Shown here: in pieces, positions 1-27,715 of the stretch
Numbering within the stretch: the stretch's first letter is position 1
Layout of the letters: every line of letters starts with the position of its first letter
Source of the DNA: a virus
Length of the DNA: 27,715 nucleotides
Virus record (IMG/VR): IMGVR_UViG_3300013004_000150
Location: 1-27,715 of that record
Strand: one strand, 5' to 3'
The notes under the pieces: generated by a model
Told to the model about the DNA's origin: nothing
Database searches by the model: none
What the model saw: only the letters and a program-made list of their open reading frames with translations
Made by a program: the position numbers and the translations under genes

Positions 1-152
1 AGATATGCTGGTGCAGTAAAAGCTACATTAGCAGTGGTATCTCCAGATGTAGCAGTACCAATTGTTGGAGCATCAGGAACAATATTCCAAGTGCCATCTG
101 ATATAGCTTGCATCTGCTGTGTACTAGTCCAAATTCCTGAAAAATTAGGCAT
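1..152 (-). CDS. Fibronectin type III-containing fibre protein, N-terminal part only
   Basis: Reading leftward from an ATG at 152-150, an open frame runs off the window edge (50 codons seen). It begins MPNFSGIWTS, then a linker to WNIVPDAPTIGTATSGD, which opens a fibronectin type III domain. The same linker-to-domain join occurs in the 423-residue protein at 4531-5802 (IPGAPIIGTATKGN), and the DNA is visibly similar to 5610-5680, so the two genes are paralogues. An AAGGAAAA ribosome site lies just before the ATG, overlapping the stop region of the glycine-rich gene upstream. By analogy with its paralogue, it probably continues into a glycine-rich body and acts as an exposed tail-fibre or adhesin component. 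That continuation is inference, since it lies outside the window. Confidence 0.75.
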   Translation of the reverse strand, partial: MPNFSGIWTSTQQMQAISDGTWNIVPDAPTIGTATSGDTTANVAFTAPAY

Positions 153-160
153 TATTTTCC

Positions 161-994
161 TTAGATGGTAACTGTGGCTGTACCAGCAGTAAATGTAGTG
201 GTTTTAAACCCGCCAGCCGATGCAGTTGAAGAAGTTAAACCACCACCAATTGAGAGTGTAATTGTGTCAGAATATTTAAGAATAACAAGACCTGAACCGC
301 CGTTCCAGCCTTGACTGGCTGAATTAGCCTCTCTTGAACCACCGCCACCATTTCCTGATTGACCGCTGGCATCTGCGGTAACACCACTAGACCAATACCC
401 CTTACCGCCTGCCGAATAAGTTCCGCCGGTAAGTGTTCCCACCGCACCTGCTCCGCCAAGACCGCCTCCATTTACATAGTCATTTCCTGTGTCTATGTCA
501 GTTTTTGATTGGCCTACAGCACCAGCACCTCCACCGCCAGAACCTATCCAACCTCTATAAATACCTACATTGGTTGATGTGCCACCAGCATTTCCTTGAC
601 CAGATGTTGCCGTTCCGCCTGCCATAACTCCTGCGGTGCTAGTTGAACCATAAGAACCTCCACCACCTGAACCGCCATTTCCACCGGGATTAGTAAGTCC
701 TCCACCATAACCACCACCCATTGATGTGAAAGCACCAAAAACAGAATTAGCTCCAGGACTAGCGTTACCAGCAGTCTGCTGACCCGATGCACCACCAGCA
801 CCAACAGTAACTGTAAAAGAACTGCTTAAAGTAGTAGTACCCTGCAACAGACCACCACCGCCACCGCCACCGCCTGAACCACCGCCACCCCCTGCAACAA
901 TTAGATATTGAACTGAAGGACCACTAGGACCACCACCACGCTTCTTACGAAAGGCAACTGTTGTACTGTTCCTACCCGAATTTATGAATGGCAT
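161..994 (-). CDS. Glycine-rich tail-fibre/adhesin protein (277 aa)
   Basis: The N-terminus has a short basic segment (AFRKKR, near residue 15), followed by VQYLIVAGGGGG, the typical entry into a glycine-rich domain seen in many aquatic phage fibre proteins. About residues 35-235 are runs of Gly with Ser, Ala, Asn and Thr, compatible with stacked polyglycine II helices as known from the distal adhesin of phage S16. The last 40 residues form a beta-rich cap (ILKYSDTITLSIGGGL, then KTTTFTAGTATVTI) that recurs in the 305- and 423-residue paralogues. It starts 2 bases after the stop of the 220-residue gene, so the two are probably translated together. Likely role: host-surface recognition at a fibre tip. 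Domain type is clear; the specific role is inferred. Its DNA is markedly GC-richer than its neighbours because of Gly codons. Confidence 0.8.
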   Translation of the reverse strand: MPFINSGRNSTTVAFRKKRGGGPSGPSVQYLIVAGGGGGSGGGGGGGGLLQGTTTLSSSFTVTVGAGGASGQQTAGNASPGANSVFGAFTSMGGGYGGGLTNPGGNGGSGGGGSYGSTSTAGVMAGGTATSGQGNAGGTSTNVGIYRGWIGSGGGGAGAVGQSKTDIDTGNDYVNGGGLGGAGAVGTLTGGTYSAGGKGYWSSGVTADASGQSGNGGGGSREANSASQGWNGGSGLVILKYSDTITLSIGGGLTSSTASAGGFKTTTFTAGTATVTI

Positions 995-996
995 AA

Positions 997-1659
997 TTAA
1001 AAATAACTTTGTACAGATGCAAATACATTATATGTTGGTGCAGAATCAGTTTTGACAATGTTAAACGAATATATGTCCGTGTTAGCTGAAGTGCCGCCAA
1101 TTGGTACACCTCCTGCCCATTTTACAGTTACTCCAGCACCATCAACTTGATATGTATTGATATAATATGCAGTAGAACTATTTGGCACCATAACAACATA
1201 TGATGCAAGATTACCTACAGGTAAACTTCCAAGGCCTGTAAAGTTGATAGTTGCATTTGCAGCTGAGTTTGCAGTAAATACAATGACACCAGTATCAGTT
1301 GAAGGTACCGTAAGTGTTGCACTCATTGCTGAGGTAACATTTGCTCTCTCAACTATCTGGCCAAGGAACGTAGATACTGATGCAACAGAAACATTAGTTA
1401 GTGTAATAGCAGAAGCTATTAAGTTACTAGTAATTGCGGTCAAACCAATCTTATCGCCAGTTACAGCAGCAGATGCTATTAAGTTACTAGTAATTGCGGT
1501 CAAACCAATCTTATCGCCAGTTACAGCAGCAGATGCTATTAAGTTACTAGTGATTGCAGTTAGACCAAGCTTGTCACCGGTAATTGTTTGGCCGCTAAAT
1601 AGATTACCAGTTATAGTACCGCTGGTTATTAAATTACCATTTACTCTTGTTAGTGCCAT
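997..1659 (-). CDS. Small repeat-containing tail-fibre protein (220 aa)
   Basis: The N-terminal half is a chain of about 20-residue repeats of the type GDKIGLTAITSNLIASAAVT (about residues 28-87), a pattern common in trimeric phage fibre shafts. Two of these repeats are identical at DNA level (60-bp units). The C-terminal half, from MSATLTVPSTD onward, is a beta domain closely matching the C-terminal half of the 179-residue protein at 3007-3546, including STAYYINTYQVDG, VKWAGG and GGTSANTD. The gene is preceded by a CATAAATA late-promoter-like octamer about 24 bases upstream and followed at once by a glycine-rich gene, the same arrangement as 3546 to 3004. Inferred role: structural fibre component partnered with the glycine-rich protein downstream. 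No enzymatic motif is seen. Confidence 0.75.
   Translation of the reverse strand: MALTRVNGNLITSGTITGNLFSGQTITGDKLGLTAITSNLIASAAVTGDKIGLTAITSNLIASAAVTGDKIGLTAITSNLIASAITLTNVSVASVSTFLGQIVERANVTSAMSATLTVPSTDTGVIVFTANSAANATINFTGLGSLPVGNLASYVVMVPNSSTAYYINTYQVDGAGVTVKWAGGVPIGGTSANTDIYSFNIVKTDSAPTYNVFASVQSYF
1415..1594. repeat. 60-bp tandem repeat, two identical units plus one diverged
   Basis: Units 1415-1474 and 1475-1534 are identical base for base. A third unit, 1535-1594, keeps the first half closely and diverges in the second. The period is 20 codons, so the reading frame of the 220-residue fibre gene is kept and one unit equals one fibre-shaft repeat. Perfect identity of the first two units suggests a recent slippage or unequal-recombination duplication that lengthens the shaft. 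Confidence 0.9.
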
Positions 1660-1682
1660 TTTATTATTCTCTTGTTATTCTT

Positions 1683-1690
1683 TATTTATG
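1683..1690 (-). promoter_or_regulatory. Late-promoter-like octamer CATAAATA
   Basis: The minus strand reads CATAAATA, one base from the T4 late consensus TATAAATA, about 24 bases before the ATG of the 220-residue fibre gene and just past the stop of the 122-residue gene. The layout matches the octamer at 4473-4480. The motif is short and also occurs by chance elsewhere in the window. Confidence 0.5.
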
Positions 1691-1700
1691 GTGTACCAGG

Positions 1701-2069
1701 TCAGACAACTTCAACCCAAGAAACTGTTTCTTCATTCCATGAATAAACCTTGTCATCGGCCGGCCTTGGTGTTGGTGCACCCCATAGGCAAGTCGTAGTA
1801 TCCAATATCCAAGACGGGAATGGTTTTGGTGCGATGAAAGCATCTTTTGCTGAATCATATGTGTATCCAATGCCAGCGTAGTTTTTACGATAAGCATCAC
1901 CACCAAGAGAATGAACACCGCCTGATGTATTATAACTAGTGCGTTTGCAAACTTGGCCACGGAATTCTCCGTACCATTGCTCCCAATCAATACCGTCTTC
2001 GCCCTCGTTTTTACCAACGATGACTTCGGTAACAATGTTGTTTGAATCTAAAAATGCGTAATGTGCCAT
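1701..2069 (-). CDS. Conserved aquatic-phage protein, MAHYAF type (122 aa)
   Basis: A small soluble protein beginning MAHYAFLDSNNIVTEVIVG, with a middle segment YAGIGYTYDSAKDAFIAPKP, a Trp-rich tail and closing WNEETVSWVEVV. I recognise this as a conserved protein of unknown function found in aquatic T4-like phages; it has no enzyme motif, signal peptide or membrane segment. AAAGGA lies about 9 bases before the ATG. It follows the glycine-rich gene at 2087-3004 and precedes a late-promoter octamer. A truncated copy of its first codons lies at 4472-4528 in the same position after another glycine-rich gene. The recurring place suggests a partner of the glycine-rich fibre, such as a cap, tip or assembly helper; that is inference only. 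Confidence 0.75.
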   Translation of the reverse strand: MAHYAFLDSNNIVTEVIVGKNEGEDGIDWEQWYGEFRGQVCKRTSYNTSGGVHSLGGDAYRKNYAGIGYTYDSAKDAFIAPKPFPSWILDTTTCLWGAPTPRPADDKVYSWNEETVSWVEVV

Positions 2070-2086
2070 AATTTTTTTCCTTTAAT

Positions 2087-3004
2087 TTAATTCCAAGAGA
2101 CATTGCCTGTACCAGCAGTAATGGTTGTAACTTTAAAACCACCTGATGGAGAACCTGTAGTACCAGTTAAACCAGGCCCAACTGTGATTGTGAATGTGTC
2201 AGGATATTTGAGAATAACAATACCAGAGCCGCCATTTTTTGCATCGCTAGAGCCTGTACATCCGCCACCGCCACCGCCTGTATTTGTTGTTCCAGCAATT
2301 GCATAAGAACCCGGATTGGTATTGTTAGTGCCTGCGCCGCCACCGCCCAAACCACCGGCAGGGATAGTGCCTCCATTATTGCCAGAGCCACCGCCACCAG
2401 CTAAGTAATATAAGCCGCCGGATAATTCGCCTGAGGTTGATCCTGTAATTGGATTAACAGCTCCGATGCCTCCGGTACCCGGCCCTACTCCACCCAATGC
2501 ACCTGCCGCTCCAGCGCCGCCACCGCCGCCACCGTAGTATGGAGCACCTCCACCATCACCGCCGTTATTGCCTTGAGATGGGCTTGTACTTGGCGTATTA
2601 CCAGAACCCTTAAGTGACCCACCACCGCCACTTCCAGAACCGCCGCCGCCAGAACCACCGTTGCCACCATTAGGGCCACCAGTACCCGCACCAAATCCAC
2701 CACCTGTAGAAGTTATAGCACCAAAAACAGAATCAGAACCATTAGTACCACTGGTGGTGTAACCACCCGCAGTTCCACCAGCGCCAACTGTTACTGTGAA
2801 ATTAGTTGCAGTTGCAAATCCAACACTTGCAGTTCTAAAACCGCCGGCACCGCCACCGCCGCTGTTGTAACCAGAACCGCCACTTGTAGCGCCGCCACCA
2901 GCAACTACAACATATTGAACTGTCTGAGGCAAAACACCAGCGCCAGAAAAACGCTTCTTACGAAAAGCCTTTGCTGAACCAACATTAAATCTTTGAAATG
3001 GCAT
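2087..3004 (-). CDS. Glycine-rich tail-fibre/adhesin protein (305 aa)
   Basis: Paralogue of the 277-residue protein. The N-terminus MPFQRFNVGSAKAFRKKR carries the same AFRKKR segment, followed by VQYVVVAGGGA and a glycine-rich body to about residue 260. The end is the shared beta cap (ILKYPDTFTITVGPGL, then FKVTTITAGTGNVSWN). Repeated GGGGAG and GNGGSGGGG stretches fit a polyglycine II-type fold or flexible glycine brush, as in known phage adhesin tips. It starts 2 bases after the stop of the 179-residue gene and is followed by the MAHYAF gene. Likely an exposed host-recognition component. The glycine-rich domain class is certain; the exact virion position is not. Confidence 0.8.
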   Translation of the reverse strand: MPFQRFNVGSAKAFRKKRFSGAGVLPQTVQYVVVAGGGATSGGSGYNSGGGGAGGFRTASVGFATATNFTVTVGAGGTAGGYTTSGTNGSDSVFGAITSTGGGFGAGTGGPNGGNGGSGGGGSGSGGGGSLKGSGNTPSTSPSQGNNGGDGGGAPYYGGGGGGAGAAGALGGVGPGTGGIGAVNPITGSTSGELSGGLYYLAGGGGSGNNGGTIPAGGLGGGGAGTNNTNPGSYAIAGTTNTGGGGGGCTGSSDAKNGGSGIVILKYPDTFTITVGPGLTGTTGSPSGGFKVTTITAGTGNVSWN

Positions 3005-3006
3005 GT

Positions 3007-3546
3007 TTAAAAATAACTAGCTACTTGAGCTAAAATATTATATGTTGGTGTTGCGGCTGTCTTAATAACCACAAATGAATACACATCTGTGTTGGCTGAT
3101 GTTCCACCAAGTGGTGCACCGCCTGCCCATTTTACAGTTGTTCCAGAACCATCAACTTGATATGTATTAATATAATATGCAGTTGAACTATTTGGCACCA
3201 CTACAATAAATGTAGCGCTATTACCAACTGGAACACCAGATAATCCAGTAAAGTTAACAGTACTGTTTGCAGATGAATTAGCAGTAAAAACAACATATGG
3301 CTGTGCAATATTAATATTCAAAGTAGCACTCATTGCTGTAGTAATATTTGCTGATTCTAAAGTAGAACTCAGAAATGTTGTAGCTCCAGAAACATTTAAA
3401 TTACCCAATGTTGCGGTTGATGATATCTTATCACCAGTAATTGTGTTGTTTGCAATATCAGCAAAAGTAATTTCACCATCAGCAATGAGTGCTGATGAGA
3501 TTACATTTGATGTGATACTTGCTGCTGAAATTTTTGAGAGTGCCAT
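3007..3546 (-). CDS. Small tail-fibre protein (179 aa), paralogue of the 220-aa protein
   Basis: Begins MALSKISAASITSNVISSA. Residues 1-50 contain fibre-shaft type repeats (ITGDKIS), and the rest is a beta domain almost the same as the C-terminal half of the 220-residue protein: STAYYINTYQVDGSG, VKWAGGAPLGGTSANTD and a closing SYF. The match extends to DNA (3122-3200 against 1112-1190, about five differences by eye). It lacks the extra 60-bp repeat units of its paralogue. The glycine-rich gene follows 2 bases after its stop. A TATAAATG octamer lies about 33 bases before the ATG. Probable structural fibre subunit, acting with the glycine-rich protein next to it. Confidence 0.75.
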   Translation of the reverse strand: MALSKISAASITSNVISSALIADGEITFADIANNTITGDKISSTATLGNLNVSGATTFLSSTLESANITTAMSATLNINIAQPYVVFTANSSANSTVNFTGLSGVPVGNSATFIVVVPNSSTAYYINTYQVDGSGTTVKWAGGAPLGGTSANTDVYSFVVIKTAATPTYNILAQVASYF

Positions 3547-3578
3547 ATTTTTTCTATTGTGTTAATGATTTCTCAATG

Positions 3579-3586
3579 CATTTATA
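3579..3586 (-). promoter_or_regulatory. Possible late-promoter octamer TATAAATG
   Basis: The minus strand reads TATAAATG, seven of eight bases of the T4 late consensus, in the 52-base gap before the 179-residue gene and about 33 bases from its ATG. Its place in one of the wider gaps of this block supports it; the single mismatch and the AT-rich background weaken it. Confidence 0.4.
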
Positions 3587-3598
3587 TTAACAATACAT

Positions 3599-3976
3599 TT
3601 AAGAAATTTCTTCCCATGAGCAGAGAACGGAAATACCGTTACTCGCACCGCCTTTGATACCGATTGATTGATTTTCTTGTAGATAGAAAGATGTGCTCTT
3701 ATCAATAACTATAAGTGATGCACCTCCTGGAACAGAGATGAACTGTGCAATTGGAACAGATGTTCCTCCTAATGCAGCTGCTGAGTACACATTAACAGAT
3801 ACATTAACCGCAACTTGACCAGCTGCTTTATTTGCTGCAATAATTGTGTTTACTTTATATACTTTACCACTTGAAGCTGGATTACTTAAAAGTCCAATTT
3901 CTGATGTAGTAGAAAGAATTTGTGTGTTTGAATTAGCATTAATTAGTGCTACGTTGACAATATTTGGTGCGGCCAT
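3599..3976 (-). CDS. Small beta-structured virion/fibre protein, MAAPNIV type (125 aa)
   Basis: Begins MAAPNIVNVALINANSNTQ and ends LCSWEEIS. It is a paralogue of the 117-residue protein at 5803-6156, which begins MAAPNIVSVATITGKTA and ends VCSFEEIS; both share SSGKVYKVN/SSGKVLKVN and a SFYLQE/SIYLEEGDS segment. Alternating hydrophobic and polar residues suggest a small beta sandwich. The ribosome site GGAGGA lies inside the last codons of the preceding 156-residue gene, so translation is probably coupled. The same gene pair order (MSY-type then MAAPNIV-type) recurs at 6574-5803. Such proteins are common beside fibre genes in aquatic T4-like phages; the function is unknown, probably a structural or fibre-linking part. 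Confidence 0.7.
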   Translation of the reverse strand: MAAPNIVNVALINANSNTQILSTTSEIGLLSNPASSGKVYKVNTIIAANKAAGQVAVNVSVNVYSAAALGGTSVPIAQFISVPGGASLIVIDKSTSFYLQENQSIGIKGGASNGISVLCSWEEIS

Positions 3977-3981
3977 TTAGT

Positions 3982-4452
3982 TTATCCTCCGAATACAATA
4001 GACATAGCTATTGCCTTTCCTGTTGTTGCGCCGGGTGTGGCAAGTTTTGCGTTTGTAATTGTTGAGTCAACGATGTTATTTGCATTGATTGCTGTCAGGC
4101 CAATCTTGTCACCTGTCACAGCAGCTGATGCAATCTTGTCGCCTGTAATAGCACTAGTCTGAATCTTAGCTGTAGATACAGAGAAGTCTGATGGGATATG
4201 TGGACTAGCACCAAGTCCAAGGAACAATACTTGAATATTGTTTGTACCTGTTGGAGGTGCTTCTGAGAATGTAAGTGTTGTGCCAGATAATGAATATGTA
4301 TCTGTATGCTGGCGAATACCACCAACGAATATTAGAATCGAAGAAGTAGTTACTGGTGCTTCACGCAAGGTGAAGTTGACTGTGCTATTATCACCATTGA
4401 AGGAATCAATAGCAAAGGTTGCTGATGTGGGCAAATTTCCAATGTATGACAT
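3982..4452 (-). CDS. Small tail-fibre protein, MSYIGN type (156 aa)
   Basis: The N-terminus MSYIGNLPTSATFAIDSFNG leads into an approximately 80-residue beta domain (FTLREAPVTTSSILIFVGG, then LTFSEAPPTGTNNIQVLF) found in many cyanophage fibre proteins. This is followed by shaft repeats (SAITGDKIASAAVTGDKIG) and a conserved tail, TNAKLATPGATTGKAIAM. The 131-residue paralogue at 6179-6574 has the same start, the same EAP-SGT-N motif and the same tail, but fewer shaft repeats. The shaft repeats also match the 220-residue protein, so modules have been exchanged between fibre genes. CATAAATA lies about 21 bases before the ATG. Inferred role: fibre component or adaptor. Confidence 0.75.
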   Translation of the reverse strand: MSYIGNLPTSATFAIDSFNGDNSTVNFTLREAPVTTSSILIFVGGIRQHTDTYSLSGTTLTFSEAPPTGTNNIQVLFLGLGASPHIPSDFSVSTAKIQTSAITGDKIASAAVTGDKIGLTAINANNIVDSTITNAKLATPGATTGKAIAMSIVFGG

Positions 4453-4471
4453 ATGTTTTATTTAGTTGTTA

Positions 4472-4528
4472 TTATTTATGATGCTTGCCAACGATGTTGT
4501 TTGGATCTAAAAATGCATAATGTGCCAT
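4472..4528 (-). pseudogene. Truncated copy of the MAHYAF gene
   Basis: Reading leftward from an ATG at 4528 gives MAHYAFLDPNNIVGKHHK and a stop, 18 codons. The first 13 residues match the 122-residue protein at 1701-2069 with one change (S to P), and the DNA is similarly close. The copy then jumps from IV to GK, as if the five codons TEVIV were lost between two ATYGTT repeats, and soon ends. It begins 2 bases after the stop of a glycine-rich gene and ends inside a late-promoter octamer, the same layout as the intact copy. It is best read as a deletion remnant; translation of the short peptide cannot be excluded. Confidence 0.8.
4473..4480 (-). promoter_or_regulatory. Late-promoter-like octamer CATAAATA
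   Basis: The minus strand reads CATAAATA, one base off the T4 late consensus, about 21 bases before the ATG of the 156-residue gene. It overlaps the last codons of the truncated MAHYAF copy. A matching octamer lies at the same place after the intact MAHYAF gene (1683-1690). Confidence 0.5.
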
Positions 4529-4530
4529 GT

Positions 4531-5802
4531 TTATTCATTCCATTGAACATTGCCTGTACCGGCGGTAAAGGTTGTGACTTTACTATCCCCATCCGTTTCA
4601 GTTGTACCCGTTAAGCCAGCACCAATTGTGATAGTATATCCAGTCGGGTATCTGAGAATGACTACACCAGAACCGCCACTGCCGCCATAGCCGGAATAGT
4701 TGACATTGCCACCACCACCACCACCGCCAGTGTTGACAGTTCCAGCAACACCTGTCGGAGAAGCCGAATCGTTGGCGCCAGCGCCACCACCACCGTTACC
4801 ACCAGCGCCGGCAGTTTGACCGCCGCTAGAATTGTTTAGAACAGAGCCACCGCCACCGCCAGCACGGAACACGGATGGGCCTGTAATGGTTGACGCAACG
4901 CCCGCACCACCAGCACCGCCTGTTCCAGTAGTAGTTCCTGTTGAAGCACCACCAACTGCGCCTGCGCCGCCACCGCCTCCACCTAAACCTGTAGCTTCAG
5001 GGCCATAACTGTCTCGACCTAGTCCGCCGTTATAGCCTTGATTTGCTGTTCCTGTTCCTACTGTCGGCGTGTAGCCGTTTGCACCACCACCACTTCCGCC
5101 ATTTCTTGTAGCGGGGCCCCCAGCGCCAGCACCGCCACCACCGCCAATGGATGTAATAGCATTAAATACTGAATCTGAACCAAGATTTCCATGGTTTGTA
5201 TTGTTCGTTCCAGCCCCACCTGCACCTATGGTTACTGTGTAATTGGTTGCAAGCGTAAATGTAAATACAGACTCGGCACTCCCGCCGCCGCCAGAAGTTC
5301 CATAAGATGTTCTATAACCTCCAGCACCACCACCGCCGGCTGCTCGGTTACTTTGAGTACCACCGGCACCACCGCCCGCAATAACAAGGTAATTAACTTC
5401 AGGCGCCGGCGGCTGTGTTGGTGTGACGCCATTAGATGCAGCACTTGGTGCGCTTGCACCTGCTGCATTGGTTGCTGTAACAGTAAATGTAACATTTACA
5501 TTATTAGTTAAACCAGTAATAGTAATAGGCGAAACTGTATTAGAAGAAGAAATTCCAGTATTTGATGTGGCAATAAAACTAGTAATTGTGTTTGGAAATC
5601 CAGTGTCTGTTGGTGCAGTAAAAGTTACCGTAGCAATAGTATTTCCCTTTGTAGCAGTACCAATTATTGGAGCACCAGGTATCTTAGGCCAGATGTTATC
5701 TTTTCGAGCAGTATGCACTTCGGACAAAGACCAAATTCCTCTGGCATTTCCAGATGCTGTGCCATTTAGGATTCCAATAATCCCACCATTCTTGCGGCTC
5801 AT
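4531..5802 (-). CDS. Fibronectin type III plus glycine-rich tail-fibre adhesin (423 aa)
   Basis: Three parts are visible. Residues 1-40 are a leader with GIWSLSEVHTARKDNIWP, seen in aquatic phage fibre proteins. Residues 42-128 form a fibronectin type III domain (PGAPIIGTATKGN, TVTFTAPTD, then FTVTATNAAGASAPS). Residues 137-385 are glycine-rich, opened by VNYLVIAGGGAGG, and the end is the shared beta cap (ILRYPTGYTITIGAGL, KVTTFTAGTGNVQWN). It is the longest of the three complete glycine-rich paralogues and the only one with the fibronectin domain at its front. Its stop-start junction with the 117-residue gene is TAAATG, so coupling is likely. Probable surface-exposed host-binding fibre; the domain calls are strong, the receptor unknown. 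Confidence 0.85.
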   Translation of the reverse strand: MSRKNGGIIGILNGTASGNARGIWSLSEVHTARKDNIWPKIPGAPIIGTATKGNTIATVTFTAPTDTGFPNTITSFIATSNTGISSSNTVSPITITGLTNNVNVTFTVTATNAAGASAPSAASNGVTPTQPPAPEVNYLVIAGGGAGGTQSNRAAGGGGAGGYRTSYGTSGGGGSAESVFTFTLATNYTVTIGAGGAGTNNTNHGNLGSDSVFNAITSIGGGGGAGAGGPATRNGGSGGGANGYTPTVGTGTANQGYNGGLGRDSYGPEATGLGGGGGGAGAVGGASTGTTTGTGGAGGAGVASTITGPSVFRAGGGGGSVLNNSSGGQTAGAGGNGGGGAGANDSASPTGVAGTVNTGGGGGGGNVNYSGYGGSGGSGVVILRYPTGYTITIGAGLTGTTETDGDSKVTTFTAGTGNVQWNE

Positions 5803-6156
5803 TTAACTAATTTCCTCAAAACTGCAAACAGCTTCAATGTCATTATTTGCACTAGCTGTTAAGCGCAATGAATCGCCTTCTTCAAGATAAATTGAACCAC
5901 TCAGAACATCGAGAGTTGCATCAGCGGGAACTGATATTGTTTTAGCAATTCGATAAGCAACCGAGCTTCGGAAAAGGTCAATGTCCACATCTGCCGCATT
6001 TGTACCATCAACATTTGAGATATACAAAACATTTACTTTTAAAACTTTTCCACTTGAATTGGAGTTTGTAACAATTGCGGTGGCTGAAGTGCTAACATTT
6101 TGAACCGCAGTTTTGCCGGTAATTGTTGCGACACTTACGATATTCGGTGCTGCCAT
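5803..6156 (-). CDS. Small beta-structured virion/fibre protein, MAAPNIV type (117 aa)
   Basis: Paralogue of the 125-residue protein at 3599-3976, with the same MAAPNIV start, SSGKVLKVN segment, SIYLEEGDSLRL near residue 90 and closing CSFEEIS. The two proteins are alignable end to end, with more divergence in the middle. GGAAAA preceded by a long A/T tract forms the ribosome-site region in the 22-base gap before the ATG. It is placed between the MSY-type and the fibronectin/glycine-rich gene. No catalytic motif or membrane segment is present. Likely a small structural subunit of the fibre assembly; no precise function can be assigned. Confidence 0.7.
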   Translation of the reverse strand: MAAPNIVSVATITGKTAVQNVSTSATAIVTNSNSSGKVLKVNVLYISNVDGTNAADVDIDLFRSSVAYRIAKTISVPADATLDVLSGSIYLEEGDSLRLTASANNDIEAVCSFEEIS

Positions 6157-6178
6157 GATTTTTTCCTTTTATTTTTTT

Positions 6179-6574
6179 TTATTTTTTACCAAAAACGATA
6201 GCCATAGCTATTGCTTTTCCTGTTGATGCTCCAGGAGTGGCTAGTTTTGCATTGGTGATTGTTGCGTCAGCAATTGCTGCATCAGTTACAGTACCATCAG
6301 CAGGAACAAACTTAGTGATTGTGTAGTTGCGGTATGTAACAGTAATGTTATCAGTACCAGAAGATGGTGCTTCAGTAAAAGTAAGAGTTTGTGTGCCATT
6401 TACAGTATACGCATTAAACGGATCTTGTTGGACATTGTTAACGATAACTTCAATGTCAGAGGCATTATACACCGGTCTAGACAATGTGACGGTAGTTGCG
6501 CTACCATTGCCATTAAATCTTTCAGTAAGAGATGTAAATGACTGAGTGGTTGGTGTATTGCCTAGATAAGACAT
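6179..6574 (-). CDS. Small tail-fibre protein, MSYLGN type (131 aa)
   Basis: Begins MSYLGNTPTTQSFTSLTERF, then a beta domain with VTLSRPVYNASDIEVIVNNV and LTFTEAPSSGTDNITVTYR, a well-populated domain in cyanophage and other aquatic phage fibre proteins. The end (TNAKLATPGASTGKAIAMAI) is nearly identical to that of the 156-residue paralogue. Its ATG overlaps the stop of the preceding 105-residue gene by one base (TAATG), so translation is coupled. It may form the trimeric or adaptor part of a side fibre; this is inferred from the domain type and context. Confidence 0.75.
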   Translation of the reverse strand: MSYLGNTPTTQSFTSLTERFNGNGSATTVTLSRPVYNASDIEVIVNNVQQDPFNAYTVNGTQTLTFTEAPSSGTDNITVTYRNYTITKFVPADGTVTDAAIADATITNAKLATPGASTGKAIAMAIVFGKK

Positions 6575-6891
6575 TAACTAATCTCCAAGACCGATAAAAT
6601 AACATCACTAGTGCCGGATGTTGAAACTTTAATTGCATCGGCTGCTTCCATAACAAGTTTCTGAGAAGCACCAATTGGTACAAAGGCACCGCCAACTGCA
6701 ATAGTGGCTTGACTCACCATATAATAATCAGTACCACCAGAAGTCAAAAATACGTTGGCTGAAATTGGTGAGTTAGTCAAATTTGCAATTGTCATACCAA
6801 TAAGCGTAGCCTGTACTCCGGCGCCTGCGGTAAAGATTGTTGAGTTTGCTGTAACAGCTTTACCGAAATAATTTTTAAAAGTATTTGCCAT
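6574..6891 (-). CDS. Small virion/fibre-associated protein (105 aa)
   Basis: Begins MANTFKNYFGKAVTANSTIF and ends VILSVLEIS. The closing EIS and the beta pattern recall the MAAPNIV-type proteins (117 and 125 residues), so it may be a distant relative, but the identity is low. AAGGA sits about 9 bases before the ATG. It is the first gene after three tandem late-promoter-like octamers and heads the fibre block 6891-4531. Similar short proteins are common beside fibre genes of aquatic T4-like phages. The function is unknown; a structural role is inferred from place and composition. Confidence 0.65.
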   Translation of the reverse strand: MANTFKNYFGKAVTANSTIFTAGAGVQATLIGMTIANLTNSPISANVFLTSGGTDYYMVSQATIAVGGAFVPIGASQKLVMEAADAIKVSTSGTSDVILSVLEIS

Positions 6892-6912
6892 TTTTTAATA
6901 TCCTTGATATCC

Positions 6913-6936
6913 TATTTATGTATTTATGTATTTATC
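6913..6936 (-). promoter_or_regulatory. Three tandem late-promoter-like octamers
   Basis: On the minus strand, three contiguous octamers read GATAAATA, CATAAATA and CATAAATA, each one base from the T4 late consensus. They lie about 22 to 45 bases before the ATG of the 105-residue gene; the outermost overlaps the stop codon of the 287-residue gene. An exact 8-base period is unlikely for chance AT-rich sequence and suggests a duplicated promoter element for the fibre block. Confidence 0.6.
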
Positions 6937-7795
6937 CTAGCGCAATCGCAAACGCTAATCCATCACCTAAAGAAGCAACAGCTGTGTTAGCAGCTAAAAA
7001 AGCCGCATTAGCAGTATTTAAGGCCACAGTTATACTATTATTTTGAGTTAAATTCGTAGCAGAAGCTGCTGTGACACTTGCGTTAACTGAAGTAACGGTA
7101 GGTTGGATAATTAAATTACCCACCATAACTGAGTGATTTTGACATTGATATACATAAGTGTTGCCAGCTAAATTAAAAGGAACTTTCCAAATGAGTGTTC
7201 CAGTTTCTTTCGCTTGAGCACCACCTTCAGTAGTAACAATACCAGTTGTTGTAACGTGAGTAAGACCATTACTGTATAATGTTCCGCCATTTGATTGTCT
7301 TATCAAAAATGGATGGCCTGCAGCATTAATGTTAAATGAAACAGTTTGGCCAGGATGTAAATATATGTCAGGATTGTTACCAGAGTATTGGTCAAATACG
7401 TAAGCCCCTGCACCAGAATTTGTAACGGCGAAAGTAGTAACACCAGTTCTTACATTAGCATTTGAAGAAAATGCAAATCCATTAACAAAAACATTTGAGT
7501 TAACACTTAAAAGACCAGTAGTACTGATAATAGTATTAAGATTTGAAGTGCCTAATACTGTTAAATTGTTTGCAAAAGAAGCTGAGCCATTAGAGTTGAT
7601 ATCATCAAAACTAATTGCATCAAGAATAATATTTCCTGATACTGTTAAGTCACCACCAATTTTAATATTAGTGTTTGCTAAAAAAGTAAAAGAATTTCCG
7701 CCGTCTGTAAGATCGTTTGCAAAAGAAATAAGAGATTGAGAAGAAGTCAACCATTGTTGAAACGTATTCGCCGTTGTGATTTGATTAATAGCCAT
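6932..7795 (-). CDS. Tail-fibre protein with a cupredoxin-like domain (287 aa)
   Basis: Residues 40-110 are beta-strand repeats of the NTNIKIGGDLTVSGNI type, usual in phage fibre bases. Residues 130-232 look like a cupredoxin: a first strand at AYVFDQYSG, then LHPGQTVSFNI, GHPFLI with His161, and near the end YVYQCQNHSVMVGNL with Cys218, His221 and Met224. This is the full His, Cys, His, Met set of a type-1 copper site in the normal spacing. Residues 233-287 are Ala/Thr/Asn-rich and may form the next shaft. Related cupredoxin-like segments are known to me from aquatic phage structural proteins. The start overlaps the preceding stop as TAATG. Copper binding, electron transfer or simple structural use cannot be separated from sequence. 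Confidence 0.75.
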   Translation of the reverse strand: MAINQITTANTFQQWLTSSQSLISFANDLTDGGNSFTFLANTNIKIGGDLTVSGNIILDAISFDDINSNGSASFANNLTVLGTSNLNTIISTTGLLSVNSNVFVNGFAFSSNANVRTGVTTFAVTNSGAGAYVFDQYSGNNPDIYLHPGQTVSFNINAAGHPFLIRQSNGGTLYSNGLTHVTTTGIVTTEGGAQAKETGTLIWKVPFNLAGNTYVYQCQNHSVMVGNLIIQPTVTSVNASVTAASATNLTQNNSITVALNTANAAFLAANTAVASLGDGLAFAIALG

Positions 7796-8007
7796 TATTG
7801 TACCTTAGCCGCAATTTGTCTTAAAAGGACTTTGATTTCACTAAATTCATCCTTGAGTAGAGCCATCTCATCTGATAATACTTGAACATTGCTTCTCATA
7901 TTTTTATTATGTTTATATTCATTCATGGCAGTTTGATTGACATTGATGATTGCTTTACTTTTAGAATCCCGAATCAAATCGGGATGACCTTCTACTTTTA
8001 ATTTCAT
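7795..8007 (-). CDS. Small conserved coiled-coil protein (70 aa)
   Basis: I place the start at the ATG of MKLKVEGHPDLIRDS, at 8007, one base after the stop of the giant tail gene. A 17-residue longer frame would overlap that gene by 50 bases and adds sequence that is only the shifted end of it. The first half (GHPDLIRD, KAIINVNQTAMNEYKHNKN) is a pattern I recognise in small proteins of cyanophages and other aquatic T4-like phages. The second half (DEMALLKDEFSEIKVLLRQI) has heptad hydrophobics and probably forms a coiled coil. Function unknown; its place between the giant tail protein and the first fibre gene suggests a structural or assembly role. Confidence 0.7.
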   Translation of the reverse strand: MKLKVEGHPDLIRDSKSKAIINVNQTAMNEYKHNKNMRSNVQVLSDEMALLKDEFSEIKVLLRQIAAKVQ

Positions 8008-8008
8008 A

Positions 8009-11000
8009 TTATGCCAATGCAACAACTCGTAAGTTTCTAATTTTAGGAATCTTGGCACTATCAGTTGAAGTAAAAGTTATTTTAAATGCAATAGCATCAA
8101 ATTGAGCTAAACCTTCTACCAATTGTGCAGTTTCATAATACTCACCAGCAAAAGATGTTCTGACTACGACATTATTAATAGGCCTATATTCTTTGTCCTT
8201 CAATTCAATTGTGTCTCCAACTTCACTAGTTTTATAGTAGAAATTAATTGCCGCTTCATCTGGTTTAATAGTATCAACAATAAACTTAAATGCAGTACAT
8301 GGATTAATAAAGTCTACTTGCCGTGTGATGTATTTAGAGTAGACGGAACCATCAAATGCCGCTTCTTCTGCAATGAAGTTTCTGCCATTTGTGATGGTAT
8401 ATGTTGCAGTACCATTTGTTGTAACATTCTGTGAACTAACATTAATAACAGAAATATTAGCGCCAGAATCCGTAACATTCAAAATGCGGTACTGGCCACC
8501 ATTGATACCATTATTTGCAGAAATATTAAGGAGGGTGCCTTTAATTAAGCTCGATGCATTTGTTTTGTCAGTTGCACCAGTAAGTGTGATCGTTGCTTTG
8601 CCATTGACTGATGCATCAAGAGTTATCATAATGTCATTTGCCGAAGCAATGGTTACAATGTCATTTGCTGAAGCAAAGTTTTCAGAACTGTAAGTTGGAT
8701 TATTAATTAAGTTTCGTGCGAAGATACCACCAATAGCACGCTTTGTATCAATAATTGGAGTTACATAATCATTTGTTGTAGACATTTCAACCAGATGCAT
8801 GAAGCTAGATCCATTACTCATTGACACTTCTCTATTAACAGCACTGGCTAAAACTCTTGTGCTATTAAAGTCAAAGTCTTCTACATTAATTGGAGTATAT
8901 GATGTATCTACAGTATAGGATGTATCGGTTGTTTTGATTTTGTGGTCAAGAACTGTTCCGTTTGGAGTTATTGTAGCAAATACTGGGAAGTAAGTGTGAT
9001 AGACAACATCTTCTGTTACACTCATCCAATAACCACCTGTTCTTGTGGTGGAAGAAACATTTCCATTTACAGTATTTGGTAAAGTAATAGTGTAATTATT
9101 CAATGTAACATCACTAACTGTCAATGGCACATTTTCTAATTCGCTAACTGGAATTCCAAAGAAATTAGAATTGGCCAACACACCAAATGTATTAGGTAAT
9201 GGAAAACCAGTTAATCTTATTTTAGAACCAGTTGTCTGGCCATGTTGTGGGTGATATACCCGCATGATGTTAGTATTTGGAGATACTTCTAATGGATCGT
9301 TATCAAGTTTAATAGAACCGTAAGATGATGTTTCAGTATTAGCAATAAATTCAATTGTAGATGTTACTGCTGTATCAAAAACTGCACGATACAATGTAAA
9401 CTTCAAATCTTGATATTGATCAGGACTCCAAGTTGAAGCATTTTGTGATTTAAACAAAACTCCAATATATGGTTGTTCTGAAATTATAGAGTTTGTCAAA
9501 ACATCAGCTTCACCGATTTGAGAAATCCAAACACGATAATTAATAGATTCTGCCATCAAAACAAGTGCATACTCACCAGAATCTAAAAATACTGGTGAAT
9601 CAAATGGAATTGTTGTTGCAGTTGAACCATCATCTGAAATGTTAATACTGGATGGATAAACCAGAGTTTCAGAGAAAGGCAGAACAAATGGTCCAGGACT
9701 TCCATTGACCATTTTTCTAATCTGTATCTTCATTGGAATGACAGAATCTTTTGCAGAGAAAAACAAATCAACCTTCGACAAATACAAAGGCCTGTCAATA
9801 AAGAAAGATTGAGCCAATGGATCCACAGGACCACTAGCATTGTCAATATTGGTACATGCACCCTTAACAACTGTTGCTGGATTTCCTAAGAAAATATTAT
9901 TAACTACAGCTGCTTTAGCATCATTTGTCCAAGAATTTGGATTGCCAGCACCAGCAGCAACAGTAAAATCTACTGCATAAGAAATTTCAGCTATGGAAAC
10001 AGCTGCCGCAGCTGCCGTAACAGCATAATTTTCTCGAGCCGCTTGGTTGCCTAATGCTTGAGCTTCAGCACTATTATAGTAAACTGCCAATAAACTGGTT
10101 GTATCTTTACCGCTTCCTATTGCTTCACGAACGGCAGGATCATTTCTTAACAAATTAGCAGCTGCGAAATTAGCTTCATATACTGCCATGTCCGCTGGTT
10201 TAGCCGCAGTGCCAAGAGCGCCAAGAACGGATTGATTTATTGTTATACCTGTAGATCCATTTGGCACCATGCCTGTAATGGAAGCTAAATTACCCGCATT
10301 AAAACCAGACAATGCAGGATTAGCGTCAATCGCAGTAATGTTTGCAGCATAACTTTGATACGCAGGGCTATTTTTATACGCAAATTTTTCACCAGCGCTG
10401 AGTGTCTTATTGCCCATATATGAAGCAGCTAAATCTAAAACATCTACATTGGAAATGTGAGCGCTTGTACCTGGTCCTGGACCTGGTCCTGGACCTGGTC
10501 CTGGTCCTGGACCTGATCCACCACCCTCAGTTCCAGTTGCTGTAATTTGTGCTTTTGGTATTACTGGATCGGCCAATGTGGTAGTAATAGAATCTGAAAT
10601 AGCTCGTGAATTTAAAACTGCATTTCGTGTAGAAATATTCTCATCACGAACTTCAGTTAATTCTCCATTTGAAGTAAATGTTGTTTGAGCAGAAGTTTCA
10701 AAATCAGTACCATCAGTTGGAGAATCAGTAATTTTAAATCGTTTTACTCCAGTTGATAAATTAAAGTAATCGGCTTCATATCTAAACTTACCTTGTATTT
10801 TACCCGTTGCATCAGTAATTAAATTGTTAGCACTGGCATTATTATAATTATTTAAAGCCAATGTAACATTTGTATTAGAAACGGTATTCGATGTAGAACA
10901 AAATCCAGTTACTTTAATATCATCAAAATATATGTGAATCCTAGTATTTGGTTTTAAAGACTCACCTGTAAATCCAATTGTAACTGAACGCATTTTTGGA

Positions 11001-14000
11001 ATAATAACCTTATTGACGATTACATCCTTAACAGTTCTTTTATCTATTTGTTCAACAACATCATATACTTGACCTTGACGAATATCTGTTCTTTGATTTC
11101 CATACTGGACTTGAGACCAACTGCCCCAAATTGTGCCGTATGTACCTTTAGCCTTAGCATCTGCTAAGAACTGGTCATAGTTACCATTTTCATTTTTGTC
11201 AATCGTTGGCAATTGATTTTGTTCAAACCAGAAATCTCCAACAGGATCTAACTTGATAGTACCACGCCATACAATAACACTAAATGGGTTTATATTTTCA
11301 GTTTTGCTGGCTTTTTGATTTTTAATATAAGATTCATGCGTATAAGGCAGAGTAATCAAATCACCAGTTTTTGTATAATTATTTGCCGTTCTTTGGCCTG
11401 TAGATGTATTGGTTTCACTCAATGCTATAGAGACCACTTTACAAATTGGTCGTAGTTCATTTTTATCCGGATCAACGGCCACACCATAATCTCGATTAAA
11501 TACATCGCCAATTCCATGGCCTGAAAAATTATCAACAATAAAGCCATTTTTAAATCTATCGAACCCATCACCATCTTGAATTTGCAAAAAGTTGGTTTCT
11601 TTTTCTAAAAGATTTAAAGTTGTATAATATTCTAAGTTCTTAACACGATCTTCTATACGACCAATATCACGCATCGTATATCGTTTGTTTTCAATCGTGG
11701 TTACATCAATGTCAGTTTTAACATCAAAAACATAAGCTTTTTGTTCCATTATAAAAAGTGGCATTGTATCTTCTGGTGCTTTAGGTTCTTTTGGATTTAA
11801 AGAACTTACACCCTCAGTTATACGAATTAGTCCAGTTTTATCAATAGAAATTTTATCAATTCTTGGCAAATAGTAAGAATAGTCCGTGAGTAGATCATTA
11901 TTTGGATCTATAAAATCATTAACAACAGCTCCAGTTCCAGTAAACCCAGTACCAGCATTGTTGATTCTAGGCCTAAAATCTAAACAATCTCGAAGCTGAT
12001 ATGTTTTTTTACCAGATGTAAATGTTGGAATGTCTTTATAATCAATACCAGAATATGAATCAACTGAGAAGTAATCTCCAGTACCATGTGTAAAGAAATC
12101 AAAAGTTACACGAATTGGATTAGTTGGCTTTGGTTGATTTGGTTTAAGTGTGAGTGTGCCAAGATCATAAAAGGTTAAACGCTGGCCATTATCTAAAACA
12201 TAACGATCAGTAATATCAATTTCGCCACTTGAACTGTAAGGAGAACCAAATGCCACATTAGCTGCTGACATTTTTACATTGGCCACAGCATATATGTCTG
12301 CTGCAGATAAGGTAATTACAGTAGATTGAGCAGCTACATTTGATATAAAATCTTGTGTTGCGGATGATACCAATGTTTTTGTTTTCTTATTTGCTGCTGA
12401 ATTTGTTTTGTTTATAGTTGAATGTAATACAATATCAGCTGTTGAGTAAGCTGCAACATTAGCAGCTGACGTAGCCAATGATGTTAAATTTACGGTTAAT
12501 GTTTTGCCTGTGGGTGAACCACCACGGCTCAATACTGTGGTAGAAATTGGAATATAATTACCTGTATTGGCACCACTAGCAACTGCCAAAATATAATTTG
12601 TGGTTGTAACTGGATTAAAAATCTCGTTAGTTCCAGCTGTAATTGTAACAGTATTACCAGATAGCGTTCTAGAATATGAACGCTTTACATCGTATGATGT
12701 TTCTAAGTTTGTTGGATCAACTGTTTTAATTGTAGATTCGGGAATCTCAAAAATATGAGGTAAAAAGATTATATCGTTAACAACAGCTGTATTCAGATCC
12801 GCAGCAACACCAGAAACAGTTGATGTTGCATTAGTATTTGCAGTAATTGAAACAGCATTGGTAATTGCACCAACTCTAAATTGTGTGCCTTGAATTGTAA
12901 TATAATCGCCAACCTTTGTTTCGGTTGTAAATCTAGTTGCTATACCTGTAATTGTATTACTAGAAGTTGTTGTTATTACTGAGCCAGTTAATTGAGTTAA
13001 TACTGGCGAAATGTCAGCTGTAAAATCAGTATAAGTATTATTCTCTGAATAAATCTGTTTAACATCACGCTCAAAGAATTTACCACTATTCATTTCAACA
13101 TCAAATAACCAAAGTTTATAGATTGCAGTTGTTGTATTAACTGTTCCAGAATAAAACTCTATGTTACTAACTTTAGCTGTACCAACAATATTTCCATTAC
13201 CTGTGCCTCTGACCGAATTAAATTCGTCATACAAACTAACATTTGATAAAGTGCTTAATATTGGTATAGAGAATACATTAGTTACATAAATGTAATTACC
13301 AATTGTTGTACTAATTAAACCATTATTAACATTAGCAAAATCTCTCGCTTTATTGCCAATTAGATATCGTGATCGGACATTTTCAATCTCATAGCCACGA
13401 ACATATGCCTTTCCAGGCTCAACAATTGCAATAAGTTTATCATCATTGCCGCCTTCACCAGATGCATAATACCCATCTGTTGACGTATTGCTACTTCGCA
13501 AATGATTAATTACATCTAATCTATATGGTCTTATTGTATAATTGCCAGATTCCTCAAATGTTCTACGAGCAAGAGTATCACCCAAGACGCTATATTGTGG
13601 CCCTAAATTTTGAGATATTACTTTTCCATCTTCAAGGCGGAACAGTTCAATAAAATTTGCATCTTCAGTTGTATCAACATCAAGTGATCTCTTTGATAAA
13701 TCTAAAGAAATTTTATAGCGATCAGCACCTGGAGCAATGTAGTTACTTGCACCAACGGCAGGATCCAATAATGTGGCGTCTTGTCCAGATGTAGTTGTAG
13801 TCTCAGAAACTTCAAATCCTAATATGACATTATTTGCTTGAGTGTACTTTTCAACAATAAAAATTTGATCGTCAAAATAAGCAAAAACACCTTTTGTAAA
13901 AACTACACCATTTGAAACAGAAAAAGATGTTCCGTTACCTGTTGGATTTGTAGAAGCAACTTGTAATGTAATATTACCAGAAGTGTTTACAATAGTTTCA

Positions 14001-14434
14001 TTGGCTTCAAATACAGTATTCGATCCTCCAATAAAGGGACTAGATGATGTATATCTTACATATATTGTAGGTGGATCACCAGCAGTTGTTGATGGTACAG
14101 AATTTACAACAATAGCTTGTACTTTTGAATTTGCTCCAGTAATAGTTTCATTAATCAAAGATGAAATTTTAGTATCTGAAGTATTTGCACCAAAAGATGC
14201 TGTTAATTTTACAAACTTGTAATTACGATCAATGCTTTGCCCACCAGGAATAACGATGGAACCTTCTTTGTAAATGCTTTTACCAAAACGCTCAATTTGT
14301 TTCTGTAAAGAAGTTTGTAGTTGTGTTAATTCCCGAGCTTGTACCGCACGACCTGGTCTAAACAGAATACGATAAAACTGTTTCGTTTCATCATAATCAT
14401 CATAGTAAGGATTAACATTATAGTTTGTCGCCAT
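8009..14434 (-). CDS. Giant DUF4815-type tail/baseplate structural protein (2141 aa)
   Basis: The N-terminus (NPYYDDYDETKQFYRILFRP, then GRAVQARELTQLQ and SIYKEGSIVIPGG) is the DUF4815 signature of large tail proteins in aquatic T4-like phages. The middle is beta-rich with a GT-x-F/VGD-type module near residues 495-545. Around residues 1306-1322 there is a Pro-Gly repeat, followed by about 200 Ala-rich residues, after which the family sequence resumes at DPLAQSFFIDRPL and continues with a beta domain (VDLFFSAKD, TTIPFDSPVFLDSGEYALVL). The last 150 residues (INFYYKTSEVGD) end in a conserved beta fold. It sits directly after gp8, where T4 has wedge and pin genes, so it probably forms the baseplate periphery and fibre attachment. 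AAAGG precedes the ATG. Confidence 0.8.
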   Translation of the reverse strand: MATNYNVNPYYDDYDETKQFYRILFRPGRAVQARELTQLQTSLQKQIERFGKSIYKEGSIVIPGGQSIDRNYKFVKLTASFGANTSDTKISSLINETITGANSKVQAIVVNSVPSTTAGDPPTIYVRYTSSSPFIGGSNTVFEANETIVNTSGNITLQVASTNPTGNGTSFSVSNGVVFTKGVFAYFDDQIFIVEKYTQANNVILGFEVSETTTTSGQDATLLDPAVGASNYIAPGADRYKISLDLSKRSLDVDTTEDANFIELFRLEDGKVISQNLGPQYSVLGDTLARRTFEESGNYTIRPYRLDVINHLRSSNTSTDGYYASGEGGNDDKLIAIVEPGKAYVRGYEIENVRSRYLIGNKARDFANVNNGLISTTIGNYIYVTNVFSIPILSTLSNVSLYDEFNSVRGTGNGNIVGTAKVSNIEFYSGTVNTTTAIYKLWLFDVEMNSGKFFERDVKQIYSENNTYTDFTADISPVLTQLTGSVITTTSSNTITGIATRFTTETKVGDYITIQGTQFRVGAITNAVSITANTNATSTVSGVAADLNTAVVNDIIFLPHIFEIPESTIKTVDPTNLETSYDVKRSYSRTLSGNTVTITAGTNEIFNPVTTTNYILAVASGANTGNYIPISTTVLSRGGSPTGKTLTVNLTSLATSAANVAAYSTADIVLHSTINKTNSAANKKTKTLVSSATQDFISNVAAQSTVITLSAADIYAVANVKMSAANVAFGSPYSSSGEIDITDRYVLDNGQRLTFYDLGTLTLKPNQPKPTNPIRVTFDFFTHGTGDYFSVDSYSGIDYKDIPTFTSGKKTYQLRDCLDFRPRINNAGTGFTGTGAVVNDFIDPNNDLLTDYSYYLPRIDKISIDKTGLIRITEGVSSLNPKEPKAPEDTMPLFIMEQKAYVFDVKTDIDVTTIENKRYTMRDIGRIEDRVKNLEYYTTLNLLEKETNFLQIQDGDGFDRFKNGFIVDNFSGHGIGDVFNRDYGVAVDPDKNELRPICKVVSIALSETNTSTGQRTANNYTKTGDLITLPYTHESYIKNQKASKTENINPFSVIVWRGTIKLDPVGDFWFEQNQLPTIDKNENGNYDQFLADAKAKGTYGTIWGSWSQVQYGNQRTDIRQGQVYDVVEQIDKRTVKDVIVNKVIIPKMRSVTIGFTGESLKPNTRIHIYFDDIKVTGFCSTSNTVSNTNVTLALNNYNNASANNLITDATGKIQGKFRYEADYFNLSTGVKRFKITDSPTDGTDFETSAQTTFTSNGELTEVRDENISTRNAVLNSRAISDSITTTLADPVIPKAQITATGTEGGGSGPGPGPGPGPGPGPGTSAHISNVDVLDLAASYMGNKTLSAGEKFAYKNSPAYQSYAANITAIDANPALSGFNAGNLASITGMVPNGSTGITINQSVLGALGTAAKPADMAVYEANFAAANLLRNDPAVREAIGSGKDTTSLLAVYYNSAEAQALGNQAARENYAVTAAAAAVSIAEISYAVDFTVAAGAGNPNSWTNDAKAAVVNNIFLGNPATVVKGACTNIDNASGPVDPLAQSFFIDRPLYLSKVDLFFSAKDSVIPMKIQIRKMVNGSPGPFVLPFSETLVYPSSINISDDGSTATTIPFDSPVFLDSGEYALVLMAESINYRVWISQIGEADVLTNSIISEQPYIGVLFKSQNASTWSPDQYQDLKFTLYRAVFDTAVTSTIEFIANTETSSYGSIKLDNDPLEVSPNTNIMRVYHPQHGQTTGSKIRLTGFPLPNTFGVLANSNFFGIPVSELENVPLTVSDVTLNNYTITLPNTVNGNVSSTTRTGGYWMSVTEDVVYHTYFPVFATITPNGTVLDHKIKTTDTSYTVDTSYTPINVEDFDFNSTRVLASAVNREVSMSNGSSFMHLVEMSTTNDYVTPIIDTKRAIGGIFARNLINNPTYSSENFASANDIVTIASANDIMITLDASVNGKATITLTGATDKTNASSLIKGTLLNISANNGINGGQYRILNVTDSGANISVINVSSQNVTTNGTATYTITNGRNFIAEEAAFDGSVYSKYITRQVDFINPCTAFKFIVDTIKPDEAAINFYYKTSEVGDTIELKDKEYRPINNVVVRTSFAGEYYETAQLVEGLAQFDAIAFKITFTSTDSAKIPKIRNLRVVALA
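10469..10514. repeat. Pro-Gly codon repeat (hinge) in the giant tail gene
   Basis: Alternating ggtcct and ggacct hexamers encode a run of Pro-Gly dipeptides at about residues 1306-1322 of the 2141-residue protein. The hexamer repeat is prone to slippage, so its length probably varies between relatives. It marks the start of the Ala-rich insert. Confidence 0.85.
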
Positions 14435-14443
14435 TATTTGCCT

Positions 14444-16003
14444 TTAGAACTGTATTACGAATTTAATATTTTCTGCTTGACCATCTTCTCTATCAACTTT
14501 TTCTGTATTTTCAGCATACAGTATATCACCGGAATATGGTTCAAATTCTGGATTTGTTTGCTCAACAATTGTTCTCGTTACACCGGATGTATTGCCAATT
14601 AAAGAAATACCCACAACAAATGTACCAGAAACTCTTGTTAATTTTACAGCTGTGGCCGTTTGAGAATGTATGAACCCATAAGCTGTTGCATTATTAGCAG
14701 CTGCTCCCTGATAAACATATTCATCAACTGTATACAATGGTCCCGTAGTAACAGTTATTGCTCTTGTTTGTGAAATAACAGCGTTTGCGGTTGAATTATT
14801 TGCCGAGTTAATTATTCCATATTTATGAGGATTTCTAAGAAGTCCAATTTGCCTAAACGAAGTATCTGTAGAAATAATTCCACCTTCTGTAGAATCAACA
14901 TCACCAATCCTACTTGCAACCATAACATTGGTAGCAAACAAATCATTAATTGGATTATATGCGTGGCCATATCTTGGCGCAATAATGCATCGAGCAGTTG
15001 CGTTTGTTCCAGAACCATAAATGAACGCATTAGCTTTGGAATAACCAGTGCCTATGGTGGTCATTGTAATTTTTGTCACAGCACCATTAGCTACAGTTGC
15101 GCTGGCTGCGGCTGAAATACCATCACCTTCAAAATACACTCTAGTTAAAATGGTTAAATTATTACCTGATCCGCCGCCATTCGCTGTGGTGGATGAAGAT
15201 AGTGTAATTTTATTATTTGGTGTATCAAGATTAGCAATATATGAACCTGTTGAAATACCTGTTCCAGTAACCGACATATTTGCCGCTACATTAGTTGTGT
15301 TAGCCAATGTCAATATTGTACAACTTGATCCAAAAGGAGAGACTGTAACAATGTTGTGATAGTAACCAGAACCAGCAGTATTGATAGTAACTGTGGTTAA
15401 TTCTCCTTCAACAACTCCGGTATCATCTAAATTATAATCAGATAACGTGCTGGCTGTAGCAGACCTAACTGGAGTTGGGATCCAATCGTTTGTAAAAAAC
15501 TTATTGGATGAACGAACATTAAACATGTACTTCCAAATGTAACTATCAGCCGTAGAGATAACTCCATTTGATGTGGTAAAGTCACCTATAGGTTCAACTG
15601 TTGAGTTTGCTGATGCATTATTTGATAGACACTTATACACATTTCGTGCGGATGTAATAACATATATCGGTTTAAGATTCTGAGCCGTGTTAGCGGTTAA
15701 CAAATCAGTTAAAGCAATAGTGTCATCATAGTGTCGATATTTTGTATTTGCGGTCCAATTAACACGAGGAATTACATGTTCCACATCATTTGCTGTAACA
15801 CGCTTGGCTGCAAACATGTTATCCCACACCGATTTCTCAGTAGAAACAGTTTCAATAATTGAATTCGGCGAAGCTTCATTTGCATAAGGAACATGGCCAC
15901 CCAAGAAAATGTATTGGATTGAGGGTGAAACGTCACTAAAAGATGTTTTAAATCTTTCAGCATTATTCAGCGGAAGTTTTTTAGATGTGTAATTCGTTGC
16001 CAT
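14444..16003 (-). CDS. gp8: Baseplate wedge protein gp8-like (519 aa)
   Basis: Early motifs match the gp8 family of aquatic T4-like phages: SVWDNMFAAKRVTANDVEHV (residues 58-77), VIPRVNWTANTKYRHYDD (77-94), PIYVITSARNVYKCLSNN (112-129) and DSYIWKYMF (153-161). The end (EPYSGDILYAENTEKVDRED) is also typical. T4 gp8 has 334 residues; the extra length here comes from a beta insert at about 200-345 with two GSGY/GTGY motifs, the module also present in gp6 and the 837-residue protein. gp8 is a dimeric part of the T4 baseplate wedge that joins gp7 and gp10. Its neighbours, the gene 7 position protein and the giant tail protein, fit that job. Confidence 0.85.
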   Translation of the reverse strand: MATNYTSKKLPLNNAERFKTSFSDVSPSIQYIFLGGHVPYANEASPNSIIETVSTEKSVWDNMFAAKRVTANDVEHVIPRVNWTANTKYRHYDDTIALTDLLTANTAQNLKPIYVITSARNVYKCLSNNASANSTVEPIGDFTTSNGVISTADSYIWKYMFNVRSSNKFFTNDWIPTPVRSATASTLSDYNLDDTGVVEGELTTVTINTAGSGYYHNIVTVSPFGSSCTILTLANTTNVAANMSVTGTGISTGSYIANLDTPNNKITLSSSTTANGGGSGNNLTILTRVYFEGDGISAAASATVANGAVTKITMTTIGTGYSKANAFIYGSGTNATARCIIAPRYGHAYNPINDLFATNVMVASRIGDVDSTEGGIISTDTSFRQIGLLRNPHKYGIINSANNSTANAVISQTRAITVTTGPLYTVDEYVYQGAAANNATAYGFIHSQTATAVKLTRVSGTFVVGISLIGNTSGVTRTIVEQTNPEFEPYSGDILYAENTEKVDREDGQAENIKFVIQF

Positions 16004-16009
16004 GAACTA

Positions 16010-16017
16010 TATTTATG
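16010..16017 (-). promoter_or_regulatory. Possible late-promoter octamer CATAAATA before gp8
   Basis: CATAAATA on the minus strand overlaps the stop codon of the 837-residue gene and ends only 6 bases before the gp8 ATG. Transcription starting from it would give almost no leader, so it may be a chance match. Confidence 0.25.
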
Positions 16018-18526
16018 TTACAATTATTAAGGATTGTGTATTAGAATTGGTAGAAAATGCAGTAGAAACTGTTAATTGTGTATTACTTATAACAGCATTA
16101 ATCATTCTAATTTGATTATTGACAGATATATTTGAACCAATGGTGAAGATTCCACGACTGTTGGCCGTAATGAATCTGGTATTTGTTCCGGTAACATAAA
16201 TTGAATTATTAACATTAACTGTACCGGACACAGCATTAGCTTTAGTTGAGACAATAGTTAAAGATGTATTAATGTTCTTATCAATTGGATATTCTGCATA
16301 ATTTTTAAAACCAGCTGGATGTAAAAGTAATTTTATAATATCTTTGTATCTTGAGAATTCCACTTGAACAGAAGTTAGATATGTAAAATCAATATAGTAG
16401 TTAAGACCTTGAACTTTTCTATCTAGAGCTGAAAGAATACCCTCTGAACTTGTAAAACGTCCAGGAAAAGAAACATAAGACCTCTCGATAGAGGCCTCAG
16501 CCGTGGCAGAACCATCACCTTTGCTCGTCAAATCCACAGCTGGTAAAAATTCATACCCAGCACCAGAATTCGTAATTTTAATTGCAAGAATTTGACCAGC
16601 CACCGTAGAAGCAGAACTAGTAATTTGTTCAGAATCACCCATAATAGAAACAATTTCAACATTAGCTCCTGTAGCTAAAGAATTTGCTGAGCTAATTGTT
16701 ATCGTGGGAAAATTATTTTGTACATAAGAATTACCACCAACTGAAAATCTATCATGAACACCAATTTTTTTATTGGTTGATGTTTTGGAAAATGCTACAT
16801 TAACATTAAACGAGGTTGAAGATGAAATTGCATTGATGTATCTTGATTCCAAATTGAGAGTGATTTGGTCACCAACTGTTAATTGGCCAACAAAATCAGT
16901 GCCTGTTCCAGTTACTATGACACTATTAGCCGATGCGTTAGCAGTACCATTTATTCTGGATTGACCAAATTCAATTTTAGTAATTACGCCTGTTGGGCTG
17001 ACATTGGTTACCGCAGCTGCAGCGCCTTGGCCATGTGTTCCACTTGGATTTGATCCAAATATAATCTCATCACCTTTAACATAACCTGAACCACCATTAT
17101 TGATCCTAATTCTTCCTAAAGAACCAAATGATTTAATATCAATGAATGTGTTAGCTAAAGTTTCAACTCGAGCGCCTTGTGTATCATATACAACGGTGTT
17201 GCTAGAAGAATTGGAGAACAATATTACAGTTGAAGTTATTGGACCAATACCTGTTACAGTACTTCTTGATAGAGCATCACTAAGTTTTGTTGCTACATTT
17301 TCTCCAGTTGGAATTGTATTTGCTGGAAAACCATAATTTAAACTAGCAATAGATACATTCGCATATGTACTAATAATATCGGTATTTATGAATCCATATG
17401 TATTTGCAGTATTAGCACCAGATGCATCAACAGTTCCAACAGCAGCTGTAACAATAGTACTGCCAGGACCAGTTCCACTAATGATGCCGCCAACTTGAAA
17501 TCCTGCACCTCCAAAATTAACATTCATCGTGCCTACAAAGCCAGTTGTAACACTATCCACAATAGCTTCAGCTTGAGTTGTAAATCCGCCAGCATTTATG
17601 GCTACAGGATCACCAACATTATAACTTGCGCCGCCATTTATAACCGTAATTAAATTAACCGTGGAGATTGTACTTGATCCAAGTGTTATTAATGTAGTAC
17701 CATCATCAGCAATAATTTCAATAGTAACTTCTTCTGCATTTAAAAAAGTGCCTGTTAAATTATTTGTACTAATGTACAATTCAATAGAAGTTTGTTGTGT
17801 TATAAGTCTTGGTGCAGCCCTTTCAATAAAAGCTGTTGCGCCAGAACTTGTGCCCGTAACTTTTCTAGAATTAAGTAGTTCAAAATTAAAATTCGCATAA
17901 TAAACTTCAATTACTGTTCCTAAAGTTGGAGCAGTTTCAAATATTATTTTTTTAGATTCTCTGCGTACCGTATATCCACTACTCAACAATGTTCCATTGG
18001 AATATACAGTAACATCATTGATAGTTGATTGTTGAGCTAAAAAAAATGTTTTTGTTACTCCATTTCCAACATATGATGAGAATACATCATTGTCAATTCT
18101 TAAAACATTTTCAACTGTCCATTCGCCAGCTGAAGCTCTAAGGATGCTATCTTTTGGCAAAGTTATTACAACTTCTTCACCATATAAAATTCTAAACAAT
18201 AGATCAAATGATTTCGCACTACCTTTGGCCAAATAAAGTGGCAATACATTCTTAATTAAAAATGCTTTATCTATTTGCTCGTTTTGTGGTAATAAAGCTG
18301 CAAAATTGGAAATAAAACTTTCAGAAAAATCATCAATTGAATCATCAACATCAGAAATATTTCGCAGCTTTTTAGCTTGTTGAATTAAATCATTCTTCTG
18401 AGTCCCTTGTTTTGTCTCAAGGAACTCATAATATGCTTCTAAAAAATTTACGAATAAAGGGTATTCATCCCGAATATATTCGGGAACTTGTTGCGATACA
18501 AGAATTGAATTTTTAAATTCTGACAT
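16013..18526 (-). CDS. Baseplate wedge protein at the gene 7 position (837 aa)
   Basis: The N-terminus is helical: VPEYIRDEYPLFVNFLEAYY (residues 14-33), followed by NVLPLYLAKGSAKSFDLLFR (93-112), a start I recognise in large wedge proteins of cyanophages between gp6 and gp8. After residue 150 the protein is a string of beta modules: two GT-x-F/VGD-type repeats (about 533-580 and 773-825) and three Gly-x-(G/S)-Tyr-type repeats (about 295, 480 and 655). Residues 700-760 (YYIDFTYLTSVQVEFSRY, LLLHPAGFKNYAEYP) are again conserved in the family. T4 gp7 is longer (1032 residues), and my homology call rests on position more than sequence. The ATG overlaps the gp6 stop as TAATG. Likely a wedge scaffold linking gp6, gp8 and gp53. 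Confidence 0.7.
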   Translation of the reverse strand: MSEFKNSILVSQQVPEYIRDEYPLFVNFLEAYYEFLETKQGTQKNDLIQQAKKLRNISDVDDSIDDFSESFISNFAALLPQNEQIDKAFLIKNVLPLYLAKGSAKSFDLLFRILYGEEVVITLPKDSILRASAGEWTVENVLRIDNDVFSSYVGNGVTKTFFLAQQSTINDVTVYSNGTLLSSGYTVRRESKKIIFETAPTLGTVIEVYYANFNFELLNSRKVTGTSSGATAFIERAAPRLITQQTSIELYISTNNLTGTFLNAEEVTIEIIADDGTTLITLGSSTISTVNLITVINGGASYNVGDPVAINAGGFTTQAEAIVDSVTTGFVGTMNVNFGGAGFQVGGIISGTGPGSTIVTAAVGTVDASGANTANTYGFINTDIISTYANVSIASLNYGFPANTIPTGENVATKLSDALSRSTVTGIGPITSTVILFSNSSSNTVVYDTQGARVETLANTFIDIKSFGSLGRIRINNGGSGYVKGDEIIFGSNPSGTHGQGAAAAVTNVSPTGVITKIEFGQSRINGTANASANSVIVTGTGTDFVGQLTVGDQITLNLESRYINAISSSTSFNVNVAFSKTSTNKKIGVHDRFSVGGNSYVQNNFPTITISSANSLATGANVEIVSIMGDSEQITSSASTVAGQILAIKITNSGAGYEFLPAVDLTSKGDGSATAEASIERSYVSFPGRFTSSEGILSALDRKVQGLNYYIDFTYLTSVQVEFSRYKDIIKLLLHPAGFKNYAEYPIDKNINTSLTIVSTKANAVSGTVNVNNSIYVTGTNTRFITANSRGIFTIGSNISVNNQIRMINAVISNTQLTVSTAFSTNSNTQSLIIVT

Positions 18527-20577
18527 TACGAACTAACTTTTATCAATTGTGTGGTAATAGATGTTGTGTCCGTTTCGTCAATTGTTAAAATTGTTTGTCT
18601 ATTGGAATCAATAATTCCTGATTCTGTTTCCAAACTTAAACGAATTAAACCATCTGATGCTGCAACTGCCAACACCTTTAAATCATTAATTTCAATTACT
18701 CCAGAATTATAGTTGATCGTTCCAACAGCTGAGTTTATTATTTGTCTATCAGCATTAGTGTCGAAATAAATTGTTCTAATTGTACCGATACGAGAATCTA
18801 TAACAGCAGTGGCAATAGCTCCAACACCAGAGCCTCCTGTGATTGTTACAACAGCACGACTATAATCAACGCCACGATTTGTCATTTTTATTTCTGAAAT
18901 TTGACCATTTAAAATAGTAGCTATAGCTGTTGCTCCAACTCCGTCACCAGTAATAGTTATAGTTGGCGCAGTTAGATAATTATAACCTGCATTAGAAATC
19001 TCTATTGATGAAATGCCCGTAGATGATTGTGGTATTTCTTCAAGAATAGCTGTACGACTTACACCAATATTATCAACTGTTACGAATTCAGTTGAAGTCA
19101 TTTTATTTGTAATTGTCCCTCGGCGCAAAGGGACACCGAAATTAATTTTATAATTTGATGTTAATCCTATTTCTGGTTGAAATCTTCTTTGTAATCGAAC
19201 CACAGTTTCGGATCCAATAATGCCGTTTAAGCTGATGCTATCAATACTGTCTTGCAATTTGGATAAAGCAAAAATACTACTAAATTTATTGAGATTGGTA
19301 TCTCTATAGCTAATAATAGCATTTCTTATTGTTGACTTTAATATAGTTTCAGATAATGTTGTTCTTTTAGAATCATACTTTACCGTAGTATTTAACAATA
19401 TAAACAGAAACTCAGGATCACGAATTTCTGCACTTACGGAAACTATTGACTTAGGCTTAATTATTTCATTAAGTATTCTTGTTTTTTCAATTTCTGTAAT
19501 ATAATAGTTAGCTTTTGGTTTTAAAGAAATTAAAACTTTTCCATAAACTGCAGGAACTTCATCTTCTCCACCCCAAACTGAAAGTGAATCTATACTTGGA
19601 TAATTTTTCTTTATATACGACTCATAATCTTTTATCGTTACTAATCTATTCTGTGTTGTAAACTGTAATGGCGAAGATGTTTTAATTTCTTCAACAGTTT
19701 CTCTATCTGATCCTCCAGCTGCCACAGACAAAACCTCAATAGTTGAATTTGTATAACCACCAATAGCGGATGTTTGGGAAAATCCAGTTGCTTTATTTGC
19801 TAAATTACCATTTGTCAATAAGTATGTAACTGCTACTACCGATCCATCGTCTAATTTTTTACCAACAGTCCCATCACCAAAATAAATTTGATATTTTCCG
19901 CCTTTTGATTCTTGTAAATAAAAGACTTCAGAAGCAGCTGTAACATCTAATATATCTGTCACTTTATTATAAACCGTGGATGTTGTATTTGAAGCCGAAG
20001 GCTTAACAATTACGGTAATTGTAGAGGTGTCTATATCTGCATCAGGCAATAGAAAAACAGATTTTGGATTTGAAGCTTCATCATATGTGTAGGTGTAAGT
20101 TGTTAATTCACCTTCTTTGATATTTAAATTTTCAAAATGATAACTTGTATTGGATTTAGTAACTGTGTTTTCATCCATAACAACGAAATTGAAAATTCTT
20201 TTATCTATCAAATCTGAATTGAAAACATAACCTTTAGGAATTGTCAATGTGTCTAATGTCGAATTACCACTATCAATGGTTAAATTGATAACTGCCGTAG
20301 AAGCGGTTTTAGAATGAGGAATATAACCTAAAGTTTTTGCATGAGAAACAACAGAATCACGCAATAAGGCAGTATCTAAGAATGACTCATTAGCCACCAT
20401 GTTTAGGTAATAGGCATTATAATGTGTATTGTATGCCAGTAAATTAACTAACACATTTAAACCAGAGCCCTCAAAATCATAATCTTGAAACTCCGTTTGT
20501 TGTTTTAAGAATGATTTTAGATTAGTCTTAATTGTATCGAAATCAAGCTCTGTGATCTGTAAACGATTTTGTGCCAT
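18526..20577 (-). CDS. gp6: Baseplate wedge protein gp6 (683 aa)
   Basis: The first 90 residues carry the gp6 signature: LDFDTIKTNLKSFLKQQTEF, DYDFEGSGLNVLVNLLAYNT and VANESFLDTALLRDSVVSHA, with KTLGYIPHS after it. The middle (SGKTSSPLQFTTQNRLVT-like segment, VKDYESYIKKNYPSIDSLSVWGGE region near residue 320) matches the baseplate J-type core. Length is close to T4 gp6 (660 residues). In T4, gp6 forms the inner ring holding the wedges together around the hub. A beta insert at about 523-602 carries NAGYNY and RGVDYS motifs, the module shared with the next two genes. The start overlaps the gp25 stop by one base (TAATG), as in a translationally coupled pair. Confidence 0.93.
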   Translation of the reverse strand: MAQNRLQITELDFDTIKTNLKSFLKQQTEFQDYDFEGSGLNVLVNLLAYNTHYNAYYLNMVANESFLDTALLRDSVVSHAKTLGYIPHSKTASTAVINLTIDSGNSTLDTLTIPKGYVFNSDLIDKRIFNFVVMDENTVTKSNTSYHFENLNIKEGELTTYTYTYDEASNPKSVFLLPDADIDTSTITVIVKPSASNTTSTVYNKVTDILDVTAASEVFYLQESKGGKYQIYFGDGTVGKKLDDGSVVAVTYLLTNGNLANKATGFSQTSAIGGYTNSTIEVLSVAAGGSDRETVEEIKTSSPLQFTTQNRLVTIKDYESYIKKNYPSIDSLSVWGGEDEVPAVYGKVLISLKPKANYYITEIEKTRILNEIIKPKSIVSVSAEIRDPEFLFILLNTTVKYDSKRTTLSETILKSTIRNAIISYRDTNLNKFSSIFALSKLQDSIDSISLNGIIGSETVVRLQRRFQPEIGLTSNYKINFGVPLRRGTITNKMTSTEFVTVDNIGVSRTAILEEIPQSSTGISSIEISNAGYNYLTAPTITITGDGVGATAIATILNGQISEIKMTNRGVDYSRAVVTITGGSGVGAIATAVIDSRIGTIRTIYFDTNADRQIINSAVGTINYNSGVIEINDLKVLAVAASDGLIRLSLETESGIIDSNRQTILTIDETDTTSITTQLIKVSS

Positions 20578-20981
20578 TAGCGAACTCGCTCTAGAAAGAA
20601 TTGTATTGTTATTGGGTCGGTTCTATTAACGATAAAGAATTCCATACCAACCGAGAAGCCATTTTTATCATAATCTGGAAAAATTTGGATAAATGAAATA
20701 CTAGCTCGAGGCTCAAAATTTTGTATAATTTGTTTTATTTCCATTTCAACTAAAGCACCTGTAACTGAGTCTAATGGTTCAAACAATAATTTTTGAATAT
20801 TAGAACCAATTTCTGGTTGAAACGGTACCTCATAATGCTTGGTCATAATCAGATTCTTGATAGAATTAATTACCGCCAGTTCAGCTGTATGTTTATTGAT
20901 ATCTTTCTTGATTGGATGAATTCTAAAATTCAAATCCAAATCACGAAATTCTCTTGTATCTGTAATTGTTCCTAAGGCCAT
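20577..20981 (-). CDS. gp25: Baseplate wedge protein gp25 (134 aa)
   Basis: Small protein with the GPW/gp25 family features: FRDLDLNFRIHPIKKDI near the start, AVINSIKNLIMTKHYEVPFQ, then PEIGSNIQKLLFEPLDS and NFEPRA, the conserved Glu-Pro-Arg turn. T4 gp25 has 132 residues. The family is part of the contractile-tail baseplate core, where it helps nucleate sheath assembly next to gp6. It directly precedes gp6 with a TAATG overlap, the usual pairing in T4-like phages. The stop of the 283-residue gene lies 10 bases before its ATG. Confidence 0.95.
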   Translation of the reverse strand: MALGTITDTREFRDLDLNFRIHPIKKDINKHTAELAVINSIKNLIMTKHYEVPFQPEIGSNIQKLLFEPLDSVTGALVEMEIKQIIQNFEPRASISFIQIFPDYDKNGFSVGMEFFIVNRTDPITIQFFLERVR

Positions 20982-20985
20982 ATTC

Positions 20986-20993
20986 TATTTATT
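20986..20993 (-). promoter_or_regulatory. Weak late-promoter-like octamer AATAAATA before gp25
   Basis: AATAAATA on the minus strand lies between the end of the 283-residue gene and the gp25 ATG, only about 5 bases away. One mismatch to the T4 late consensus and very short spacing make it doubtful. Confidence 0.2.
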
Positions 20994-21843
20994 ACAACCT
21001 GGAAAGAAGTTTGTCGGATCCAATAAAATTTTCTATTAAATAACTCTCGGCTTGGCCAGATTTGCCAATTCCACGAACTTTTTTATAGTCAGTTAATAAA
21101 TCACTTGAGTTTTTAAAAAATTGTTCATCATGTACCCTACGTTCATAAAATATAGAATTTGCTGAATTAGCTGTTGTTGCTATAGAATTCACCACGTTAT
21201 ATGTCAAATTTGATGTGTTTATTGGAAGAAATGTCATAGGATCAATAGTTGTAGTAATACTATTATTAACGATGTTTGCATATGTAGACAAGGTATTGTA
21301 AATTACAATTAAATCATTTGCTACAAACAAACTAGTAAAATTACCCATGATTGGTGCATTATTGGATATACCATCAGTTTGATAAATTAATGATATCAAA
21401 GCTTTACCTGTTTGCGTTGCAGTTTCATAGTGTGGCAAGTTTGCAACACCTTGATCCGCCGATACATCTATGGAAGTTACACCAGATATTCTATTTGTGT
21501 GTTCTAAAAAATCTCCAGCCTGAGTATTGCCAGTGGAGCTGTTACTAATATAAGAAAGTGTAGTATGAATTTGTGTCCAAAGACCGGTCAAATTACCAGA
21601 GCCTTGAACATTATTTGCTACAGAAACTAAAGTGTTTGATGTTGTCCAAATATTAGTTGTAATGTTGGCGCAAGGATTAACAAAGTATCCGCCAGTATTA
21701 CTGGTTGCTAAATCTTCGGCTTGCCATGGTTCTAACATCTTCGGCATGCCATCCAACGTGCGTTTAACATTATTAGACAGTGGACTGATGACAGAATTTG
21801 GATCAGTAAAAGTGTAATTTAATCTTGAAAATAATGTTGTCAT
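20992..21843 (-). CDS. Unidentified protein between the spike and gp25 (283 aa)
   Basis: I do not recognise a named family. The N-terminus is MTTLFSRLNYTFTDPNSVIS, with KRTLDGMPKMLEPWQAEDLA (residues 27-46). The middle is rich in Asn, Thr and Ser with amphipathic helices (TQIHTTLSYISN; DLIVIYNTLSTYANIVNNSI). The C-terminus is charged: FYERRVHDEQFFKNSSDLLT, then KKVRGIGKSGQAESYLIENF. No signal peptide or clear transmembrane segment is visible. Its place between the hub spike and gp25 is one where aquatic T4-like phages carry structural proteins of unknown role. A hub-to-wedge connector or central-hub partner is possible but unproven. The stop of the spike gene lies just before the start of this gene's leader. 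Confidence 0.75.
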   Translation of the reverse strand: MTTLFSRLNYTFTDPNSVISPLSNNVKRTLDGMPKMLEPWQAEDLATSNTGGYFVNPCANITTNIWTTSNTLVSVANNVQGSGNLTGLWTQIHTTLSYISNSSTGNTQAGDFLEHTNRISGVTSIDVSADQGVANLPHYETATQTGKALISLIYQTDGISNNAPIMGNFTSLFVANDLIVIYNTLSTYANIVNNSITTTIDPMTFLPINTSNLTYNVVNSIATTANSANSIFYERRVHDEQFFKNSSDLLTDYKKVRGIGKSGQAESYLIENFIGSDKLLSRL

Positions 21844-21853
21844 AATATAACCT

Positions 21854-22660
21854 TTAAATCATTCCAAAAAGTGGAGGAGAAGTAAAACCTTTTGCCCTAT
21901 GAATGTGAGTATCAAAAATACTTGTATTCATTATATCTGTCATTAAAACAGCGGCCATTGTACCAAAATTACCTAATGGAGCTGCAACATTTATTGCTGC
22001 TGTTACACAGCCTGGAATCGCAACAGGGACCCCAACTGATAATCCTCCAAGCACAGATACAAAACCATATGGACCAGCATTAACACCTTGAGCTGCAGAA
22101 ACCCAACCATCACTTGTGATGTTTGTTGCTGTTATGGCCCCATTTATTGTTAAATCGCCTTCTAAACTTAGATTGTCTCCTGTTACAATTCTTAAAGAAC
22201 CAAGAAAACTTGACCCACATCCAATAGTCATATCATTGTCAGATAATATTCTGCTTTTGCCTTTAACAACCTGAGTGAAATCTCCTTTAACAACTAGATC
22301 ATAATTACCTTCAATTAATTCAGTTTTATTACCTTTGACATTAACAATCGAATCACCTTCAATAGTGATGTTACAAAATCCACGTATATTTACATACTTA
22401 TTTTTAGCAATAATCTCATATCCATCACCTACAATTTTGTGTGTCTCATCACCATTAGAATGCATTTCAATAAAAGTTTTTGATCTATGATGTATACGAA
22501 TACGCTCACGATCTTTTGTATCATCTAATTCGAATATATGTCCAGATTTTGTTTGAGTTATATTATTATCTGGATATCTTGGTGGATTTTCCACGGAAGC
22601 TTCAGATTCTCTTTGCCTCCAACTATAATCTGGAGGAGAATATTCGTTATTAATTGCCAT
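21854..22660 (-). CDS. gp5: Tail spike (needle) protein, gp5 C-terminal beta-helix type (268 aa)
   Basis: Residues 36-70 (TQTKSGHIFELDDT, RIRIHHRSKTFIEMHSNG) match the start of the gp5/VgrG needle. Glycines at 94, 102, 110, 118, 126 and 134 lie exactly eight apart, each preceded at minus two by Ile or Val, which is the octapeptide repeat of the T4 gp5 triple-stranded beta helix. After a second beta section the protein ends with FDTHIHRAKG, giving His252-x-His254 near the tip. Three copies should form the membrane-piercing needle. In T4 this is the C-terminal part of one gp5 chain; here it is its own gene directly after the OB-fold gene. The His pair resembles the iron-binding apex of other phage spikes. 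Confidence 0.85.
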   Translation of the reverse strand: MAINNEYSPPDYSWRQRESEASVENPPRYPDNNITQTKSGHIFELDDTKDRERIRIHHRSKTFIEMHSNGDETHKIVGDGYEIIAKNKYVNIRGFCNITIEGDSIVNVKGNKTELIEGNYDLVVKGDFTQVVKGKSRILSDNDMTIGCGSSFLGSLRIVTGDNLSLEGDLTINGAITATNITSDGWVSAAQGVNAGPYGFVSVLGGLSVGVPVAIPGCVTAAINVAAPLGNFGTMAAVLMTDIMNTSIFDTHIHRAKGFTSPPLFGMI

Positions 22661-22665
22661 AATTT

Positions 22666-23766
22666 TTAAGCTGTAGCTGCGTTATCGGAGGTGAGTATTG
22701 CCGCACTAACAAGTGTTGTTGCTTCAGGTGATGCTACCAAAGAAGCTGCATCTGGAGTTAAAGAACTTAGTGTGTCAGGAGCACTCATAAAATCGGCAAA
22801 AGATTTGCTTGCAACATCACTCTCAGCTGCACTTATTGGTGTGGTTATAACTGCAGCTAACTGTTCTGGTGCGCTAGCCAAAATCGCAGCCTGCGTTGTC
22901 ACTTCTTTAATGCTGGTGCCAACATCTCTAACAGCATCGGCGAGGGCAGTTAAATCCGATGATCCACCACTAAAATCAGCAAATGCAGAAGTAAATCCAG
23001 CTAATAGTGATTTATATAAATTTGATAAGCATTGTTGAAACTCAGCTAAAAGTCTTGCTGGCAAGCTTAAAATATAGGCTATTATGGCTCTAATTTGCCT
23101 AACAATTTTTAAAAATCCAGCTATTGTTTCATTAACGTCTTTTATAAAATCGGCAAATCTTTTTATTTTTTTAGCAACATCTTTAACTAATTGAACAAGC
23201 TTCAAAAATTCACCTGAAGGATCAGCAAACCCCATTGCTTTAAGAGCTTTAGATAACAAATCTTTTAAGAAAGCAACAACTTCACTAAATTGTCTTTTAA
23301 TTGCATTAACAACACGGTTTGTTTCGTGAGTTATATCACATACATGTACTAGTTCTTGATTTGTTCTATCAACACCTGTGCCTGCAATAACTTCTCGGCC
23401 GCCTGGTGATGTTGAAGGAAAATTTAAAATTCCTGCTGGATCTCCTGGTGGTTTAACTGGCCTTCTGGCTGTTACAACTATTTCAGGAACTTCTTCTTGT
23501 GCTACTATTCCTGGAATAGTACCCATAACATATCCATACTGTGCTGATTCAGGATCTGGAAAATAAACAAGAACCCATTCACCAACTTTTGGAATTGAGC
23601 TTTGACTAGAATTCATTGCAAATAAAGATGAAAACCAAGGCAAAGCTATGGTTGGAACTTTTTTCCTATCTTCATTGTGAACTGCAAAAACACGAACTCG
23701 GACTCGATGAAGCTTCAGAGGATCATCAATGTCCTCAATTTGTCCTTCAAATACATTTTTATTCAT
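22666..23766 (-). CDS. gp5: Baseplate hub gp5 N-terminal (OB-fold) protein without lysozyme domain (366 aa)
   Basis: Residues 5-88 are the gp5 OB-fold domain: IEDIDDPLKLHRVRVRVFAV, TIALPWFSSLFA and IPKVGEWVLVYFPDPESAQY, closing GYVMGTIPGI. After a Pro-rich linker (ARRPVKPPGDPAG) about 200 residues of amphipathic helix follow (SEVVAFLKDLLSKALKAMG; IRAIIAYILSLPARLLAEF), then an Ala/Ser-rich tail. The T4 lysozyme catalytic domain expected between OB fold and needle is not visible. The needle is encoded separately by the next gene, 5 bases on. The start abuts the stop of the gp27-like gene (TAAATG). Role: hub ring joining the gp27-type ring to the spike. The helical part may contact membrane or the hub interior; that is inference. 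Confidence 0.85.
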   Translation of the reverse strand: MNKNVFEGQIEDIDDPLKLHRVRVRVFAVHNEDRKKVPTIALPWFSSLFAMNSSQSSIPKVGEWVLVYFPDPESAQYGYVMGTIPGIVAQEEVPEIVVTARRPVKPPGDPAGILNFPSTSPGGREVIAGTGVDRTNQELVHVCDITHETNRVVNAIKRQFSEVVAFLKDLLSKALKAMGFADPSGEFLKLVQLVKDVAKKIKRFADFIKDVNETIAGFLKIVRQIRAIIAYILSLPARLLAEFQQCLSNLYKSLLAGFTSAFADFSGGSSDLTALADAVRDVGTSIKEVTTQAAILASAPEQLAAVITTPISAAESDVASKSFADFMSAPDTLSSLTPDAASLVASPEATTLVSAAILTSDNAATA

Positions 23767-25098
23767 TTAAATATACCCACTCTTTAGAATATTCATTTGT
23801 TGTGCAGTTGCTGAATACGAAGGTTTCTCCGTTGAATCAGTAACAACTTCAACTATCGTTTCAAATTTGCTATATGATATAATATGTCTTGTGGCCAATA
23901 TGGCATACTTTCCTTTTAATGTGCTATCATAATTGTCAGCATCATTCGTCTTAACTGCTGTGCGAGGAACATCTAAGTATAATGTTTTCCCTGAAGTAAC
24001 AAGAAAGTTTCCAGGAAGAACAAGCTTCAATCGCTGACCCACAAAATTCTGTAATATAGCTTCTCTTTGGAATATATATCTCTGTGGATTATCTTGTGCC
24101 TGTATAGATGCTGCATAGTTTCCTAAAACATAAGGATTTGTTTTACGGTCACTTGTGTCTAAGTAAAATAATTTCCTGGAATTATCCATATCATAATTAC
24201 TTTTACCAGTTTTGTTTATGGATTTTGCCACAATAGGGTTTGGATTTGCATGTTTTGAAATAGAATATAGATCATCAAAAGTGTAAGATTCTTTTTTAAA
24301 GCTTCTTGTTACAGCATCAAAACCAATAACACTACCTGAATATACACCTGATTGTGTATTCTTTATAAAGTCATATTGTGTTATTACTTCCATTTGTCTT
24401 GCACCAACCAATTCTTCTTTTATATTATCACCTGGTAAATTTTTTGCTGAGAAATTTACATTGAACAGGGGTTCACTTTGCATAATCTCACTTAGTGTCG
24501 TAAGATTGTACCCATCATTATTCTCAAAAAACATAAAGTTTGGAATATTAGTATTGTTTAAAGACCTTTTAACACACCAATTTATTGCATCCAATGGTTT
24601 CAAATTAGGTACAATAAACTGGTTTGTCCCATAAGATGGGTTTGAGTTGTATACAGTTCTAAGCGGCACTTTTAAATAATCTCTCAGTATGCTAAAGATA
24701 GCATCAGAATATGTTCCATCATAATATTGACTGACTCGTTGTTGTTCTGACAGGATTAATTCTTCTGATACAAACTTTAAAATATAAGATTCACTTGTTT
24801 GATTAATACTTTTTCTATCTGTTTGGCTAAAAATTGCAAACTTCTTTTTTATAGGAAATAAATTATCACCTTTGGTAATATTTACCAATAGATATTCGGT
24901 GCCATCAAACAATAATTTTTGTGTTAGGCCAATAGAATCCACAATGAGTATATTACCACTTGAACATGGAGTTAACATACTGTCATAGATGTTTAATTCT
25001 TCAAACATCCCCTGTAAATTATATTTACCAAATTTAGAAACAAGAAACAATTCTTCAATTTTAAAATCGGTAGATTGCCTTAGATTAAAATTACTCAT
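23767..25098 (-). CDS. Baseplate hub protein, gp27-like (443 aa)
   Basis: The opening beta domain (LQGMFEELNIYDSMLTPCSS, GNILIVDSIGLTQKL) is typical of hub proteins of the gp27/gpD type, in which a ring of tube-like domains caps the spike. Further features include SYILKFVSEELILSEQQRVS (residues 103-122) and KPLDAINWCVKRSLNN (167-182), both usual in this family. T4 gp27 has 391 residues. It stands directly before the gp5 OB-fold gene, the expected partner. The ATG overlaps the gp53 stop as ATGA and there is no good ribosome site of its own, so it is probably translated by coupling. The family call is made by motif and order, not alignment. Confidence 0.75.
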   Translation of the reverse strand: MSNFNLRQSTDFKIEELFLVSKFGKYNLQGMFEELNIYDSMLTPCSSGNILIVDSIGLTQKLLFDGTEYLLVNITKGDNLFPIKKKFAIFSQTDRKSINQTSESYILKFVSEELILSEQQRVSQYYDGTYSDAIFSILRDYLKVPLRTVYNSNPSYGTNQFIVPNLKPLDAINWCVKRSLNNTNIPNFMFFENNDGYNLTTLSEIMQSEPLFNVNFSAKNLPGDNIKEELVGARQMEVITQYDFIKNTQSGVYSGSVIGFDAVTRSFKKESYTFDDLYSISKHANPNPIVAKSINKTGKSNYDMDNSRKLFYLDTSDRKTNPYVLGNYAASIQAQDNPQRYIFQREAILQNFVGQRLKLVLPGNFLVTSGKTLYLDVPRTAVKTNDADNYDSTLKGKYAILATRHIISYSKFETIVEVVTDSTEKPSYSATAQQMNILKSGYI

Positions 25099-25748
25099 AT
25101 AATAGTATCAGAAATTACTCTTTTAAATTCTTTGTCAACAACTTCAAGTAATTCAGGCCTTAGAAGTTTAATAACTCTCTTGTTATCATTCTCCTCTATT
25201 TCATAATTGTAATATGTTACTGTGTCTTTTGTTATAGCAATAATCACTTTATTTTTATCAGCAAGAGTATATTCAGTTGATGAAGATGCAATGTTAGCAT
25301 ATGTTGCAGGATCAACCTGTATTTTAGTTTCAGTTTTTTTACCAGAAATTTTATCTGTTTGAGTATTAATCTTATAGTAAGCTTGAATATTTGCAGTCGC
25401 CCATTCAAGACCAGTTTCACCGGCCGCAGTATTGGCATTACTGGTATATTTACTATCGATGAATTTAATTATGTTTCTCTGTGACAAAGGCCAATCATAA
25501 AATGGGTCAACAATATTATTCATATTCAATATAATCCAATGTTTTTCGGATGAACCATATATCTTAGCAGCAATTATTTCTGGCGTGTCACCATCTTCCA
25601 CATTATACTCATAGTAAGTTGAACTATTGTCTTTAAATTTTTGTTCAAATGAAAATCTAGTTGTTAGATTGGTTAAAACATCCAAAGACTGCATTGCAGC
25701 ATCTGGGGTGTAATAAACTTTTGGAAAATAATTAAAGTAATTAGCCAT
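25095..25748 (-). CDS. gp53: Baseplate wedge protein gp53 (217 aa)
   Basis: The start chosen is the ATG of MANYFNYFPKVYY, because AGGAGT lies 7 bases before it and it follows the gp48 stop by one base. An upstream ATG at 25772 would add eight residues inside gp48. The segments NLTTRFSFEQKFKDNSSTYY, YNVEDGDTPEIIAAKIYGSS and HWIILNMNNIVDPFYDWPLS (about residues 27-95) are the gp53 signature with its LysM-like fold. T4 gp53 has 196 residues. In T4 it locks neighbouring wedges together late in baseplate assembly. Confident family call. Confidence 0.93.
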   Translation of the reverse strand: MANYFNYFPKVYYTPDAAMQSLDVLTNLTTRFSFEQKFKDNSSTYYEYNVEDGDTPEIIAAKIYGSSEKHWIILNMNNIVDPFYDWPLSQRNIIKFIDSKYTSNANTAAGETGLEWATANIQAYYKINTQTDKISGKKTETKIQVDPATYANIASSSTEYTLADKNKVIIAITKDTVTYYNYEIEENDNKRVIKLLRPELLEVVDKEFKRVISDTII

Positions 25749-25749
25749 A

Positions 25750-26940
25750 TTATACTCCTGAGCCGTCACCAAAAGTAGTTGATGGAAATCTTTTGTCTTT
25801 TACGTTTCCATCAAAATATTTTTTTGTAAGAATTTCAACTTCTTTAAATCCCAAATCTAATCGAATGCCTACAGGCATACCCGTTCCACCTTTTTCTGGT
25901 CGGTTACTATTACCAGTTTCATAAGCTGCAAATCCATTTGGTGCATAATCAACATCTATAGATTGCAAAACACAAGTTGAAACTGTAGGTATATTTTTAT
26001 TTACTTCGCCGTTGTAATAAAACTCTATGTCAAATTCAGAAGGAGGCACTAAAAATCTTCCATAAGTACCTTCTAATATTTCTGGAGCTTGGTGAAATTG
26101 AAGTAATTCAATAATATCAAGCACTTCTCTAGATTCTCTTTCATCTCTAGGATAAAACATAAATTGAAATCTAAAGGATCTAAATTGTGGTCTACTGTAT
26201 ATAAGTTCTAATTGAGGATTTTGTGCTAAAACTCCACCCGTTAAAGCACTTAAAGCTGTAAATCCTAAATCACCAGTTCTAGATAGTCCAGCGGCAACTT
26301 CTGCAGCAAAAGGACTTAAATTGTCCACAGATCCTAATGCTCCACTTCTTTTATATCCGTCTACAGTTGAAGCTCCAGCTTGAGCAATTTGGCCACCAAT
26401 ACCAAAAGCATCTTTTGCAGATGCATCGGAATATGCTTGATTATATGTAAAATTTAAAGTGTCTGGCATATACAATGCAATTGTATCGGTTGTTCTTCTT
26501 ACTGTACGAAACAAACTTCCACTTTTAATAACATCACTTGCATTTTTTATTGTATTAGATAATCCATTAAAGCCTTGATTACCTGTAGAGTCAAATACAC
26601 TTTCTCCAGTAAAAGGTACGGAAGATATTGAAGTTTTAGCTTTATTAATTAAATCGCCCGCAAAGTCAATACCAGTTGCAAGAGCTTGTGTTAAGTTTGT
26701 TTTGACTCCTGATTGTTGGTTTATTTGAGCTGTTGGCCTTCCTTCACCTTCAGCATAATTTTTTGCAAATTGTGTTCTTTCTTGAACAAAAATTTTAAAC
26801 ATCATATAGTGCGCCTTGTCTGTTGCGCCAAGGTCAATTGGATATCTTTTATTATTGAAATTGAACTGAAAATTTGATCTAGCAAAGGATCTAGGGCCGT
26901 CCGATTTAAATTTTATATCCGTTAGAGAGAAAAATGCCAT
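25750..26940 (-). CDS. gp48: Baseplate tail-tube cap, gp48-like (396 aa)
   Basis: The N-terminus MAFFSLTDIKFKSDGPRSFA and the IALYMPDTLNFTYNQAY motif (residues 154-170) are seen in tube-cap proteins of aquatic T4-like phages. The C-terminal half contains FRSFRFQFMFYPRDERES (253-270), EVLDIIELLQFHQAPEIL, RFLVPPSEFDIEFYYNG (295-311) and VDYAPNGFAAYE, a tube-protein fold shared by gp48 and gp54. T4 gp48 has 364 residues. gp48 sits on the hub and, with gp54, starts tube assembly; no separate gp54 is in this window, so this gene could be either of the two. A perfect TATAAATA late promoter lies 28 bases before the ATG, and it leads the whole leftward baseplate operon. Confidence 0.82.
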   Translation of the reverse strand: MAFFSLTDIKFKSDGPRSFARSNFQFNFNNKRYPIDLGATDKAHYMMFKIFVQERTQFAKNYAEGEGRPTAQINQQSGVKTNLTQALATGIDFAGDLINKAKTSISSVPFTGESVFDSTGNQGFNGLSNTIKNASDVIKSGSLFRTVRRTTDTIALYMPDTLNFTYNQAYSDASAKDAFGIGGQIAQAGASTVDGYKRSGALGSVDNLSPFAAEVAAGLSRTGDLGFTALSALTGGVLAQNPQLELIYSRPQFRSFRFQFMFYPRDERESREVLDIIELLQFHQAPEILEGTYGRFLVPPSEFDIEFYYNGEVNKNIPTVSTCVLQSIDVDYAPNGFAAYETGNSNRPEKGGTGMPVGIRLDLGFKEVEILTKKYFDGNVKDKRFPSTTFGDGSGV

Positions 26941-26967
26941 TTTTAGTCCTATATAATATTTACTATA

Positions 26968-26975
26968 TATTTATA
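26968..26975 (-). promoter_or_regulatory. Late promoter TATAAATA of the leftward baseplate operon
   Basis: A perfect match to the T4 late consensus on the minus strand, about 28 bases before the gp48 ATG. It lies in the short divergent gap and its first base (26975) is also the A of the rightward gp4 ATG, so the promoter overlaps the gp4 start. Confidence 0.65.
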
Positions 26976-27421
26976 TGACTTCTGTTAACAAATCATACAA
27001 GGGAATATTTAAACCAAAGAACCCTAAAAAATACAATGGAGATTCCACAAATATCATATACCGGTCATCATGGGAACTTAGGGTTATGAAATATTTTGAC
27101 GATAATCCAAATGTAATTTATTGGGCATCTGAAGAATTGTTTGTATCCTATAAGTCGCCAGTTGACCAAAGAATGCATAGATATTTTCCAGATTTTGTGG
27201 TCAAACTAAAGGTGCGTGATGGAAGTATGAAAACTCTTATGATTGAAGTCAAACCTGAGGCTCAGACTAGAATGCCCACACAGAAAAGACAAACCAAAAG
27301 ATTTATTCAAGAGTCCGCTACTTATGCTATTAACCAAGAGAAATGGCGAGCTGCTGATCTATTCTGTAAAGAACACGGATGGCAATTCAAAATATTAACT
27401 GAAAAAGAACTAGGACTTTGA
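26975..27421 (+). CDS. gp4: Head-completion nuclease-like protein gp4 (148 aa)
   Basis: Residues 6-50 (KSYKGIFKPKNPKKYNGD, IIYRSSWELRVMKYFDD) and HRYFPDFVVK (68-77) match the T4 gp4 head-completion family; T4 gp4 has 150 residues. A PD-(D/E)xK-like nuclease set is complete: Glu34 in the SSWE segment, Asp73 in FPDF, Glu91 and Lys93 in IEVKPE, plus Gln97. The family resembles TnsA-type endonucleases and is needed to make packaged heads competent for tail joining. There is no clear ribosome site before the ATG; the leader is almost pure A/T and contains TATAAT at 26952-26957. It is transcribed away from the baseplate operon. Confidence 0.93.
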   Translation: MTSVNKSYKGIFKPKNPKKYNGDSTNIIYRSSWELRVMKYFDDNPNVIYWASEELFVSYKSPVDQRMHRYFPDFVVKLKVRDGSMKTLMIEVKPEAQTRMPTQKRQTKRFIQESATYAINQEKWRAADLFCKEHGWQFKILTEKELGL

Positions 27422-27429
27422 TATAAATA
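27422..27429 (+). promoter_or_regulatory. Late-promoter octamer TATAAATA, plus strand
   Basis: A perfect TATAAATA immediately after the gp4 stop. The next ATG is only 4 bases further, so a transcript from here would be leaderless or nearly so. It may serve the next gene, or be an A/T-rich chance match. Confidence 0.35.
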
Positions 27430-27433
27430 TATA

Positions 27434-27715
27434 ATGGCATATCTAATAGACAGAATAACAAAATCATTACAAAAAGAGGGTTTATCTCCTCGAACGAATA
27501 AAGCAAGAGCCTGGCTTCGATCTAAAGTTTCAGATTTGAATCCTTCGAAGCAAGCCCTTATGAATGATAGATTGAGACTGAAAAGCAGTACCATAATTGG
27601 TAAAATGTATTTTTACTTTTATGATCCCAAAACAAAAGATTCGTTGCGATATTACGATAGGTTTCCATTGGTTATACCAATAGAACAATACTCAGACGGG
27701 TTTCTAGGATTGAAT
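27434..27715 (+). CDS. Conserved phage protein, N-terminal part (94 codons seen)
   Basis: The frame begins MAYLIDRITKSLQKEGLSPR, continues with a basic helical stretch (KARAWLRSKVSDLNPSKQ), and reaches MYFYFYDPKTKD, YYDRFPLVIPIEQYSDGFLG before the window ends. I recognise the FYDPKTKD and RFPLV-P-DGFLGLN block as a conserved feature of proteins in cyanophages and other T4-like phages, of unknown function. It follows gp4 by 12 bases and is on the same strand, so it probably belongs to the head/neck completion group. The 3' end is cut by the window edge. No enzymatic motif is evident in the visible part. Confidence 0.8.
   Translation, partial: MAYLIDRITKSLQKEGLSPRTNKARAWLRSKVSDLNPSKQALMNDRLRLKSSTIIGKMYFYFYDPKTKDSLRYYDRFPLVIPIEQYSDGFLGLN

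Follow-up and report, generated by a model that had tools for sequence, protein, structure and literature searches.

Genes of the fibre array and the 18-codon frame

The window, that is, the whole stretch of DNA analysed here, is a 27.7-kb virus record (27,715 nucleotides) with a T4-like tail region, and no DNA neighbours of it were found among named phages. Fibre and fibre-associated genes are carried by a minus-strand array at positions 1-7000. Read along the minus strand, a MAAPNIV-type gene (5803-6156), homologues of which precede a glycine-rich fibre gene and a full-length MAH gene in relatives, is followed by a gene for a fibre with fibronectin-like and glycine-rich parts (4531-5802; PF21722, E 7e-16; phrog_2295). 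The latter lies directly upstream of an 18-codon frame (4472-4528, minus strand), behind which stands a phrog_18673-like gene of the fibre region, the MSYIGN gene (3982-4452, minus strand). Further along, a second glycine-rich fibre gene (2087-3004, minus strand; PF21722) is immediately followed by the intact MAHYAF gene (1701-2069, minus strand), and a third, recognised by its sequence at 161-994 (minus strand), has no MAH gene directly behind it. The gene at 997-1659, behind the intact MAHYAF copy, holds repeats of about 60 bp at 1408-1581 (SNLIASAAVTGDKIGLTAIT), which are partly common to 4088-4134.

The 122-residue product of the MAHYAF gene is a full-length member of phrog_7759, here called the MAH family (E 3.2e-38, covering profile positions 1-121 of 125), and is discussed below as a candidate chaperone of glycine-rich fibres. 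The family has at least 600 matches in viral contigs. To our knowledge it has no known function, and it is annotated as hypothetical.

The DNA of the 18-codon frame, ATGGCACATTATGCATTTTTAGATCCAAACAACATCGTTGGCAAGCATCATAAATAA, read from 4528 to 4472 on the minus strand, translates to MAHYAFLDPNNIVGKHHK followed by a stop. Its codons 1-13 (4490-4528) share 36 of 39 bases with codons 1-13 of the MAHYAF gene (2069-2031); two of the changes are silent and one alters an amino acid. A match of this kind was absent from 100 shuffled sequences, and the similarity is beyond chance. It is also not confined to a ribosome site, as the match extends back into the fibre gene's 3' portion, with 72% identity over 205 nt (4678-4490 against 2234-2031), and the Shine-Dalgarno-like AAAGGA segment that precedes the start of the intact copy is missing from the short one. 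Because the longest exact repeat touching 4400-4700 measures only 15 nt, an origin by assembly collapse or mix-up is unlikely. A profile built from the family is matched by the stub at its first 14 positions only, and 13-15 positions in all are retained, so the stub is to be regarded as a relic and not as a phrog_7759 member. A proline at position 9 was considered as a sign of decay and rejected, since an intact family protein in another contig (L231) carries proline there.

Downstream of the aligned codons, the last codons and stop of the stub are overlapped by CATAAATA (4473-4480, minus strand), a T4-type late-promoter-like motif of the next gene. This is an instance of the NATAAATA late promoter described for T4-like cyanophages (PMC2984593). 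Within the window, a gene start follows 9 of the 12 ATAAATA motifs at a distance of 4-37 nt, and the motif occurs in 7 upstream regions against 1.2 expected. Three consecutive copies, 8 nt apart, are found at 6913-6935, upstream of the gene starting at 6891.

The slot in relatives and the origin of the stub

The slot occupied by the stub is filled by complete genes elsewhere. The order of an upstream MAAPNIV gene, a glycine-rich fibre of MxRxNGGIIG type and a full-length MAH gene was found at 24 loci, and about five further loci were tagged x-MAH in an automated scan of the same MAAPNIV/fibre slot. A relative that keeps the full gene behind a fibronectin/glycine-rich fibre was sought and found in L002, which ranks first among the matches listed by similarity of its MAH protein (79%). 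At the DNA level, the end of its fibre gene shares 79% identity with 4546-4678, and 113 nt behind this related fibre lies a gene for a 117-residue MAH-family protein. With such full-length members in the slot of relatives and 36 of 39 bases shared with the intact copy, the description of 4472-4528 in the initial annotation as a remnant of the MAHYAF gene is upheld, and with high confidence the stub is a truncated relic of a MAH-family gene. The 113-nt gap of L002 is at most suggestive of a second relic, and in two other contigs (L009, L017) a gene resembling, by eye, a 2OG-type oxygenase stands between the glycine-rich fibre and the MAH gene.

The short form itself was not recovered from any relative with degenerate patterns covering the exact peptide or any MAH start with loss of the residues TEVIV. 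Eleven contigs have a MAH start with ATAAATA within 30 nt, but every one of these lies inside a full-length gene and none is a further stub. Among about 170 MAH-like starts behind glycine-rich fibres the stub is unique, save for a 38-codon case in L300 (2746-2862, MAHYTFTDTDDVATQTVTGISE...), which occupies the MAH slot at a distance of about 100 nt from a glycine-rich fibre and appears to be another, independent case of a short or degenerate MAH gene. The peptide is thus not conserved as such in relatives. As the stub is known from one contig, itself a fragment, other MAH genes of the same virus could lie outside it.

The internal structure of the stub points to its decay. Intact members read NNIV-TEVIV-GK, whereas the stub reads NNIV-GK; the missing 15 nt are bounded by the repeats ATTGTT and ATCGTT, of which the second is kept. 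The GGCAAG that follows codon 13 (4484-4489, minus strand) fits the GGYAAR codons of the family, which would occur there by chance about once in 1000, and these bases are likely the ancestral VGK codons. The jump from IV to GK had been ascribed to loss of five codons between two ATYGTT repeats, and this holds. No deletion of TEVIV was found among 99 aligned homologues, and in the MAH model these residues are part of the second β-strand (residues 12-19); judged from the model and the alignment, the predicted stub product therefore cannot adopt the MAH fold. Beyond GGCAAG, the DNA is that of the next gene's leader, including CATAAATA. A similar leader, GCATGATAAATAGAATAA, precedes the homologue of the MSYIGN gene in L082, and no MAH gene stands before this homologue in L082 or L083, which hold its nearest homologues.

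We infer from this arrangement that a complete MAH-family gene (phrog_7759) formerly stood behind the fibre gene at 4531-5802, with the stub as its non-functional 5' end. In the order and mechanism proposed, 15 nt would have been lost from between the ATYGTT repeats; the late-promoter leader of the next module would have become joined to the codons that follow GK, either through a more extensive loss or by recombination. A copy of the same subtype, the intact gene at 1701-2069, could serve in trans, such that the relic would persist without cost; the loss is probably compensated in this way.

A possible, if less probable, origin is a recombination scar, in which the fibre gene 4531-5802 was imported from another phage together with the first codons of its MAH gene and joined at once to the MSYIGN leader, without deletion in place. 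Tail-fibre modules are shuffled among relatives, the leader at which the stub terminates can also be recognised in L082, ahead of the homologous gene, and a MAH gene of another contig has been cut and fused. In that case (L143, 3147-3593), MAH sequence extends to about residue 49 and is followed in frame by peptidase-like sequence (phrog_32486, E 5e-8). The internal loss of TEVIV, however, demands a second event of such a scar, and the two readings differ in mechanism only.

The initial annotation had also taken the stub and the intact copy as direct evidence that a whole cassette was duplicated in the genome of the window and one accessory gene then lost. Such a history is improbable here. 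In its favour, the fibre 3' ends and MAH starts are alike at both places over the 205 nt noted above, the stub is marginally closest to the window's own copy, and other modules of the array have been duplicated (3293-2636 against 1283-653, 68%). The layouts agree in that a MAH start stands behind a glycine-rich gene in both, but the supposed next fibre gene differs in family: the genes at 3982-4452 and 997-1659 have phrog_18673 and phrog_5906, respectively, as their best matches, are similar only in a 42-residue repeat stretch and are not paralogues. The fibre end of 4531-5802 is also closer to the fibronectin fibre of L002 (79%) than to 2087-3004. Nor is CATAAATA a sign of cassette duplication, since it is generic before many genes, and the 39 nt had to be rejected as a marker of parentage, since several unrelated phages match them at 35 of 39 bases, nearly as well as the window's own copy does at 36 of 39. 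Finally, the presence of the MAAP-Gly-MAH order at 24 loci marks an old and common slot, which makes duplication unnecessary to explain the stub. The array does grow by copying, but the pair of stub and intact copy is no evidence for it.

That the 18 codons form a functional micropeptide or leader peptide is highly improbable, for although start and stop are intact, the 13-codon frame is retained with the few changes given above and the 38-codon frame of L300 occupies the same slot, the form is absent from all relatives searched, it is without the Shine-Dalgarno-like segment of the intact copy, its stop falls within the promoter motif of the next gene, and the shortest ordinary family members measure 75-85 residues. 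The 63-position phrog_14370 was considered as evidence for short forms and rejected, because the better matches in 20 records are frames of full MAH length or other frames, and not of 18 codons.

Pairing of the MAH family with glycine-rich fibres

A hint in the initial annotation that the MAHYAF protein is paired with a particular glycine-rich fibre finds support at the level of the family as a whole and of its subtypes, rather than for the single fibre 4531-5802. Of 83 MAH genes recruited solely through their own sequence, 68 lay directly behind a glycine-rich open reading frame, mostly with overlapping or near-abutting ends, and this is the position, directly downstream of a fibre gene, of gp25/Tfa-type genes. 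Conversely, fibres were recruited by their C-terminus, and of the 75 with a readable neighbour 63 have a MAH gene no more than 200 nt behind.

The pairing extends to subtype. MAHY genes stand behind fibre ends of AGTG type against GSP/TGSG type in a ratio of 97:0, and MAHF genes behind GSP/TGSG against AGTG ends in a ratio of 28:2, with the two main recruitment sets biased to the MAHY/AGTG types; a neutral subset agrees (2 Y/A, 27 F/B, 0 crossed). In three contigs, two MAH genes stand behind glycine-rich fibres, and of these L035 keeps the subtype match, L002 breaks it and L041 has a second fibre that is unclassified. In L234, L260 and L269, as in the window, an array encodes more than one glycine-rich fibre and has only one MAH gene, at its end, an arrangement that fits one helper for several fibres.

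Similarity between pairs of MAH proteins follows that between the last 45 residues of their fibres in the N-terminal part (residues 1-50, rho 0.67) and not in the C-terminal part (residues 61-125, rho -0.10), a co-variation to which co-inheritance of neighbouring DNA could contribute in part. Within the MAHY/AGTG group the N-terminal half gives 0.34-0.35 against -0.13 to -0.16 for the C-terminal half; within the MAHF group the N-terminal half gives 0.47-0.51, and the C-terminal half also follows weakly (0.27-0.28). Across 18 trios, the correlation with the fibre end is 0.76 for MAH residues 1-50, 0.13 for residues 61-125 and 0.18 for MAAP. As a control for linkage, the end of the equally adjacent MAAP gene was compared with the fibre start and gave only 0.11, so linkage alone does not explain the co-variation. 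A MAH-family gene was also seen in a contig of a cultured bacterium, Microvirga alba strain BT350 (L332, NZ_JADQDO010000016.1), perhaps in a prophage.

Predicted folds and a proposed chaperone role

The fibre encoded at 2087-3004 was modelled with a pLDDT of 82.6, and the model shows a TNF-like domain with stacked glycine-rich loops. It resembles gp24 of cyanophage Pam3 (7yfw_a, Z 12.5 over 167 residues at 2.6 Å; 7ypx_A, Z 11.1), which likewise (7YPX/7YFW) has a TNF-like β-sandwich with inserted glycine-rich loops; the glycine-rich domains of ALK/LTK score Z 5-6, and unrelated folds about 4. The structural role of the gp24-gp25 pair has been described in Pam3, where gp24 was likened to gp38 of phage S16 (PMC9608196). 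Unlike gp24, this fibre has no predicted N-terminal helical domain for docking to the baseplate, with residues 1-20 modelled at a low pLDDT (about 50) and without a helix. A further difference is that the window encodes several glycine-rich fibres in one array, and one of them carries a fibronectin-like domain.

The model of the MAHYAF protein (AF2, pLDDT 96.8) has one helix, at residues 29-37, with hairpins after it. Residues 1-81 were matched to residues 3-57 of Pam3 gp25, its fibre-binding domain (7ypx_a), with a Z of 4.4 over 55 residues at 2.9 Å, the top of 88 chains but weak and below what is securely interpretable alone; a Foldseek match to gp25 is similarly weak (E 2.3). No sequence similarity of MAH to any Tfa chain in the PDB was detected, and the 99 family members gave no Pfam family (Caudo_TAP or other Tfa) beyond single chance matches; gp25 was the sole Tfa structure in the list compared, which is thus no argument against Tfa kinship. 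Like Pam3 gp25 and Tfa-type chaperones (Mu Tfa, T4 gp38), MAH is encoded directly behind a gp24-type fibre. It lacks the C-terminal helical trimerisation domain of gp25/Tfa and has instead Trp-rich β-hairpins, which are sometimes missing (forms of 75-85 residues), and for this reason the proposal is stated as gp25-like working and not as Tfa membership. The best solved match of MAH is the partner of the fibre's best match and falls in the half that co-varies with the fibre, and the weak Z of 4.4 gains support from this agreement.

MAH proteins are most likely dedicated assembly chaperones (or caps) of glycine-rich fibres, as suggested by gene order, co-variation and the predicted folds. The N-terminal β/α domain (about residues 1-60) would hold the fibre by its C-terminal TNF-like strands, in the way that Pam3 gp25 binds gp24, and the Trp-rich hairpins would be a separate, exchangeable module. 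On the same grounds and from its sequence, the stub is probably what remains of a gene for a gp25-like fibre chaperone, once complete behind the fibre gene 4531-5802.

That MAH proteins are instead parts of the virion, as fibre-tip caps or adhesins, is rather unlikely. Where phages use gp38-type adhesins, the tip is encoded by the gene that follows the fibre gene, and the Trp-rich hairpins could bind sugars. Glycine-rich distal loops are, however, already present on the fibre, the best structural match is a chaperone from the same Pam3 complex, and the half coupled to the fibre is the N-terminal domain, the other varying mostly freely.

The relic is by itself ordinary, but through it a family with no annotation beyond hypothetical has gained a proposed function that can be tested. 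The balance tips slightly towards a broader reading of the chaperone proposal, in which phrog_7759 would be a very common, nameless class of cognate chaperones of gp24-type fibres, with an N-terminal half matched by subtype to the C-terminal strands of the fibre and an exchangeable C-terminal half; fibre and chaperone would move as one unit among aquatic phages, and relics would mark failed or redundant pairs. If so, expression of the glycine-rich fibres with which uncultured aquatic phages recognise their hosts would require MAH, and which helper fits which fibre could be predicted from the MAHY/MAHF match.

Two observations concern the C-terminal hairpins. In five contigs (L145, L154, L167, L174, L176), MAH proteins of 75-82 residues without them are encoded behind glycine-rich fibres, which suggests a minimal N-terminal domain. 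In four others (L060, L092, L099, L101), the Trp-rich hairpin module also ends unrelated small proteins that start with MNLYIKxEN or similar.

Follow-up and report, generated by a model that had tools for sequence, protein, structure and literature searches.

Metal sites in the tail fibres of phages and pyocins are established. In the part of PMC6116203 available to us, sites of the HxH kind are described as formed jointly by three chains along the axis of the fibre; they hold iron in the fibres of pyocins and in T4 gp37, and zinc in T4 gp12. Its authors propose that the metals have a role in folding or stiffness. It has also been proposed, in the accessible part of PMC11705849, that the iron-holding fibres of marine phages act as Trojan horses, and the available part of PMC3037559 reports that cyanophages carry petE.

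The cupredoxin fold and its type-1 copper site are already known, and automatic cupredoxin-like annotation of single cyanophage proteins may exist. In the literature searched, which covers subscription papers thinly, we found neither a cupredoxin nor a type-1 copper domain reported from a phage tail, nor any account of such a domain on the virion in the form of an optional fibre cassette whose copper set is conserved. PMC8115048, in which the terms "copper-binding" and "tail fiber" occur, concerns viral nirK in the part available, which is a different matter. Here, we analyze a 287-residue protein encoded on the minus strand (6932-7795) of a 27,715-base virus record (the window, that is, the whole stretch of DNA that was analyzed), in which the original prediction had recognized a tail-fibre protein with a complete type-1 copper ligand set.

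The fibre gene and its optional domain

The tail-fibre context is well supported. The profile phrog_677, "baseplate wedge tail fiber protein connector", matches residues 54-233 of the protein (E 2.4e-21, profile positions 248-411 of 412), and T4-like baseplate genes surround the gene. One neighbor is a gp6-like protein nearest to that of Methylophilales phage Melnitz (42.4%) and Pelagibacter phage HTVC008M (40.8%), and another, of 2141 residues, is nearest to proteins of Synechococcus phage BUCT-ZZ01 and Pelagibacter phages. Three glycine-rich fibre-like proteins are also encoded on the minus strand (161-994, 2087-3004, and 4531-5802), the last of which matches the Pfam family Gly_rich_2; we take these proteins to resemble the poly-glycine adhesins of T-even phages. 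The gene can be divided as follows:

6932..7795, minus strand: short fibre or baseplate-associated fibre gene with a cupredoxin module, assigned from the phrog_677 match and the T4-like baseplate neighbors
7703..7795, minus strand: N-terminal conserved segment, residues 1-31, MAINQITTANTFQQWL..., with a predicted helix at 12-31, also present in cupredoxin-less orthologues
7442..7702, minus strand: shaft-like segment, residues 32-118, with GGDLTVSGNI-type repeats and variable length, assigned from orthologue length variation and a low-confidence model
7103..7441, minus strand: predicted cupredoxin domain, residues 119-231, assigned from AlphaFold2, Foldseek, VIA-align 2, and the family profile
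6935..7084, minus strand: C-terminal segment, residues 238-287, predicted helix, with the ending ...LAFAIALG common to cassette-less orthologues

The full-length model, with a pLDDT of 66.4, contains the helix at 12-31 and a long helix at 238-286, both at low confidence, which we attribute to the modeling of one chain of what is probably a trimeric fibre. The domain had been described as embedded between fibre-shaft repeats; this is borne out on its N-terminal side, but on the C-terminal side residues ~238-286 are predicted to be helical in the low-confidence monomer model.

A query consisting of the first 90 residues retrieved 24 distinct proteins, 14 of which (the fibre protein included) contain the cupredoxin and 10 of which do not. 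All 24 share the N-terminal segment and a terminal AIALG or SIALG peptide, while the length of the shaft varies. Since these ends are common to proteins with and without the domain, the cupredoxin is inserted between the shaft and the C-terminal segment and is dispensable; in other words, it is an optional cassette of the fibre protein.

Predicted fold and candidate ligands

AlphaFold2, given residues 112-238 together with 35 relatives chosen from the distinct domains then known, produced a model of the domain with a pLDDT of 92.7 and a pTM of 0.85, with all five models above 91. Foldseek searches of the PDB with this model returned 46 chains at E <= 0.001, led by rusticyanin and AcoP, and among the 50 matches listed, all are cupredoxin-fold copper proteins except coagulation factor V, which is itself partly made of cupredoxin-type domains. 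The best VIA-align 2 score was a Z of 10.7 for copper nitrite reductase (rmsd 2.5, 107 residues), and both rusticyanin (rmsd 2.1, 93 residues) and AcoP (rmsd 2.5, 104 residues) reached 9.2. Among the matches listed by the two programs, there are only copper proteins or relatives of the fold (factor V and SufI). On the basis of these models, we are confident that residues ~119-231 belong to the cupredoxin fold superfamily, and the original prediction, which had named structure prediction and overlay on known copper proteins as its check, is confirmed in this respect.

Profile comparisons point to the same superfamily. The top match of a profile built from 36 domains (A1) is amicyanin (E 0.0069), and a family profile (A2) matches plastocyanin 2plt (E 2.1e-6). 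The Pfam model PF00127 (Copper-bind) matches 26 of the 36 A1 members at E <= 1, with a best value of 1.2e-4, and 8 of 50 A2 members at E <= 0.01. The fibre protein itself has no Pfam cupredoxin match, PF00127 included, which counts against reading it as a copper protein, and searching the sequences of Pfam, NCBIfam, and the PDB with the protein or its domain alone gave no cupredoxin match, in our view because its sequence is too divergent. PF00127, which misses the fibre protein too, has no match in the whole 27,715-base record. The amicyanin model TIGR02657 does not match the fibre domain, and ten relatives reach at best 22.6 bits against a cut-off of 110.2.

Five codons of the domain deserve to be located individually, the first four being read from the sequence and supported by family conservation:

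7313..7315, minus strand: His161 (GHPF, in GHPFLI), proposed first copper ligand
7142..7144, minus strand: Cys218 (YQCQNHSVMVG), proposed thiolate ligand
7133..7135, minus strand: His221 (YQCQNHSVMVG), proposed second His ligand
7124..7126, minus strand: Met224 (YQCQNHSVMVG), proposed axial ligand
7256..7258, minus strand: His180 (GLTHV), a fifth conserved residue, conserved in its own subfamily only

The whole protein contains one Cys, four His, and two Met, one of which is the start Met; thus, its sole Cys and its sole internal Met are both proposed ligands. Cys is scarce in the proteins of the tail region in general, with 23 among 8829 residues in 24 hand-picked minus-strand open reading frames. 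His161 precedes Cys218 by 57 positions, and the loop, C-x2-H-x2-M, is spaced as in amicyanin, with which it aligns, so the blue-copper spacing that had been claimed for the ligands stands. In type-1 sites, the first His lies before a strand, the Cys at the end of a strand, and the second His and the Met in the loop that follows. In the secondary structure of the model, His161 (model residue 50) directly precedes strand 52-55, Cys218 (107) closes strand 102-107, and His221 and Met224 (110 and 113) lie in the loop ahead of the last strand (114-119). His180 is kept in 70 of 71 distinct sequences of the fibre protein's own subfamily and is absent from the wider family; therefore, we place it outside the type-1 set, and it possibly marks a second site or an interface.

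Judging from the alignments, the register of the first His is the weakest point of a type-1 reading. When HMMER aligns A1 with amicyanin or A2 with plastocyanin, Pro is paired with Pro, so that the phage His comes two positions ahead of the ligand His. A further point against the type-1 reading is that a Pro follows the first His in the phage domain, where plastocyanin and amicyanin have Asn. In the phmmer alignment of a relative, the domain of cyanophage P-RSM6 (L226), with amicyanin, the first His, Cys, His, and Met are all paired in one run. A PDB search aimed at this register, with the N-terminal half as query, matched no cupredoxin, and one with the relative L220 gave no match. We favor the in-register alignment because of the coupled loss of the ligands described below.

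Conservation and coupled loss of the proposed ligands

The quartet is invariant in all 36 aligned domains of A1. Of 178 distinct phage-context domains (317 rows, from 315 loci and the fibre protein), 174 retain all four ligands, a count from which rows with more than 35% gaps were excluded (more than 30-35% for ligand counts overall) and for which some loci were chosen by patterns that include ligand residues and others by patterns without them. All ligand counts refer to distinct sequences, as some contigs are present under two locus identifiers. Conservation is near-complete down to ~28-40% identity with the fibre domain, and with the four codons confirmed, the complete type-1 ligand set of the original prediction is upheld.

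The four exceptions among the 178 comprise one shortened match (L111) and three triple losses (L219 copy 1, L314/L315, and L303), each of which retains the Met but lacks both His ligands and the Cys. These triple-loss members sit in open reading frames. When the domains are clustered at 70% identity, 40 of the 44 clusters are intact, 3 have lost His, Cys, and His together, 1 is a truncated match, and none is partial; if the three losses per residue were independent among 43 clusters, the probability of such a coincidence would be 6.6e-9. Furthermore, the triple losses lie on separate branches among intact relatives, and one of them adjoins an intact copy in the same protein. Joint retention or loss of His, Cys, and His is what one would expect of residues that share a metal, and it is thus the best evidence for a single metal site. 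A chance motif was rejected in view of the predicted fold, the conservation, and this coupled loss.

The cellular relatives are somewhat less uniform: among 45 distinct domains, 41 are intact, 1 has Gln for Met, 1 has Asn for the first His, and 2 are truncated. In one of them (L327), Asn replaces the first His and the other three ligands are kept, which speaks against a strict all-or-none rule. In another, from an Acidobacteria MAG (L323:3001-3270), Gln replaces the axial Met, which fits a type-1 reading of the family; Gln as axial ligand instead of Met is a known type-1 swap, found in stellacyanin.

Conserved ligand residues can also be structural, and one rival reading is that the domain is a pure scaffold, with a cupredoxin fold in which His, Cys, His, and Met are kept for folding or packing and a virion that is free of metal. 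Virions assemble in the cytoplasm, where free copper is scarce, orthologues without the whole domain exist, and 3 of the 178 distinct members lack the ligands in open frames, so the fold may not need them. Nevertheless, it is difficult to account for a near-invariant quartet and the joint loss of three non-adjacent residues unless a ligand is shared, and a kept Cys is out of the ordinary for tail proteins, in which this residue is as rare as the count above indicates (23/8829). We therefore consider a metal-free scaffold fairly unlikely.

Distribution, origin, and possible roles

When 50,697 phage records were searched by tblastn with the fibre protein, 128 proved to contain relatives; 126 of these are named Synechococcus, Prochlorococcus, or cyanophage and 2 marine virus. 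A second subtype was found in 315 phage records, Pelagibacter phage HTVC028P among them, a set that may contain true plastocyanins. Thus, the expectation that similar segments exist in other aquatic phages proved correct, since cyanophages and a Pelagibacter phage carry the domain. The full quartet is present in all 13 isolate or single-cell records listed. Most of the annotated sites examined are fibre proteins and gp10-like connectors. Fibre and connector proteins of cyanophages also head the named matches among the BFVD models that have the fold, and giant-virus proteins are present as well. A scan of genome contigs with A1 yielded 25 pattern matches and 0 relatives.

In Synechococcus phage S-SCSM2R (PQ898602.1), a gene annotated as "PetE" (L232:2800-3306) lies among fibre-like genes (FhaB and a peptidase S8 domain). 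Given these neighbors and its grouping in the tree with phage fibre and connector cupredoxins, its product may be of the fibre type and not a plastocyanin metabolic gene product. A fibre cupredoxin can pass for such a metabolic gene in annotation.

In bacterial and archaeal genomes, a search that chose some loci by ligand-containing patterns found 40 loci with more distant relatives, many of them at the C-terminal end of proteins whose signal ends in Cys; by a loose pattern, lipoprotein-like signals occur in 19 of 41 open reading frames of the cellular set. Two MAG contigs, binned as Pelagibacter (L338) and Gammaproteobacteria (L345), are probably phage, because their domain-bearing proteins resemble phage tail proteins. 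In a midpoint-rooted tree based on a short alignment, the fibre protein's subfamily forms a phage-only clade (21 representatives, support 0.97), and other phage domains intermingle with cellular ones. This mixing makes it probable that cells and phages have exchanged the domain more than once. Most likely, the domain descends from an exported cupredoxin of bacteria, like those now found at the end of lipoprotein-like proteins, which phages would have adopted as a fibre building block, as Ig-like domains have been taken up elsewhere. The bacterial relatives with lipoprotein-like signals support the exapted periplasmic fold that was among the options first considered.

Receptor binding would be another possible role for an exchangeable, optional module that lies close to a fibre protein's end and recurs in fibre and connector proteins of several kinds; in this case the domain, with or without a metal, would touch a host surface structure and set adsorption. 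Its presence both in gp10-like connectors and in a number of fibres from phages that infect different hosts fits a generic module better, however, and no copper-related partner gene was recognized within the 27,715-base record, so we regard this role as unlikely. The original prediction had also mentioned a copper-related host surface protein as a binding partner, and no finding of our analysis points there.

A redox or auxiliary-metabolic role in the infected cell, like that of cyanophage petE plastocyanin, would agree with the match of fold and ligand set to electron carriers and with the petE genes reported in the available part of PMC3037559. Nevertheless, the domain belongs to a fibre-type protein, with an N-terminal module common to fibre orthologues, in a baseplate and fibre gene block, and this role seems very improbable to us. 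The identification of the gene as a plastocyanin petE auxiliary gene was rejected because of this fusion and this gene block.

The reading that we favor, and hold to be rather probable, is that of an optional cupredoxin cassette in a short fibre of a T4-like aquatic phage, acting as a copper-binding, metal-stabilized accessory module and not as an electron carrier. The four ligands would form one type-1-like site, His followed by Cys-x2-His-x2-Met, holding copper. Loading would take place after lysis, because free copper is scarce in the cytoplasm. The bound metal would stiffen and stabilize a beta-sandwich "decoration" module near the fibre end, in parallel with the role proposed for the iron and zinc sites of other phage fibres, and the module would function as a spacer or a weakly binding adhesin. 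We do not expect it to transfer electrons, because no redox partner is evident on the fibre. We infer copper binding, the identity of the metal, and the stabilizing role from the conserved residues and the predicted fold; on this view, copper may be present in some virions.

A bolder proposal would be that aquatic phages of several host groups have working type-1 copper sites on their virions, which take up copper from the water after lysis, and that this copper sets the shape of the module and mimics a copper complex for the uptake receptors of the host outer membrane. We consider this quite doubtful; if true, it would extend the Ferrojan Horse idea to copper, and virions would make up a reservoir of tightly bound copper in natural waters. 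The domain is frequent enough in cyanophages to bear on virion survival and on the location of copper in surface waters.

In comparison with known systems, the phage domain shares the cupredoxin fold with amicyanin, plastocyanin, rusticyanin, and AcoP, with the His...Cys-x2-His-x2-Met arrangement of amicyanin and a plastocyanin profile match at E 2.1e-6, but it differs from them in being fused into a fibre protein and in the Pro that follows its first His. Its relatives also score far below the NCBIfam cut-off of the amicyanin equivalog (22.6 vs 110.2 bits), and we know of no redox partner for the phage fibre domain. Among the gp10-like connectors of cyanophages (phrog_677), those of P-TIM40, P-RSM6, and S-WAM1 carry the same domain at their C-terminal end, whereas the fibre protein is shorter, has a different N-terminal module, and continues after the domain with a predicted C-terminal helix. 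Lipoprotein-like proteins of Flavobacteriia, Marivirga, Myxococcota, and others likewise end in a GHPF...YxCxxHxxM domain, with the full quartet in 41 of 45 distinct cases, but they are exported by cells, and the fibre protein's subfamily is a phage-only clade. Finally, the HxH iron and zinc sites of T4 gp37, T4 gp12, and pyocin are, like the site predicted here, protein-bound metals in a tail fibre. In contrast to them, the cupredoxin site would sit within one domain and include a thiolate, so copper in a phage fibre would represent a new metal beyond the known iron and zinc as well as a new way of building a fibre metal site, within a single domain and with a Cys.
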